A DNA stretch of 50,812 nt, from the NCBI GenBank assembly GCA_030694425.1, contig JAUXYI010000047.1:1-50812 (forward strand). The letters are read 5' to 3'. A model generated the notes under the pieces. It saw only the letters and a list, made by a program, of their open reading frames with translations, had not been told where the DNA came from and did not search any database. Shown here piece after piece: positions 1-50,812 of the stretch. Positions within the stretch are counted from its first letter, which is position 1. Each line of letters begins with the position of its first letter. This DNA is from Thermodesulfovibrionia bacterium (lineage in GTDB: Bacteria > Nitrospirota > Thermodesulfovibrionia > UBA6902 > BMS3Bbin08). A program made the position numbers and the translations under genes.

Positions 1-131
1 GCGAGCGACCAACGGGAGCGTGGCAATCCCCTTGTAAATACAGAGATTGCGGAGCCTGTTCCGAACGAAGTGAGGAATCTCCGAGTTTGCTTCAGCTTCG
101 CTTCGCAACCGCTTCACTCCTCGCAATGACA
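1..131. repeat. Dispersed palindromic repeat, 'GCAATGAC' family
   Basis: Noncoding sequence of the type 'gcgag...gcaat...cgcttcgcaa...tcgcaatgac'. Related copies occur at about 16983-17062, 35143-35220, 38061-38100 and 45690-45768. It is cut by the window edge. No gene is seen before the ORF starting at 200. Confidence 0.6.
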
Positions 132-199
132 CTTTACTTAAGGCGTTTGTATTAATAGATTCAATCCCTTTCGTAAAAAATATTTCTCGAATAAGTAAA

Positions 200-2491
200 A
201 TGCATTTCGGAAAATTGAAAAATATCTATATTTCTTTTATAAAAATTTTTATTTTTTTAATCCCTCTCCTACCACTTTATGTTTCTTCCTCAATGGTGTT
301 TCCATATATTACTGGCAAAAATTTCGCATTCAGGATTTTAGTAGAGCTTGCAGCAGTCTTTTGGCTTGGGTTAATAACCTTAAGCAACGAACATCGTCCA
401 AAGAACTCAATTATGCTCCTTGCAGTCTTGATATTTACTTTTATAGTAGGTTTAGCTGATTTATTAGGTATAAACCCTTATAACAGCTTCTGGTCAAATT
501 ATGAGCGCATGGAAGGATATATAACCATCTTGCATCTTGCTCTTTATTTTCTAATTATTAAAAGTATCTTGAAGACAAAAAAGGACTGGATGATTTTTTT
601 TAATATCTTTCTAATCGCAAGTATATTAGTCAGTATATATGCATTATTTCAAAAGTTTAACATTGTGTCATGGGTTAAGGAATATGAGGCAAGTGCAGGA
701 AGGGTATATAGTACGATAGGTAGTCCGCCTTTTCTTGCTTCTTATTTACTATTTACCATCTTTTTAGGTCTAATTTTAATTATCAATACGCAAAAACTTT
801 ATCTAAAGTACTGTTATATATTCTTCATTATATTAAATTTTCTTGTTATATATTACACACGCACGAGAGGCGCTATTTTAGCAATTATTACTGGTATTAC
901 TTTTGTTGGTTTGTTTTATGCCTTTGGAAAGGTAAAAACTCCAAAAGAACGATTTATAAAAAAGATTGCACTTCCAGCTATTGGAGCTTTTATTATTTTA
1001 TCAATTCTTTTCTGGCCTGTCAGGTATACCGATATCCATAAAGACAAGCCATTTTCACGCTTTGTATCTATGTTGGAAGACCCGTCTGCTCAATCCAGAT
1101 TAGAGACGTGGAAGACAGCATGGGCCGGGATTAAAGAACGACCAATTTTAGGCTGGGGGCAAGAAAACTTTACAGGGATATACACAGTTGTTCCTGTTTC
1201 CTCTCCTTTTTCTCGCTTTTTCCCTTTCACCTTTTCCGAGCCGTTATGGACAGACCGTGCACATAATATTATCCTTGACTGGCTGATTAATGCGGGGTTT
1301 ATAGGTCTTTTTTCCTATCTTGCGATTTTTTTCTCAGCTTTTTATTTTACACGGGTAGCCCTTCATAAAAATTTAATTACAAAAACAGAGGGATTTACTA
1401 TTATTACTGCTATTGTCGTTTATTTTACTCAGAATCTTTTTATTTTTGATACTATTAATACTTATATAATATTTTTTACTTTATTGGCATATATTGATAA
1501 TCTCGATTATACAAATACGAATGAGGCATCTCCCGTTACTGTTTCAAATAACCTAAGAATTAAACAATATGCAAGGATAACACTGTTTGCTCTATTAATT
1601 TTTTCTTTTGCCGCTTATTTTATGAATTATAAACCAATAAAAGAAGCACAGATATCTAACCGGATAAGTAGCTATTATTCAGAATACGATTCTTTTTTAA
1701 CACTTCTTGTGGATTTCAAGAAAGCGTTGTCTTTTAAGACATTTGGAGATAACGATATCAGAATAAGGATGGCAATAATAGCTGAAAGGATATTGAAATA
1801 TAAACTTTTTAAAGACAAGGGCACACTAATATTTCTCCAATCATCCACAGTAGAACTTGAAAAATTAGTTGCATCCAACAGTCATAATTTATCATATTGG
1901 CTTTATTTGATTGATATCTATAATAGAATTGCTTTTTATGAACCTTCTTTTATTTCTAAGACAGAGAACCTTATTAATAAATTTATACATCTAAATCCAA
2001 AAAATCAGTGGATGGTTTATTTTATACAGGCTGATAATTTTGTTCTTAAAAAAGACTATGAAAACGCCTACTTGACTATAAAAAAAGCAGTTGAACTTGC
2101 CCCTCAGAAAGACACTGTTCAGTTGAGGTTAGCACTGGCAGGCATTTTGACCTCAAGAGAAGATGTGGTAAACTCTGCATTGGATAATGTGAAAAAAATC
2201 AGAGTGGCAAAGAATCCTGATATAGCAGAAGGAAAAACCCCTGTATTTTCAGTTGATGAGCTTCAACTGCTTACTCAAACATCTATGGATGTTAAAAGTT
2301 TTAAGCGTTCTATGGAATTTTTAAAAGAGATAATTTTTATCTCCCCTGATGAGGCAAAATACCATTTTGATATCGCAAAGGTTTACCTTGCCCTTGGTGA
2401 TAAGACAAATGCCATAAAAGAGGCTAAGAAAGCCGCAGAACTTGACCCGTTAAATTATACTCACGAGGCAAATAAGTTTCTTGCCAGATAA
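200..2491 (+). CDS. O-antigen ligase family membrane protein with C-terminal TPR repeats
   Basis: The predicted protein has 763 residues. About a dozen hydrophobic helices fill roughly residues 10-480. They include the Wzy/WaaL-type periplasmic region with 'SRLETWKTAWAGI' and 'GWGQENF', typical of PF04932 ligases. The soluble C-terminal part (about 560-763) holds TPR-like helices such as 'AYLTIKKAVELAPQKD' and 'AIKEAKKAAELDPLN'. Ligase-plus-TPR fusions are common in delta-proteobacteria and Nitrospirota and are thought to move or polymerise surface glycans in the inner membrane. The ATG at 200 has no clear ribosome site, but the hydrophobic start fits the family. No glycan genes flank it, so the substrate is unknown. 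Confidence 0.8.
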   Translation: MHFGKLKNIYISFIKIFIFLIPLLPLYVSSSMVFPYITGKNFAFRILVELAAVFWLGLITLSNEHRPKNSIMLLAVLIFTFIVGLADLLGINPYNSFWSNYERMEGYITILHLALYFLIIKSILKTKKDWMIFFNIFLIASILVSIYALFQKFNIVSWVKEYEASAGRVYSTIGSPPFLASYLLFTIFLGLILIINTQKLYLKYCYIFFIILNFLVIYYTRTRGAILAIITGITFVGLFYAFGKVKTPKERFIKKIALPAIGAFIILSILFWPVRYTDIHKDKPFSRFVSMLEDPSAQSRLETWKTAWAGIKERPILGWGQENFTGIYTVVPVSSPFSRFFPFTFSEPLWTDRAHNIILDWLINAGFIGLFSYLAIFFSAFYFTRVALHKNLITKTEGFTIITAIVVYFTQNLFIFDTINTYIIFFTLLAYIDNLDYTNTNEASPVTVSNNLRIKQYARITLFALLIFSFAAYFMNYKPIKEAQISNRISSYYSEYDSFLTLLVDFKKALSFKTFGDNDIRIRMAIIAERILKYKLFKDKGTLIFLQSSTVELEKLVASNSHNLSYWLYLIDIYNRIAFYEPSFISKTENLINKFIHLNPKNQWMVYFIQADNFVLKKDYENAYLTIKKAVELAPQKDTVQLRLALAGILTSREDVVNSALDNVKKIRVAKNPDIAEGKTPVFSVDELQLLTQTSMDVKSFKRSMEFLKEIIFISPDEAKYHFDIAKVYLALGDKTNAIKEAKKAAELDPLNYTHEANKFLAR

Positions 2492-2569
2492 AATAACAGC
2501 TTAAGCTAAATAAGTTTTTACCGTATGAATCTTTTTTATTGACTCTTTGTTCGTGATTTCTCAAAAATT

Positions 2570-3535
2570 TTAGAACTTACCAGTTGTCCAGCCGCCGCTC
2601 CATGGTTTATCTGCTGGTGAATTTACAATTCCGTTGATGCCATTTCCAGAAATGTCCGCAGCTGATGTGCCGGTCCCTTCGTTAAGGGGCCAATAACCTT
2701 TTAATATAGTATTGTCTATATTGCAGGGGGAAATCAGTCCAAGTAAATCACCCTTGCACTGGTTAATCTCTGTAGCTGTCCTTGCTGTCAACCAAAATCT
2801 TACATCATCAATCGCGGCATTAAACTTTTCTGAGAAGGAAACTAAGCTACCTTCAAGTACTTGCATAGGGATAAGTGATCCCATATATCCAATGAAAGCC
2901 CCATTTTTATATATATATCCATCACCGCTCACCTCGGTAGGGTCATAAGCATAATGTGTAACACCATCAGGGCTTTCATCTTTTATCGTATCTCCACATC
3001 CCTTGAATGCCCCATCTACATAAATATCTATGTGAGGAGTTTGGGATTCGGCCCCAGCACAGGCAGTATGAATACCACTATGGTTTTGATTAGTTAGTAC
3101 AACAGCAGTGTGATACCATGTGTTTGTGTTAGATAGGGTATAACCACTTGAAACTGTACTTGAAGTACCTGAGCTGTTCCCATATCCTATTTTTGCTTTT
3201 AATACATTGTTGTAAAGATAAACCAAGATGCCCCTGTAACTGTCAGCATGTGTAAAAATAGGGGCTTTCACACTGCTGCTCTTAGGCATTACCCATGCCT
3301 CAACTGTGAATTCTTTGTTAGCAATACTTGGGAAATTACTGCTACTCGCGAGTATATAAGCGTCTGTATTGGAAGAAAGACTGAAATCAATCGCAAAAGC
3401 CCCTTTATTTGTATCGGCAGCCTTTAACATAGGACCAGTGCCACAACTTATAATTATGAAACCTAAACTTAAGAAAAGGATACCTGAGACAAGAAATAAC
3501 AGTAACTTTGTCTTGAACTGATTTAAACATTTCAT
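2570..3535 (-). CDS. LamG/concanavalin-like domain lipoprotein
   Basis: The protein has 321 residues when started at the ATG at 3535. An upstream in-frame ATG at 3553 spans the strong ribosome site GGAGG, so 3535 is preferred. A lipoprotein signal is visible: 'LGFIIISCGTG', with the lipidated Cys near residue 30. The rest is a LamG/LamGL jelly-roll: 'EFTVEAWVMP', 'WYHTAVVL', 'HIDIYVDGAFKG', 'AAIDDVRFWLTARTATEI', then 'GYWPLNEGTGTSAADISGNG'. Such domains bind glycans or act in surface adhesion. It is divergent from the phosphodiesterase-like gene at 3713 and has its own consensus promoter. No operon partner is seen. Its ligand cannot be told from sequence. Confidence 0.8.
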   Translation of the reverse strand: MKCLNQFKTKLLLFLVSGILFLSLGFIIISCGTGPMLKAADTNKGAFAIDFSLSSNTDAYILASSSNFPSIANKEFTVEAWVMPKSSSVKAPIFTHADSYRGILVYLYNNVLKAKIGYGNSSGTSSTVSSGYTLSNTNTWYHTAVVLTNQNHSGIHTACAGAESQTPHIDIYVDGAFKGCGDTIKDESPDGVTHYAYDPTEVSGDGYIYKNGAFIGYMGSLIPMQVLEGSLVSFSEKFNAAIDDVRFWLTARTATEINQCKGDLLGLISPCNIDNTILKGYWPLNEGTGTSAADISGNGINGIVNSPADKPWSGGWTTGKF

Positions 3536-3585
3536 TTTTCCTCCAAAAGTCATTAAATTAAAGTAGAGAAGATAAAACTTAAAAA

Positions 3586-3615
3586 ATTATAAAATATTAT
3601 ATCTCAACATGTCAA
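3586..3615 (-). promoter_or_regulatory. Consensus sigma-70-like promoter of the LamG lipoprotein
   Basis: On the minus strand TTGACA lies at 3615-3610 and TATAAT at 3591-3586, 18 bases apart. This would give a leader of about 40 bases to the ATG at 3535. Immediately upstream the block TATATTATTTTGACAC is repeated in tandem (about 3616-3647), and TGTCAA...TTGACA forms an inverted repeat around the -35, so a regulator may bind here. Confidence 0.55.
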
Positions 3616-3712
3616 TATATTATTTTGACACTATATTATTTTGACACAATTCTAAAAAATTACCCTTGTAACTCACGATAGTAAATTTGTAATATAAAAA
3701 ATAGGTGAAGAT

Positions 3713-5590
3713 TTGACAAAAACCGGCAAGGACGTAAAATTTAAAAAGGTAATACTCATTGGGATGGATGGGTTAGACCCAAAGGTGTTGTCTCATTTGA
3801 TGAATCAGGGTGACCTGCCTAATTTTTCAAAATTAAGCCAGTTGGGTTCATACTTTCCATTAACAACGAGTAATCCTGCGCAGAGCCCTGTTGCGTGGGC
3901 ATCGATTGCTACAGGGAATAATCCGGGATATCATGGCGTTTTTGATTTTTTAAACCGAAGAGTGACGGATTATATGCCGGAGCTTGCCATATTAAAAATG
4001 AATCCTAAAAACGTGTTTGGTAAAAGGGAATTAATGTTTTTGCCAGTTATGCACGGAAATTCCTTCTGGGACCATACCTCTTCTAATAATATTCCTTCAA
4101 CTGTTTTAAAGTGGCCGATGACCTTTCAGCCAAGACAAAACAATGCAAAACTTTATGCAGGTCTTGGTGTTCCTGATATAAAAGGGGGGCTCGGTAAATA
4201 TGCATTCTACACTGATAGAGATATCTATAGGAATGAAGAAGGATTTGAAAAAGTTGTAAAAGTTAAGATTGACGGAAACAGGATAAAAACATATATCTCA
4301 GGCCCAAACATTGCGAAATTGACGGCAAGGGAGGCTGCAAAAGTTGACCTTAATATCAATATACTTTCTGACAATTCAAAAATAGAGATGGATGTAGATG
4401 GAAAGAAAATCACTGTAAACAGAAGTATATGGAGCGACTGGGTTGAAGTAAAATTCAAAGTCGGACTTATGAAAACAGTGTCAGGGATTGTTAAGTTCTA
4501 TCTGAAACAGATTAATCCGGAATTTGAATTTTATATGACAGCAGTTCAAATAAATCCAAAAGATCCGGCATTTATAATTTCAAGTCCTGACGATTATATA
4601 CGGGAACTTGCAAATGAATTGGGACACTTTTATACCCTCGGTATGCCCGAGGATACAAAGGCGCTTGAGGAAGGAAGGATTGATGAAGAGGCTTTCATAA
4701 TCATGTGCGATGAAATCATTGCTGAGCAGGAAAAAATGCTCTGGCATGAATTAAACAGATTCAAGGAAGGATTGTTAGCCTCAGCCTTTTTTTCTACAGA
4801 CAGGATACAGCATATTTTCTGGGTTACAAAAGATCCATTACATCCTCTTTATGATAAAACATATGCTGAAAAATATGGTCATGTTATTGATGATTATTAC
4901 CGTAAAATGGACAGAATCCTCGGAGAAGTTATGAAGCAAGTTGATGATAAAACCGCAATTATGGTTTTCTCAGACCATGGATTTTCCACTTTTAGAAGAA
5001 CTGTGCATATAAATTCCTGGCTTGCACAAAACGGATTTATGGCGCTTACACAAAAAGTTTCCAAAGACGATAAAGAGGGCGGCGGGCTCTTTCAGTATGT
5101 TGACTGGAAGAATACAAAGGCTTATGCCCTTGGTTTTGGAAGCATTTACCTGAACATCAAGAGAAGAGAGAGACAGGGAATTGTTGAAGCCGGAACAGAT
5201 GCGGAATTGGTCTCAGGTCAGATTGCGGATAAACTTATCAAACTAACCGACCCGAAGAATGGACAGCCCGCAGTCAAGAAGGTTTATAAGAATAACAATA
5301 TATACTCTGGCAGTCAGGTTAACAATGCACCGGAGCTTATTGTTGGATTCCAGGAGGGTTACAGGGCGTCATGGCAGACAGCTGTTGGCGGTTCGCCTGC
5401 TGAGATATTTGAAGATAATCTCAAAAAATGGAGCGGTGATCATATTATGGATCCTTCAATTGTTCCGGGCATCTTGTTAACTAATTTTAAAATAAATACC
5501 GAAAGCCCAAACCTTATGGATATCGCACCTTCTGTTTTGTCATGCTTTGGCATGTCTGCTTCTGACATGGAAGGTAAAGCATTACTCTAA
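3713..5590 (+). CDS. Alkaline phosphatase superfamily phosphodiesterase/phosphatase
   Basis: The protein has 625 residues from a TTG start at 3713, preceded by 'aggtgaag'. It is a type I phosphodiesterase/nucleotide pyrophosphatase-like enzyme (PF01663, metal-dependent). The N-terminal metal site is 'LIGMDGLDPKV' (Asp19). The nucleophile region is 'SPVAWASIATGNNPG'. The C-terminal metal ligands are in 'IMVFSDHGFSTFRR' and the late His in 'WSGDHIMDPSIVPG'. No signal peptide is visible, so it may be cytoplasmic. Homologues in this style often lie near polysaccharide or lipid genes. The substrate is not predictable. Translation stops at the TAA ending at 5590; the next gene is over 1 kb away. 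Confidence 0.8.
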   Translation: MTKTGKDVKFKKVILIGMDGLDPKVLSHLMNQGDLPNFSKLSQLGSYFPLTTSNPAQSPVAWASIATGNNPGYHGVFDFLNRRVTDYMPELAILKMNPKNVFGKRELMFLPVMHGNSFWDHTSSNNIPSTVLKWPMTFQPRQNNAKLYAGLGVPDIKGGLGKYAFYTDRDIYRNEEGFEKVVKVKIDGNRIKTYISGPNIAKLTAREAAKVDLNINILSDNSKIEMDVDGKKITVNRSIWSDWVEVKFKVGLMKTVSGIVKFYLKQINPEFEFYMTAVQINPKDPAFIISSPDDYIRELANELGHFYTLGMPEDTKALEEGRIDEEAFIIMCDEIIAEQEKMLWHELNRFKEGLLASAFFSTDRIQHIFWVTKDPLHPLYDKTYAEKYGHVIDDYYRKMDRILGEVMKQVDDKTAIMVFSDHGFSTFRRTVHINSWLAQNGFMALTQKVSKDDKEGGGLFQYVDWKNTKAYALGFGSIYLNIKRRERQGIVEAGTDAELVSGQIADKLIKLTDPKNGQPAVKKVYKNNNIYSGSQVNNAPELIVGFQEGYRASWQTAVGGSPAEIFEDNLKKWSGDHIMDPSIVPGILLTNFKINTESPNLMDIAPSVLSCFGMSASDMEGKALL

Positions 5591-6673
5591 CGCTGAAAAG
5601 ATGGCGGATAATATCGTTGTTTTCCTTGTGATGGGTCATCTCCTTTTTTAGACATAAAAACCATTAACCCTGAAAATGCAGTTTAAAAAAACAAAAAACA
5701 GCAGAACACAGATTTTAAAAGATTTATCATGATTAACACAGATAATTCTATGAATATTTTTATTCAAAGATGTATAAAGATATTTCTTTTTTAAATCATG
5801 TAGTTTCTGTGTTTATCCGCGTCCAATTGCACTTTTTGGGTTAAGCCGAACCATAAGTAATGCATCTCCTCCAGCAGCCATTCCTCCCTATGGGTCGTAG
5901 ACTGATCCTGACGTTCAGAACTATGCTTATCCCGAAAGCGTCGGGACGACATGTTAATTCACTTTAATCCTGAATCCTGCGTCATTATATGAGATATGAT
6001 AACAAAAAATACCATTATCTGCCCAGCTTCAGGCATATAATAAGCCTTATTTAAGGTTAGTATCCTTAACCTACTTTTTAATTAGGTTAAGAATCAACAT
6101 GAAACGTAGCCCAAAAAATTTACAAAGATATGAGGGAATAGGCATTTAAACGAATAAAAAAGGATCTGGATGCCCGATTGAAAACTTCGGGCATGACATT
6201 TACTTGGTCGTCATTCCCGCAGTCAGTAAGCGGGAATCCAGAAAGGATAAATTATGATGTTTTCACGCAGGATTCAGGTTAATAAGGCTGTTATTGTTGA
6301 TTTTGTCAGTGCGTTAACAGGCATTGGTAATGTATTTTACAGAATAAATTTATTATGATAGAATAGTTTGCTGACAAACAAAAATATTCCCAAAATTTTT
6401 TTTGAAATTCATTAAAAGTATAAGAAGGAGAATAATAGATGGCGGCTAAACATAAAATACCCGCCTTATCTTTATTGACCCTCTCGTTGTTGCAAGAACG
6501 GTTATTGATAATATTTTACATCCGATTTAATTGTTTCGCAAAAAAATTAAGGCAGGGGAGTTAAATCTAAATTAAAAATTAAAATGCAAAATTAATGAAT
6601 TTTTATTTAAATTTTATTCTCCTCAATTTTGATTTTTAATATTTTATTTTTGATTTTTTACTAATTTACGACA
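5591..6673. other. 1.08-kb gene-poor intergenic region with decayed repeats
   Basis: No convincing gene is present. It holds an inverted pair of 'cacagat/atctgtg'-type repeats (about 5700-5820), a copy of the CATTCCCGC...GGGAATCCAG palindrome at 6208-6243, and an AT-rich run before 6674. A 41-codon ORF at 6439-6564 has a good ribosome site (AAGGAG at about 6425-6430). A different frame at 6474-6530 reads IDPLVVARTVIDNILHPI then stop, which suggests a frameshifted gene remnant of unknown identity. Confidence 0.45.
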
Positions 6674-7342
6674 TTGGATATTTCAAATATTCTAAGACAG
6701 TTAGCTATATCTGCACTTCCTATACTTATAGCAATTACATTCCACGAAGTTTCACATGGTTTTGTTGCAAATAAGCTTGGTGACCCTACTGCCAAATTTT
6801 TAGGGAGGCTTACACTTAATCCTATTGCTCATATTGACCTGATTGGCACTATAATTATGCCTTTTATGTTGTTTGTTTTCACTGGTGGACAGTTTGTTTT
6901 TGGGTACGCGAAGCCTGTTCCGATTAATCCAATGAATTTCAGAAACCCCAGAAGAGATATGGCTATTTCAGCAGCAGCAGGGCCAATTACAAATGTCATC
7001 CTTGCGGTCATTAGCCTTTTGATTCTTAAATTTTTAATCATACCGGCATCTGTTTTACTACCTGAAAATATCAGCACTTCATTTTTTACGCCTTTATCAA
7101 TGATGTTTACATCGAGTGTCATTGTTAATGTTGTTCTTGCAGCATTTAATTTAATCCCGATTCCGCCTCTTGACGGCGGCAGGGTTCTTGTTGGACTTTT
7201 GCCCCATAAACATGCTGTTTCGTATAGCAGGATTGAACCTTTTGGGTTTATAATTGTCGTTATTCTTATTGCTACAGGAATTGCAGATTATTTTGTCGGA
7301 CCTCTTGTAAATCTTTTTTTGGCATTACTGAGATTATTCTAA
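6674..7342 (+). CDS. Site-2 protease family (M50) integral membrane metalloprotease
   Basis: The protein has 222 residues and about six hydrophobic segments. The zinc motif HEVSH is at residues 24-28, and the second conserved motif, 'NLIPIPPLDGGRVL', supplies the Asp ligand. Also typical is 'LNPIAHIDLIGTIIMP'. This is the short, PDZ-less rhomboid-sized M50B group (YwhC-like), which cleaves within the inner membrane; its substrates are usually unknown. The start is a TTG at 6674 with no obvious Shine-Dalgarno, and no in-frame ATG lies ahead of the HEVSH motif. It sits 18 bases upstream of trpS, a common pairing in Nitrospirota and Firmicutes, suggesting cotranscription. Confidence 0.85.
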   Translation: MDISNILRQLAISALPILIAITFHEVSHGFVANKLGDPTAKFLGRLTLNPIAHIDLIGTIIMPFMLFVFTGGQFVFGYAKPVPINPMNFRNPRRDMAISAAAGPITNVILAVISLLILKFLIIPASVLLPENISTSFFTPLSMMFTSSVIVNVVLAAFNLIPIPPLDGGRVLVGLLPHKHAVSYSRIEPFGFIIVVILIATGIADYFVGPLVNLFLALLRLF

Positions 7343-7360
7343 AGGAAGGGGAGATTACAA

Positions 7361-8359
7361 TTGTCAAAAAAAAGAGTGCTCAGCGGCATGCAACCCAGCG
7401 GAAAACTACATATAGGCAACCTTGTTGGCGCATTACAGAACTGGGTAAAATTGCAGGATGAATATGAGTGTTATTATTTCATCGCAGATTGGCATGCCCT
7501 TACTTCCCAATATGCGGATACATCTCAGATAAAGGATAATATTAAAGACGTCCTTGTTAACTGGCTGTCTGCCGGGATAGATCCTGAGAAGTCTACCATA
7601 TTCATACAGTCGCATGTCCCTGAACATGCTGAACTTCACCTGTTGCTTTCAATGATAACGCCATTGGGCTGGCTTGAACGGGTACCATCGTATAAGGAAA
7701 AACAAGAAGAGGTAAAGGATATAGACCTTCATACCTATGGTTTTCTTGGTTATCCGTTGCTTCAGTCTGCTGATATATTGATTTATAAGGCGCATTATGT
7801 GCCTGTTGGGATAGACCAGATGCCGCATCTTGAGATTACAAGGGAAATCTGCCGAAGATTTAATTTCTTATACGGCAATGTATTTTCTGAACCAGAGGGA
7901 TTGTTGGCAGAATTTCCTAAAGTGCCTGGCATTGACGGCAGGAAGATGAGCAAGACTTATAATAATTGTATTTATCTTTCTGATTCGCCAGAAGAGGTTG
8001 AGCAGAAGATAAAGACAATGATGACTGACCCGAAAAGAGTCAGGCGTACTGATATTGGGGACCCGGAACTTTCTCCTGTTTTTCATCTCCATAAAATATT
8101 TTCAAGCAAAGAAGATCAGGGCGAAGTGGCAGATGGCTGCCGCACAGCAAAAATCGGGTGTCTTGATTGCAAGAAGATTTTACTAAAGAATTTATTTAAA
8201 GTATTAAACCCGATCTGGGAAAAGCGTAAGCGCTATCTTGAAAGGCCTCATCTTCTGGAGGAAATATTACAGGCAGGCGCTAAAAAGACAAAAAAGATTG
8301 CGTCTGGGACCTTAATTGATGTTTCAAATGCGATGAAACTCTGGCTTGGAAATACATAA
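7361..8359 (+). CDS. trpS: Tryptophan--tRNA ligase
   Basis: The protein has 332 residues, the usual bacterial TrpRS length. It charges tRNA-Trp with tryptophan using ATP in the cytoplasm. The class I signatures are 'GKLHIGN' (HIGH-like, residues 14-20) and 'GRKMSKTYNN' (KMSKS-like, about residue 195). 'IADWHALTSQYAD' and 'GYPLLQSADILIYKA' are TrpRS-specific. The start is TTG at 7361, preceded by AAGGAAGGGGAG. A small Cys-containing insert 'CRTAKIGCLDCKK' near residue 262 is a feature of the TrpRS group in anaerobes and may bind metal. It is probably cotranscribed with the M50 protease. Confidence 0.95.
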   Translation: MSKKRVLSGMQPSGKLHIGNLVGALQNWVKLQDEYECYYFIADWHALTSQYADTSQIKDNIKDVLVNWLSAGIDPEKSTIFIQSHVPEHAELHLLLSMITPLGWLERVPSYKEKQEEVKDIDLHTYGFLGYPLLQSADILIYKAHYVPVGIDQMPHLEITREICRRFNFLYGNVFSEPEGLLAEFPKVPGIDGRKMSKTYNNCIYLSDSPEEVEQKIKTMMTDPKRVRRTDIGDPELSPVFHLHKIFSSKEDQGEVADGCRTAKIGCLDCKKILLKNLFKVLNPIWEKRKRYLERPHLLEEILQAGAKKTKKIASGTLIDVSNAMKLWLGNT

Positions 8360-8435
8360 AAATAATTTATTTTCAACAAGTTATATCTTGCACTGTAAAT
8401 TCCCTTGACAATCAGCTTAAAATGTGTTAATTTTT

Positions 8436-8498
8436 ATTTAACCATTGTCTATAAAAAAAATTATATTTATCTATTTTTTTCATAGACAATGGTTATTA
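8436..8498. repeat. Long perfect inverted repeat downstream of trpS
   Basis: AACCATTGTCTAT (8440-8452) pairs with ATAGACAATGGTT (8482-8494). An A-tract and a T-tract face each other inside and extend the stem. The A/T-rich hairpin could terminate trpS transcription or be a miniature inverted-repeat element. The 13-mer AATGGTTATTAAA recurs at about 20158. Confidence 0.5.
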
Positions 8499-8567
8499 AA
8501 ATTGTTATAATGATTTCAACTTCTTATCCACGCTGTTAGAAATATATTAGTAAATTAGGAGATGCGG

Positions 8568-8735
8568 ATGGCAGAATTTAGCTACATTTGTGAGGTATGT
8601 AAAAAGAAATTTACTAATGACATGAATGTGGAATTCGAAGCCCTTGATAATATATGTCATTACTGCGGCAGTAAAAATGTTAGGCAGGGGGGACTATTAA
8701 ATTTCTTTAAGCTTTTATGCAGCGGTGGCGGCTGA
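8568..8735 (+). CDS. Small zinc-ribbon protein
   Basis: The protein has 55 residues. It carries two CxxC pairs, 'YICEVCKKKF' and 'NICHYCGSKNV', a minimal zinc ribbon like FmdB or rubredoxin-type regulators. The start at 8568 is chosen over the in-frame ATG at 8562 because AGGAG lies at the right distance from it. It ends in 'LLCSGGG'. It is a single gene with its own terminator at 8777-8804. Function is unknown; such mini-proteins often act as regulators or adaptor subunits. A second zinc-ribbon mini-protein lies at 16798-16962. Confidence 0.65.
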   Translation: MAEFSYICEVCKKKFTNDMNVEFEALDNICHYCGSKNVRQGGLLNFFKLLCSGGG

Positions 8736-8776
8736 ACCATAAAAAATCGTTAGGCAGTTTAGCCTGACAAGGAATT

Positions 8777-8804
8777 GGCGGGATAAATACCCGCCATTTT
8801 TTTT
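8777..8804 (+). terminator. Rho-independent terminator after the zinc-ribbon gene
   Basis: GGCGGG (8777-8782) pairs with CCCGCC (8790-8795) across a 7-base loop, followed by a run of T. Confidence 0.85.
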
Positions 8805-8831
8805 GAGTCAATAAGGAGGTGTTATAAAGGA

Positions 8832-9278
8832 CTGCTGAACGAAGCTGAAGAACTTTATAACAGGGGCAAGGAAGCTGTTAAAAAAGGTAAAACACTTGAG
8901 GCGCTTGCCTTATTTGAAAAAGCATTTAGTATAAGGGCTGAGGATCCACGGTTTCAGTCTTATCTCGGCTTGTGCATTGCATATGAGAGAGGAAAAATAA
9001 AGGATGCAATAAGCCTTTGTGAAAGGGCTTTGCAGGTAGAGTCTCAAAACGTTGAGAGCTATCTGAATCTCGGAAAAGTTTATCTCAGGGCAGGTCTTAA
9101 AATAAAGGCAGTTGAGACATTCCGCAGAGGCTTGAAGATTGACAGCAAAAATCCAGAGATAATAGCAGAACTTCAGTTATTGGGTATTAGAAAGAAGCCA
9201 GTTATTCCTTATTTTTCAAGAGAGAATTTTTTGAATAAATATCTTGGCATTATTCTTAGCAGGCTTGGTCTTAGATGA
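8832..9278 (+). CDS. Short TPR protein with non-ATG start
   Basis: The open frame begins well before the first TTG (8970). From CTG at 8832 it reads 'LLNEAEELYNRGKEAVKKG', then TPR helices 'ALALFEKAFSIRAEDPRFQS', 'KDAISLCERALQVESQNVES' and 'AVETFRRGLKIDSKNPEI', about 148 residues. A strong AAGGAGG lies at 8814-8819, yet no ATG, GTG or TTG follows in frame at normal spacing. CTG (8832 or 8835) is the best candidate; a sequencing or genuine frameshift near 8820-8830 is the alternative. TPR proteins are scaffolds; the partner is unknown. It is followed 10 bases later by the VTT membrane protein, so it is likely in the same operon. Confidence 0.6.
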   Translation: MLNEAEELYNRGKEAVKKGKTLEALALFEKAFSIRAEDPRFQSYLGLCIAYERGKIKDAISLCERALQVESQNVESYLNLGKVYLRAGLKIKAVETFRRGLKIDSKNPEIIAELQLLGIRKKPVIPYFSRENFLNKYLGIILSRLGLR

Positions 9279-9288
9279 TTTTAACTTA

Positions 9289-9876
9289 ATGAAATATATT
9301 AGAAAACTTTATGATTGGGTACTGCAGTGGGCAGATACGCCTTATTCTGTTCCAGCCCTTTTTATACTTGCTTTTACCGAGTCCTCTTTTTTCCCGATTC
9401 CGCCTGATGTGCTTTTAATAACATTGTCACTGTCTTTTCCTAAAAGGGCTTTTAAATATGCTACTGTCTGTACTATTGGCTCTGTCATCGGGGGAATGTT
9501 TGGTTATTTTATAGGCTATGAACTTATGGAAATAATAGGGATGCCAATATTAAACTTTTACGGTGCAATGGATAAGTATGAACATATTCAAGTCCTTTAC
9601 ATGAAATACGACGCATGGGCAATTGGAATTGCCGGATTCACCCCGATACCTTATAAAGTATTTACAATTGCTGCTGGTGCGTTTAAAATTGACTTTTTAG
9701 TTTTTGTTCTGGCTTCAATTGCGGGGAGGGCAGGAAGATTTTTTCTCGTGTCAGCTATTATCTATATTTTTGGCTCCCCAATAAAAAATTTTATAGATAA
9801 ATATTTTAATCTCTTGACATTTGCTTTCTTTGCGCTCCTGATACTTGGTTTTTTAGTAATAAAGTATGTGCTTTAG
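9289..9876 (+). CDS. VTT/DedA-like (YqaA family) inner-membrane protein
   Basis: The protein has 195 residues from the ATG at 9289; an upstream TTG at 9244 would overlap the TPR gene. It has four to five membrane helices. The family's re-entrant motif 'FTESSFFPIPPDVLLI' is near residue 28, and 'GFTPIPYKVFTIAAGAF' near 112 is diagnostic of the VTT/SNARE-associated domain. The family is linked to lipid scrambling or transport and membrane homeostasis. It is the second gene after the TPR protein, with a 10-base gap and no clear ribosome site. Confidence 0.8.
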   Translation: MKYIRKLYDWVLQWADTPYSVPALFILAFTESSFFPIPPDVLLITLSLSFPKRAFKYATVCTIGSVIGGMFGYFIGYELMEIIGMPILNFYGAMDKYEHIQVLYMKYDAWAIGIAGFTPIPYKVFTIAAGAFKIDFLVFVLASIAGRAGRFFLVSAIIYIFGSPIKNFIDKYFNLLTFAFFALLILGFLVIKYVL

Positions 9877-9898
9877 TGCAAACTATCTCTTAAAAAGT

Positions 9899-9998
9899 TG
9901 TCATTCCTGCGGAGGCAGGAATCCATGGTTTTTAAAAGGAACTGGTTTCCTGTTTTCACAGAAACGATGTCTGGATTCCCGCTTTCGCGGGAATGACT
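9899..9998. repeat. Facing pair of CATTCC...GGAATCCA palindromic repeats
   Basis: GTCATTCCTGCGGAGGCAGG begins the left copy and 'ctggattcccgctttcgcgg' the right, in opposite orientation. Each is itself a hairpin. It sits between the convergent VTT and ppdK genes and could act as a bidirectional terminator. Confidence 0.7.
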
Positions 9999-10036
9999 GG
10001 ACTAAAAAGTGTAAAGAGGCATTTAGGGATAAAACA

Positions 10037-12763
10037 CTATCGTTTCTTTACCTTTTCCTTAATCACTGCCTGGGCTGCTGCAAATCTTGCAATAGGAACT
10101 CTGAAAGGTGAACAACTTACATAATTAAGGCCGATGTTATGGCAGAATTCAACTGACTTTGGCTCTCCTCCGTGCTCGCCGCATATCCCCATCTTGAGAT
10201 TCTTTTTAGCCTTCCTGCCTTTTTCAACTGCAATGCGCATAAAGGCTCCCACGCCTTCGATGTCAATGGTAATAAACGGGTCGTCTTTCAATATTCCATG
10301 CTCTACATAGAAGGGCAGGAATCTTCCGGCGTCGTCTCTTGAAAGGCCATATACTGTCTGGGTAAGGTCATTTGTTCCGAATGAATAGAAGTCTGCAATA
10401 GGCGCTATCTCATCTGAGGTTACACAGGCTCTCGGCAGTTCTATCATTGTTCCTACTGTGTAAGGCACTTTTACTTTGTATTCTTTCTGAACCCCTCCTG
10501 CAACAGATACCACGAGATTTTTCATTACCTCAAGTTCTTTCACATGACCAACAAGGGGAATCATTATTTCCGGGATAACCTTTACCTTCTGTTTTGTTAG
10601 CTCGCATGCAGCTTCCATTATAGCCTGTGCCTGCATTTCGTATATTTCCGGGAATGTTACGCCAAGACGGCATCCGCGATGGCCAAGCATGGGATTAAAT
10701 TCATGGAGGGATTTATTTTTATTGTTGAGCTGGTCAAACGGCACGCCCATTTCATTTGAAAGTTCCATTAGTTCATTGTCTGTATGAGGAAGAAATTCAT
10801 GCAATGGCGGGTCAAGGAGCCTTATAGTTACAGGCAGTCCTTCCATAGCCTTAAATATGCCGATAAAGTCTCCTTTCTGCATTGGAAGGAGTTTGGCAAG
10901 TGCCTTTTTCCTTCCCTCAAGGGTATCAGAAAGTATCATTTCCCTGACTGCCTTTATCCTGTCAGGTCCAAAGAACATGTGCTCTGTTCTACAAAGACCG
11001 ATTCCTTGAGCGCCATAATTTCTTGCTACGGCAGCATCATTTGGAGTATCAGCATTTGCTCTAACTTTTAATGTCCTGACCTGGTCAGCCCATTTCATCA
11101 GTTCCTTGTACCACGGGTTATTTTCAGGGTCAACAGGCAGTAAGTTCAGCTTGCCTTCATACACTCGTCCTTTTGTTCCATTCAGTGTAATCCAGTCACT
11201 CTCTCTGATTACCCTGCCGTTGACGTGTATTTCTTTTTTCGGTAAGTCTATGTGAAGTGATGAACAGCCGACTATGCAGCATTTCCCCCATCCCCTTGCA
11301 ACAAGCGCTGCATGGCTTGTCATCCCGCCTCTTGCAGTGAGGATTGCCTCTGCAGCATGCATTCCGTGTACATCCTCAGGTGAAGTTTCATTTCTTACGA
11401 GTATTACTTTTTCGCCTCTCTTTGCCCATGCCTCTGCATCATCAGCAGTAAAAACAACTTTTCCTGTGGCGCCGCCCGGACCTGCCGGAAGCCCTTTTGC
11501 AAGTTCAACAGCTTTATTTTCCTCAGCAGGGTCAACACTCGGATGAAGAAGCTCATCTATCTGCTCAGGCTTGACACGCGAAATTGCCATTTCTTTGGTG
11601 ATTAATTTTGATTTTGCCATTTCAACTGCCATGCGTATAGCAGCCTGACCATTTCTTTTGCCAACCCTTGTCTGGAGCATCCAGAGCTTTCCATCCTCTA
11701 TGGTGAATTCAATGTCCTGCATATCCCTGTAATGCTTCTCAAGGTTTTTCTCAATGGTGAATAATTCTTTGTATAATTGCGGCATTGCTTCTTCAAGAGA
11801 GTGTAGATGCTGAGTGTCATCTGTCTTACCGTCCTTATTTACAGGATTAGGAGTTCTGATGCCTGCCACAACATCCTCGCCCTGTGCATTTGGCAGCCAT
11901 TCACCAAAAAACATGTCTTCCCCTGTTGCAGGGTTACGCGTAAAAGCAACGCCTGTGGCTGAATTATCTCCTGTATTGCCGAAGACCATGGACTGGACAT
12001 TTACTGCTGTTCCCCATTCTTCAGGGATTTTTTCAATCCTGCGGTATGACACTGCGCGTTTTCCCATCCATGACTGAAATACTGCGCCTATGCCGCCCCA
12101 TAGTTGTTCCTTATGGTCGTCCGGAAATTCTTTCTTAAGCGTCTCTTTAATGATTATTTTAAATTCGTCACAAAGTCTTTTCAGGTCATCAACAGTCATC
12201 TCAGTATCATTTTTATATCCTTTTTCTTTTTTCACCCTTTCCATTGCATGCTCAAGTCTTACACGGATGCCTTCTCCTTTAGGCTCTATGCCTGCTGCCT
12301 TTTCCATCACAACATCAGAATACATCATGAGCAGGCGGCGGTAGGCGTCATATACAAAACGTTCGTTATTTGTCTTTTTTATAATGCCGGGGATTGTTTT
12401 TGTTGTTAAACCGACATTTAATACAGTTTCCATCATTCCAGGCATGGAACTGCGCGCTCCGGAGCGCACTGAAACCAGAAGAGGGTCATTAGGGTCTCCA
12501 AATTTTTTCCCGATTATCTTTTCAACCCTTGAGAGAGCGGTATCCACCTGTTTTTTAAGTTCCTTTGGATATTTGCGGTTATTTTTGTAATAGAGGGTAC
12601 AAACCTCGGTTGTTATAGTAAATCCAGGCGGTACAGGGAGCCTTAAATCGCGGTGCCCTGCCATCTCAGCCAGGTTTGCGCCTTTGCCTCCAAGGAGATT
12701 TTTCATGCTGGTATTTCCGTCAGCTTTACCATTGCCGAAAAAATAAACATATTTTTTAGCCAT
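10037..12763 (-). CDS. ppdK: Pyruvate, phosphate dikinase
   Basis: The protein has 908 residues, full family length. It interconverts pyruvate + ATP + Pi and PEP + AMP + PPi in the cytosol. Domains in order: ATP-grasp domain ('GGKGANLAEMAG', near residue 25), swivelling phosphohistidine domain ('GGMTSHAALVARGWGKCC', His near 480), and PEP/pyruvate TIM barrel ('RTEHMFFGPDRI', 'GHRGCRLG', 'GTNDLTQ', 'GICGEHGG' with the catalytic Cys). The start ATG at 12763 has GGAGG seven bases upstream. In an organism using the acetyl-CoA pathway it fits PEP formation from pyruvate, i.e. anabolic gluconeogenesis. It stands alone and is convergent with the preceding gene. Confidence 0.97.
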   Translation of the reverse strand: MAKKYVYFFGNGKADGNTSMKNLLGGKGANLAEMAGHRDLRLPVPPGFTITTEVCTLYYKNNRKYPKELKKQVDTALSRVEKIIGKKFGDPNDPLLVSVRSGARSSMPGMMETVLNVGLTTKTIPGIIKKTNNERFVYDAYRRLLMMYSDVVMEKAAGIEPKGEGIRVRLEHAMERVKKEKGYKNDTEMTVDDLKRLCDEFKIIIKETLKKEFPDDHKEQLWGGIGAVFQSWMGKRAVSYRRIEKIPEEWGTAVNVQSMVFGNTGDNSATGVAFTRNPATGEDMFFGEWLPNAQGEDVVAGIRTPNPVNKDGKTDDTQHLHSLEEAMPQLYKELFTIEKNLEKHYRDMQDIEFTIEDGKLWMLQTRVGKRNGQAAIRMAVEMAKSKLITKEMAISRVKPEQIDELLHPSVDPAEENKAVELAKGLPAGPGGATGKVVFTADDAEAWAKRGEKVILVRNETSPEDVHGMHAAEAILTARGGMTSHAALVARGWGKCCIVGCSSLHIDLPKKEIHVNGRVIRESDWITLNGTKGRVYEGKLNLLPVDPENNPWYKELMKWADQVRTLKVRANADTPNDAAVARNYGAQGIGLCRTEHMFFGPDRIKAVREMILSDTLEGRKKALAKLLPMQKGDFIGIFKAMEGLPVTIRLLDPPLHEFLPHTDNELMELSNEMGVPFDQLNNKNKSLHEFNPMLGHRGCRLGVTFPEIYEMQAQAIMEAACELTKQKVKVIPEIMIPLVGHVKELEVMKNLVVSVAGGVQKEYKVKVPYTVGTMIELPRACVTSDEIAPIADFYSFGTNDLTQTVYGLSRDDAGRFLPFYVEHGILKDDPFITIDIEGVGAFMRIAVEKGRKAKKNLKMGICGEHGGEPKSVEFCHNIGLNYVSCSPFRVPIARFAAAQAVIKEKVKKR

Positions 12764-12993
12764 TCTAATCCTCCAGATTTATTAGATTAAAATTCAAAAA
12801 TTATATACAGAATTAAGGAGTTAAATATTCTACAAAAAATCAGAGCCTAAATTCAACACATAAAATTTTCAAGATTAAACGACATTAATTTCGTAATTTG
12901 ACTTCCATGTATTATGGAATTATTATATGGAGAATCTAAAAACAAATCCGTAATAGATTTTTTAAGAGGGTAACCCTCTACGAGTCATCGACA

Positions 12994-13767
12994 ATGCCAG
13001 AGGCAAAATTGAAAGTCATTCTTTTGCGTTATACGCCAGATCCAGAGGAAACCGTGGCAATGGCTGCAAAGCTTTGCTACAGCCCTTCTGATATTGAATC
13101 TCTAAAAGAGAAAATAGAGACAAAAGACCAGAAGGCATTTGTTGAGAAGCTTGTAAAAATGGGGCATATGAGCCCCATTGAACACCCATCTTTTACCTTT
13201 GCGATAGAGGGGATTTCCCGGGCTTGTTCGCACCAGCTTGTACGACACAGACTCGCATCATACAGTCAGCAGTCACAGAGGTATGTGTCAGAACACAGAG
13301 GGCAGAACACAGAACACAGAACACAGACATTCGATTATATAGTTCCTCCATCTATAGCGCAGGACAAGGAGGCGAAAAAAATATTTGAGAATTTCATGGT
13401 TGATGCACAAAAGGCATATGACATTCTTATTGAAAAATTAAATAACAAAGGGGTAAGCGGCGAGTCAGCAAATCAGGATGCACGGTTTGTTCTTCCCAAT
13501 GCCGCTGAGACAAAAATTATGGTCACAATGAATGCAAGAGAGTTATTGCACTTTTTCAGGCAGAGATGTTGTGAAAGGGCGCAGTGGGAAATAAGGCAGA
13601 TGGCGGAAGAAATGTTAAAACTTGTCAAAAAAGTTGCTCCAACTATATTTCATAAAGCAGGGCCGGGATGTCTTCATGCGCCGTGTCCTGAAGGTGAATA
13701 TTCATGTGGGAAAATAGAAGAGGTGAGGAAGAAGTACGGAGTTAAAAAGTCAAAAGGAGATGGCTAA
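12994..13767 (+). CDS. thyX: FAD-dependent thymidylate synthase
   Basis: The protein has 257 residues. It makes dTMP from dUMP using methylene-THF as carbon donor and FADH2. The ThyX signature is present: 'RHRLASYSQQSQRY' near residue 80. Also typical are 'GHMSPIEHPSFTFAIEG' and 'NARELLHFFRQRCCERAQWE'. Immediately after the signature lies an in-frame low-complexity insert, 'HRGQNTEHRTQT', encoded by ACAGAACACAG-type repeats (13290-13330) that match intergenic repeats of this genome. The core motifs before and after the insert are intact, so the enzyme is probably active. Start: ATG at 12994, with no clear ribosome site. Confidence 0.93.
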   Translation: MPEAKLKVILLRYTPDPEETVAMAAKLCYSPSDIESLKEKIETKDQKAFVEKLVKMGHMSPIEHPSFTFAIEGISRACSHQLVRHRLASYSQQSQRYVSEHRGQNTEHRTQTFDYIVPPSIAQDKEAKKIFENFMVDAQKAYDILIEKLNNKGVSGESANQDARFVLPNAAETKIMVTMNARELLHFFRQRCCERAQWEIRQMAEEMLKLVKKVAPTIFHKAGPGCLHAPCPEGEYSCGKIEEVRKKYGVKKSKGDG

Positions 13768-13768
13768 G

Positions 13769-13981
13769 ATGGCAACCAAAATGGAGATTTTTGACCTGGG
13801 CAGGGTAGTGCTTGCAATAGAGAAATACAAAAAATCAGAAGCATCTATTGAAAAGGCTGTAAGGATAGCCGGGGTTTCTATCTCAAGAATGTTGGATATA
13901 TTTAAGGAATATGGTGTTGAGGCAAACATAGAATACGAGGATTATTTAAAAGGGCTGAAGAGTTTAAGAAAGATATGGTAG
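13769..13981 (+). CDS. Small helical protein, putative helix-turn-helix/antitoxin-like
   Basis: The protein has about 70 residues: 'MATKMEIFDLGRVVLAIEKY', then 'ASIEKAVRIAGVSISRMLDI' and 'FKEYGVEANIEYEDYLKGL'. The pattern (helix, turn, helix, acidic tail) resembles UPF0175-type or ribbon-helix small regulators, but the match is weak. ATG at 13769 is chosen over 13760 because AAGGAG (13754-13759) has proper spacing only to it. It starts two bases after the thyX stop, so it is translationally coupled to thyX. Its role is unknown. Confidence 0.55.
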   Translation: MATKMEIFDLGRVVLAIEKYKKSEASIEKAVRIAGVSISRMLDIFKEYGVEANIEYEDYLKGLKSLRKIW

Positions 13982-14251
13982 GAGTTTTTGTTAAGTGGAA
14001 TTAAAGCACGTGTTGTTTTAAACGTAGGTTTTTTTCTGTCACACTTTCCTTTTGTTGTTTTTTATTTTGACACTTAACCATTAATTATGAGGCCGAAAGG
14101 GCGCATAGTTTTACATCATTTCGGCAGTATAATCCCTGAAATATACGCCATTTCAGCCGCATAACTTCCCTTGATATTAAGATGGTATTATTTTAGAACA
14201 AGGTCTCTGAAAGCTCAACAACAAACTTTAGACTGTTATGGAAATCCTACA
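13982..14251. other. Intergenic flank of the IS30 element
   Basis: No gene is seen. It contains the 13-mer AAACTTTAGACTG at 14223-14235, which recurs in the same orientation at 15908-15920 beyond the IS and GIY-YIG genes. Confidence 0.4.
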
Positions 14252-15301
14252 TTCAATCTCGAAGTGCAACACAAGAAGAAGCGACTTCGTTTGGTGTTTT
14301 AAACCCCAGACATTTTCTGGGGCGGTTATTTATCAAAGTTTCGATCTGAGCGATGTGCTCATCTGAAATCTTACTGAAATCCGTACCCTTTGGCAAATAC
14401 CATCTAACAAGACCGTTTGTATTTTCGTTTGTACCCCTTTGCCATGAAGCATACGGGCGAGCAAAGTAGCACTTGATGCCGATAGCAGCGGTAATCTCCT
14501 GATGTCCAGCATTCTCTGATCCGTTGTCCATGGTTAAAGTTCTTCTGGCTTTATCGGGAAAATTGTTTAATCTGTTAACAACAGCTTTACACGTTTCAGC
14601 GGCAGATTTCCTCTGGAGCTTTGTAAGTATAAGCAGTCTGCTCTTGCGTTCAACCAGAGAACTGAGGGAGACGGTACTTTTTCTGGACACCAAACTGTCA
14701 CCCTCCCAATGCCCAAACTGTTGACGAGTCTCTACTAATGCAGGTCTTGCTTCTATCGGAATGCGATTTGGTATCTTGGTTTTTTGTGTTTTTCTGCCTA
14801 TTCCTTTCTGCTTGCGCTTCCGGTGTGCACGCCTTAAGCAATCTATTAACCCTTTTCTATCAGCAGTCTTTGAATCATAAATATACTGATAAATTGCCTC
14901 GTAACTAATGGAGAGTCCTGGATGTTCTGTTTCGATCCTCCCGGAAATCTGTTCAGGTGACCACCCTTCTTTCAACTTGCTGTGTACATATGCCAATATC
15001 TGGCTGTTTTTCAGCCGAGGACGTTTACAAGCTTCCCGCTTCCTTTGTTCTGCTCTTCCATGTGCCCTGTGCGATAGGTACAGCTTGTACTCTGAGGATG
15101 AATTCCTTCCCAACTCCCTTGAAATCGTCCCTTTGTTCCTCCCAATGACCCTGGCTATTTCACTTATTGCTTTCCCTTCTGACTTCATTACGGTTATCTT
15201 GTCTCTTTCTTCAAGGCTTAAATGATTATATCGTTTTTCCATAGACACTTAAGATAGCATTTCCCTTTCTGCTCTCCCAAGTGTTGCACTTCATTATTGA
15301 A
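14252..15301. mobile_element. Intact IS30-family insertion sequence
   Basis: Terminal inverted repeats are visible. The left end (14253-14272) and the reverse complement of the right end (15281-15300) share TCAAT, three unmatched bases, then GAAGTGCAACAC. The left repeat lies inside the last codons of the transposase. A single full-length transposase fills the element. No clear target duplication of 2-4 bases was identified by eye, so the exact ends are uncertain by a base or two. Confidence 0.85.
14253..15248 (-). CDS. IS30 family transposase
   Basis: The protein has 331 residues, the usual IS30 size, with no frame break, so the element may still move. The N-terminal helix-turn-helix is 'YNHLSLEERDKITVMKSEGK' followed by 'SEIARVIGRNKGTISREL'. 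The DDE catalytic core is 'FGHWEGDSLV' (first Asp), 'TMDNGSENAGH' (second Asp) and 'SWQRGTNENTNGLVRWYLPK' (Glu). It cuts and joins the element's ends through a circular intermediate in this family. The C-terminus 'SSCVALRD' is encoded by the terminal inverted repeat itself. Confidence 0.95.
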   Translation of the reverse strand: MSMEKRYNHLSLEERDKITVMKSEGKAISEIARVIGRNKGTISRELGRNSSSEYKLYLSHRAHGRAEQRKREACKRPRLKNSQILAYVHSKLKEGWSPEQISGRIETEHPGLSISYEAIYQYIYDSKTADRKGLIDCLRRAHRKRKQKGIGRKTQKTKIPNRIPIEARPALVETRQQFGHWEGDSLVSRKSTVSLSSLVERKSRLLILTKLQRKSAAETCKAVVNRLNNFPDKARRTLTMDNGSENAGHQEITAAIGIKCYFARPYASWQRGTNENTNGLVRWYLPKGTDFSKISDEHIAQIETLINNRPRKCLGFKTPNEVASSCVALRD

Positions 15302-15328
15302 CTGGCGAATATCATTTGTGCACTATTT

Positions 15329-15463
15329 GTAAAAATCATAATTGCACATGTTAAGTTGACCACTTGTTTCTTCGACGGAAAACTAATATATTAGTTTCAA
15401 TATATTAGTTTCGTCACGCAGTTAGTTTGTTTCGTCATTCCTGCGAAGGCAGGAATCCAGAGA
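15329..15463. repeat. Palindromes and repeat upstream of the GIY-YIG gene
   Basis: It holds a perfect 18-base palindrome AAACTAATATATTAGTTT (15380-15397), partly repeated at 15400-15411. The palindromic repeat 'cgtcattcctgcgaaggcag...' follows at 15433-15463, just before the start codon. A 21-base block at 15329-15349 recurs inverted at 15878-15898 with three mismatches. Confidence 0.55.
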
Positions 15464-15469
15464 TATTGA

Positions 15470-15787
15470 ATGAAGAAATTTTATGTTTATATTCTTTGTA
15501 ATAAACGAAATGGCACTTTATATACAGGCATTACATCCGATCTTATTAAGCGTATTTATGAACACAAAAATAATCTGGTTGAAGGTTTTACTCAGAAACA
15601 CAATATTCACCGGTTAGTCTGGTATGAGATACATGAAACAGCAAAGACTGCCATCAGCAGAGAAAAACAAATAAAAGCATGGAAACGGCAGTGGAAACTG
15701 AGACTTATAGAGAAGAATAATTCTGAATGGAATGATTTATATGATATTATTTGTGAAGACACTGGATTCCTGCCTTCGCAGGAATGA
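15470..15787 (+). CDS. GIY-YIG domain endonuclease-like protein
   Basis: The protein has 105 residues, a single-domain GIY-YIG protein of the UvrC N-terminal type. Motifs are 'FYVYILCNKRNGTLYTGIT' (the GIY...YIG pair), 'RIYEHKNNLVEGFTQKH' and 'AISREKQIKAWKRQWKLRLI', typical of the small YhbQ/UPF0213 set. It may cut structured DNA. Its last 11 codons and stop codon are made by a copy of the palindromic repeat (15764-15790), and another copy lies just before the start. This arrangement suggests the gene spreads with, or acts on, the repeat. The start ATG at 15470 lacks a clear ribosome site. Confidence 0.85.
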   Translation: MKKFYVYILCNKRNGTLYTGITSDLIKRIYEHKNNLVEGFTQKHNIHRLVWYEIHETAKTAISREKQIKAWKRQWKLRLIEKNNSEWNDLYDIICEDTGFLPSQE

Positions 15788-15835
15788 CACAATAAGCAGG
15801 AATGACACAATAAGCAGGAATGACACAATAAAAAG
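15764..15835. repeat. Palindromic repeat at the GIY-YIG stop plus short tandem copies
   Basis: 'ctggattcctgccttcgcag' starts the full copy, which mirrors the one at 15433. It is followed by three tandem copies of an 18-base unit containing AGGAATGACACAATA. They look like slipped copies of the repeat's right end. Confidence 0.75.
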
Positions 15836-15977
15836 AAAGAACTTACCTAATAATATGTGCACAAATACTTTCCCATATGTGCATAAATGATTTTTACGTA
15901 ACACAATAAACTTTAGACTGGAATTATTCCCTTCTTTAGCAATGAGGGGAAAAAGGAGATAAAAGCAAATTGCTTTC

Positions 15978-16418
15978 TTATTCTCTTAATCTTTGATAAT
16001 CCTCTATCCACTTTACAAAACTGAAGTGATGTTTGAGACTATTGAAGAGTTTTTTATCGGCTGTCAGGAATGGGATATGCTTTGATTCAGCAACAGCTAT
16101 ATATGCTCCGTCATATGCGCTTAAGTGATGTTTTGTAGAGATATCAAATATTCTGTCTTTCAATGGTTCAATATCCTCTCTGGCAATCTCGATTCCGAGT
16201 ATTTCATCCATCAGTTCTTTTGCCCTTTCTTTTGGGAAACGCGCCATCCTTGCGGCAACGAGACAGGCATTGATTATTTCATAAGTAATAAGGTTTGGCG
16301 CATGAAATGTAACAGCCCCCCTTGCGTAATCGCTGATAAGATTCTGTGCTTCTGCATGGCCTGTTTCATCAGGGAAATAAGCTTTCAATAAAACTCCTGA
16401 GTCAATCGTTATAATCAT
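15978..16418 (-). CDS. vapC: VapC-type PIN domain toxin
   Basis: The protein has 146 residues. It is a PIN ribonuclease: 'TIDSGVLLKAYFPDE' gives the first acidic residue (Asp6), 'LITYEIINACL' the conserved Glu, 'LSAYDGAYIAVAES' and 'FLTADKKLF' the remaining Asp ligands for magnesium. Toxins of this family cleave tRNA or rRNA when free of antitoxin. Its ATG overlaps the antitoxin stop by four bases, so it is translationally coupled. Part of this gene's 3' half (15996-16123) is duplicated at 24326-24453. Confidence 0.9.
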   Translation of the reverse strand: MIITIDSGVLLKAYFPDETGHAEAQNLISDYARGAVTFHAPNLITYEIINACLVAARMARFPKERAKELMDEILGIEIAREDIEPLKDRIFDISTKHHLSAYDGAYIAVAESKHIPFLTADKKLFNSLKHHFSFVKWIEDYQRLRE

Positions 16419-16684
16419 AACCCTCTTCCTTCAAGTTCTCTTTTTGATGCAGCATAAACATCCTTTGCCTTAATACCGGTTTTTTGCATCTTCTTTGAGA
16501 TTTCGAGCATTTTCTGATAAGTTCTCAATTTTTTCAGGTCCGAATATTCTTTGTAAGGTAAAAGGGCTGCTACAGGGTGGCCTCTCTTGGTAATAACAAT
16601 GGCTTCATTTTTAGCAACAGACTCTTTTATAAGTCCTGTAAAATATTTTTTACCATCAGAAATAGTCACAATTTTTATTGCCAT
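16415..16684 (-). CDS. Phd/YefM-type antitoxin
   Basis: The protein has 89 residues. The N-terminal Phd/YefM fold is clear: 'MAIKIVTISDGKKYFTGLIK', then 'NEAIVITKRGHPVAALLPYK'. The charged C-terminal tail would wrap the PIN toxin. AGGAGG lies nine bases before the ATG. The complex would repress its own promoter; the palindrome GACTATATAATATAGTC lies just upstream. Confidence 0.9.
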   Translation of the reverse strand: MAIKIVTISDGKKYFTGLIKESVAKNEAIVITKRGHPVAALLPYKEYSDLKKLRTYQKMLEISKKMQKTGIKAKDVYAASKRELEGRGL

Positions 16685-16699
16685 ATGTACACCTCCTTT

Positions 16700-16716
16700 G
16701 ACTATATAATATAGTC
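16700..16716. promoter_or_regulatory. Likely autoregulatory operator of the vapBC pair
   Basis: GACTATATAATATAGTC is a perfect 17-base palindrome about 15 bases upstream of the antitoxin start. It contains -10-like TATA sequence, as expected for an autorepressed toxin-antitoxin operon. Confidence 0.6.
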
Positions 16717-16797
16717 ATTTCCTTACAAAGTCAAATGAGCTTTTTTACGAGATGAGACCTTCTTCTTACTGTTTGGAGAAGGGTTGCTCTTTCTACA

Positions 16798-16962
16798 TCA
16801 GGACTTCTTTGACGTTACTGCATGAAAGGGGCTATATATCCTCTGAACATTGGTGCTGCCGCATTTAGGGCATTTTAGAATTTCTTCGTTTTTTTCTTTT
16901 AAAGAGATGTAAATGATAAAGTTTTCATTGCACTTAAGACATTTGTATTCATAAGCTGGCAT
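16798..16962 (-). CDS. FmdB-family zinc-ribbon protein
   Basis: The protein has 54 residues: 'MPAYEYKCLKCNENFIIYIS' and 'EILKCPKCGSTNVQRIYSPF'. Two CxxC pairs and the 'YEYKC' start are typical of the FmdB/CxxC regulatory protein family (PF09723), which has been linked to C1 metabolism regulation. AGGAGG lies ahead of the ATG at 16962. It lies next to cooC, which may reflect a C1 role, but that is inference. Confidence 0.75.
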   Translation of the reverse strand: MPAYEYKCLKCNENFIIYISLKEKNEEILKCPKCGSTNVQRIYSPFHAVTSKKS

Positions 16963-16982
16963 AAAACCTCCTTTTTATTTCC

Positions 16983-17062
16983 TTGTCATTCCGAGTCCAG
17001 ATGCTTTGAGGCGAGGAATCTCGTAGGGATTGCTTCGTTGCTTTGCTCCTCGCAATGACAAG
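16983..17062. repeat. Dispersed palindromic repeat, 'GCAATGAC' family
   Basis: The sequence runs from TGTCATTCCGAGTCCAGA to TCCTCGCAATGACA and folds on itself. It lies between the divergent zinc-ribbon gene and cooC. Confidence 0.65.
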
Positions 17063-17108
17063 ATTGTAAGTTTGCGTAATTCAATGTTATCTATGTTACC
17101 ATAAATTT

Positions 17109-17876
17109 ATGGCATATGTAATAGCGCTTGCAGGAAAAGGCGGCACGGGCAAGACAACAATTGCTGCCCTTACAATCCGCTACCTTATTGAGAAAAGGAA
17201 AAAAGCAATTCTTGCAGTTGATGCAGATAGCAATTCCTGTCTTAATGAGGCTCTTGGAGTTCCTGTGCATGCGACCATAGGGCAGTTGCGAGAGGAATCC
17301 CTTGCCACTGTCCGCAGCGGCGCTGAACGACCGGGCGGCATGAGCATGGAACAATTGTTTGACTATCAGGTTCAGCAGGCAATCATTGAGTCAAGGGGTT
17401 TTGATTTGCTGGTTATGGGAAGACCCGAGGGTCCCGGGTGCTACTGCGCTGCCAACAATATAATCCGAAAATATACTGACATGCTTTCAGAAAAATATTC
17501 TTATGTTGTAATAGACAACGAGGCAGGAATGGAGCACCTGAGCAGGAGAACAACGCATAAAGTTAATCTCATACTTATTGTCAGCGATCCTACACAGAAA
17601 GGCATCAGCACCGCAAGAAGGATAAATAATTTAATTGATGAACTTGCGCTTGAAATTGACAGAAGAGTCCTTATTATTAACAGGGCCTCTGATGAAGAGT
17701 TTGCTAAATTAAAGGAAGGAGTTAAAGGTCTTAATTTTGAAATTGTCAACTCTATGCCCGAGGACAAAAATATTTTCCAGTTTGACCTTACCGGGAAGCC
17801 TGTTTTTGAGCTTCCGCCTGACTCCTTTGCTGTAAAGTCATTATTCGGGTTATTGGATTTCCTCAAAATTTCGTAA
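17109..17876 (+). CDS. cooC: CooC/AcsF-family CO dehydrogenase maturation ATPase
   Basis: The protein has 255 residues, a MinD-type deviant Walker ATPase. The P-loop 'GKGGTGKTT' is at residues 9-17, and the metal-binding CxC sits in 'GPGCYCAANNIIR' near residue 115. 'YVVIDNEAGMEHLSRRTT' is the switch region. CooC/AcsF helps load nickel into the CO dehydrogenase C-cluster or the acetyl-CoA synthase A-cluster. It lies about 7 kb upstream of the acs operon. A second, decayed cooC tail sits directly before acsE (24485-24535), so cooC probably once adjoined that operon. The start ATG at 17109 has a weak ribosome site. Confidence 0.92.
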   Translation: MAYVIALAGKGGTGKTTIAALTIRYLIEKRKKAILAVDADSNSCLNEALGVPVHATIGQLREESLATVRSGAERPGGMSMEQLFDYQVQQAIIESRGFDLLVMGRPEGPGCYCAANNIIRKYTDMLSEKYSYVVIDNEAGMEHLSRRTTHKVNLILIVSDPTQKGISTARRINNLIDELALEIDRRVLIINRASDEEFAKLKEGVKGLNFEIVNSMPEDKNIFQFDLTGKPVFELPPDSFAVKSLFGLLDFLKIS

Positions 17877-17888
17877 CCTAACTACGGG

Positions 17889-18004
17889 GTCTGTTTATAA
17901 ACAGCATAATATGGCCAGCTTGTCATGGTGAGATTGTCGAACCATGAGAATTACTCACCCTTCGACAGGCTCAGGGTGACATACAGCGATATTTATAAAC
18001 AGAC
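17889..18004. repeat. Inverted-repeat bounded element before the first GACA array
   Basis: GTCTGTTTATAAA (17889-17901) and TTTATAAACAGAC (17992-18004) are perfect 13-base inverted repeats. Inside is a GTCATGGTGAG...CAGGGTGAC palindromic repeat. It resembles a miniature inverted-repeat element. Confidence 0.5.
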
Positions 18005-18096
18005 AGACAGACAGACAGACAGATTTAAGGCTTTATCAGAGAAATAATAGAATTACAAAAGGGTGTTCCGAAACGTCGGAACGCCCTTTTTGTTTT
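18000..18096 (+). repeat. GACA microsatellite plus conserved leader and terminator, copy 1
   Basis: Six CAGA units (18000-18023) are followed by TTTAAGGCTTTATCAGAG and a hairpin terminator (stem 18061-18071 with 18076-18086, then T-run). The same module with 17 CAGA units is at 20404-20545. It may be a small-RNA-like or terminator cassette. Confidence 0.6.
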
Positions 18097-18106
18097 ATCA
18101 AGGTCG

Positions 18107-18341
18107 TCATTCCCGCCTGCCCCTGCACCGTCTTGGTGCGGGGCTTGTCGGGAATCTATGTTTTACTTTATCATTCTCGTGCAAACGGGAATCCAGATTT
18201 TTCGTCCCCTCTATCAAGAGGGGATTAAGGGGTGTGTAAGAAGGGTAAATATTTTGAAATAACGAAATGAAAGCGTTTTCATTTTGGAGATTGAGCGATG
18301 ATGGCGGTTATTTCTTCTAATATTTCAGAGAAAGGCATTAA
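18107..18341. other. Intergenic repeats
   Basis: It contains decayed CATTCCCGC...GGGAATC palindromes (18107-18200) and a 'cccctctatcaagagggg' stem (18208-18226). A short minus-strand ORF (MPFSEILEEITAIIAQSPK, about 18277-18336) follows the broken antitoxin below and may be the truncated start of its partner toxin. Confidence 0.4.
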
Positions 18342-18594
18342 TCATTTAATAAGAGGTTGGAGGGCTTTTTTAGTATGCATCCAGTTTGAAAGGAGTTTAT
18401 GAAAGGCATACCAGTCAAAAAAATCTCTTTCATCACCAAGTGCGCCCTTTTTAAATTTTGCAAGATAAGGATGCAGTGGTCATTTTGTATTTTTCCTCAA
18501 GAACCTTTATCTGCCTCTTATAGAAATTTATGGTAGTGGAGCAGATATTAAATTCTCTCTCAAGGGATTCTTTGATTTCAGCAGTAATAGTCAT
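18342..18594 (-). pseudogene. Frameshifted antitoxin-like gene
   Basis: The first frame reads 'MTITAEIKESLEREFNICST' and 'INFYKRQIKVLEEKYKMTT'. After a one-base shift near 18470 the next frame continues 'YLAKFKKGALGDERDFFDWY' and 'KLLSNWMHTKKALQPLIK'. Joined, this is a coherent helical protein of about 83 residues, of a type often found as the first gene of two-gene toxin-antitoxin pairs. A ribosome site (GAGG) precedes the ATG. It is a pseudogene unless the shift is a sequence error. The partner seems truncated. Confidence 0.6.
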
Positions 18595-18819
18595 ATAGAT
18601 TTACCTCTTTTAGAAAGAATAACGTAAAGATATCAGAGATGTCAAAAATTATGAGAGGCTCTTGCAAAAGTCTTTATCTGTCATTCCCGCATGCCTTTAG
18701 CGGGAATCCAGTGGTTTATAGTCTCTGGATGCCCGATAAAGGTCCTCGGGCATGACGGACAAAGCTGACATTTGTAAGTACTTGTAAATATTTTGAAATA
18801 AAAAAATAGGAGGGCTGAC
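18595..18819. repeat. Intergenic with CATTCCCGC/GGGCATGAC palindromic repeats
   Basis: 'tgtcattcccgcatgccttt' (from 18679) and 'ctggatgcccgataaaggtc' (from 18724) form a facing pair. No gene is seen. Confidence 0.55.
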
Positions 18820-19107
18820 ATGTTTAAACGAATATTATTTCTTATCACAGCCACTGCCGTTGCAGGCGTAATTGACCTGCCGCAGACAGGACAGACGAAG
18901 TGCTATGACACCAATTATGACACCAATGGAGTTGAGATTCCCTGTGCAGGCACAGGGCAGGATGGGGAAATAAGGGTAGGGGTTTTTGGCCTAATTTTTT
19001 TATTGACAACTACTGGAGATAGCTGGTTAACTAATATCAACCAGTCTGAAAGATTAATTAATCCAATTGACAATAAAAAATGGAGGTTTTATGGGGAAGA
19101 CAGTTGA
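18820..19107 (+). pseudogene. Truncated DUF1566/Lcl-like secreted protein fragment
   Basis: The ORF has 95 codons with good ribosome site AGGAGG. The N-terminus is a signal peptide, 'MFKRILFLITATAVAGVI', followed by 'LPQTGQTKCYDTNYDTNGVE' and 'IPCAGTGQDGEIRVGV'. That is the conserved opening of Lcl/DUF1566 proteins. After residue 60 the match is lost and the frame runs into the next gene, so it is likely the N-terminal remnant of a larger gene. The duplicated 'YDTN' suggests slippage. Confidence 0.55.
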
Positions 19108-19330
19108 TCTGATTATAAAGGAAGCGTTGCAATTGTCAGATGCTGAACGGGCCCGGATTATAGATTAATTATTGACCACATTTGAAGTTGAAAAAGACAA
19201 TGATGTTGATGCTGCATGGGCGGAGGAAGTTGAAAAGAGGGCTTCAGAAATTGCAGAGGGGAAGGTTGTGCCTGTAATTTGGGATGAGGTCAGAAAAAGA
19301 GCCATCCATAAAGTTCATGGCAAAAATTAA
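19091..19330 (+). pseudogene. Addiction-module (DUF2281-type) antitoxin with an internal stop
   Basis: ATG at 19091 after TGGAGG reads 'MGKTVDLIIKEALQLSDAER' and 'ARIID', then TAA at 19166-19168. The same frame continues 'LLTTFEVEKDNDVDAAWAEE' and 'VEKRASEIAEGKVVPVIWDE' to 19330. This matches the small 'addiction module protein' antitoxin family (PF09720), broken by one nonsense codon. No toxin follows directly. Confidence 0.7.
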
Positions 19331-19353
19331 TATCTCTTACAGGAGGACAAAAC

Positions 19354-19602
19354 ATGCATACTAAAGCCTTAAAGATAACTACTATTTATAAAGAATTGGC
19401 TATGCTTCCAGATGAGAAACTGGATGAGGTAAAAGATTTTATAGACTTTATCGGCTACAAATTTGCAGCTAAAAAAAAACATGTAGTTAAACTAAAAGGT
19501 ATTTGGGCTGGTAAAGGCTTTGAGAAAATATCAAACCTTGATACAGAACTTAAATCTATAAAAAAAGAGTTGGCCGGGTCAATCCTCAAAAAGAAGACAT
19601 AA
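19354..19602 (+). CDS. Antitoxin of a PIN-type toxin-antitoxin pair
   Basis: The protein has 82 residues. 'YKELAMLPDEKLDEVKDFID' and 'FIGYKFAAKKK' fit the DUF2281/VapB-like family, whose members precede PIN toxins. AGGAGG precedes the ATG. It stops three bases before the PIN gene, so the pair is one operon. The lysine-rich C-terminus would contact the toxin. Confidence 0.7.
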   Translation: MHTKALKITTIYKELAMLPDEKLDEVKDFIDFIGYKFAAKKKHVVKLKGIWAGKGFEKISNLDTELKSIKKELAGSILKKKT

Positions 19603-19605
19603 CGC

Positions 19606-19995
19606 ATGGAATATCTCGCTGACACAGTAACAATAATCCGTTATTTTGCCAAAACAGGGAAGATTGGGAAAAGAGCAAAGGCAATATTAAACGATGCTGA
19701 GAAAGGGAAGCACCGCATTTTTATTTCAGTATTATCTCTGGTGGAGATAATGTATTTATCTCAGAAGATGAGAATCAGTATCAACCTTGCAGAAACTTTA
19801 ACGATCATTAATAATTCAGAAAATTATATGATTGTAGATTTGAATTCCCATATTGTTCTGTTTGCTGAATCAATCAGGTTTCCCGAACTTTTTGACAGGC
19901 TGATTTTAGCAACCGGGGAATATCTCGGAGTGCCTGTAATTACTCCTGACGAAGAGATTCACGAATTAGAAAGTGTAGAGGCTATCTGGCAATAA
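19606..19995 (+). CDS. VapC-type PIN domain toxin (second pair)
   Basis: The protein has 129 residues. The PIN residues are 'YLADTVTIIRYF' (Asp6), 'SVLSLVEIMYLS' (Glu), 'PELFDRLILATGEYLGVP' (Asp) and 'VITPDEEI' (Asp). It is a predicted RNase toxin cotranscribed with the preceding antitoxin. It is intact, unlike the neighbouring broken antitoxins. Confidence 0.85.
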   Translation: MEYLADTVTIIRYFAKTGKIGKRAKAILNDAEKGKHRIFISVLSLVEIMYLSQKMRISINLAETLTIINNSENYMIVDLNSHIVLFAESIRFPELFDRLILATGEYLGVPVITPDEEIHELESVEAIWQ

Positions 19996-20081
19996 ATACA
20001 CATTAGCGGGTGAGTACTGACTATTTACAAAAGGGGACGTTATGGGGAAGCGAAAAAGGGGTTTTGAGAATCGGATAGTCT

Positions 20082-20155
20082 TTTGTCGGATTTCCTTACA
20101 TGCTTCTTTGAAAATTCCGGTTTTCGCCTGTTTTTATGTAAGGAGTTCCGACAAA
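20082..20155. ncRNA. Long hairpin of unknown function
   Basis: The left arm starts TTTGTCGGA and ends CCTTACAT; the right arm (20136-20155) is its complement with two mismatches in 20 pairs. The loop of about 34 bases contains a smaller CCGG-centred stem. It could be an RNA structure or an insertion-element end. No open frame is present. Confidence 0.35.
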
Positions 20156-20251
20156 CCAATGGTTATTAAATGTCATCTCTAAAAATTTTTCAATAAAATA
20201 AATGGGTTATAATTTTGGCATTAAAATTGCTTGAAAATATAGATATATAGA

Positions 20252-20376
20252 GTGTCATTCCTGCGAAGGCAGGAATCCAGAAACATTAAGCTATATTACA
20301 ATACAACTTTCTGGATTCCGCATCAAGTGCGGAATGACACCGCTAAAATGGATTCCTGCCTTCGCAGGAATGACTG
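20252..20376. repeat. Three palindromic CATTCC/GGAATGAC repeat copies
   Basis: TTCCTGCGAAGGCAGGAA-centred copy at 20255-20283, 'tctggattccgcatcaagtg' copy from 20311, and an inverted copy from 20350. This cluster lies just before the long GACA array. Confidence 0.75.
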
Positions 20377-20402
20377 AAAAAATCCTATGGCAAGCATTTT
20401 GC

Positions 20403-20545
<143 letters not shown>

Positions 20546-20909
20546 AGTTAAGAAGTTATCCCCTCTATCAAGAGGGACAGGGGTGTGTGCCTTTTCTTTG
20601 GCAAACCAGGGGAAGGGGAGATTTTGTAAGTGGTGGTGTCATTCCTGCCCCGTATCAAGTATGGGGTGAAGGCAGGAAACTATAAAGGAAATAGATTCCC
20701 GCTTTCGTGAGAATCCTCATGCCGACAAGTCGGCATAAAGGAGCATGAAAATTGTGTAATCGTCACTCCTGCGAAAGCAGGAGTCCAGAAACCATATTCT
20801 CTGGATTCCGCATCAAGTGCGGAATGACAGACAAAATGCCCATTTTTGGGTCAATGACGACAAAGAAAATATTTTACGGTAATCATTCTTAATAAAAAAG
20901 GAGGGGAAA
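20546..20909. repeat. Intergenic repeats before the M23 peptidase
   Basis: 'tcccctctatcaagaggg' stem (about 20559-20577), a CATTCCTGCC...GGCAGGAA copy with an inner inverted repeat (20637-20680), and a facing pair at 20760-20838. No gene is seen. Confidence 0.6.
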
Positions 20910-22829
20910 ATGACCACACAATTTAAAACATTCAGTACATGCTTATTTTTTTCTTTATTTGTATTTTTATTTAGTGCAACTATTGTAAGTTCGAATAATT
21001 TTGACGGAATGCAAATGCCAGTTGAAGGAATGTTAATTGATTACAATGGTTGTCCTACAGAAAATTCGGAAAATTTCAAATACTCTGTAGTATGGTCAGG
21101 TAAATATTTGGGATCACAAAGATGTGAAGGTAGTGGCAGACATCCGGGTGTAGATATCCCGCTTCCAGCAGGAACACCATTATACGCAATAGCTAATGGA
21201 ATTATAGTGGGTATACAACGAACAGGAGTGCAGGATCCAAATGGAGGGTGGGGAGCACATTTGATAATTAGACACGATAACATCCAAGATGTTGGTATTA
21301 TTTATTCAATTTACGCACATATGCAGAGTAATAGCATTCCATCTGATATAGATGTAGGCGATGAGGTCTCAAGGGGAGAATTTATTGGAAAATCAGGAAA
21401 TACTGGAAAGACATTTCCCATAGGAGGCGGTTATCATTTACATTTTCAAATAGATAAAGACATGGGAGGAAATCATCCCTATTGGTGTGGAGATCCCGAT
21501 CTCACACCTGATCCTAACAATCCATGTGTCATTAACAAAACCCATAATCCTATACCTCTTATAAAGGCTTATCCTCCTACTTATTATTCACCTACTCGCT
21601 TTATGGATTTTGAAGATAGTACGGATGGCACTGTTATTCGTAGTAAAATCCCTGGCTTGTTTTTTACTACTACTCAGGGCTATGACTGGATTTATGGGGA
21701 TTGGCGAACAAGAAAGTATAACGGTCCTTACCCTAATGGACGTTATTATAGCAATGGCAATTTTTTTGCTTGGTTAGGTCCAAATCAAGGAACAGGGAGA
21801 ATCGATTTTATAGGAGCTACGGCATCTTCTCTATCAGTCTGGACAAGCACTTACTCTGGAATAACCATGGATGCATATGATGCCACTTACAAAAAAATTG
21901 CTAGCAGTGGTTGGGCTACTAATAACCTCGATACTGGTAAAATGACTAAATTAACTGTATCTGCCCCCAATATGGCATATGTTCTAATTCATGATTCAGG
22001 TAATTATTGGCTCATTGATGATCTCGAAGTAGGGGATCTTTTAGCCGAATCCAGAGCATATTTACCAGATAATTTTACGGTTAAATCTGAATACTTGAAT
22101 ACCATAAACCAAAGCCAGTCAATATGGAAAAGCTTTTTTAATAAGATCAGACAAACAATTAAGATTATCTTGGGGTGGGGCGGTAGTGAGTTATCCATTC
22201 GAATATATAGACCAGATGGGAGCCTCTATGAAGAACATCAATCAAATACCCCTCCTATCATAGTAACTATGCCAGATGCAGACCCGGGAGAATGGCAATT
22301 TGAAGTCAGTGCCATTAATGTACCTCATGATAACTATCCTTTTGCTTTAGTTGTTGGTATACCTGATTCAGATAGTGATGGGATAGCTGATCAGGATGAT
22401 AATTGTCCAAATACATCCAACCCTGACCAGACCGACACCGATGGTGACGGCATAGGTGATGCCTGTGAGGCAGTCAGAATCTCCGGCGGAGCCTATAATT
22501 TCCCGCAAACTACAGCCTACAAAGCAAGTTTCTCAATGGATGTTACAAAGGCATCTTCACTTACAGGATGGCTTAAGTATTATTATGCAAAGACGAGGAT
22601 GAATTTTGTAAGCGCTGTCATTACAGGCATATCTATATCTGGGAATACAGCGATAATAAGCGGAACAGGGACAGTGAATGGTGTTGGAGGATACACATTC
22701 ATAGCAACCATAACTGACAATGTGCCTGATAGTTTTAGCATTACAATAAGAAAATCGGATGGAACTGTGTATTATTCAGCGCCGTTAAAGGCGGCGAGCG
22801 GCAGTAGCTTGAAGATAACGTTGTTATGA
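20910..22829 (+). CDS. Secreted M23 peptidase with thrombospondin type 3 repeats
   Basis: The protein has 639 residues. A signal peptide is visible at residues 1-30 ('LFFSLFVFLFSATIVSS'). The LytM/M23 domain has 'GRHPGVDIPLPAGTPLYAIA' (His and Asp zinc ligands) and 'GGYHLHFQI' (HxH), so it should be an active metallo-endopeptidase on peptidoglycan or peptides. The middle (about 225-390) looks like a carbohydrate-binding-type beta domain. A calcium-binding TSP3 segment, 'DSDGIADQDDNCPNT' and 'DTDGDGIGDACE', lies near 490-520. The C-terminal about 110 residues form another beta domain. GGAGGGG precedes the ATG. It lies alone between repeats; horizontal gain is possible but not shown. Confidence 0.85.
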   Translation: MTTQFKTFSTCLFFSLFVFLFSATIVSSNNFDGMQMPVEGMLIDYNGCPTENSENFKYSVVWSGKYLGSQRCEGSGRHPGVDIPLPAGTPLYAIANGIIVGIQRTGVQDPNGGWGAHLIIRHDNIQDVGIIYSIYAHMQSNSIPSDIDVGDEVSRGEFIGKSGNTGKTFPIGGGYHLHFQIDKDMGGNHPYWCGDPDLTPDPNNPCVINKTHNPIPLIKAYPPTYYSPTRFMDFEDSTDGTVIRSKIPGLFFTTTQGYDWIYGDWRTRKYNGPYPNGRYYSNGNFFAWLGPNQGTGRIDFIGATASSLSVWTSTYSGITMDAYDATYKKIASSGWATNNLDTGKMTKLTVSAPNMAYVLIHDSGNYWLIDDLEVGDLLAESRAYLPDNFTVKSEYLNTINQSQSIWKSFFNKIRQTIKIILGWGGSELSIRIYRPDGSLYEEHQSNTPPIIVTMPDADPGEWQFEVSAINVPHDNYPFALVVGIPDSDSDGIADQDDNCPNTSNPDQTDTDGDGIGDACEAVRISGGAYNFPQTTAYKASFSMDVTKASSLTGWLKYYYAKTRMNFVSAVITGISISGNTAIISGTGTVNGVGGYTFIATITDNVPDSFSITIRKSDGTVYYSAPLKAASGSSLKITLL

Positions 22830-22855
22830 AAGAGGGCGTAGGGATACAAAGGAAA

Positions 22856-23035
22856 GATTCTGGACAAGCCAGAATGACAGAAAAATTCTGGATTCCCGCT
22901 TATCCCGAAGTATCGGGACGGGAATGACAGGAAAGATGGGAACACACCCCCTAACCCCCTCTTAATAGAGGGGAATTAAAACGTCCCACTTTGAAAAAGG
23001 TCTATGACTCGTAGAGGGGATGAAGGGGGATTTTA
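22856..23035. repeat. Intergenic palindromic repeats
   Basis: 'attctggattcccgcttatc' opens a GGGAATGACAG copy (to about 22931). It is followed by a 'ccccctctta...agagggg' stem (22945-22975) and 'tcgtagaggggatgaaggggg'-like G-runs. No gene is seen. Confidence 0.55.
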
Positions 23036-23068
23036 TTGAAACTAATTTTTGAAAGGAGAAAAATAAAA

Positions 23069-23635
23069 ATGAAAACATTTAAGACACTATGCTTAAGTAT
23101 TATCACAGCAACCGTTTTAATTTTTAGCAGTATTGCCCATGCAGGGGTTCCGCCAACAGCAGATCTTCTCTACAACGAGATTGACAAAGGCACGGGATGG
23201 TGGCAGTATGACTATACGCTTTTTAATACATCCCCAATTGGACATGTTGGCATTGACCTCTATGATTTATTTTTATACTTTGACCCGTTAGCATCGCTTA
23301 ATGTCTTATCCATGCCTTCAGGATGGGACTGGACAGACGGGGCTGGTTTTATTGATGTATTTTCAATGAATCCCGGCGCACCGCCTATTGGGACAGACAT
23401 AGCTCCTAACTCATCTCTTGGCGGATTTAGCTTTGAGTTTGACTATCAGGCAGGGATGCTTCCATTTGATGCTACTTTTGTAAATCCATCTGATATTGAC
23501 AATCCTTATATGTTTAGTGGCACAAGTGCACCAACCTCTTCCATCCCTGAACCTTCAACAATACTTCTGCTTGGCAGTGGATTATTAGGTCTGGCAATGA
23601 TTAGAAAAAGAAGGATGGTCAGTCCCGACTATTGA
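23069..23635 (+). CDS. PEP-CTERM sorting-domain protein
   Basis: The protein has 188 residues. The ATG at 23069, ten bases after GAAAGGAG, is preferred over 23036. A signal peptide ends at 'SSIAHA'. The C-terminus 'SIPEPSTILLLGSGLLGLAM' followed by IRKRR is a full PEP-CTERM signal: PEP motif, hydrophobic helix, basic tail. It would be processed by an exosortase and placed in the extracellular matrix. The middle (aromatic, Asp/Gly-rich) has no recognised domain. No exosortase lies in the window. Confidence 0.85.
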   Translation: MKTFKTLCLSIITATVLIFSSIAHAGVPPTADLLYNEIDKGTGWWQYDYTLFNTSPIGHVGIDLYDLFLYFDPLASLNVLSMPSGWDWTDGAGFIDVFSMNPGAPPIGTDIAPNSSLGGFSFEFDYQAGMLPFDATFVNPSDIDNPYMFSGTSAPTSSIPEPSTILLLGSGLLGLAMIRKRRMVSPDY

Positions 23636-23755
23636 CATTTAAGCAATATTAACTCAAAACTGAAAACAAATATAAATGCATAAACCAGCCTGACTCCACA
23701 ACCACCCCAATATACTCAATTTAACCATACTTAATTTTATAAGAAAGGAGAGACA

Positions 23756-24256
23756 ATGAGATTCTCTTACCCATTAAAATCTTTTTGTGTTCTCAGTATT
23801 GTAGTGCTTCTTTGTTCGTGCTCTATACTGAAATTAAGTGGCAAAATGACACGAGTAACTGGAGAGGCAATGGAAGATTATTCAAAAGAGAATGATGGCG
23901 CTATAGGAAAGATGGCAGGATTTGGCGGACGCATTAATAAATCTGTTGGTAGTACGGTAGAAGATATAGCTACCAAAAAAGAAGAAGGAAAATCGGTATC
24001 ATTGGGAGAAGCGAATAAGCAGGTAATTAGTTCAGCATATGATGCGGCAAAAGGCGAGCCAGCGAATGACAAGAAAACCATTATCAAGGCGCAGAAACGT
24101 TTGCAAGAACTCGGTTTTTATTCCGGTACAGCAGATGGTGTTTTAGGCAAGAAGACAGTATCTGCCATAGAAAAATATCAACAAAAAAATGGACTAAAGA
24201 TTACTAAGGCACTTGATAAAGATACCTTGGCGTCTTTAGGAATCAATGATAAGTAG
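23756..24256 (+). CDS. Lipoprotein with peptidoglycan-binding domain
   Basis: The protein has 166 residues. The lipobox is 'VVLLCSCSILKL' (Cys near 23). The C-terminus carries a PG_binding_1 domain: 'IIKAQKRLQELGFYSGTADG' and 'LGKKTVSAIEKYQQKNGLKI'. It would anchor to the outer membrane and grip cell-wall peptide. The middle region is helical and charged. AAGGAGAG precedes the ATG. Its job beyond wall binding is unknown. Confidence 0.85.
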   Translation: MRFSYPLKSFCVLSIVVLLCSCSILKLSGKMTRVTGEAMEDYSKENDGAIGKMAGFGGRINKSVGSTVEDIATKKEEGKSVSLGEANKQVISSAYDAAKGEPANDKKTIIKAQKRLQELGFYSGTADGVLGKKTVSAIEKYQQKNGLKITKALDKDTLASLGINDK

Positions 24257-24325
24257 GTTCTATTGAGGTTGAACCTCCATAATTAAATTGAGGGAGGTTG
24301 GTGGAATTTAATCTTTTAAAATCGG

Positions 24326-24453
24326 ATAATCCTCTATCTACTTTACAAAACTGAAGTGATGTTTGAGACTATTGAAGAGTTTTTTATCGGCTGTCAGGAA
24401 TAGCATATGCTTTGATTCAGCAACAGCTATATATGCTCCGTCATATGCGCTTA
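24326..24453 (-). pseudogene. Duplicated 3' fragment of vapC
   Basis: This 128-base stretch is nearly identical to 15996-16123, part of the vapC gene at 15978-16418 (constant offset of 8330 bases, only a few mismatches). It then joins, without the rest of vapC or the antitoxin, to a copy of 16753-16782. It is a nonfunctional remnant. Confidence 0.9.
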
Positions 24454-24484
24454 TGAGACCTTCTTCTTACTGTTTGGAGAAGGT

Positions 24485-24535
24485 TCAGTAAAATCATTAT
24501 TTGGATTACTGGACTACATCAAAATTCCGCTGTAA
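24485..24535 (+). pseudogene. cooC: Remnant of a second cooC 3' end
   Basis: The sequence reads 'SVKSLFGLLDYIKIPL' then stop, matching the cooC C-terminus 'AVKSLFGLLDFLKIS' at 17830-17876. It lies 149 bases ahead of acsE. No upstream cooC coding sequence remains. Confidence 0.85.
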
Positions 24536-24581
24536 TTATTATTTAAAATTCTTATTTTAAAATTAAGCCCTGTAAAAAATC

Positions 24582-24611
24582 TTTACTAACAAATTTAGCA
24601 TATGGTATTAT
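24582..24611 (+). promoter_or_regulatory. Candidate acs operon promoter
   Basis: TTTACT (24582-24587) and TATTAT (24606-24611) are 18 bases apart, about 70 bases before the acsE start. The match to the -35 consensus is only fair. Confidence 0.3.
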
Positions 24612-24683
24612 TAAAAACTTGTCTTTGAAGGTTTTTTTCTTGTAACCCCTGAGTAAGAATTTCTGAAAGGAGACGATATAGGG

Positions 24684-25472
24684 ATGTTAGTCATTGGAGA
24701 AAAAATAAGCATTATAGCTAAAAAGGTAAGAGAGGCTATGATGAAGCGTGACCCTAAGCCTGTTCAGGAGCTTGCGGCTGCGCAATGGAAGGCAGGGGCA
24801 CATTTCATAGATGTTAACATAGGACCTGCAGAGGAAAAGGGCGAGGATTTAATGAAATGGATGGCGGAGAGCATTCAGGAGAAGGTTCATCTGCCCCTAT
24901 GTCTTGATACAACAAACCCTTCAGCGCTTGAGGCCGGGCTTAAGGCTCATAATAACCAGTGGGGAAGGGCGCTTATTAATTCAACATCAAATGAACCTGA
25001 GAGATTTATAATGCTTGAGCTTGCAGCCAAATACAATGCGCAGGTTATAGGACTTACATTAGGAAAGGGTGGTCTGCCGGCTGATGCAGAGGAGAGATGT
25101 GCCATAGCCGCAGAAATTATGGGAAGGGCTTTAGAATACGGAGTGCCGCTCGAAGACATTTATCTTGACCCTCTAATACTTCAGGTCTGCACTATGCAGG
25201 ACCATGCGATGCATGCCCTTAAGGCAGTTAAAATGTTTCAGGAGTTAAATGACCCTCCGATGAAAACAGTTGTCGGACTCAGCAATATCTCCAACGGCGT
25301 TCCAAAGGAAATGAGGAGTTTAATAGACAGAAATTATCTGGCGCTGCTAATTTATGAGGGGCTTACAGCGGCAATAATGAATCCTCTTGATAAAGACCTG
25401 ATGGACACGCTCAAAACAGTGGAAGTTTTTGTTGGCAAAACGCTTTACGCTCATTCGTATCTTGAAACGTGA
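24684..25472 (+). CDS. acsE: Methyl-THF:corrinoid/iron-sulfur protein methyltransferase
   Basis: The protein has 262 residues, the size of Moorella AcsE. It moves the methyl group from methyl-tetrahydrofolate to the cobalt of the AcsCD corrinoid protein. It is one pterin-binding TIM barrel: 'KAGAHFIDVNIGPAEEKGED', 'LPLCLDTTNPSALEAGLKAH', 'LINSTSNEPERFIMLELAAK', 'LDPLILQVCTMQDH' and 'TVVGLSNISNGVPK'. The pterin-site Asp and Asn residues of the family are in these blocks. AAAGGAG precedes the ATG. It opens the acs operon and runs in the same direction as all genes to 38045. Confidence 0.93.
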   Translation: MLVIGEKISIIAKKVREAMMKRDPKPVQELAAAQWKAGAHFIDVNIGPAEEKGEDLMKWMAESIQEKVHLPLCLDTTNPSALEAGLKAHNNQWGRALINSTSNEPERFIMLELAAKYNAQVIGLTLGKGGLPADAEERCAIAAEIMGRALEYGVPLEDIYLDPLILQVCTMQDHAMHALKAVKMFQELNDPPMKTVVGLSNISNGVPKEMRSLIDRNYLALLIYEGLTAAIMNPLDKDLMDTLKTVEVFVGKTLYAHSYLET

Positions 25473-25502
25473 AAAAGAAAGGTAATAGACAGAACTTAAT
25501 AT

Positions 25503-25660
25503 AATCCACAGATTACGCAGATTACACAGATGATCAAAAGATAACTTTTTATTACAAAAGGAATATGTTTCTGCTTTCGCTGGAATGACAGAAGGGTAGA
25601 TAATTTAATATTATATTGATTTTTTTAAAATGAATCTGTGGAATCTGTGAAATCTGCGGA
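25503..25660. repeat. Inverted repeat between acsE and acsD
   Basis: 'aatccacagattacgcagat' near 25502 is mirrored by 'gaatctgtggaatctgtgaa' near 25633. A GGAATGAC remnant lies between. It can fold as a long RNA stem. Confidence 0.6.
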
Positions 25661-25705
25661 TGAAAGTTTTTAAGTCAGTGAAAGTCTGTGGCTAAAGGAG
25701 GAAAA

Positions 25706-26647
25706 ATGGCTTACGCTGTGCCTAAAGAAGCCTATAATGGCAAGGTGTTAAATGTTAAGTTTGGTAAGGCTCCTAATGCTGTAAGTATAGGCGGAGAAAA
25801 CGCCATGCCGTTTCTTTCTTTTGAAGGGGAAATTCCCAATAAACCAGTTATTGCTTTTGAGATACAGGATATGCCCCCTGATGACTGGCCTGATACTGTG
25901 AAGAACCAGTTTGCAGGGGTAAGCAGCGACCCTGTAAAATGGGCTCAGCGCTGTCAGAATGAGTTAAAGGCGCAGGCAATAGCTCTAAGATTGATAAGCA
26001 CACACCCTGACAGGGAGAACCGCTCTCCTCAGGATGCGGCAAAGACCGTTAAAGATGTTTTATCGGCAATAAATATTCCTCTTATTATTCTGGGCTCTAA
26101 TAATGTAGAGAAAGACGCCTCTGTCCTTGTTGCTGCTGCTGAAGCAGCAGGCGGTTATAACTGTATTATCGGAAAAGCGCAGGAAGGAAATTACAAGACT
26201 ATTGTGGCAGCAGCCCTTGCCCATAATCATAAAATTATAGCGATGTCCGAGCTTGATATAAACCTTGCAAAGCAGTTAAACATATTAATAACCCAGATGG
26301 GTTTTAATAAAGAAAACTTAATTACAGACCCCATGTGTTCTGCATTAGGCTATGGACTTGAATATACCTATTCGGTCATGGAGAGGATAAGACTTGCAGC
26401 GCTTCTTCAGAATGATGCTACTATGCAGCCGCCGATTGCAGGAGACGTGGGAATGTATGTCTGGAAGATAAAAGAGGTTTCTGCTTCAGAATCAGAAGCT
26501 CCGCTCTGGGGTTCGCTTGAAGAAAGAGGAATTGCATGGGAGGCGCTGACCGCTGCAGCGATGCTCATTGCCGGGACAAATTTATTGATAATGAGGCATC
26601 CGAAGGCAGTAGAAACAGTTCAAAAAGTTATTAAGGAACTGGTTTAG
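25706..26647 (+). CDS. acsD: CO dehydrogenase/acetyl-CoA synthase, corrinoid protein small (delta) subunit
   Basis: The protein has 313 residues from ATG 25706; an upstream GTG at 25688 spans the ribosome site AAAGGAGG, so it is not used. With AcsC it forms the corrinoid/iron-sulfur protein that carries the methyl group. The CdhD-type barrel is seen: 'GKAPNAVSIGGENAMPFLSF', 'IAFEIQDMPPDDWP', 'LIILGSNNVEKDASVLVAAA', 'LITDPMCSALGYGLEYTYSV' and 'GDVGMYVWKIKE'. Length and motif order agree with AcsD. It lies between acsE and acsC as in many acetogens. Confidence 0.93.
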   Translation: MAYAVPKEAYNGKVLNVKFGKAPNAVSIGGENAMPFLSFEGEIPNKPVIAFEIQDMPPDDWPDTVKNQFAGVSSDPVKWAQRCQNELKAQAIALRLISTHPDRENRSPQDAAKTVKDVLSAINIPLIILGSNNVEKDASVLVAAAEAAGGYNCIIGKAQEGNYKTIVAAALAHNHKIIAMSELDINLAKQLNILITQMGFNKENLITDPMCSALGYGLEYTYSVMERIRLAALLQNDATMQPPIAGDVGMYVWKIKEVSASESEAPLWGSLEERGIAWEALTAAAMLIAGTNLLIMRHPKAVETVQKVIKELV

Positions 26648-26654
26648 TTTTTCT

Positions 26655-26724
26655 GTCATTCCCGTGAAAACGGGAATCCAGATAAATAAAAAGAAGCTGG
26701 ATTCCGCATCAAGTGCGGAATGAC
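26655..26724. repeat. Palindromic CATTCCCG/GGAATGAC repeat between acsD and acsC
   Basis: 'tgtcattcccgtgaaaacgg' starts one arm and 'ggattccgcatcaagtgcgg' the other. Same family as the copies at 20252-20376. Confidence 0.75.
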
Positions 26725-26776
26725 GAAATAGAAGTAATTTACATTTTGAAATTTGCAATAAGTATGGAGGCTTACA

Positions 26777-28120
26777 ATGGCGTTGTCAGGTGTTGAAATA
26801 TTTAAGCTTCTTCCAAAAACAAACTGCAAGAAATGCGGTTTTCCTACCTGCCTTGCATTTGCCATGAAGTTGGCTCAGGGAGGGGTAGACCTTGAGAAAT
26901 GTCCGGATATTTCAGAAGAGTCTAAGAAGGTTCTTGGCGAGGCGTCAGCGCCTCCGATAAGGACGTTTGCTTTAGGCGCCGGTGAAAAGGCAGTAAAAAT
27001 AGGCGGGGAGACTGTTATGTTCAGGCACGATAAGAAATTTTTTAATCCCTGCGCCATAGCTTTAAATATAAAAGACAATTTAAGTGATGCTGAACTTAAG
27101 AAAGCCGCAGTGGAGGTGGCAAATTCAGAAATAGAAAGAATAGGACAGAAGCTCAGGATTGACGCCATATCAATTGAATACGCTTCAAATGACAGCGCAA
27201 GATATGAGGCAGCGGTTAAATTAATTGCCAGCGCAGCGCCAGATACAGCGATTATACTTAATTGCAAAGAGCCATCAGCAGCGGAGAAAGCAGTAAAGGC
27301 AGTTGCTGATAGAAAACCATTGTTATATGGCGCTACAAATGACAATGCCGAAACCATGGCTGGAATAGCCAAGGCAAATAAGGTTCCTCTTAGTGTTTGT
27401 GCTCAGGGTGTTGAAGCATTGATCTCTCTTACTGAAAAAATAAAATCACTCGGTGTTGAGGATATTGTAATGGATTCAGGAGCAAAGACAGCCAAAGAGA
27501 TAATAGAGCATAATACGCAGATAAGGCGCTCTGCGCTAAGAAAGGGTTTTAAGCCTCTTGGCTATCCAGTGATAAATTTTGCTTTAAGGGATGATTCAAC
27601 TTTTGAGGCGGCTTTAGCCTCTGTAGCAATTGCCAAGTATGCTTCAATTGTTGTTATCAGCAGTATCGCAAAATGGAAAAACCTCGCGCTCTTTACCCTG
27701 AGGCAGAATATATATACCGACCCTCAGGTGCCAATGCAGGTTGAACAGAAGATTTATAAGATAGGTGAACCAACTGATGATTCTCCTCTGCTTATAACAA
27801 CGAACTTCTCTTTAACCTATTTTATAGTTTCAGGTGAGGTTGAAAACAGTAAGGTCCCGAGCTGGCTTGCAGTAATGGATTGCGAGGGTCTCTCTGTTCT
27901 TACAGCATGGGCAGCAGGTAAATTTACATCTGCGAAAATTGCACAATTTATAAAAGACAGCGGAGTTGAAGGTCAGATTAAGCACAAGAATCTTATAATA
28001 CCAGGGCAGGTTGCTATTCTAAGCGGCGCACTGGAAGAAAAACTTGAAGGCTGGAAGATTACAGTTGGACCAAGGGAAGCAAACGGACTTCCCACTTTTC
28101 TTAAGAGCAGAACAGCATAA
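26777..28120 (+). CDS. acsC: Corrinoid/iron-sulfur protein large (gamma) subunit
   Basis: The protein has 447 residues, as usual. The [4Fe-4S] cluster ligands are Cys17, Cys20, Cys25 and Cys42 in 'LPKTNCKKCGFPTCLAFAMK' and 'DLEKCP'. A barrel and the C-terminal cobamide-binding domain follow ('LLITTNFSLTYFIVSGEVEN' and 'HKNLIIPGQVAILSGALEE'). It accepts methyl from AcsE and hands it to AcsB. Start ATG 26777, with GGAGG at 26766-26770. Confidence 0.95.
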   Translation: MALSGVEIFKLLPKTNCKKCGFPTCLAFAMKLAQGGVDLEKCPDISEESKKVLGEASAPPIRTFALGAGEKAVKIGGETVMFRHDKKFFNPCAIALNIKDNLSDAELKKAAVEVANSEIERIGQKLRIDAISIEYASNDSARYEAAVKLIASAAPDTAIILNCKEPSAAEKAVKAVADRKPLLYGATNDNAETMAGIAKANKVPLSVCAQGVEALISLTEKIKSLGVEDIVMDSGAKTAKEIIEHNTQIRRSALRKGFKPLGYPVINFALRDDSTFEAALASVAIAKYASIVVISSIAKWKNLALFTLRQNIYTDPQVPMQVEQKIYKIGEPTDDSPLLITTNFSLTYFIVSGEVENSKVPSWLAVMDCEGLSVLTAWAAGKFTSAKIAQFIKDSGVEGQIKHKNLIIPGQVAILSGALEEKLEGWKITVGPREANGLPTFLKSRTA

Positions 28121-28129
28121 TGACAATAG

Positions 28130-28199
28130 ATTACAGAGCACAGAACACAGAGCCCAGACAAACCATTTTTTAGTCTGTGTTCTGGATTCTGTGTTCTTA
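28130..28199. repeat. ACAGAACACAGA-type inverted repeat between acsC and acsB
   Basis: 'acagagcacagaacacagag' and 'agtctgtgttctggattctg' face each other. The same word ACAGAACACAG makes up the in-frame insert in thyX. Confidence 0.7.
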
Positions 28200-28225
28200 C
28201 TATCTGATTAATACAGGAGGTTAGA

Positions 28226-30424
28226 ATGTCAAAGATAATAGCCTCTGCCGCCATCAGAGCTTCGCACATGCTCGTAAAAAGAGCAGAGGAGATGCTTGAG
28301 AAGGCTATTGCAGAAAAAGGCAAGGATTTTGTATTTGAATTTCCCGACACTGCATTTTATCTCCCTATGATATATGCGATGACAGCTTTCCCGGTCAAGA
28401 CACTTGCTGACATGAAAGTTGCTCTTAGTATGGCAAAGGAAATGCTTCACGAGGAACCTGAAGAACATCTCTGGAAACCCTACCTCGGAGAGGCGCTTGA
28501 CTCGGGCATGGCAACTCTCTTTGCAGAGGAAATTATACTTGCATTAAGATATATGAACGGACTCGAGCCGGTAGTTGACCCTGAAACAGGCTACACCTAC
28601 AATGGATTTATAACAGATACGATTCAGAGAAACCTCGGTATCCAGCTTGTTGACGGCAGGATGCCCGGATTTGCCGCAATTATCGGAGCAGCTCCTGATG
28701 AAGATACAGCGGTCAAGATTGTCAGAGAGCTTCAGGAGAAGAATATCCTTATCTTCCTTTCCGGTAATGTAAGCGGCAACAGCGTTACAAAACAGCTATT
28801 GAGGAAAAAGGTTGAACTCGGATGGGAGTCATACATTGTCCCCCTTGGTCCTGATACAGAACACACCCTTTATGCGCTTGACTGGGCAATAAGGGCATCT
28901 CTCATTTTCGGCGGCAAAAAACCGGGCGATTACAAGGAACATCTCAAATATCAAAAAGACAGGGTATTTGCCTTCGCAGTTGTCCTGGGGGAACTTGATG
29001 ATATTAAGTGGTCAACAGGAGCGGGCGCAATTAATATGGGCTTTCCTGCAATATGCGATACAGATGTTCCTGTTATTCATCCCACCGGTGTATGCATATA
29101 TGAAGAGGTTGACAAGGAACTGAATCATGATAAGATTGTTCAGAAGGCAATTGAAGTAAGAGGGCTCAAGGTTGTTGTTGAAAAACCGCCGATTCCTGTT
29201 TCCTACGGACCTGCGTTTGAGGGCGAGCGGATTAGAAAAGAAGATATGTTTATTGAATTTGGCGGACAACGCTCGCCGGCATGTGAATGGGTAAGGACAA
29301 AAGAACTCCACGAGATAGAGGACAACAAGGTAATTATTGTTGGTACGGATGTTGAGGAGAGATTTAAAAAGGGCGGGGTTATGCCTTTGGGCATAGTAGT
29401 TGATGTTGCGGGCAGAAAAATGCAAAACGACTTCGAGGCGATTATTGAAAGGAAACTTCACCATAACATAAATGAAGCACAGGGGCTGTGGCACATGGGT
29501 CAGCGCGACATAGTTTGGATGAGAATCAGCAATCAGGCATATAAAGATGGCATTACGCTGGAGCATTTTGGCGTTATACACAATACAATGTCGCATAACA
29601 GGTTCAAATCCATTGTGGATAAAGTTCAGGTAACGCTTTATTTTGATGAAAAAGACGTGCTCGCATTACAGGATGAAGCGCGAAAGGTATACAAGGAAAG
29701 AGATCACAGGCTTGCAGGTATGACTGATGAAGCCGTAGATACCTTTTATTCATGCCTGCTGTGTCAGTCCTTTGCTCCTTCACATGTGTGTGTGATAAGT
29801 CCTGAACGTCTTGGTCTCTGCGGCGCATACAACTGGCTTGATACAAAGGCAGCGTATGAGATCGACCCAACAGGCGGTAATCAACCAATCTTAAAGGGCG
29901 AAGCGCTGGACGCAAGCAAAGGGAGATGGACTGGGGTTGATAATTACCTGAAAAGCAATTCCGCTGGCAAGGTAGAAACATTAAACTTGTATACTATTAT
30001 GGATAATCCCATGACATCTTGCGGATGTTTTGAGTGTATCGTGGCTATTATTCCTGAAGCCAATGGAGTCATGTTAGTTCAGAGAGGGCATACAGGGATG
30101 ACACCTGCTGGAATGAAGTTTTCTACACTCGCAGGAGCAGTTGGCGGGGGTACTCAGAGTCCTGGATTTATGGGTATTGGAGTAAACTTCATTACCAGTA
30201 AAAAGTTCCTTTTTGCAGACGGCGGCATTAAAAGAATAGTCTGGATGACAAAAAATCTAAAAGAAAGAATCCGTGAAGATTTTAACAAGAGGGCTGAAGA
30301 AGAAGAAATCCCTGATTTGCTTGATAAGATTGCTGATGAAACTGTTGCCGAGGAATCAGAAAAACTTCTTGAATTTCTTACAAGCGTTGAACATCCAGCG
30401 CTTACGATGGAGCCGATGATATAA
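28226..30424 (+). CDS. acsB: Acetyl-CoA synthase subunit (ACS, CODH/ACS complex)
   Basis: The protein has 732 residues, bacterial-type length including the N-terminal domain that docks CO dehydrogenase. It joins methyl, CO and CoA at the nickel A-cluster to form acetyl-CoA. The A-cluster cysteines are visible: 'SCLLCQSFAPSHVCVIS', 'GLCGAYNW' and 'MTSCGCFECIVA' (proximal and distal nickel ligands in the CGC). AGGAGG precedes the ATG. It is the fourth gene of the operon. Either direction of the pathway is possible from sequence. Confidence 0.97.
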   Translation: MSKIIASAAIRASHMLVKRAEEMLEKAIAEKGKDFVFEFPDTAFYLPMIYAMTAFPVKTLADMKVALSMAKEMLHEEPEEHLWKPYLGEALDSGMATLFAEEIILALRYMNGLEPVVDPETGYTYNGFITDTIQRNLGIQLVDGRMPGFAAIIGAAPDEDTAVKIVRELQEKNILIFLSGNVSGNSVTKQLLRKKVELGWESYIVPLGPDTEHTLYALDWAIRASLIFGGKKPGDYKEHLKYQKDRVFAFAVVLGELDDIKWSTGAGAINMGFPAICDTDVPVIHPTGVCIYEEVDKELNHDKIVQKAIEVRGLKVVVEKPPIPVSYGPAFEGERIRKEDMFIEFGGQRSPACEWVRTKELHEIEDNKVIIVGTDVEERFKKGGVMPLGIVVDVAGRKMQNDFEAIIERKLHHNINEAQGLWHMGQRDIVWMRISNQAYKDGITLEHFGVIHNTMSHNRFKSIVDKVQVTLYFDEKDVLALQDEARKVYKERDHRLAGMTDEAVDTFYSCLLCQSFAPSHVCVISPERLGLCGAYNWLDTKAAYEIDPTGGNQPILKGEALDASKGRWTGVDNYLKSNSAGKVETLNLYTIMDNPMTSCGCFECIVAIIPEANGVMLVQRGHTGMTPAGMKFSTLAGAVGGGTQSPGFMGIGVNFITSKKFLFADGGIKRIVWMTKNLKERIREDFNKRAEEEEIPDLLDKIADETVAEESEKLLEFLTSVEHPALTMEPMI

Positions 30425-30429
30425 ATACA

Positions 30430-30501
30430 GTGACAAGTGACGAGTAACGCGTGATGCGTTGAAGCTTTTACCCATCACCCGTTACTCATAACTCGTTACT
30501 A
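30430..30501. repeat. AGTAACG...CGTTACT inverted repeat between acsB and acsA
   Basis: 'gtgacaagtgacgagtaacg' (30431-30450) is the mirror of 'cgttactcataactcgttac' downstream. It can form a long hairpin ahead of acsA. Confidence 0.65.
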
Positions 30502-30516
30502 TAAATTGGAGGTTAT

Positions 30517-32508
30517 ATGGATGATAAAGTAACAAAGAGCGCAAATAAAGAAGCAGAGCAGGTATTAGAGTGGGGGGAATCCCGCGGAATAGAGACCTGC
30601 TTTACAAGGGCAGAAAAACTTAAACCCTGTCCCATAGGTGAAAGCGGAGCATGTTGTAAAATTTGTCATATGGGTCCTTGCAGACTTGTTGGAAAAAATG
30701 CTGAGGAAGAAGCAAGGGGTGTTTGCGGAGCAACTCTTCCGGTTGTTGCAGCACGAAATCTGGCGAGGATGATTGCAGCAGGAACCGCCTGCCACGGCGA
30801 TCACGGCAGGGATATGGTGTTTACATTGCTTGCAGTTGCCAATGGAGAGACAAAGGACTTTCAGATAAAAGACGTGAAAAAACTATATAGAGTTGCTGGT
30901 ATTATTGGGGTTGAATTTGAAGGAAGACCTGTAAACGACGTTGCAAGAGATGTTGCCCTGAAATTTCTTGAGGATTTCAGCAGGCAAAGAGGAGAGATAA
31001 ATTATATTAAAAGAGCGCCGAAGAAGACACAGGAAAGATGGAAAAAGTGGGGTATTGTCCCGAGGGGGATAGACAGGGAAATTGCTGAAACCCTGGACAG
31101 GACAACAATGGGTATGGATGCTGACCCCGACTCCATCTTGACTCACGGTTTGAAAGTTGCCCTTGCAAACGGTTGGGGCGGCAGCATGATTTCCACAGAT
31201 ATTTCAGATATTCTCTTTGGAACACCAAGTCCCATAAAGGCAGAGGCAAGCCTGGGGATATTTAAGGAAGACGAGGTCAATGTCGTTATTCATGGTCATG
31301 AGCCTTCTCTTGCCGAAATGATAGTGGATGTAGTCTATGAGCCAGAGATGATCGAATATGCAAAGTCAAAAGGAGCTAAAGGAATCAATCTCGGGGGAAT
31401 GTGCTGCACAGCCAATGAAGTAATGATGCGGCACGGAATACCCACTGCAGGCGGTTTTACCAATCAGGAGCTTGGAATCATGACCGGACTTATAGAGGCA
31501 ATGGTTGTGGATGTACAGTGCATAATGCCGGCCCTTACACAACTTTCAAAGAAGTTCCATACAAAAGTTATAACGACCTCTGACAAGGTGAAAATGCCAG
31601 GTGCAACACATATACAGTTTGATGAACACAGGGCAAAAGAAATAGCCAGAGACATAGTGAAGATGGCCATTGATAATTTCCCTAACAGGAAAACAGAGGG
31701 AAGCCACGTTACCGAAAAATTTCCTGTAATAGCAGGTTTTTCCCATGAATACATAGAGTATATGCAGGGCGGGAGATGGAGGGCATCTTTCAGACCTCTG
31801 AACGATGCAATTATGGCAGGAAGGATTAGGGGAGTTGTGGGACTGGCTGGATGCGATAATCCGAGGGTTCCTGCTACAGGGATGCATAAATATTTAGCCA
31901 TTGAATTGATTAAAAACGATGTCCTTGTTGTGTCAACAGGCTGTAGTTCTGCTTCATGCGGCACTGCAGGATTTTTGACCCCGGAAATGGCTTTGGAAAA
32001 TGCAGGCCCTGGCTTAAGGGAAGTTTGTGAGGCAATCGGGATTCCACCAATACTCCATCTTGGATCGTGTGTTGACAATACAAGGATTCTGACCATTGCC
32101 AGCGCAATGGCTGCAGAGGGAGGACTCTCTGACGAGATCGGCGGTATGCCTGCGGTTGGAATAGCGCCTGAATTTATAACTGAGAAGGCAATATCCATTG
32201 GATGCTACTTTGCTGCATCAGGTGTTCCGGTGATATTTGGCGGGAACTCACCTGTTGGTGCAAGCAATGAGGTTACAAAAATCATGACTGAAGTATGGTT
32301 TAAAAGGTTTATGGGCGCGCTGCATTTTGAGCCTGACCCTGAAAAAATACTTGCAATGGCTCTTGACTATATTGATAAAGCAAGAGAAGCCCTCAAACTA
32401 AAGAAATACGAGCCCGGCAAATTCGGGACAGAAAGAGTGCTTATGGATATGGCTGCGAGAAGAGAAATGGAAAGGTCTGCAATTCCTCATGCAGGGGTTG
32501 GAGGATAA
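30517..32508 (+). CDS. acsA: Anaerobic Ni-Fe carbon monoxide dehydrogenase catalytic subunit
   Basis: The protein has 663 residues, an AcsA/CooS hybrid-cluster-fold enzyme that interconverts CO2 and CO. B- and D-cluster cysteines are Cys38, 46, 47, 50 and 55 ('KPCPIGESGACCKICHMGPC'). The C-cluster region includes 'LGGMCCTANEVMMRHG', 'GLAGCDNPRVPATG', 'VSTGCSSASCGTAGF' and 'LGSCVDNTRI'. It makes the CO consumed at AcsB. Next to AcsB it is the AcsA type rather than a stand-alone CooS. The ribosome site is GGAGG. Confidence 0.96.
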   Translation: MDDKVTKSANKEAEQVLEWGESRGIETCFTRAEKLKPCPIGESGACCKICHMGPCRLVGKNAEEEARGVCGATLPVVAARNLARMIAAGTACHGDHGRDMVFTLLAVANGETKDFQIKDVKKLYRVAGIIGVEFEGRPVNDVARDVALKFLEDFSRQRGEINYIKRAPKKTQERWKKWGIVPRGIDREIAETLDRTTMGMDADPDSILTHGLKVALANGWGGSMISTDISDILFGTPSPIKAEASLGIFKEDEVNVVIHGHEPSLAEMIVDVVYEPEMIEYAKSKGAKGINLGGMCCTANEVMMRHGIPTAGGFTNQELGIMTGLIEAMVVDVQCIMPALTQLSKKFHTKVITTSDKVKMPGATHIQFDEHRAKEIARDIVKMAIDNFPNRKTEGSHVTEKFPVIAGFSHEYIEYMQGGRWRASFRPLNDAIMAGRIRGVVGLAGCDNPRVPATGMHKYLAIELIKNDVLVVSTGCSSASCGTAGFLTPEMALENAGPGLREVCEAIGIPPILHLGSCVDNTRILTIASAMAAEGGLSDEIGGMPAVGIAPEFITEKAISIGCYFAASGVPVIFGGNSPVGASNEVTKIMTEVWFKRFMGALHFEPDPEKILAMALDYIDKAREALKLKKYEPGKFGTERVLMDMAARREMERSAIPHAGVGG

Positions 32509-32547
32509 AAAAGGCAGTGAATAGTGTAAGGATAAAAAAATCTTATT

Positions 32548-32602
32548 GTCATTCCCGCAAAGCTTGTCCCCGCATGTATTAAGCGGGGAGCGGGAATCCA
32601 GA
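32548..32602. repeat. Palindromic repeat between acsA and nuoE-like gene
   Basis: CATTCCCGCA...GCGGGAATCCAG copy with an inner CCCCGC/GCGGGG stem. Confidence 0.7.
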
Positions 32603-32643
32603 GAAATACAATAGATAAATATTTTATGGGAAGGTAGCTGTTT

Positions 32644-33123
32644 ATGGAAATAAAAGTAGATGAGGCAATTGGTCATATAGGTGAGGTATTAACCGAGAGG
32701 CAGAAAAAAAGAGGAGTACTGATTCACGCTTTCCAGAAAATCCAGCAGGAATACAATTATCTCCCTGAAGATGTACTAAGGACATTGTCGCAGAAGCTTG
32801 ATATCCCGCTTTCTGATGTTTACAGCACAGCGACATTTTACAAGCAGTTTTATTTCACCCCACGCGGCAAAAAAATAGTAAGGGTGTGCACCGGCACTGC
32901 ATGCCACGTAAGAGGCGCGGACAAAGTACTCAATAAAATAAAGGATGAATTTGAGATAGAAGAAGGAGAAACAACCCCGGACCTTGCAATGACTCTTGAA
33001 ACGGTCGGCTGTATAGGGTGCTGCGGTCTTGCTCCTGTGGCAACAATAAATGAAGATATTGTTGGTGAAATAGATATGAAAAAAATTGACGGGCTTATTG
33101 AGTCTATAAAAAGTTCAATATAG
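32644..33123 (+). CDS. NuoE-like [2Fe-2S] subunit of a NAD(P)-dependent oxidoreductase
   Basis: The protein has 159 residues. It is a thioredoxin-like [2Fe-2S] ferredoxin with a helical N-terminus, like NuoE/HndA/HydC. Cluster ligands are in 'CTGTACHVRGA' and 'TVGCIGCCGLAPV'. 'ILIHAFQKIQQEYNYLPED'-type sequence is the usual NuoE start. It would shuttle electrons to the flavoprotein encoded next. Its place directly after acsA suggests service to the acetyl-CoA pathway. Confidence 0.9.
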   Translation: MEIKVDEAIGHIGEVLTERQKKRGVLIHAFQKIQQEYNYLPEDVLRTLSQKLDIPLSDVYSTATFYKQFYFTPRGKKIVRVCTGTACHVRGADKVLNKIKDEFEIEEGETTPDLAMTLETVGCIGCCGLAPVATINEDIVGEIDMKKIDGLIESIKSSI

Positions 33124-33125
33124 TT

Positions 33126-33200
33126 TAAGGTAGTTCAAAGTTGTTTAATAAATTTAGTCTTAAACTATTTTGAACAATCTTGAACAATTTTGAACTATGT
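33126..33200. repeat. GTTCAAA/TTTGAAC inverted repeat before the nuoF-like gene
   Basis: 'ttaaggtagttcaaagttgt' is mirrored by 'tgaacaatcttgaacaattt'. Part of it is open in frame with the next gene (TTG at 33180), which makes a false long start. Confidence 0.6.
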
Positions 33201-33221
33201 GTATATGAATCTGGTAAAGAG

Positions 33222-35108
33222 ATGGAAAAACTGAGAAGCATAAATGAACTAAGAGAACTCAGGCAATTGCTTGAGAAAGAGACCTTTAAGCCTGATGTGC
33301 TGAGGGCAAGGGTCTGCTGCGGAACAGCCTGCACTGCCACAGGTTCTCATAAAGTAATTGATGCCTTCAGGCAGGAAGCATCTAATAATGGCATTGACCT
33401 TGAAATAGTTAAGACAGGCTGTCAGGGTTTGTGTCAAAAAGGTCCTGTATTAAAAATAGAGCCATTGGATATCTTCTATCAGAGGACAAAGCCTGAAAAC
33501 GTGAAATGGATAATGAGCTACTCATTTTTAGGCGGGATGCCTTACAGGCAGGGACTTTATCGCGACAACTTTTTAAGTGAACCTGTACCTCTGATGACAG
33601 ATGTGCCTTTTTATAAGAAGCAACTGAGAATCGCACTCAGAAACAACGGAAAGATTGACCCATGCAATATACAACACTATATTGCAGTCGGCGGTTATGC
33701 AGCTTTAGAGAAGGCTTTGTCTTCCATGAGTCCGGATGATGTTTTAAATGAAGTTGACAGGGCAAACCTGAGGGGCAGGGGCGGCGCTGGATTCCCGGCC
33801 GGTAAAAAATGGAAACACTCAAAGGGTGCGCCCGGCAATATAAAGTTTGTAATAGCAAACGGAGATGAAGGAGACCCGGGCGCTTTTATGGACAGGTCTA
33901 TTATGGAAGGCGACCCCCACAGTCTTCTTGAGGGTATGGTGCTCTGCGCATATGCAATTGGCGCAAGATATGGTTTTATCTATGTAAGGCATGAGTATCC
34001 TCTTGCAGTTAAAAATTTAGGCATTGCAATAAAACAGGCAGAGGAATTAGGACTTCTTGGTAAAAATATACTCGGAACGAATTTTTATTTTACCGTAGAC
34101 ATCAGAGAAGGCGCCGGAGCATTTGTATGCGGCGAGTCAACGGCTCTTGTTGCCTCAATTGAGGGCGAAAGAGGTTTTCCGAGGGTAAGGCCTCCAAGGC
34201 TTTCAGAGCCCGGGGGCGGCCCGTGGGGATTCCCGAGCAATCTTAACAACATAGAAACCTATGCGTGTGTCCCTGTAATAGTTGAAAAAGGTTCTGACTA
34301 TTTCCTTTCAATCGGGACAAAAAATTCACCGGGCACAAAGGTCTTTGCACTTACAGGAAAGGTCAAAAACACTGGGCTTGTTGAAGTGCCGATGGGAATT
34401 ACTCTCAGAGAAATAATCTATGACATAGGCGGCGGGATAATGGGTGACAGAAAATTTAAGGCTGTGCAGACAGGCGGTCCATCCGGAGGCTGCATTCCTG
34501 CTGAGCACCTTGACCTGCCGGTAGATTTTGATTCCTTGGTTTCCGTCGGCTCTATGATGGGTTCCGGCGGCATGGTTGTTATTGATGAAGACAACTGCAT
34601 GGTTGATATCGCAAAATTCTTCCTCTCATTTACGCAATCCGAGTCGTGCGGAAAATGTCCTCCGTGCAGGATAGGGACGTATCAGATGCTTGAAATTCTG
34701 AAAAGGATTACAACAGGAAAAGGCGAGGAAGGCGATATAGAAAAGCTCGAGGACCTGGGTAAAAAGATTGTCGCAGGCTCACTCTGTGGACTTGGAACCA
34801 GCGCGCCCAATCCCGTGCTGACGACAATCAGATATTTCAGAGAAGAATATGAAGAACATATCAGGGATAAATACTGCAGCGCAAAGGTATGCAGCGGGCT
34901 CGGCATGTTCAGGATAGAGCATGATGAATGTTTTCTCTGCGGTCTGTGCAAGCAGGCATGTGCATATGAAGCCGTAAAAGAAACGAGAAAAAGCTTTTTC
35001 ATTGATCAAGACTTATGCACAAAATGCAAGGCATGCTATATCGCATGCCCGATAGGCGCGGTGAAAATAGAAAAGCAGAAAAGACACAAAACAGGGGTTA
35101 AGAGTTAA
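33222..35108 (+). CDS. NuoF-like NADH-binding flavoprotein with extra ferredoxin domains
   Basis: The protein has about 628 residues. ATG at 33222 is chosen because the upstream TTG (33180) lies in repeat DNA. Order: N-terminal [2Fe-2S] thioredoxin-like domain ('ARVCCGTACTATGSHKVIDA', 'KTGCQGLCQKGPV'), FMN/NADH domain ('LRGRGGAGFPAGKKW', 'ANGDEGDPGAFMDRSIMEGD'), SLBB, the [4Fe-4S] domain ('ESCGKCPPCRIGTYQM', 'GSLCGLG'), and C-terminal 2x[4Fe-4S] ferredoxin ('CFLCGLCKQACAYEA', 'CTKCKACYIACPIGAVKI'). This is the HydB/HndC/FdhB layout that exchanges electrons between NAD(P)H and ferredoxin, in some members by bifurcation. Which partner is used here is inference. Confidence 0.93.
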   Translation: MEKLRSINELRELRQLLEKETFKPDVLRARVCCGTACTATGSHKVIDAFRQEASNNGIDLEIVKTGCQGLCQKGPVLKIEPLDIFYQRTKPENVKWIMSYSFLGGMPYRQGLYRDNFLSEPVPLMTDVPFYKKQLRIALRNNGKIDPCNIQHYIAVGGYAALEKALSSMSPDDVLNEVDRANLRGRGGAGFPAGKKWKHSKGAPGNIKFVIANGDEGDPGAFMDRSIMEGDPHSLLEGMVLCAYAIGARYGFIYVRHEYPLAVKNLGIAIKQAEELGLLGKNILGTNFYFTVDIREGAGAFVCGESTALVASIEGERGFPRVRPPRLSEPGGGPWGFPSNLNNIETYACVPVIVEKGSDYFLSIGTKNSPGTKVFALTGKVKNTGLVEVPMGITLREIIYDIGGGIMGDRKFKAVQTGGPSGGCIPAEHLDLPVDFDSLVSVGSMMGSGGMVVIDEDNCMVDIAKFFLSFTQSESCGKCPPCRIGTYQMLEILKRITTGKGEEGDIEKLEDLGKKIVAGSLCGLGTSAPNPVLTTIRYFREEYEEHIRDKYCSAKVCSGLGMFRIEHDECFLCGLCKQACAYEAVKETRKSFFIDQDLCTKCKACYIACPIGAVKIEKQKRHKTGVKS

Positions 35109-35142
35109 GAGTTAGGAGTTTAGAGGGTTTGTTTCGTCAGTG

Positions 35143-35220
35143 TCATTGCGAGGAGCGACAGCGACGAAGCAATCTCAAGAAAAGATTGCCACGCACCCTT
35201 CGGTGCTCGCAATGACAAAA
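35143..35220. repeat. 'GCAATGAC' family repeat between nuoF-like gene and next
   Basis: The sequence runs from TGTCATTGCGAGGAGCGAC to CTCGCAATGAC and is self-complementary. It is preceded by a GTTAAGAGTTAAGAGTTAGG micro-repeat (35098-35117). Confidence 0.7.
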
Positions 35221-35251
35221 GAATTGTCAGAGTCGTTGAATCGGAGACAAA

Positions 35252-35848
35252 ATGACTGAACAAAAAGAGAAAAAACTTGAGGACATAAAAAAAGAGGCAG
35301 ATGAAAAAAAATGTCCTGTGCAAAAATCCCTATATTTCATAGAGGAATTTCTTGCTGGACCCATGTGCGGCAAATGTTTCCCCTGCTCTTTTGGAAGTTA
35401 TGAGGCAAGGATAAGATTAAAAAGGGTGGCTGGTGGAACTGCTGCCGATGCTGACCTTGCAAGTATAAAGAGAATAACCTCCAACATGATTGAGGCCTCG
35501 ATGTGCAAAAAGGGGAAAGACACTGCCAGATTCATTCTTGATAACATAGATTCAAAGGAATTTACTGAACATCTTTCAGGGGTATGCTCAAGTAACGAAT
35601 GTATGGAATACATGAAGTATATCATCGTTCCTGAAAAATGCACGATGTGCGGCATTTGTTCAGATGTTTGCAAAGATACTGCAATAATAGGTGAGAAGAG
35701 GAAATCATATCTCTCAGGCTACCTGCCGTTTGAGATAATCCAGAAGAGATGTACAAAATGCGGCGAATGTATAAAGGTCTGCCCGACAGGGGCGATTATA
35801 ATGGTAAGTTCGAAGGAGAATGTTGAGCAATTAGCGGTTAGCAAATAG
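35252..35848 (+). CDS. Free-standing NuoF C-terminal-like iron-sulfur protein
   Basis: The protein has 198 residues. 'GPMCGKCFPCSFGSYEARIR' and 'IEASMCKKGKDTARFI' correspond to the [4Fe-4S] domain at the end of NuoF. A 2x[4Fe-4S] ferredoxin follows: 'CTMCGICSDVCKDTAII' and 'CTKCGECIKVCPTGAIIM'. There is no FMN/NADH domain and no coding trace upstream, so it is a real separate subunit and not a broken nuoF. It begins with a very charged stretch, 'MTEQKEKKLEDIKKEADEKK'. It may be an electron relay of the complex. Confidence 0.8.
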   Translation: MTEQKEKKLEDIKKEADEKKCPVQKSLYFIEEFLAGPMCGKCFPCSFGSYEARIRLKRVAGGTAADADLASIKRITSNMIEASMCKKGKDTARFILDNIDSKEFTEHLSGVCSSNECMEYMKYIIVPEKCTMCGICSDVCKDTAIIGEKRKSYLSGYLPFEIIQKRCTKCGECIKVCPTGAIIMVSSKENVEQLAVSK

Positions 35849-35859
35849 CGGTTAGTGAT

Positions 35860-35920
35860 TGTCATTCCGGCTTGTCCGGAATCTTTCCGAAGAAGGATTG
35901 CCGACAAGCGGCAATGACAA
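35860..35920. repeat. Palindromic repeat before the nuoG-like gene
   Basis: 'gtcattccggcttgtccgga' and 'gccgacaagcggcaatgac' contain stems. It follows an AGCGGTTAG direct repeat at about 35831-35855 (also overlapping the end of the previous gene). Confidence 0.65.
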
Positions 35921-35996
35921 CGACAATACGACAAAATGTATAAATAACTTAAATTTAAAAAACAATATTTCGAAGTTTAAATAAACGGAGGCAACC

Positions 35997-38045
35997 ATGT
36001 CGAAAATAGTTTCTCTGAAAATAGATGGCAAGGAAGTAAAGGTTCCTGAAGGTACCAATCTCATTGACGCTGCGGAATCAGCCGGGATTCATATTCCAAA
36101 CCTCTGTTATTTAAAAGGCATGAGAGGCATCGGTGCATGCAGGATGTGTCTTGTAGAGATTGAAGGAGCGAAAGGTCATTCTGTTGGCTGTATCACAAGG
36201 GTCAAAGAAGGCATGAACGTCAAAACATCCACTGAGCAGATTGAGGAGATGAGGAAATTTGTGATAGACCTTGTTCTTTCTATACACCCCCTTGATTGTA
36301 TGACATGTACAAAAGCAGGCGTGTGCAACCTTCAGAAGTATGCTTATGACTTTGAACTGAAGGAATCAACTTTTACAAGGAAGAAATTCGGTTATCCTGT
36401 TGACGAGGCAAATCCGTTTATCAAGCGTGACCCTGATTACTGCATCCTCTGTGGAAGATGCGTAAGGGTTTGCAAAGAACAGGGAACAAATGTCCTTGAT
36501 TTTATGGGAAGAGGAGTTGGAGCAAAGGTCATTACTGCAATGGACAAGCCTCTTCATGAGTCAGAATGCACATTCTGCGGAAGCTGCGTTGATGCATGTC
36601 CTGTGAATGCGATTCTTGAAGCAGACAGATGGAGAAGGGGCAGAGAGTGGGAATATGAAAAGGCAAAATCAGTATGCCTTTCCTGCGGAAACGGTTGTGA
36701 CATAATTGTCAGCGCCAAAGATAGCAGCGTGGTCAAGATAAATGCAGGCGCAGCAGATGGCTCTGTAGAGAAATATATCTGCGCGATTGGCAGATTCGGA
36801 TTTGACTCTCTGACATCAGACGCGAGAGTGACTGCGCCCATGAAAAAAGTTGAAGGTCAGCTCGTTGAAACCACATGGAAGGATGCCTTAAAAATAGTAT
36901 CGGAGCGGCTCAAAAAATCCGGGAAAAATACCGGCATCATAAGCACGGGCAATATACTTAATCAGGATGCATTTGTCCTATCAAAACTTGCCTCAGATGT
37001 TATTAAGACAAAACATGTTGATACGACTGTAAGCCTGTATGCAGATGCCGATTCGATGAAATTTTCAGATTCCGTTGATTTGGATGCGGTGGGATTGATT
37101 GTTCTTGTCGGGCTTAACCCGTCGCAGTGGAGCAGGGTTCTTCCAGCGCTTGACGCCTCAATAAGAAAGAGAGTTGCAAGAGGCGCTAAGCTCGTAGTTA
37201 TAAATTCTAATCCCCCCATCCACCCTTTAGTAAAGGGGGGCGAGGGGGGATTAGCCTCTGTTGCAACAATAAATATCAGCGGAGATGAGGCATCAGCGCT
37301 TGCACAGTTATCAAAGTCTCTCATAGCAAAAGGCATTAAGGCAAGCAAAGAATTTGAATCAGCTGTTTCGGATGTAAGCGCAGCAGAGGATACGAATAAA
37401 GCAGCAGACTTATTGGCTGAAATAAAAGATGCGGTGATATTCACTGCGCCCTCACTTTTTAAGGCATCAAAAAATCTTTCATTGCTTACCGGGGTCAAAG
37501 TCATTGCAGTGCCCTATGAAGCTAATGCAAGAGGCGTGGTTGCAATGGGGCTTACTACAGATGGCAAGACTTACAGTGAGATGAGAAAAGGCGGGGTAGA
37601 TGTGCTTTATGCAATCGGTGAAGTGCCTATTGCAAAAAGACCAGATGTGAATTTCCTGATTGTTCAGACAGCCTATATTACCGAGCTTGCAAAGCAGGCA
37701 GATATAGTTCTTCCATCCGCGGCATATCTTGAATCAAAAGGCACTATAATAAATTATCTGGGTAAAATCAAGGAGCTTGTTAAAGTTATCGGACCAGTCG
37801 GCGATGCCAAACAACATAAAGATATTTTCATTGAAATCTCAAGGGCAATCGGAAATCCTATAAAGGAGTCAGCAGCGGAAATTAAAAGCGCTTTTGAGGT
37901 TAGTTCAAAGCCAAAATTCAACCCATTCGATAAGAAAAAAGGACTTGATGTTAATCCTTTGGAATTTAAAGAATCTATTCAGCAATATGTTATTAACTCA
38001 TCAAGACTCCTGTGGCTTAAAGAGACAGAAAAGGCGGCAGTTTAA
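35997..38045 (+). CDS. NuoG/formate-dehydrogenase-like iron-sulfur subunit
   Basis: The protein has 682 residues. Order: [2Fe-2S] domain ('CYLKGMRGIGACRMCLVEI'), His-Cys cluster ('SIHPLDCMTCTKAGVCNLQK'), two [4Fe-4S] clusters ('CILCGRCVRVCKEQG', 'CTFCGSCVDACPVNAIL'), a further [4Fe-4S] ('SVCLSCGNGCDIIVSA'), then a molybdopterin-oxidoreductase-like fold. The fold is NuoG-sized, and neither a Sec/Cys active-site residue nor the C-terminal dinucleotide-binding domain of true formate dehydrogenases is seen, so it probably has no molybdenum site. Near residue 405 an insert 'PPIHPLVKGGEGG' is encoded by dispersed repeat DNA (37207-37251). It is probably the large relay subunit of the NuoEF-like complex. 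Confidence 0.88.
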   Translation: MSKIVSLKIDGKEVKVPEGTNLIDAAESAGIHIPNLCYLKGMRGIGACRMCLVEIEGAKGHSVGCITRVKEGMNVKTSTEQIEEMRKFVIDLVLSIHPLDCMTCTKAGVCNLQKYAYDFELKESTFTRKKFGYPVDEANPFIKRDPDYCILCGRCVRVCKEQGTNVLDFMGRGVGAKVITAMDKPLHESECTFCGSCVDACPVNAILEADRWRRGREWEYEKAKSVCLSCGNGCDIIVSAKDSSVVKINAGAADGSVEKYICAIGRFGFDSLTSDARVTAPMKKVEGQLVETTWKDALKIVSERLKKSGKNTGIISTGNILNQDAFVLSKLASDVIKTKHVDTTVSLYADADSMKFSDSVDLDAVGLIVLVGLNPSQWSRVLPALDASIRKRVARGAKLVVINSNPPIHPLVKGGEGGLASVATINISGDEASALAQLSKSLIAKGIKASKEFESAVSDVSAAEDTNKAADLLAEIKDAVIFTAPSLFKASKNLSLLTGVKVIAVPYEANARGVVAMGLTTDGKTYSEMRKGGVDVLYAIGEVPIAKRPDVNFLIVQTAYITELAKQADIVLPSAAYLESKGTIINYLGKIKELVKVIGPVGDAKQHKDIFIEISRAIGNPIKESAAEIKSAFEVSSKPKFNPFDKKKGLDVNPLEFKESIQQYVINSSRLLWLKETEKAAV

Positions 38046-38060
38046 CTTAGGGTCTCCTCT

Positions 38061-38100
38061 GTCATTGCGAGTCCAGAAATTTTGGGGCGAAGCAATTTGA
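38061..38100. repeat. Partial 'GCAATGAC' family repeat
   Basis: 'tgtcattgcgagtccagaaa' half copy, between the nuoG-like gene and the toxin-antitoxin promoter. Confidence 0.5.
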
Positions 38101-38113
38101 TTAGGTCATAGGA

Positions 38114-38152
38114 TTGACATATGGTGCTAAATTTGGTACTGTAAATAGTACC
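38114..38152 (+). promoter_or_regulatory. Promoter and operator of the Phd/ParE toxin-antitoxin pair
   Basis: TTGACA (38114-38119) is 17 bases from a TACTGT -10-like box (38137-38142). The box is covered by the inverted repeat GGTACT-GTAAAT-AGTACC (38135-38152). A toxin-antitoxin complex bound there would block the promoter. Confidence 0.6.
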
Positions 38153-38173
38153 TATTGAAAGGAGGTGGATGAT

Positions 38174-38446
38174 ATGAAACTGACCGAGGACATTAAGCCA
38201 ATCACCTATATGAAAACCCGTTCTTCTGAATTAATCAAAACAGTTAGAGAAAGTAAACGTCCTGTTGTAATAACACAAAATGGACAGGCGAGGGCTGTCG
38301 TGATAGATATTGATAGTTATGAAAAACAGAAAGAGGCTATTTTACTTCTCAAAATAATTGCTCAGGGCGAAGAGGAGATTAAGGCAAGGAAAATCATTGG
38401 GCAGGAAAAGTTTTTCTCAAAATTGGACAAGAAATTGGGTCTCTGA
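38174..38446 (+). CDS. Phd/YefM family antitoxin
   Basis: The protein has 90 residues from ATG 38174, eight bases after AAAGGAGG (the upstream GTG at 38165 overlaps it). 'DIKPITYMKTRSSELIKTVR', 'RPVVITQNGQARAVVIDIDS' is the Phd/YefM N-terminal DNA-binding fold. The C-terminus would neutralise the toxin encoded next, whose ATG overlaps the stop by one base. Confidence 0.9.
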   Translation: MKLTEDIKPITYMKTRSSELIKTVRESKRPVVITQNGQARAVVIDIDSYEKQKEAILLLKIIAQGEEEIKARKIIGQEKFFSKLDKKLGL

Positions 38447-38784
38447 TGAAAACGTATAAGGTTTTCTGGACAGGCGGGGCAGCCCTCGATCTGGAAGAGA
38501 TAATTGATTATATCTCTAAAGACAGAATATCGTCGGCAATATCCATCTATAAGATTATTAAGTCTAAGTGTTTTTTATTAAAAAATAATCCTGAAAGATA
38601 CAGGATAGTTCCTGAATTACAAGTTTTAAGAGTCACTAACTACAGGGAAATAGTTTATAGTCCTTACAGGATAGTTTACAAATTAGCTGACTCTGAGGTT
38701 TATATTATAGCTGTGGTTGACAGCCGAAGGGATTTCGAAACCGTTATCTTTAATCGCATTTTAAGAGGAGGGCCATCGAGGTAG
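38446..38784 (+). CDS. RelE/ParE family toxin
   Basis: The protein has 112 residues. 'VFWTGGAALDLEEIIDYISK', 'NPERYRIVPELQVL', 'NYREIVYSPYRIVYKL' and 'IIAVVDSRRDFE' follow the ParE/RelE fold. ParE members poison gyrase, RelE members cut mRNA; sequence alone does not decide. Coupled to the antitoxin (ATG overlaps its TGA). Confidence 0.88.
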   Translation: MKTYKVFWTGGAALDLEEIIDYISKDRISSAISIYKIIKSKCFLLKNNPERYRIVPELQVLRVTNYREIVYSPYRIVYKLADSEVYIIAVVDSRRDFETVIFNRILRGGPSR

Positions 38785-38896
38785 ATATTTTCATTATTCA
38801 ATGGAAAACACAAATTTCAAGCTGTTTGATTAATTAGCCTATGGCTTGCAGGGTTCTTGAGGCAATTAAGATTTTGATATTATATTTATTTTAAAA

Positions 38897-39391
38897 ATGT
38901 CCTATATCATTATTGACGGTTATAACCTGACTGGTATTGCACACAAGAGTCTTGAGAAAGCGCGAAATAATATTATTGAAAAACTCCGCAGCTATTCGGA
39001 ACTTAAAGGTCATAATATTACCCTTGTTTTTGATGGATGGAAAAGCGGGCAGGGTATTGAAACCAGAATGCGGATTGACGATGTAAACATAATCTATTCA
39101 AAACTTGGGGAAAAGGCAGATTTTGTTATAAAGAAAATCTTGTCTGAAGATATAAAACCATGGATTGTAGTAAGTTCTGACAGAGAGATATCCGATTTTG
39201 CAGGTAAAAAGGGTTTTGTTTCAATTGCTTCAGAAGAGTTTGAAGATAAACTTAATTTTGCTCTTTATCCTGATGAACAAGAGGAGATAGAATATAAAGC
39301 AATTAATAGAATGCCTAACCGTCAAAAAGGCAATCCAAGGAAATTGTCAAAGAAGCAGAAGAAAAAACTTGGCGCACTAAGAAAACTTTAG
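38897..39391 (+). CDS. YacP-like NYN (PIN-fold) RNase domain protein
   Basis: The protein has 164 residues. 'YIIIDGYNLTGIA' with the first Asp, 'ITLVFDGWKSGQGIETRM' and 'WIVVSSDREISDFAGKKG' are the acidic motifs of the NYN/YacP family, predicted to cut RNA (Rae1-like in Bacillus). The C-terminal tail is very basic ('PRKLSKKQKKKLGALRKL'), suiting RNA or ribosome contact. It converges with the Crp/Fnr gene, overlapping it by four bases. No clear ribosome site. Confidence 0.8.
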   Translation: MSYIIIDGYNLTGIAHKSLEKARNNIIEKLRSYSELKGHNITLVFDGWKSGQGIETRMRIDDVNIIYSKLGEKADFVIKKILSEDIKPWIVVSSDREISDFAGKKGFVSIASEEFEDKLNFALYPDEQEEIEYKAINRMPNRQKGNPRKLSKKQKKKLGALRKL

Positions 39392-40065
39392 CTCTCAAGG
39401 AATTTTTTGAGGGAGTCAATTTTTATTAATATTCTGTTTCCGGAGGACTTTACCATTCCTTCTTTCTGGAATTTACTAATTGTCCTTATGCATGTTTCAA
39501 CGGTTGTTCCCACCATCTCTGCTATCTCCTGCCGAGTAAGGGAGAAATCTAATTTTTTATAGGCGCCGGTTTCAATCCCTATTTTTTCAGAGAGTTTAAG
39601 CAGTAGTAATGCAATCCTTTTCTCAACTCTTTCTGTCGCAATATTTTTTAACATCTCATGGGCATCTCTCAGTCTGTCACTGAAATATTTGACAATCTCA
39701 AGTTTAAGAATCTGGTATTCATCTAAAATCCTCAATAAATTTTTACGGCTGATTCTTATTACAGTTGCAGGCTCCATTGCCTGTGCAGATGCAGGATAAG
39801 GCTTATTATCCAGCACAGCTATGCCGCCGAACATATCGCCGGCTGACATAATCTCCAGTATGATGTCTTTGCCCATTATTGTATGTTTGACTATTTTTAT
39901 TTTTCCCTGTGCTGTGATATAAAACCACTCAGAAGGGTCTCCTTCTGTAAAGATGTATTCATTATTTTTAAAATTCAGTTTTTCAAAAAGTTTAGCTATT
40001 TTTTGTAATTCATCGTTTTTAAGAGAGGAGAAGATGTTATTTTTTTTAAGAGCTTCAATAATCAT
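39388..40065 (-). CDS. Crp/Fnr family transcription regulator
   Basis: The protein has 225 residues. A cyclic-nucleotide-binding-type beta barrel spans about 15-115 ('NEYIFTEGDPSEWFYITAQG', 'GDMFGGIAVLDNKPYPASAQ'), then a long helix and a winged HTH ('LTRQEIAEMVGTTVETCIRT'). It lacks the FNR-type Cys cluster, so the signal is not an iron-sulfur centre of that kind. Its start overlaps the upstream DUF2007 stop by four bases, so they form an operon. Targets are unknown. Confidence 0.9.
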   Translation of the reverse strand: MIIEALKKNNIFSSLKNDELQKIAKLFEKLNFKNNEYIFTEGDPSEWFYITAQGKIKIVKHTIMGKDIILEIMSAGDMFGGIAVLDNKPYPASAQAMEPATVIRISRKNLLRILDEYQILKLEIVKYFSDRLRDAHEMLKNIATERVEKRIALLLLKLSEKIGIETGAYKKLDFSLTRQEIAEMVGTTVETCIRTISKFQKEGMVKSSGNRILIKIDSLKKFLES

Positions 40066-40298
40066 ATGACGCCATCATCAGGTGAGCCTTTCATGATTTT
40101 CAGTATCTCTTGTGCTTTTTCTATGTTTCCCTTATTGACAAGGATTTTGATTTCGCCGATTCTGCCGATACTTACAGGATAGGGCCTTATTTTTAAAGAA
40201 TTGATAACAACAGGAATGTTTTCTGCGTCAAGGATATCTTTTATAATCTGCGCCTCAATCTCGTCATAAGTAACAAGAAGTTCAACCCATTCATCCAT
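40062..40298 (-). CDS. DUF2007-type putative signal transducing protein
   Basis: The protein has 78 residues from ATG 40298: 'MDEWVELLVTYDEIEAQIIK', 'ILDAENIPVVINSLKIRPYP', 'IGEIKILVNKGNIEKAQEIL'. This matches the small DUF2007 alpha/beta proteins. A TTG at 40334 is in frame but is part of the -35 box, so it is rejected. It is the first gene before the Crp/Fnr regulator. Role is unknown; it may sense a signal for the regulator (inference). Confidence 0.75.
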   Translation of the reverse strand: MDEWVELLVTYDEIEAQIIKDILDAENIPVVINSLKIRPYPVSIGRIGEIKILVNKGNIEKAQEILKIMKGSPDDGVI

Positions 40299-40305
40299 TA
40301 ATAAG

Positions 40306-40334
40306 AGTGTATGCAATTTCCAATTTGTTGTCAA
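40306..40334 (-). promoter_or_regulatory. Strong promoter giving an apparently leaderless mRNA
   Basis: On the minus strand TTGACA is at 40334-40329 and TACACT at 40311-40306, spaced exactly 17 bases. The ATG at 40298 lies seven bases after the -10, i.e. about at the transcription start. No ribosome-binding site can fit. Confidence 0.65.
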
Positions 40335-40401
40335 ATAAATTATGGATATTATCTCATTAAAGGTTTTATTTCTTACAGAAATTCTTTTACTGAAAAATCA
40401 C

Positions 40402-40438
40402 AAAAAAACGCTGCAAAAATATTTTTGCAGCGTTTTTT
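40402..40438. terminator. Bidirectional-looking terminator
   Basis: AAAAAACGCTGCAAAAAT is followed by its complement ATTTTTGCAGCGTTTTTT. It lies downstream of the minus-strand gene ending at 40463. Confidence 0.9.
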
Positions 40439-40462
40439 ATAAAAAGAAATTTTTATTACTGT

Positions 40463-41473
40463 TTATTGGGTCTTCTCATCCCTGTTATTTATATCATCAC
40501 CCAAATCTTTTGCGTGTTCCAAATTAGTTAGTGAGAGAATTGCTATTCCAATCTCTGTCTTGGCATCTCCAACTGTCGCACTTGTCCCATAGGCAGGATT
40601 AAGAAGTAGCAGTATCTCTAATTCACCTGCATTAAGCTGTGTTGAAGGGGAAAGACTGGAGGCTATATTTAATAGTAAGGCAGCAAGCTGTTGTTTAGCC
40701 TTATCTAACATGCTTTTTTTACCTTGCAGGGACAAGTAATAGTTTAATTGATTAGCTGAAAGAAATACACTGCTCAATGAAACAGCTGTATTGATAAATG
40801 CATTCCTTTCATCATTATGAGTCTTCCAGAAACCCATGCTTCTTGCACCACTTGGAGCCTGAACAGTTGGAGGTGTTCCATCTATAAGTCCTGTAAATAT
40901 GTCAGAGGTGCTATTTCCGGCTAAACTACCGCTGACTATTTGAAGGATCATTTTCATTCCAAGTGTATTGTTAGTTCCCATTACAGTACTCAGGTCATTT
41001 ACATACTTTGAAGGATGAGAAGCATCCGTATTTACTACAACATTCGTTAGATTTAATGTTGCAGGGTTGTTGATATCAAGACTTGGATTCAAATACCACT
41101 TTAATCCATCGGTGACAAAAATTATGTCAGACAATGTGGCTGTAAAATAATTGAAAGTACCATCGCTTATCGAGATAACAGCATTTGAGAATGTGTAATC
41201 ACCGGTTCTTGTAGCTCCTGTAATGGTTACTGTCTTTCCGATGATACTTTCGCTAGCCCCGTTTATAGTGGTCGACGTTCCGTCAAGGTAATTTACCTTT
41301 GAGATTACTGCATTCACGAGAGTGAGCGATCCAGGGTCAGTATTTGTTGCAGCGGTTGTCTGAGCGTTACCTGAAAAATTAGCTGTGGGTAAGCCGACCA
41401 CTGCAAAGGCACTTCCTGTTCCAAGAACAAGTAATAATATTAAAACAATAGGCATTAAACTGAATCTTTTCAT
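40463..41473 (-). CDS. Secreted protein of unknown function, PEP-CTERM neighbour
   Basis: The protein has 336 residues. The signal peptide ends at 'GTGSAFA'. Residues 25-190 are beta-rich with Asn/Thr and resemble the pattern of the PEP-CTERM protein upstream. The C-terminal half has 'SGARSMGFWKTHNDERNAFI', a motif seen in secreted matrix proteins, then helices. It has no PEP-CTERM signal of its own. It lies 23 bases downstream of that gene, so they are probably cotranscribed and act together outside the cell. The ribosome site is AAAGGGGGA. Confidence 0.65.
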   Translation of the reverse strand: MKRFSLMPIVLILLLVLGTGSAFAVVGLPTANFSGNAQTTAATNTDPGSLTLVNAVISKVNYLDGTSTTINGASESIIGKTVTITGATRTGDYTFSNAVISISDGTFNYFTATLSDIIFVTDGLKWYLNPSLDINNPATLNLTNVVVNTDASHPSKYVNDLSTVMGTNNTLGMKMILQIVSGSLAGNSTSDIFTGLIDGTPPTVQAPSGARSMGFWKTHNDERNAFINTAVSLSSVFLSANQLNYYLSLQGKKSMLDKAKQQLAALLLNIASSLSPSTQLNAGELEILLLLNPAYGTSATVGDAKTEIGIAILSLTNLEHAKDLGDDINNRDEKTQ

Positions 41474-41496
41474 AAGTCCCCCTTTTAAAGTTTAAA

Positions 41497-42252
41497 CTAC
41501 TTATTTTTTCCCTTCTTCTTAAAGTAACGTCTTACAGCTAAAGTTGCACCCCCAGTAATAAAGAGAATTGAACTCAATGGTTCAGGTGTAACAGCCATTT
41601 TACCCTGAATACTGCCAGAAGCATCGTTAGAGAAAGCATAGCCACCACCAGAAGTACCGGAGGTAAAGGTAAAGTCCATACCGAGATTTAAATAACCATT
41701 AGTCTGATAACTTGCCTGTAATTCTTGTATGTATTGAGAGCCGTTAGCAGTAAAAGTTATATTAGTTAGATTGGCAGTAGTATGATCCCATAATGGATTT
41801 AGTTGAGTACCAAAGGAGCCGTCAGTGATGATAAAATTGTTCAGTAGTGCAGAAAGATAGGTGGTTGTTCCGTCTGAAATCGTGAAGCTGACCGGACCAG
41901 TGACGCCATTAGCCCCGGTTCCTCCATTATTAGTATTTCCAAAAATTAAATTTTGATTGTAAGTATCGTTATAAAGATTGCCGATTGTAATTACTGCACC
42001 TGTAATAAGGTCACTCCCTTCACCGAAGTAGCTCCCACTTGCATAATTACCGCCTGTGATATTCCATGTGTTGAAAGTGAGCTTATATTTATTTGCATTA
42101 CTTCCGCCCACACCATCGTTATAAGAAAAATTAGCTACGTAATCCAAATAAGGCAGGTAAGGATACGCTGCTAAAACATTGCTTGATAAAAGGAGAATGC
42201 TCGTTAGCAAAATAAAAACACCTGCTAAAAATTTCTTATGGCTTTTTTTCAT
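41497..42252 (-). CDS. PEP-CTERM sorting-domain protein
   Basis: The protein has 251 residues. Signal peptide ends near 'SSNVLAAYP'. The C-terminus 'VTPEPLSSILFITGGATLAV' followed by RRYFKKKGKNK is a PEP-CTERM tail (PEP motif, hydrophobic helix, basic residues). The body is Gly/Asn/Thr-rich beta sequence ('FGNTNNGGTGANGVTGPVSF'). It is probably an extracellular matrix component placed by an exosortase not in this window. AAGGAG lies ahead of the ATG. Confidence 0.8.
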   Translation of the reverse strand: MKKSHKKFLAGVFILLTSILLLSSNVLAAYPYLPYLDYVANFSYNDGVGGSNANKYKLTFNTWNITGGNYASGSYFGEGSDLITGAVITIGNLYNDTYNQNLIFGNTNNGGTGANGVTGPVSFTISDGTTTYLSALLNNFIITDGSFGTQLNPLWDHTTANLTNITFTANGSQYIQELQASYQTNGYLNLGMDFTFTSGTSGGGYAFSNDASGSIQGKMAVTPEPLSSILFITGGATLAVRRYFKKKGKNK

Positions 42253-42633
42253 TTTTGACTCTCCTTAATTTTTTAGCTAAAGTTGTTTGTTGTTTTTTAT
42301 CTAAAATTTCTTTTCAAGTTAATTAAACTATAAACTAAAAAAATATCAATGTCAAGCTTTTTTTCTTTTATAATTGCATAGTTGCGCAAGTACACAAGTA
42401 GTTAACAATTTCTTATTAGGAAAAATTATGCCATTTAAATCCTTCGGGAAAATGAACCCCTCTTATATTCATCACAATGATTTAAATAGCAATTCTCATG
42501 CCAAAATGCAACTCCCTGATTTTATGTAACAATTAAAAACAAGCATATGTTAAATTATTAAAAGTGTAAAGCATTTATATGATAAACAATAAAATTTTAA
42601 TAAAATGTAAAAAATTCCGACACAATTTTAACC
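42253..42633. other. Intergenic region, no gene seen
   Basis: About 380 bases of AT-rich DNA between the divergent PEP-CTERM gene and arsR. It should hold the PEP-CTERM promoter, which could not be placed with confidence. Confidence 0.4.
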
Positions 42634-42677
42634 TTGACAAACATATAAAAATATAATAATATTTGCATATATGCAAA
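42634..42677 (+). promoter_or_regulatory. Promoter and palindromic operator over the arsR start codon
   Basis: TTGACA (42634-42639) is 17 bases from TAATAT (42657-42662). The perfect palindrome TTTGCATATATGCAAA (42662-42677) begins at the -10 and includes the ATG of arsR (42671-42673). Repressor binding there would block both transcription start and the first codon. Confidence 0.6.
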
Positions 42678-43015
42678 AACAGATTGCATCGCGCATAGAA
42701 ATTTTAAAGGTATCTGCTCATCCTGTCAGAATAGCCATCTTAGAGGAGCTATCAAAAGGCGTAAAGTGTGTCAGCGATTTTGAAGAATTCCTTGATATAA
42801 GCCAGCCGAATATTTCCCAGCACCTTGCAGCGCTCAGGCACGCCGGGATTGTTGATTATTTTATTGATGGAAGATTAAGGTGCTATTTTTTAAAGAATCC
42901 TTTAATCATTGACCTCTTAGAAATCCTTAAAAAAGATTATCCGCATGAACTCCCGGGCCCTGAATGCTGTCCCGCCACTAAAAAAGGCACATATCCTGGT
43001 GAAAGGAGAAGATAA
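42671..43015 (+). CDS. ArsR/SmtB family repressor
   Basis: The protein has 114 residues. A winged HTH is clear: 'KVSAHPVRIAILEELSKG', 'CVSDFEEFLDISQPNISQHL', 'AALRHAGIVDYFIDGRLRCY'. Cys residues in 'GVKCVSD' and 'PECCPATK' could bind a metal(loid) or react with organometals or persulfides. The stop overlaps the next gene's ATG (TAATG), so the operon is tightly coupled. It likely represses itself through the palindrome at 42662-42677. Confidence 0.9.
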   Translation: MQKQIASRIEILKVSAHPVRIAILEELSKGVKCVSDFEEFLDISQPNISQHLAALRHAGIVDYFIDGRLRCYFLKNPLIIDLLEILKKDYPHELPGPECCPATKKGTYPGERRR

Positions 43016-43269
43016 TGAAGAAAAATACCATTAAGCTTTATGTCAATGATGCGATGGGCAAACGCTGACAGCAGAATATGCAGTCCGCCTGGAAGGCAAA
43101 GGATGAACTTGGCGTTGAGGTTATCGTTATTAAAAAAACATCAAAGGAATATAACATGGAAAAAGACCCTCTGCCGTGTCCGTCTATTGTGCTGAACGGC
43201 AAGGTGCTGGCAAATAACGGCACCATCACCTACGAAGAATTAAAGGCGGAAATACAGAAACAAAAATAA
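43015..43269 (+). CDS. Thioredoxin-like probable selenoprotein with in-frame UGA
   Basis: ATG at 43015 has AAAGGAG upstream and overlaps the arsR stop. The frame reads 'MKKNTIKLYVNDAMGKR', then TGA at 43066-43068, then 'QQNMQSAWKAKDELGVEVIV' and 'IVLNGKVLANNGTITYEELK', 84 residues in total. Both sides together make a complete thioredoxin-like fold: beta strand, active-site loop, helix, strand, cis-Pro region ('LPCPSIV'), strand, helix. UGA is where the redox Cys of such proteins sits. A weak bSECIS-like hairpin (43083-43104) with G at the second loop position lies 22 bases after the UGA. Alternative: a nonsense mutation. The likely family is SaoT-like thioredoxin-like selenoprotein (from memory). 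Confidence 0.6.
43083..43104 (+). promoter_or_regulatory. Candidate bSECIS hairpin for UGA 43066
   Basis: GUCC-GCC pairs with GGC-AAA-GGAU around the loop UGGAA (43090-43094). G is the second loop base, 22 bases after the UGA, within the range known for bacterial SECIS elements. The stem is short with a three-base bulge, so it is weak support. Confidence 0.35.
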
Positions 43270-43281
43270 AAGGGGAATGTT

Positions 43282-44070
43282 ATGGAAATATCTTTTTTAA
43301 TTACACTCGTTCTACTCGGACTCGGCGGAGGTTTTTTATCAGGATTGCTTGGACTTGGCGGCGCTATTTTTATGATACCTCTTCTTCTTTATGTTCCGCC
43401 GTTTTTAGGCGTTGGACATCTTGACATGAAGCAAGTAGCAGCAGTCAGCATGGTGCAGGTGCTTTCAGCGTCTTTATCCGGACTTATTGTCCATCACAAA
43501 AACCGTTTTGTCAGCAAATCCCTCCTCATCTACATGGGGGCTTTTAATGCTATCGGCAACCTCGCGGGTTCTATATTCTCCAAATATACTAAAAGCGCAT
43601 TCCTGTTAGCCATATTTGCTTCTATGGCTGTAATTGCTGCGGGAGTCATGTTTATTCCAAAAAGAGAACAGGGCGAAAATATCTCGCCTGATGAACTTCA
43701 ATATAATAAACCGCTTGCATCATTTATAAGTCTCCTGATAGGTTCTTTTGGCGGCATGGTGGGAGCGCCGGGCGCATTTATATACATACCGGCTATGATA
43801 TATGTTTTGAACATTCCAACCCGTATCGTGATAGGCAGCACATTAGGAATTGTTTTTTTAGGCGCAATTATGGGCAGTATCGGCAAGATGGCAACAGGGC
43901 AGATTATCTGGCCCTATGCGGCAGCTCTTGTTATAGGCACAGTGCCAGGCGCACAAGTAGGCGGAAAGGTAAGTAAAAAGGTTAATACCAAATACCTGCG
44001 GCTTGCCATTGCTGTAATTATCGCAATAACCGGTCTCAGAATGTGGTATCAAGTATTGACAGGCCGTTAA
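43282..44070 (+). CDS. TSUP (TauE/SafE) family membrane exporter
   Basis: The protein has 262 residues with seven to eight membrane helices in two related halves: 'LGLGGGFLSGLLGLGGAIFM' and 'LIGSFGGMVGAPGAFIYIPA'. This is the TSUP signature (PF01925). Members move sulfite, sulfonates, thiosulfate or other sulfur compounds. It is 12 bases after the thioredoxin-like gene in the arsR operon, so it probably exports or imports the operon's sulfur or organometal product. The ribosome site is weak (GGGG). Confidence 0.85.
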   Translation: MEISFLITLVLLGLGGGFLSGLLGLGGAIFMIPLLLYVPPFLGVGHLDMKQVAAVSMVQVLSASLSGLIVHHKNRFVSKSLLIYMGAFNAIGNLAGSIFSKYTKSAFLLAIFASMAVIAAGVMFIPKREQGENISPDELQYNKPLASFISLLIGSFGGMVGAPGAFIYIPAMIYVLNIPTRIVIGSTLGIVFLGAIMGSIGKMATGQIIWPYAAALVIGTVPGAQVGGKVSKKVNTKYLRLAIAVIIAITGLRMWYQVLTGR

Positions 44071-44099
44071 TTTTAATTAAAAGGAAAGGTAGGTGTAAT

Positions 44100-44522
44100 A
44101 TGGAAAAGGTAACGAAAAACGTATCAGTAATGTGTTTTCATGATGAGTTGTGTCAGGTTTATAATGCGCTTATGACATCATTAAGTCTTTTAAGAGAAGG
44201 TTCTAATGTCACAATATTTTTTGGCTCGCGCGGCGTGAATGCGATTCACAAGGATAAGGTAAAAGACCTTAAATGCATGCCTGATCAGCCAAAAGAAATA
44301 GGTGATGCGGTGATGAAAAGGATGGAAGAGATGAACCTTCCGACAGTGGAAGACCTGTTTGTTATGCTGCACATGGAAGGTGCAAGGCTGCTTGCCTGCC
44401 CTTTAAATGTTCCACTTTTTGATATGAAAAAGAACGACTTTGTGGAAGGGGTTGAAATCGCAAACCCCGCTACATATTATAAAGAAGTGGTTGTGAAGGC
44501 TGACATGAACCTGACATTTTAA
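44100..44522 (+). CDS. DsrE-like sulfur-relay family protein
   Basis: The protein has 140 residues from ATG 44100 (AAGGAAAGGTAGG upstream). 'NVSVMCFHDELCQVYNALMT', 'EGSNVTIFFGSRGVNAIHKD', and 'LLACPLNVPLFDMKKNDFVE' fit the DsrE/peroxiredoxin-like fold (PF02635/PF13686). Cys near 'ARLLACPLN' is the conserved reactive position. It may carry sulfur as persulfide. Last gene of the arsR operon. Confidence 0.75.
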   Translation: MEKVTKNVSVMCFHDELCQVYNALMTSLSLLREGSNVTIFFGSRGVNAIHKDKVKDLKCMPDQPKEIGDAVMKRMEEMNLPTVEDLFVMLHMEGARLLACPLNVPLFDMKKNDFVEGVEIANPATYYKEVVVKADMNLTF

Positions 44523-44545
44523 GTTTGGAGTGTTAAGTTTGGAAG

Positions 44546-44576
44546 TTGCAAATTTAAGAATATTAGAATATTTTAT
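44546..44576 (+). promoter_or_regulatory. Putative ArsR operator ahead of the membrane protein gene
   Basis: TTGCAAATTT is followed by a motif (44563-44576) matching 12 of 14 bases of TTAGAATATTCTAA. It shares the 'TTGCAAATTT' left part with the operators at 45632 and 48197. Confidence 0.5.
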
Positions 44577-44605
44577 ATAATAAACTTAGAAACAGGAGGT
44601 TTACC

Positions 44606-45127
44606 ATGGAAAATTTGATTTACATCCTGTTGCTCATCATTCACAACATTGCACTTGTGGGATGTGCAGCAGCCCCATTTTATAATTTAAGATTGGTTAA
44701 CCAGCGTGCACAGTTTGGCAAAAAACTTTATTACCAACTGGATAAAGTAGTAGAGGATACAATTCAGGGATTAGAGCCTTATTGCTGGACATTTATTATC
44801 CTGCTCTTTATTACCGGGTTTGGTTTCTCGGCTACTTACTACGCATTCCATGGACAGTTGAAGGAATTTAATCCAACTGTATTTTCTGCATTTATACTTA
44901 AACATATCTTTGTATTAGGTATGGTGGGAATTGCCTTTTATATTTCATTCTTTATCAACCCTAAAATAAGAGAGATATTCTCCAAGTTTTCTCCTGATGC
45001 CGCTCCTCAGGAAGAAATAGCAAATAAATTTTTCAGCCTCAGAGCAAAAAGAAAACAGTTGTGTAAAATTTGTTTTGTCTTTGCAATGTTGATTTTAATA
45101 GTTAGTCCTGTGTTGAGGTTTTATTAA
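44606..45127 (+). CDS. Four-helix inner membrane protein of unknown function
   Basis: The protein has 173 residues. Four hydrophobic helices are at about 3-25, 57-80, 98-118 and 150-170. A conserved-looking loop 'VEDTIQGLEPYCWTF' lies before helix 2. Cys residues near helices 1, 2 and 4 might bind metal. CopD-like or cytochrome-like folds have similar patterns but no family is certain. AGGAGG precedes the ATG. It is probably controlled by the second ArsR. Confidence 0.55.
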   Translation: MENLIYILLLIIHNIALVGCAAAPFYNLRLVNQRAQFGKKLYYQLDKVVEDTIQGLEPYCWTFIILLFITGFGFSATYYAFHGQLKEFNPTVFSAFILKHIFVLGMVGIAFYISFFINPKIREIFSKFSPDAAPQEEIANKFFSLRAKRKQLCKICFVFAMLILIVSPVLRFY

Positions 45128-45162
45128 TTTTCATGATTAATGGAGGTATGAAAATACACCCT

Positions 45163-45281
45163 CCCCTTCATCCCCTCCCGTCAAGGGAGGGGAGATGTTG
45201 GAGTGCTGCCCATCAACTGAAGGAGAGTCATCTTATAAATCCCCTCTCCCTTGGCGGGAGAGGGTTAGGGTGAGGGGGATT
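45163..45281. repeat. CCCCTCCC/GGGAGGGG inverted repeats
   Basis: 'atcccctcccgtcaagggag' and 'cccctctcccttggcgggag' are two hairpin copies of a G/C-run repeat. The last part reaches into the leader of the second arsR. Confidence 0.65.
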
Positions 45282-45292
45282 AAGGAATCATT

Positions 45293-45631
45293 ATGAGCAA
45301 GAAGATTTACGAAATACATGCTGACATATGTAAGACCTTAGGGAATGCTAAAAGGATAGAAATCCTTAGCGCTCTTGAAAACAGGGAATTAACCGTTAGT
45401 GAGCTTGTAAATATTCTTAGTATATCTCCTGCAAATGTTTCTCAGCACCTTGCTATCATGAAACAGAAGGGTATCCTTAAATCAAGAAGAAATGGGAACA
45501 ATATTTTCTACAGGGTTTCCAATGCAAAGGTGATAAAGGCTTGTAGTCTTATGAGAGAAGTGCTGCTTGAGAGGTTTGAGGAAGGGCAGGAAATAGCAAG
45601 GAAATTTTCTAAAGCAAAAAAATTTTTTTAA
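45293..45631 (+). CDS. ArsR family repressor (second)
   Basis: The protein has 112 residues: 'ICKTLGNAKRIEILSALENR', 'LTVSELVNILSISPANVSQH', 'LAIMKQKGILKSRRNGNNIF' is the ArsR winged HTH. There is only a Cys pair ('DICKTLG', 'VIKACSLM') as possible sensor. It likely binds TTAGAATATTCTAA, which lies just after it (45648) and ahead of other cluster genes. GAGGGGGATTAAGG precedes the ATG at some distance. Confidence 0.9.
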   Translation: MSKKIYEIHADICKTLGNAKRIEILSALENRELTVSELVNILSISPANVSQHLAIMKQKGILKSRRNGNNIFYRVSNAKVIKACSLMREVLLERFEEGQEIARKFSKAKKFF

Positions 45632-45661
45632 AAAGTATTTGCAAATTTTAGAATATTCTAA
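45632..45661 (+). promoter_or_regulatory. Palindromic operator upstream of the RND exporter
   Basis: TTAGAATATTCTAA (45648-45661) is a perfect palindrome; with its left flank the 30-base block is identical to 48197-48226. TTGCAA at 45639-45644 could be the -35, putting the operator between -35 and -10. Confidence 0.7.
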
Positions 45662-45689
45662 GATTCTATATTTGACTAAAATATAAAGA

Positions 45690-45768
45690 TTGCTTCGCTC
45701 CGATGTGTCGGGGCTCGGAATGACATAGACAGGTATTGTCATTCCGAGCGTAGCGAGGAATCTCGTTT
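45690..45768. repeat. Palindromic 'GGAATGACA...CATTCCGAG' repeat
   Basis: 'attgcttcgctccgatgtgt' opens one arm and 'cattccgagcgtagcgagga' the other. Same family as 16983-17062. Confidence 0.65.
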
Positions 45769-45796
45769 TTAAAAACAAGCTCAGAGGAGAATTAAA

Positions 45797-48133
45797 ATGA
45801 AAAAATTTTCTCTCGTTAATTTCTCTGTAAACCACCCACGATTAATTGTATCCTTAGCAGTGATTATTACTGTTGCCTTCATGACTCAGTTTCCCAAAAT
45901 AACGACAGATACAAACCCCAAAAATATGCTTCCCAAGACATCTGATGTTAGAGTCTGGAATGATGAAGTGGAGAAAACCTTTAGCCTCTACGAAGATATG
46001 ATTGTCGTAGGGATAGAGAATGAAAAAGGTGTTCTTAATAAAGACACCCTTGGAAAAATTCAAAGGATAACCGATGAGATTTTAAAAATCAAAGGTGTTG
46101 CAGCAAGAGATGTAAACAGCTTTCCAACTATTACCAATGTGACAGCCGAAGAAGGGATTTTAAAAATAGCGCCCCTTATGACGCAGACTCCAAAAACTGA
46201 TGAGGAGATAAAAACCCTGCAAAAGATGCTTTTTGAAAATCCTCTTTTTATTGACCGTATCATCTCAAAGGACGGAAAGACCACTGCTATTTATGTGCCT
46301 CTTGAAAAGGGCGCGAATGGAAAAGTTATTGCAGACCAGCTAAGGGAGATAGTAAAAGAAGAAAAGGGTGATGAAAAATATTATATTGCAGGAGACCCTG
46401 TGGCAAGAGATACTTTTGGAGCGGAGATGTTCAAATTAATGGGTATCTTCTCTCCAATTTCAGGGATGATAATGTTTATCGCCATTTACCTTATGTTCAG
46501 AAACCTTTCACTTGCTATTTCAATGATGATGGTGGCAATGATAAGCATTATCTGTAGCATGGGACTTTTAATAGGGCTCGGCTTTCCCATACATATAATG
46601 AGCTCCATGAGCCCTGTGTTTTTAATGGCAATAGCAACTGACAGTATCCATATATTTAATGAATTTTATTTTAGATACCGCGAAAAAAGAGATAAAAAAG
46701 CTGCAATTATTGAGACGATGAATGCGGTTGGCAGGCCTGTTCGTTACACAGCGCTTGCAACTGCGGTTGGCTTTGGAGTCCTTATATTTATGCATATCAT
46801 TCCTGTCAGGGTTTTTGGTTTCGGGATCGCATTTGGCACAATCGCATTAAGACTCCTGAGTTTTAGTTTTATCCCTGCGGTTTTAACATTTATAAAAGAG
46901 GAGAAGATAAGTAAAGCCTCGTCTCACGAAGACATTGAATTAAGCAGGACAGCAAGGGTGCTAAGAGCCCTTGGAGGTTTTGGTACCCATAGCCCTAAAG
47001 CTACTGTTTTCGTTGGCTTAGTAATCCTTGTTATCGCAATTATAGGGACAACAAAGATAGTGGTTAATAACAATATGGTTGAATGGTTCAAGAAAAATAG
47101 CGATGTAAGGGTGGCAGATACTGTGATGAACAGAGCTCTCGGCGGCACATCTTTAGGATATGTTGTAGCTGTAGCAAAAGAAGAAGACTTCATAAAAACA
47201 CCTGAGGCAATGAGATATATTGAATCACTTCAGAGAGAATTAGAAAAACTTTCTGTTGTCGGCAAGACCAGTTCTGTTGCGGACTATGTAAAGAGGATAA
47301 ATAAGGTTTTGCATGATGATGACCCGAAGTATGATTCCGTGCCTGATAATAAAGAGACGATAGGGCAGTATATCTTTTTATTTTCAATGTCAGCAAAACC
47401 ATCTGATTTAGACAATGTCGTTGATTATCCTTTTCAAAAGGCAAATATCTGGGTTCAGCTTAAGACATGGGATGCCCAGGCAATGAGAAGCGTTATTAAA
47501 GTAGTTGAAGAGTATAAAAAATTCCATCCGATTAATATGGAATTTAAACCTGCAGGCATTGCCTATTTTAATCTTGTGTGGAATGATGCGGTGCTCTGGG
47601 ATATGCTTAGAGGTTTCATAGTTGCCCTGATTGTAGTATTTGTGATACTCGTATTTAACTTTCGTTCAATAAAATGGGCAATTGTGGGTTATGCGCCATT
47701 GCTTTTCACTATACTACTCATTTATGGAGTTGTTGGATTTATCGGCAAAGATTTTGACATGCCAATTTCTGTGCTTTCATGCCTGTCACTTGGAATGGCA
47801 GTTGACTTTGCGATCCATTTTATAAGCAGATTCAAACAGAGATTAGCCGAAATTTCGGGAACACTCAAGACTCCAAACTCGGAACTCATAACCGATTCTC
47901 TATTATGGACTGTTGCAAGACCCGGCAAGGGGATAATGCGTAACGCAGTCCTTTTTGCCTCAGCATTCTCGGTTATGATGTTTGCGCCTCTCACCCCGTA
48001 TATCACAGTTGGCGCATTTATTGTAAGCATGATGCTCTTAAGTTCACTGATGACAATAATATATCTTCCAGCGCTTATAGTTTTACTAAAAGGTTGGCTG
48101 TTTAAATGCCCATGCGAGTTTCAAACAAAATAA
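45797..48133 (+). CDS. RND superfamily (MMPL-type) exporter
   Basis: The protein has 778 residues. Twelve helices are arranged in two halves, each a single helix, a large periplasmic loop and five helices, as in MMPL/hydrophobe-amphiphile pumps. Typical pieces are 'FPKITTDTNPKNMLPK', 'LMAIATDSIHIFNEFYFRYR', 'NAVGRPVRYTALATAVGFGV', 'SCLSLGMAVDFAIHFISRFK'. Proton-translocating Asp residues occur in helix 4 ('ATDSIH') and helix 10 ('AVDFAIH'). An in-frame insert 'ISGTLKTPNSELI' (about 47848-47893) looks like dispersed repeat DNA in a cytoplasmic loop. The operator lies upstream. Substrate unknown. Confidence 0.88.
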   Translation: MKKFSLVNFSVNHPRLIVSLAVIITVAFMTQFPKITTDTNPKNMLPKTSDVRVWNDEVEKTFSLYEDMIVVGIENEKGVLNKDTLGKIQRITDEILKIKGVAARDVNSFPTITNVTAEEGILKIAPLMTQTPKTDEEIKTLQKMLFENPLFIDRIISKDGKTTAIYVPLEKGANGKVIADQLREIVKEEKGDEKYYIAGDPVARDTFGAEMFKLMGIFSPISGMIMFIAIYLMFRNLSLAISMMMVAMISIICSMGLLIGLGFPIHIMSSMSPVFLMAIATDSIHIFNEFYFRYREKRDKKAAIIETMNAVGRPVRYTALATAVGFGVLIFMHIIPVRVFGFGIAFGTIALRLLSFSFIPAVLTFIKEEKISKASSHEDIELSRTARVLRALGGFGTHSPKATVFVGLVILVIAIIGTTKIVVNNNMVEWFKKNSDVRVADTVMNRALGGTSLGYVVAVAKEEDFIKTPEAMRYIESLQRELEKLSVVGKTSSVADYVKRINKVLHDDDPKYDSVPDNKETIGQYIFLFSMSAKPSDLDNVVDYPFQKANIWVQLKTWDAQAMRSVIKVVEEYKKFHPINMEFKPAGIAYFNLVWNDAVLWDMLRGFIVALIVVFVILVFNFRSIKWAIVGYAPLLFTILLIYGVVGFIGKDFDMPISVLSCLSLGMAVDFAIHFISRFKQRLAEISGTLKTPNSELITDSLLWTVARPGKGIMRNAVLFASAFSVMMFAPLTPYITVGAFIVSMMLLSSLMTIIYLPALIVLLKGWLFKCPCEFQTK

Positions 48134-48196
48134 TAAGAAATAAAAGGATGGATTGCAAATCTTTGAATAGTTAATTTTAAGGTAAAAAATTTTTTG

Positions 48197-48226
48197 AAAG
48201 TATTTGCAAATTTTAGAATATTCTAA
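48197..48226 (+). promoter_or_regulatory. Second identical copy of the palindromic operator
   Basis: Identical over 30 bases to 45632-45661, including TTAGAATATTCTAA at 48213-48226. It lies 39 bases before the start of the secreted-protein gene at 48265. Confidence 0.7.
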
Positions 48227-48264
48227 ACTATTAATATCTCAAATAAATTTAAGGAGGATAAAAA

Positions 48265-48708
48265 ATGAATGTAAAAAGGATATTGAAAAAACTCTTAATT
48301 CCGATGCTTGTGTTTTCACTTTTTTCTCCGATTGTTTTCACAAGTATGGCTATGCAGAGAGGAGGAGTGGAGGAATTAAAAGAACGAATAGATATAACAA
48401 ATAAAAAACGAGTTACCCCTAAGGAGATAAAGAGGTTTGAAGAAAGTCTTCAGAGTTATTTCTTTGAAATTGTGGAACTTGATGTTATTGAAAGGGTGAT
48501 GAAAGCAGTTGACCTTAAAGAAATTACCCCTGGAGATGCTCTTATAGTGATAGTCCTTGTAAAACTCTCTAAAAAGCCTGAACAAGAGATAATAAAGATG
48601 AAGAAAGAAGGGAAGAACTGGACAGAAATTGTTAATGCAGTAGGTGTAAAACTAAAAGATGTAGTTAAAGAAGTCAAGGAATTTCAGAAAATGTCAGGGT
48701 GTGCGTAA
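48265..48708 (+). CDS. Secreted helical protein of unknown function
   Basis: The protein has 147 residues. The signal peptide ends near 'SPIVFTSMA'. The mature part is helical and charged: 'VEELKERIDITNKKRVTPKE', then 'PGDALIVIVLVKLSKKPEQE' and 'MKKEGKNWTEIVNAVGVKLK'. It ends in Cys-Ala ('KMSGCA'), which could bind metal or react. No family was recognised. AAGGAGG precedes the ATG. It is preceded by the 14-base operator. Confidence 0.65.
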   Translation: MNVKRILKKLLIPMLVFSLFSPIVFTSMAMQRGGVEELKERIDITNKKRVTPKEIKRFEESLQSYFFEIVELDVIERVMKAVDLKEITPGDALIVIVLVKLSKKPEQEIIKMKKEGKNWTEIVNAVGVKLKDVVKEVKEFQKMSGCA

Positions 48709-48782
48709 ATATAACACGCACTTAGTGAGATGATGACTTAGAGCGGATATGAAAAGTAAAAAATTACGAAGGGGGTTTTTAT

Positions 48783-49298
48783 ATGAAAAGAGGATTAAAG
48801 ATTTTACTTGGACTGTTTTTTATGATAGCAATGGCATTTTCAACCTATGCCAATGACTCAGAATTAGTCACAAAAATAGATGCGGTAGTAAGCCAGGGGC
48901 CGGAGAATGGGAATTATTTTGTAGGAGCTAACGATGTTTATATGTGGTTGAAAATAAAGAAGACTGATTTTGTAGTAGTTGATGTCAGGATTGGCGAAAA
49001 TGCCATTAATGCATATAAGGCAGCGCATATTCCAGGAGCTATCTATATCCCATACAATGAGATGTTTAAGCCTGAAAATCTTCAGAAGCTTCCAAAAGAT
49101 AAAAAAATAATTTTTGTATGTCATATGGGTGTGACCGAGGCATTACTTATAGTGCCTATGAGGATGCTTGGATATGATGCATATGGGATGCTTTTAGGAA
49201 TGGCGGGCTGGCAGAAGGATTACCCTACTGCTGAGTATGTGCAGGGATTAATAGATTCTCCAAAGACAAAGAATTATCCACTGGAAAGTGAAAAGTAA
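48783..49298 (+). CDS. Secreted rhodanese-like protein
   Basis: The protein has 171 residues. Signal peptide 'ILLGLFFMIAMAFSTYA'. The rhodanese domain has 'DFVVVDVRIGENAINAYKAA', 'HIPGAIYIPYNEMF', then the loop 'KKIIFVCHMGVTEALLIVPM' with catalytic Cys, and 'LGMAGWQKDYPT'. It would carry persulfide sulfur in the periplasm. It lies next to a YeeE/YedE transporter, a usual pairing for thiosulfate or sulfur uptake. Ribosome site: GAAGGGGG. Confidence 0.88.
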   Translation: MKRGLKILLGLFFMIAMAFSTYANDSELVTKIDAVVSQGPENGNYFVGANDVYMWLKIKKTDFVVVDVRIGENAINAYKAAHIPGAIYIPYNEMFKPENLQKLPKDKKIIFVCHMGVTEALLIVPMRMLGYDAYGMLLGMAGWQKDYPTAEYVQGLIDSPKTKNYPLESEK

Positions 49299-49385
49299 AT
49301 TAAAATTAAAAATAAAAAATCATCCCGAATAGTCGGGATACATTTTGCATTTTAAATTTTAATTTCTTATTAACGGGGAGGTTGT
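49299..49385. other. Short intergenic hairpin region
   Basis: 'atcccgaatagtcgggat' (about 49322-49339) is a stem with a 4-base loop. No ORF. Confidence 0.5.
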
Positions 49386-50777
49386 ATGAAGAGAATCTTT
49401 ACAAAACCATGGTCTTTTGTATGGGGCGGATTTTTAGTTGGTCTTGCAGAGGTAATTTATTTCCTTAAATATGAGACGCCGATACCGATAACCACAGGAC
49501 TTGCAAAGATGTTTGGCTCTATAGAGGAAAATATTACAAAGACCAACTATATCACAAGACTCTATGATGCAGATATCCACTGGATTATAATCGGGATCTT
49601 AGCCGGGGCATTTCTTGTAACAATCCTTGAGAGAGAACATAAGGCATGGGCCAAGTATCCTTTTAGCATCGCAGTCCTTTCATTTTTAGGCGGAGCAACC
49701 TTTGGGCTTGGCACAAGGATTGCACAGGGATGCACTACATGGCACTATTTGGGTGGGATCTCGGCTATGAGCCTTACATCTATAGTTGTGGCAATTGTGA
49801 GCATTCCATTTGCATTCCTTGCATTTCTGTTTATGGCAAAACTTAATGTTGCTGGTTTTATGAAACACCAGGAGACACACGCAACTGTCAAACACTGTGT
49901 TGAACTTGAATACCCAACTGAAATTTTATGTTATGACCCAAAATATAAACCATATAAAGACCCTTTAAGAATAATCTTGACGGCATTCCTGTTTATATTA
50001 TTAATATCAACCTTCTGGACAGCATTTAAAGGAGAGACATCTAACAGTATAGGACGACTGCCATGGACAGAAATATCTCTTAAGACGCTGGTTGGTTTTC
50101 TGCTCGGGTTTGGCATTGCAAAAACAGGATTTGGAACAGAATGTGCTGTTATGGCGCCGCATTCACTTCATATGCCGAAAATTTTTTTTGATTCTATGAA
50201 GGTTGCAAAAATAACCCAGACAATGTTTACAGGACTCTTGCCTTTTACAGCATTGCTTATAGCTATTCTTATGCTCAATATAACAATACTTATTACCTGG
50301 ATATTTTTTGGATGGGATATTCCTGTTGTTGTAGAAGCTGGTAAGTATAAGTGGGGGTTTCATTGGGGACATCTTATTGGAGGTCCTCTTCTCGGCATAG
50401 GCGCTGTGCTTATGATAGGCTGCGAGATAAGGTCATATGCAAGGACAGCAATGGGATATCTGACGGGTTTAGCTGCACTTCCAGGTTTTTTTGTTGGATA
50501 TCTCCCTTTTACACTTTATAGAGAAAAATTTGAAGAGCTATTTTTTGCTAAAGGAATTATTGAAGAAAAGAATATTCTTGAACTTTTACCAGATAACCCT
50601 TATATCCAATATGGGTTTGCATTTCTTTATACAGGGATTCTTATAGCGCTTCTTATATGGGCAATAAGAAAAGGTTCGCAGATGGTAAAGGTAACCCCTA
50701 AAGAATATCTTACCGACTCTACAGATGAAATATTCCTAAAAGGACTTCATGAAGAAAAAATAGGAGGTGTACAATAA
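49386..50777 (+). CDS. YeeE/YedE family sulfur transport protein
   Basis: The protein has 463 residues with about ten membrane segments and two sulf_transp repeats. The conserved Cys motifs are 'RIAQGCTTWHYLGG', 'GFGTECAVMAPHS' and 'MLIGCEIRSYARTAM'-type sequence ('VLMIGCEIRSYARTAMGYLT'). In the thiosulfate carrier TsuA such cysteines relay thiosulfate. The adjacent rhodanese fits thiosulfate or persulfide handling. Homologues are also linked to selenium metabolism (YedE). Ribosome site GGGGAGG; next gene overlaps its stop by one base. Confidence 0.88.
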   Translation: MKRIFTKPWSFVWGGFLVGLAEVIYFLKYETPIPITTGLAKMFGSIEENITKTNYITRLYDADIHWIIIGILAGAFLVTILEREHKAWAKYPFSIAVLSFLGGATFGLGTRIAQGCTTWHYLGGISAMSLTSIVVAIVSIPFAFLAFLFMAKLNVAGFMKHQETHATVKHCVELEYPTEILCYDPKYKPYKDPLRIILTAFLFILLISTFWTAFKGETSNSIGRLPWTEISLKTLVGFLLGFGIAKTGFGTECAVMAPHSLHMPKIFFDSMKVAKITQTMFTGLLPFTALLIAILMLNITILITWIFFGWDIPVVVEAGKYKWGFHWGHLIGGPLLGIGAVLMIGCEIRSYARTAMGYLTGLAALPGFFVGYLPFTLYREKFEELFFAKGIIEEKNILELLPDNPYIQYGFAFLYTGILIALLIWAIRKGSQMVKVTPKEYLTDSTDEIFLKGLHEEKIGGVQ

Positions 50778-50812
50778 TGAAAACATTTTTTGACAGGAGG
50801 TTTAAAATGATA
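50777..50812 (+). CDS. Start of a gene cut by the window end
   Basis: ATG at 50777 (TAGGAGG upstream) opens a frame 'MKTFFDRRFKMI'. An in-frame ATG at 50807 has its own ribosome site AGGAGG (50795-50800), so the real start may be 50807. Nothing can be said on function. Confidence 0.4.
   Translation, partial: MKTFFDRRFKMI

What the first reader, a model, noticed from the sequence alone, without database searches (positions are those of the whole stretch)
24326..24535. Scar holding vapC and cooC tails right before the acs operon
24326-24453 is a near-copy of the vapC 3' part (15996-16123, offset 8330); then comes a copy of 16753-16782; then a diverged cooC C-terminus (24485-24535). The order vapC - spacer - cooC is the same as at 16-18 kb. 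So a vapC-cooC block was duplicated or recombined, and about 6.6 kb of accessory DNA now separates the intact cooC from acsE. The cooC tail is more diverged than the vapC piece, so two events or an older paralogue are possible.
Basis: partly seen in the sequence, partly recalled or inferred. Interest (0 to 1): 0.65.

Follow-up and report, generated by a model that had tools for sequence, protein, structure and literature searches.

The report
Remnant of a lost second cooC
Just before a carbon-fixation operon lie broken pieces of a vapC toxin gene and of a second, long-diverged copy of the nickel-enzyme maturation gene cooC, the leftover of an ordinary DNA rearrangement after which the only working cooC sits about 6.8 kb away.

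Summary
24326-24453 matches vapC 15996-16123 at 125/128. 24453-24483 is identical to 16752-16782 (31 nt). 24485-24535 is a cooC C-terminus in the native position before acsE. No further copy exists in the genome.

The two cooC tails are not a gene and its decayed copy. They differ by dS about 1.1 and dN about 0.13, as two functional alleles would, about as far as intact cooC is from that of another genus. The vapC piece has no synonymous change and three amino-acid or stop changes, including a premature TAG, so it is a young pseudogene copy.

Relatives show the ancestral order thyX-cooC-acsE with cooC directly before acsE; none of 29 scanned carries the scar. Best account: two diverged vapC-cooC blocks recombined here (single crossover or homology-facilitated illegitimate recombination), accessory DNA came to lie between them, and the operon-side block was deleted down to 3' ends. 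A conserved acsE promoter-like site lies downstream of the scar, so the operon is probably unaffected. This is ordinary genome plasticity, though unusually readable.

The parts
24308..24325 (-). Last six codons and stop of the scar's vapC copy, diverged from intact vapC (DYPILKD* against DYQRLRE*)
   Evidence: 12/18 nt match; the YP ending is common in related vapC proteins
24326..24453 (-). vapC 3' fragment, near-identical to 15996-16123, with an in-frame TAG at a tryptophan codon
   Evidence: 125/128 identical; all three changes nonsynonymous or nonsense
24453..24483 (+). 31-nt exact copy of 16752-16782 (between vapB and fmdB)
   Evidence: 31/31 identical; only other copy in the genome is 16752-16782
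24484..24535 (+). C-terminal remnant of a second cooC allele, in the native position before acsE
   Evidence: 35/45 nt to intact cooC; dS 1.08, dN 0.13; tail plus intergenic aligns colinearly to the cooC end and spacer of G013, 74% over 195 columns
24541..24611 (+). Conserved acsE upstream region: AT-rich block 24541-24556 and promoter-like site 24582-24611
   Evidence: conserved in G001, G003, G006, G011, G013
24684..25472 (+). acsE, first gene of the acs operon
   Evidence: NCBIfam CODH/ACS methyltransferase models
17109..17876 (+). Intact cooC, the only close copy in the genome
   Evidence: CxC motif (CYC) and deviant Walker A read
16798..16962 (-). fmdB-family zinc-ribbon gene, divergent from cooC
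   Evidence: TIGR02605; same divergent pair in G007 and G009
16752..16782 (+). Source-side copy of the 31-nt spacer
15978..16418 (-). Intact vapC (PIN-domain toxin), homologue of the scar piece
   Evidence: PF01850
16415..16684 (-). vapB (Phd/YefM antitoxin), absent from the scar
   Evidence: PF02604
17877..24307 (.). Accessory DNA between intact cooC and the scar: DUF2281-PIN pair, M23 peptidase, PEP-CTERM protein, peptidoglycan-binding protein
   Evidence: no homologues of these ORFs in 20 relatives' acs neighbourhoods
12994..13767 (+). thyX, ancestral left neighbour of cooC
   Evidence: TIGR02170; directly before cooC in G003 and G006 and near it in G011

Best explanation
The scar is what remains of a second vapC-spacer-cooC block that once stood directly before acsE. 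Two diverged versions of this block were brought together at the locus. The likeliest route is homologous recombination with incoming DNA of a related lineage, either by single-crossover integration of a circle or by homology at one end and illegitimate joining at the other. This left the block duplicated, with about 6.4 kb of accessory DNA between the copies. The vapC/spacer part shared a recent common template, by gene conversion or as the crossover region. The redundant operon-side copy then lost vapB with part of vapC, and lost fmdB with nearly all of cooC, in two deletions or in one deletion with a copied 31-nt filler. The distal cooC now supplies the maturation ATPase, and the acs operon kept its own promoter. 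Shown: the pieces, their order, their different ages, the past selection on the cooC tail, the pseudogene state of the vapC copy, and the ancestral synteny. Inferred: the foreign source, the type of crossover, the order of the deletions and the promoter function.
For: Pieces and counts. The two cooC tails differ with dS 1.08 and dN 0.13, comparable to intact cooC against another genus, G013, at dS 1.17 and dN 0.08; the vapC piece has dS 0 and a new stop. The left and right edges of the scar are both diverged while the middle is near-identical, as expected of a mosaic recombinant. Native position of the tail: colinear alignment of 24486-24672 to G013 and conserved intergenic elements. Ancestral cooC-acsE adjacency. 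Single intact close cooC and vapC in the genome.
Against: The cooC tail is only 17 codons, so dS rests on about 6 synonymous changes. No same-genus genome was held, so the intermediate with two full blocks is not seen. The intact cooC groups with same-family G003 (97/89), so nothing marks it as foreign. An old tandem duplication with both copies kept for long would look the same.
Confidence: 0.62

Rival explanations
1. Old tandem duplication within the lineage: the vapBC-fmdB-cooC block duplicated in place, both copies stayed functional for a long time, the vapC/spacer part was homogenised by gene conversion, then the operon-side copy was deleted.
For: Same order and orientation of pieces in both places; the two tails share VKSLFGLLD, not seen in any relative's cooC examined; the cooC tree places the intact copy within its own family; one relative, G036, does hold two full-length cooC copies, 78% and 66% identical to the query.
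Against: G036 is the only one of 60 relatives with two close full-length copies, and dS about 1.1 would need very long co-retention of a redundant gene.
Confidence: 0.22
2. Templated-insertion scar: the native cooC was truncated by a break, and repair filled the gap by copying about 128 nt of vapC and 31 nt of spacer from the nearby intact block, which had arrived separately.
For: Junctions have almost no homology (1 nt at 24453) and the 31-nt segment is an isolated exact copy.
Against: The copied pieces keep the order and orientation of the block and sit right before a cooC tail; the vapC end 24308-24325 is homologous but diverged, which simple copying does not explain.
Confidence: 0.1
3. Integrative element in the 3' end of cooC: the element restored the cooC end and left the displaced native tail at its far end.
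For: Intact cooC up front, displaced 3' tail with mostly silent differences at the far end, accessory DNA between.
Against: No recombinase or integrase among the ORFs of 17877-24307 tested; the vapC and spacer pieces beside the tail are unexplained; relatives with widened cooC-acsE gaps have no tail.
Confidence: 0.03
4. Assembly artefact of a metagenome-type contig (strain mixture or chimera).
For: G000 is in 101 contigs with 3.35% estimated contamination; reads were not available.
Against: The junctions at 24453 and 24484 share at most a base or so between parents, so a k-mer repeat misjoin cannot easily make them; the vapC copy carries its own substitutions.
Confidence: 0.03

Closest known systems
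In-place displacement of an operon gene by a homologous copy, with a pseudogene remnant
   Same: A diverged copy of the same gene survives nearby and the former operon copy is reduced to a 3' fragment
   Different: Here both copies had the same vapC neighbour, and the donor is not identified
Single-crossover integration and homology-facilitated illegitimate recombination (PMC3240628, abstract read)
   Same: Homologous joining on one side, extra DNA between repeated copies, near-blunt joins elsewhere
   Different: Inferred from a scar only; described experimentally in competent species and at low frequency in E. coli conjugation
CooC of the CODH/ACS complex (PDB 3kje, 3kjg, 3kjh, 3kji)
   Same: Intact 17109-17876 matches over residues 5-235, E 5e-19
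   Different: The scar keeps only the last 16 codons and the stop; it cannot be functional

Membership tests
CooC nickel-enzyme maturation ATPase (intact gene) | Homology to solved CooC over most of the length | tested here: met
   3kje_A, E 5.3e-19, residues 5-235
CooC nickel-enzyme maturation ATPase (intact gene) | Deviant Walker A (GKGGTGKTT) and CxC metal motif | tested here: met
   AGKGGTGKTT and GPGCYCAANN in the translation
CooC nickel-enzyme maturation ATPase (intact gene) | Nickel-dependent activation of CODH | not testable with these tools
   needs biochemistry
Pseudogene remnant of cooC (scar) | Homology to the gene end above chance, no start or active site | tested here: met
   35/45 against next best 24-25/45; tail profile hit E 0.026, the only hit below 1 that is not part of a full cooC
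Pseudogene remnant of vapC (scar) | Truncated and carrying an in-frame stop | tested here: met
   48 codons of 146, W to TAG
Recent simple duplication of one block | Equal divergence across all duplicated pieces | tested here: not met
   3/159 against 10/45, Fisher P = 2e-5
Integrative element in a gene 3' end | Integrase within the element | tested here: not met
   no recombinase among ORFs tested in 17877-24307

The most novel reading that the evidence does not exclude
The cooC-acsE boundary in this bacterial order is a recombination hot spot at which cooC alleles and accessory DNA are swapped repeatedly while the acs operon with its conserved promoter stays put. Hints: gaps of 0.5-4.4 kb in seven other genomes and about 121 kb in G032, and G003 has a cooC of its own family's type next to acsE, acsD and acsC that group with another family.
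Probability: 0.2. Interest if true: 0.4.

Novelty: new member of a known kind. Interest (0 to 1): 0.2.

Why it matters
It is a clear, roughly dateable trace of how an accessory gene leaves a core carbon-fixation operon: an allele under selection was lost, a distant allele took over, and the operon promoter was spared. It explains the displaced cooC, but it introduces no new kind of system.

Tried and rejected
Chance similarity of the tail: rejected. Copies of the scar elsewhere in the genome: none. cooC tails before acsE in relatives with displaced cooC: none found in the up to 1.5 kb upstream of acsE or in the whole gaps of G012, G044, G019, G020 and G045. Partial cooC hits in G040, G041 and G046 lie at contig ends and could not be read as scars. 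Origin of the accessory DNA: M23 and peptidoglycan-binding proteins have only domain-level matches in relatives, and the vapBC block has no match in plasmids. Base composition of 18-24 kb is unremarkable. Trees do not show the intact cooC as foreign. Rfam gave only sub-threshold matches. The repeated GACA-terminator element at 18.0 and 20.4 kb also occurs on contig C28, so it is a small dispersed repeat and not part of the scar. Literature searches found no report of this rearrangement.

Full report
Observation. 24326-24453 matches 15996-16123 at 125 of 128 positions, 24453-24483 is identical to 16752-16782, and 24485-24529 matches the end of intact cooC, 17829-17873, at 35 of 45. The best match of the 45-mer elsewhere in the window is 24-25 of 45, so the short tail is real. 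In frame it reads SVKSLFGLLDYIKIPL and stop, against AVKSLFGLLDFLKIS and stop in intact cooC. Searching the whole genome with 24300-24545 finds the scar itself and the vapC and spacer places at 15978-16123 and 16752-16782, nothing else.

Two ages. The vapC and spacer pieces together differ at 3 of 159 positions and the cooC tail at 10 of 45 (Fisher P = 2e-5). The kinds of change differ too. The cooC tail has dS 1.08 and dN 0.13 over 15 codons, so it diverged as a working gene before it was cut; intact cooC against the cooC of G013, another genus and family, has dS 1.17 and dN 0.08. The vapC piece has no synonymous change, and its three differences are I to M, P to L and W to stop. It is therefore a young copy decaying as a pseudogene. 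The shortness of the cooC tail makes its dS rough.

Mosaic edges. Homology with vapC runs on left of 24326 to the stop codon, but weakly: 12 of 18 nt, a level reached by 0.1% of window positions. The scar ends DYPILKD, where intact vapC has DYQRLRE; several relatives' vapC proteins also have YP at this point. So both outer edges of the scar are diverged from the intact block while the middle is nearly identical. That pattern suggests recombination between two diverged blocks with a shared or converted middle. The left edge is suggestive only.

Ancestral order. Reading coordinates relatives have cooC and acsE on one contig. In 19 the gap is under 400 nt, in seven it is 0.5-4.4 kb, and in G032 it is about 121 kb. 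thyX (12994-13767) stands directly before cooC in G003 and G006 and close by in G011. The fmdB-cooC divergent pair also occurs in G007 and G009. The scar tail with its downstream spacer, 24486-24672, aligns colinearly to the end of cooC and the spacer before acsE in G013 (74% over 195 columns). So the scar tail sits in the native cooC position. A profile of the cooC C-terminus was run on the stretch upstream of acsE in 29 relatives: 14 have a full cooC there, and the other 15 show no tail; only the window has a tail without a gene. The whole cooC-acsE gaps of five relatives with widened gaps also show none.

Function now. One close cooC remains in the genome; the next homologue is 33% identical. 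It matches the solved CooC and has the CYC motif and the Walker A loop. A promoter-like site at 24582-24611 and an AT-rich block at 24541-24556, both downstream of the scar tail, are conserved in G001, G003, G006, G011 and G013. The operon therefore most likely starts there, as in relatives, and the loss of the adjacent cooC should not silence it; this is inference from conservation. An intrinsic-terminator-like site at 18057-18090 lies downstream of the intact cooC.

Mechanism. Two diverged vapC-cooC blocks at one locus with about 6.4 kb of accessory DNA between them are what single-crossover integration, or homology-facilitated illegitimate recombination (PMC3240628), would leave. The later loss of the redundant copy explains the two near-blunt joins. 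An old tandem duplication with gene conversion is the main rival; one relative, G036, shows that two full cooC copies can coexist. A templated repair scar is possible. No integrase was found in the intervening DNA. Trees place intact cooC with same-family G003, and acsD with same-family G001, so they do not tell which block is foreign.

Verdict. This is an ordinary rearrangement scar in a bacterium whose closest cooC relatives in the public collection are labelled Nitrospirae/Thermodesulfovibrionia. It is well resolved but not a new kind of system.

Noticed in passing
24541-24556 and 24582-24611: AT-rich block TATTTAAAATTCTTAT just after the cooC stop position and a promoter-like TTTACT-18-TATTAT are conserved before acsE in five relatives; possibly the regulatory region of the acs operon.
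   Followed up: partly
17978-18095 and 20406-20542, also G000 contig C28 near 54046-54070 (L167): Small dispersed repeat: GACA microsatellite, ATTTAAGGCTTTATCAGA, then an intrinsic terminator whose stem keeps pairing despite changes.
   Followed up: partly
L169 (G003) 9580-11305: cooC groups with the window's family while the adjacent acsE, acsD and acsC group with another family; a recombination breakpoint may lie in the roughly 180-nt spacer. G003 also has a second acsE on contig C13.
   Followed up: partly
15427-15460, 15762-15795, 20254-20287, 20349-20382: Near-identical palindromic repeats GTCATTCCTGCGAAGGCAGGAATCCAG flank and enter the accessory region, and could have served as recombination sites.
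   Followed up: no
19091-19330: A frame reading MGKTVDLIIKEALQLSDAERARIID, a stop, then LTTFEVEKDND...; looks like a broken addiction-module-type gene.
   Followed up: no
14253-15248: IS30-type transposase (HTH_38 and rve domains) between thyX and the vapBC block.
   Followed up: no

Follow-up and report, generated by a model that had tools for sequence, protein, structure and literature searches.

Among the repressors of the ArsR family, SqrR, BigR, YgaV, sHdrR, and SoxR respond to sulfane sulfur. The switch of BigR/SqrR is described in PMC10509353 as two cysteines located in helices 2 and 5, and the same source assigns Rv0081 of Mycobacterium tuberculosis to SSN cluster 3. A deduced SqrR site, ATTC-N8-GAAT, and a ygaV operator that overlies its promoter are described in PMC9774250. 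The locus compared here lies in a 50,812-nt stretch of DNA (the window) from a Thermodesulfovibrionia bacterium, in which the 14-bp palindrome TTAGAATATTCTAA is, judging from its sequence context, very probably the operator of ArsR2, a likely repressor of sulfur-handling genes that would be released by a sulfur species. This palindrome likewise lies over promoter-like sequence, and its motif differs from the SqrR site. The exact 14-mer was not found in the literature, and a literature search, mostly at listing level, found no regulator–operator pair described for sulfur genes of uncultured Nitrospirota; ArsR2 and the palindrome form a defined candidate for such a pair that can be tested in vitro. 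The kind of switch is familiar, while its sensor is likely to be unlike the known sulfur sensors.

ArsR2 among described ArsR-family sensors

The arsR2 gene (45293..45631, + strand) encodes a 112-aa winged-helix regulator of the ArsR/SmtB type, the likely binder of the palindrome. The protein scores 55.1 bits against HTH_5 (PF01022; cut-off 22) and 81.1 bits against HTH_metalloreg (NF033788; cut-off 55), and its AlphaFold2 model (pLDDT 90) matches known ArsR folds with Z up to 15.3, so that profiles and fold both identify an ArsR-type winged helix-turn-helix domain. This fold is common to the sulfane-sulfur-responsive repressors and to the metal sensors CzrA, SmtB, and CadC. The neighbourhood also resembles that of the sulfane-sulfur repressors: as in BigR/SqrR (SSN cluster 4), sulfurtransferase/rhodanese and sulfur transporter genes lie nearby, and the clusters of relatives additionally hold DsrE- and DsrH-family proteins and a sulfide:quinone oxidoreductase (E 1.8e-102 against the mitochondrial enzyme).

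The cysteines differ. ArsR2 carries Cys13 in helix 1, Cys84 in helix 5, and, in the first turn of its recognition helix, Pro46, whereas the positions equivalent to the BigR/SqrR pair are S26 and L92. S26 aligns with the helix-2 cysteine of BigR, and a gapless alignment of residues 1..93 to 16..108 of SqrR sets S26 and L92 at SqrR positions 41 and 107, which we take to be the switch cysteines. Against the NCBIfam BigR model NF040642, ArsR2 reaches 54.4 bits, below the cut-off of 155. Rv0081 is the best PDB sequence match (E 1.2e-11) and has the same fold (Z 14.2), but it has F and L in place of Cys13 and Cys84, and different genes nearby. Cys13 is kept in all 35 full-length ArsR2 orthologs and in 100 of 100 further homologs; Cys84 is absent in 2 of the 35 and 11 of the 100, including a genome with an exact palindrome (G047), so a strict Cys13–Cys84 pair is not universal. 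If the proposed sensing is correct, ArsR regulators have come to govern sulfur genes through more than one arrangement of cysteines.

Palindrome sites and their genes in the window

Direct reading of the window confirms that an identical 30-mer, AAAGTATTTGCAAATTTTAGAATATTCTAA, occurs at 45632-45661 and 48197-48226, with the exact 14-bp palindrome as its inner part, and that a weaker copy, TTGCAAATTTAAGAATATTAGAATATTTTAT, lies at 44546-44576. Site 1 (45648..45661, no strand assigned, as for the other sites) begins 16 bp past the arsR2 stop, site 2 occupies 48213..48226, and site 3, the degenerate palindrome TTAGAATATTTTAT, has its best register at 44563..44576, with 2 mismatches. As the initial annotation held, the sites precede the genes of an RND exporter, a secreted protein, and a membrane protein, at 135, 38, and 29 bp, respectively. 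The exporter is of the HAE3/MMPL type (45797..48133, +; MMPL 127.6 bits; TIGR00921 189.9 bits, under the cut-off of 351.9), and across relatives no other gene is so constant a target of the palindrome. The gene behind site 2 (48265..48708, +) encodes a 147-aa protein with a secretion-signal-like start and, in a profile search, no family match; it is followed by genes for a rhodanese-domain protein (48783..49298, +; PF00581, 42.5 bits) and a YeeE/YedE-type sulfur transporter (49386..50777, +; PF04143, 83.0 bits). Site 3 precedes a 173-aa membrane protein (44606..45127, +) with a weak CopD-like match below cut-off, a candidate regulon member through this site; an exact palindrome lies upstream of its ortholog in G036. 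Further upstream are arsR1, the first ArsR-type regulator (42671..43015, +; HTH_5, 54 bits), a TauE/SafE-type exporter (43282..44070, +; PF01925, 152.1 bits), and a DsrE-family protein (44100..44522, +; PF13686, 57.9 bits).

In the 2.4 Mb genome, the exact 14-mer occurs twice, against an expectation of 0.02-0.05, and both copies fall within this cluster. The 27-mer comprising palindrome and flank likewise has 2 exact copies and no further match at up to 3 mismatches (control 0), which rules out the concern that the pattern is scattered as a dispersed repeat. The signal resides in the exact form rather than in mismatched forms: no enrichment was seen at up to 3 mismatches in the window (11 observed, 7.8 expected) or at up to 2 mismatches genome-wide (28 places, against 30 for a reversed-letter control). 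For site 3, the chance expectation is 0.001 in its 83-bp gap, given the genome density of such matches. A genome-wide regulon drawn from the mismatch search was rejected, as the off-cluster matches look like chance. At up to 2 mismatches there are 25 of these, the context of 23 was examined, and 20 comprise 14 within open reading frames and 6 in intergenic DNA; beside these 20, no sulfur gene was recognised from the protein starts. One off-cluster match of interest, C3:24474, is an exception that lies directly upstream of a third arsR gene.

Promoter-like matches cover all three sites, and site 3 lies within and over TTAAGA-16-TATAAT (44554-44581), although such matches only mildly exceed chance (32 against 22.7 expected, sd 6.0). 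With hexamers chosen by eye, TTGACA-17-TATTCT places its second hexamer within the palindrome in G005, G021, and G039, and TTGACA-17-TAAAAT surrounds the palindrome at arsR1 of G012 and G019. Because the sites overlap promoter-like sequence, ArsR2 is most likely a repressor. In the proposed mechanism, an ArsR2 dimer would occupy the palindrome over the core promoters of the RND-exporter gene and of the presumed secreted-protein/rhodanese/YeeE operon, and would bind more weakly at the promoter of the membrane-protein/arsR2 pair, which would place its own gene under feedback. A reduced or zero-valent sulfur species would modify ArsR2, most likely at Cys13 and perhaps together with Cys84, and the modified protein would lose DNA binding, switching on the sulfur-handling genes.

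Distribution in relatives and competing explanations

Across 81 related genomes, 14 exact 14-mers were found in 12 genomes, all inside arsR2 gene clusters and 12 of them within 30 bp of arsR2. An arsR2 homolog at E<=1e-20 is present in 33 of the 81, among them all 12 genomes with the palindrome. Within the order of the window genome, the palindrome occurs in 11 of 16 genomes with arsR2 versus 0 of 31 without it, and 14 of 15 arsR2 genes have a copy at up to 2 mismatches within 100 bp (10 exact). Such a copy lies 16-27 bp past arsR2, where it precedes the RND gene or, in G036, the membrane-protein gene; in G012 it stands 81 bp past arsR2 and ahead of arsR1, and in G005, G021, and G039 it stands 11 bp upstream of arsR2 itself. 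Aligned, 21 sites are invariant in 10 of 14 columns. Both the co-occurrence and the placement at either end of arsR2 are expected of an operator of ArsR2, and they support the original proposal of a regulon governed by the gene at 45293; at the level of sequence, the locus also shows what is typical of the family, a palindromic operator that lies close to the regulator gene and overlaps a promoter. Some genomes depart from this arrangement. G025, of the same order, has no palindrome near arsR2 and a 1-mismatch copy 5.8 kb off, before an RND-like gene; G376, of the same phylum, has one exact copy away from its arsR2 homolog, 20 bp upstream of a gene that is presumably GbsR/MarR-like. A search in the order of G047 found the palindrome in that genome only (1 of 4).

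The claim that this second regulon is separate from the first largely holds. The window's arsR1 has its own operator-like motif, ATAAAAATATAATAATATTTGCAT (42645..42668, no strand; 8 of 11 positions symmetric), and a different palindrome-like motif with the consensus half ATGCAAATATT is found at the arsR1 promoters of 10 of 12 usable genomes. Separation fails in G012 and G019, where an ArsR2-type palindrome inside the arsR1 promoter indicates that the two regulators are wired together.

A composite operator, with ArsR2 on the palindrome and ArsR1 on an overlapping left-flank site, so that both control the RND gene, is possible but doubtful. By the ArsR1 half-site profile, 6 of 14 left flanks before RND, membrane, or secreted-protein genes rank with the top 1% of random 11-mers that end in TT, 8 score at or below 0.0102, and 9 below 0.05, while only G047 scores low (0.028) among the 4 sites upstream of arsR2 itself; most RND sites also share the flank TTGCA. 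The pattern, however, was found after looking at the data, with a profile aligned by eye, and scores are weak in G023, G029, G031, and G036 (RND) and in G025. TTGCA could instead be a promoter element, and the flank identity of window sites 1 and 2 is partly due to copying.

ArsR2 is unlikely to be a metal or metalloid sensor, as its family name would have it. CzrA, SmtB, and CadC are among its closest structural matches, and the general NCBIfam metalloregulator model is passed, but helix 3 (residues 35-42, VSELVNIL) lacks Cys-X-Cys. N77 and K79, rather than His or Asp, occupy the CzrA helix-5 ligand positions that could be mapped; a gapless alignment of 10-80 to 17-87 sets them at CzrA 84 and 86, which we take to be helix-5 metal ligands, and the second half of the metal site has no certain mapping. 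A profile search of the cluster found no metal genes, metal transport genes included. In the label "metal/sulfur regulon", the sulfur part fits the TauE, DsrE, rhodanese, and YeeE neighbours, and the metal part has no support. Some arsR2 homologs elsewhere adjoin other, presumably Rnf-like, genes rather than sulfur genes, which makes a sulfur ligand uncertain for the ArsR2 family as a whole.

That ArsR1 (42671) or some other regulator uses the palindrome as its operator, with arsR2 a mere neighbour, is quite improbable. ArsR1 was found in 19 of 20 genomes checked, the left flank TTGCAAAT resembles its half-site at several sites, and the arsR1 promoters of G012 and G019 fit this explanation. 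Yet 10 other arsR1 promoters bear the different motif, and G004, G055, and G077, with ArsR1 and only distant ArsR2 homologs, lack the palindrome. In G005, G021, G039, and G047 it stands 11-24 bp before arsR2, with no arsR1 ortholog in the examined stretch; arsR1 is on another contig in three of these and was not found in G021. That the palindrome is a terminator of transcription, an RNA hairpin, or the footprint of a mobile element is extremely unlikely: it does lie 16-27 bp past the arsR2 stop in many genomes, but its stem is A/T-rich with no terminator match there, 42000-50812 has no Rfam match, and its position upstream of arsR2 and arsR1 starts, together with a copy number of two, largely refutes this explanation.

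Residue 46 and the origin of site 2

Recognition-helix residue 46 co-varies with use of the palindrome, being P, A, T, or Q in users and mostly K in non-users. The 100 further homologs, with 92 K, 6 M, 1 P, and 1 A, have no copy at <2 mismatches within ~300 bp on each side, and one K46 homolog has a 2-mismatch copy. The P46 and A46 proteins among them are thus exceptions, and residue 46 alone is not sufficient for use of the palindrome. On the tree, the palindrome label and K46 each need two changes, which are few independent events. In 89 upstream stretches of the Lys46 branch, no widely shared palindrome was found; the top exact dyad occurs in 10 of the 89 and consists of T- or A-runs. Some of the stretches have only a strong promoter with TTGACCTTT ... 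AATAGAATA, and TTGACCTTT occurs in 31 of the 89. A change of operator is argued from the absence of the palindrome in this branch rather than from an alternative operator.

A broader account is possible, though less likely than not. A widespread Nitrospirota ArsR family may sense sulfur through the invariant helix-1 Cys13, often with Cys84, unlike the helix-2/helix-5 pair of BigR/SqrR; a single branch of this family, in the order of the window genome, may have taken up the new 14-bp operator with a change of residue 46 from Lys to Pro, Ala, or Thr; and here the regulon may have grown by copying the operator-bearing arsR2 end before another gene. If ArsR2 acts on the palindrome as proposed, residue 46 offers a natural specificity series in which numerous sequenced variants fall on both sides, and the operator, recently duplicated, lets regulon growth be read from the DNA.

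Site 2 appears to derive from the end of arsR2 by copying. The end of arsR2 with site 1 (45603..45661, +), its probable source, reappears at 48173-48226, and the local alignment of 45603-45689 with 48173-48255 scores 90, against 62 for the best among 1000 resampled pairs. A true dispersed repeat occurs close by: TCATTCCGAGCGTAGCGAGGAATCT has 17 genome copies at up to 2 mismatches, one of them in the interval from site 1 to the start of the RND gene. This copy may account for the 135-bp spacing in the window genome; the palindrome-to-RND distance is 30-54 bp in six relatives (G006, G011, G022, G023, G027, and G029), 110 bp in G031, and 236 bp in G019.

Candidate ArsR2 operator and its promoter setting

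The exact 14-base palindrome at 45648-45661 (site 1) and 48213-48226 (site 2) is, on the strength of sequence comparison, a well-supported candidate for the operator of the neighbouring ArsR repressor, ArsR2 (gene at 45293..45631, + strand). Direct reading of the sequence bore out the positions of the palindrome and its common left flank in the initial annotation, and likewise site 3 (44563-44576), a genuine relative though degenerate. Two exact copies, both inside the arsR2 cluster, occur in the 2.4 Mb genome, where 0.02-0.05 are expected, and a 27-mer of palindrome plus flank has no further genomic match at ≤3 mismatches. Since 14-mer matches with several mismatches were not above chance in window and genome searches, weight is placed only on the exact form and its context.

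Among 81 related genomes, 14 exact copies were found in 12 genomes, all in arsR2 clusters: 12 lie ≤30 bp from arsR2, one (site 2) at 2.6 kb, and one at 4.7 kb, before the first ArsR-type gene, arsR1, in genome G019. A control with the letters reversed and composition unchanged has a single copy in each of six of these genomes. At order level, the site is present in 11/16 genomes with an arsR2 homolog (E≤1e-20) versus 0/31 without. In the phylum sample (395 genomes), 11 genomes together carry 13 exact copies, and the reversed-letter control occurs in 10. Twelve of the exact copies are at arsR2 clusters; the thirteenth, in genome G376, precedes another regulator gene. That copy (L092:1501-1535, on G376:C106) lies 20 bp upstream of the gene, which is presumably GbsR/MarR-like, and the arsR2 homolog of G376 is on a different contig.

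The closest named records bearing arsR2 are Nitrospirota MAGs, one labelled Thermodesulfovibrionia. Copies with ≤2 mismatches, 10 of them exact, stand inside 100 bp of 14 of the 15 same-order arsR2 genes (69-100% identical); near more distant arsR2 genes a copy was found in 1/20, in genome G047, with locus L070 left out of the count.

When 21 sites are aligned toward the downstream gene, 10/14 columns are invariant and the sites overlap core promoter sequence. By eye, genomes G005, G021 and G039 carry TTGACA-17-TATTCT before arsR2, its second hexamer supplied by the right half of the palindrome, and in G012 and G019 the palindrome occupies the spacer of TTGACA-17-TAAAAT before arsR1. Promoter-like sites cover all three window copies (best, TTAAGA-16-TATAAT at site 3), in a scan whose match count was just somewhat above that in shuffled sequence. 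A palindrome so placed is a repressor-type arrangement; the proposed mechanism itself is ordinary. A dispersed repeat, TCATTCCGAGCGTAGCGAGGAATCT (17 genome copies at ≤2 mismatches), lies at 45739-45763, downstream of site 1 and ahead of the RND gene.

Gene content and the origin of site 2

The cluster comprises arsR1 (42671..43015, +), a possible selenoprotein, TauE, DsrE, a membrane protein behind site 3, arsR2, the RND exporter (45797..48133) behind site 1, a secreted protein (48265..48708) behind site 2, rhodanese and YeeE. In relatives, the RND exporter is the constant palindrome target, surrounded by DsrE- and DsrH-family proteins, sulfide:quinone oxidoreductase, a LolA-like protein and YeeE-type transporters. 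In G005, G039 and G047, the palindrome before arsR2 is followed by rhodanese, YeeE-type genes and molybdopterin oxidoreductase; the G021 contig stops shortly past arsR2. Of the proposed "metal/sulfur regulon", sulfur is the theme common to the neighbouring genes, and metal is not.

Site 2 with its identical left flank is best explained by local duplication of the arsR2 tail and operator, because the duplicated stretch takes in the final arsR2 codons and the palindrome precedes the secreted-protein gene in 0/7 other loci found to have that gene. The alignment of 45603-45689 with 48173-48255 scores 90, against 62 for the best of 1000 resampled pairs.

Immediately 3' of arsR1, a weakly thioredoxin-like frame (43015-43269) contains one in-frame TGA (MKKNTIKLYVNDAMGKRUQQN...); given the SelA gene in the genome (E 9e-162), this frame plausibly encodes a selenoprotein.

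Separate or joint control by ArsR1 and ArsR2

A second regulon separate from the first is a fair description insofar as arsR1 promoters have their own motif, with half-site ATGCAAATATT, in 10/12 usable genomes (aligned by eye); in G012 and G019, however, arsR1 itself carries the ArsR2 palindrome. In view of this and of the TTGCAAAT flank at several RND-type sites, which resembles an ArsR1 half-site, joint control by ArsR1 and ArsR2 is conceivable. A perfect 16-bp palindrome, TTTGCATATATGCAAA, spans the arsR1 start codon at 42662-42677.

A third arsR gene (L072:9625-9988; G000:C3:24124-24487 in the window's genome), beside genes we take to be hydrogenase-like, has a perfect palindrome, TTAGTATATACTAA, 23 bp upstream. 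Differing from the ArsR2 operator palindrome by two letters, it could form with this gene an insulated sister system.

ArsR2 cysteines and recognition helix

Predicted structure and fold matches assign ArsR2 to the ArsR fold. Persulfide-responsive cysteines of BigR/SqrR-type sensors lie in helices 2 and 5, according to section 4 of PMC10509353, whereas ArsR2 has S26 and L92 there. Cys13 in helix 1 is present in 35/35 full-length orthologs and 100/100 further homologs, and Cys84 in helix 5 in 33/35 and 89/100, respectively. Cys13 is thus the presumed sensing residue, and the cysteine arrangement appears unusual among sulfur-linked ArsR proteins.

Operator specificity in the ArsR family is attributed to a short helix 4 stretch (PMC10509353). 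At recognition-helix residue 46, seven of the 15 same-order orthologs have P, five A and three T; G047 and its relative G050 have Q, and the 18 other orthologs K. Among 100 further homologs the residue is K in 92, M in 6, and P and A in one each, and the palindrome with <2 mismatches is absent from about 300 bp on each side of all 100. Residue 46 thus seems to co-vary with palindrome use, which is suggestive rather than proof, since two changes on the tree suffice for the palindrome label and two for the residue-46 label. The ArsR2 orthologs offer a useful natural specificity series. Lys46-type homologs at six loci (L054, L055, L058, L061, L062 and L065) adjoin six genes, presumably resembling an Rnf complex, with a strong TTGAC-type promoter.
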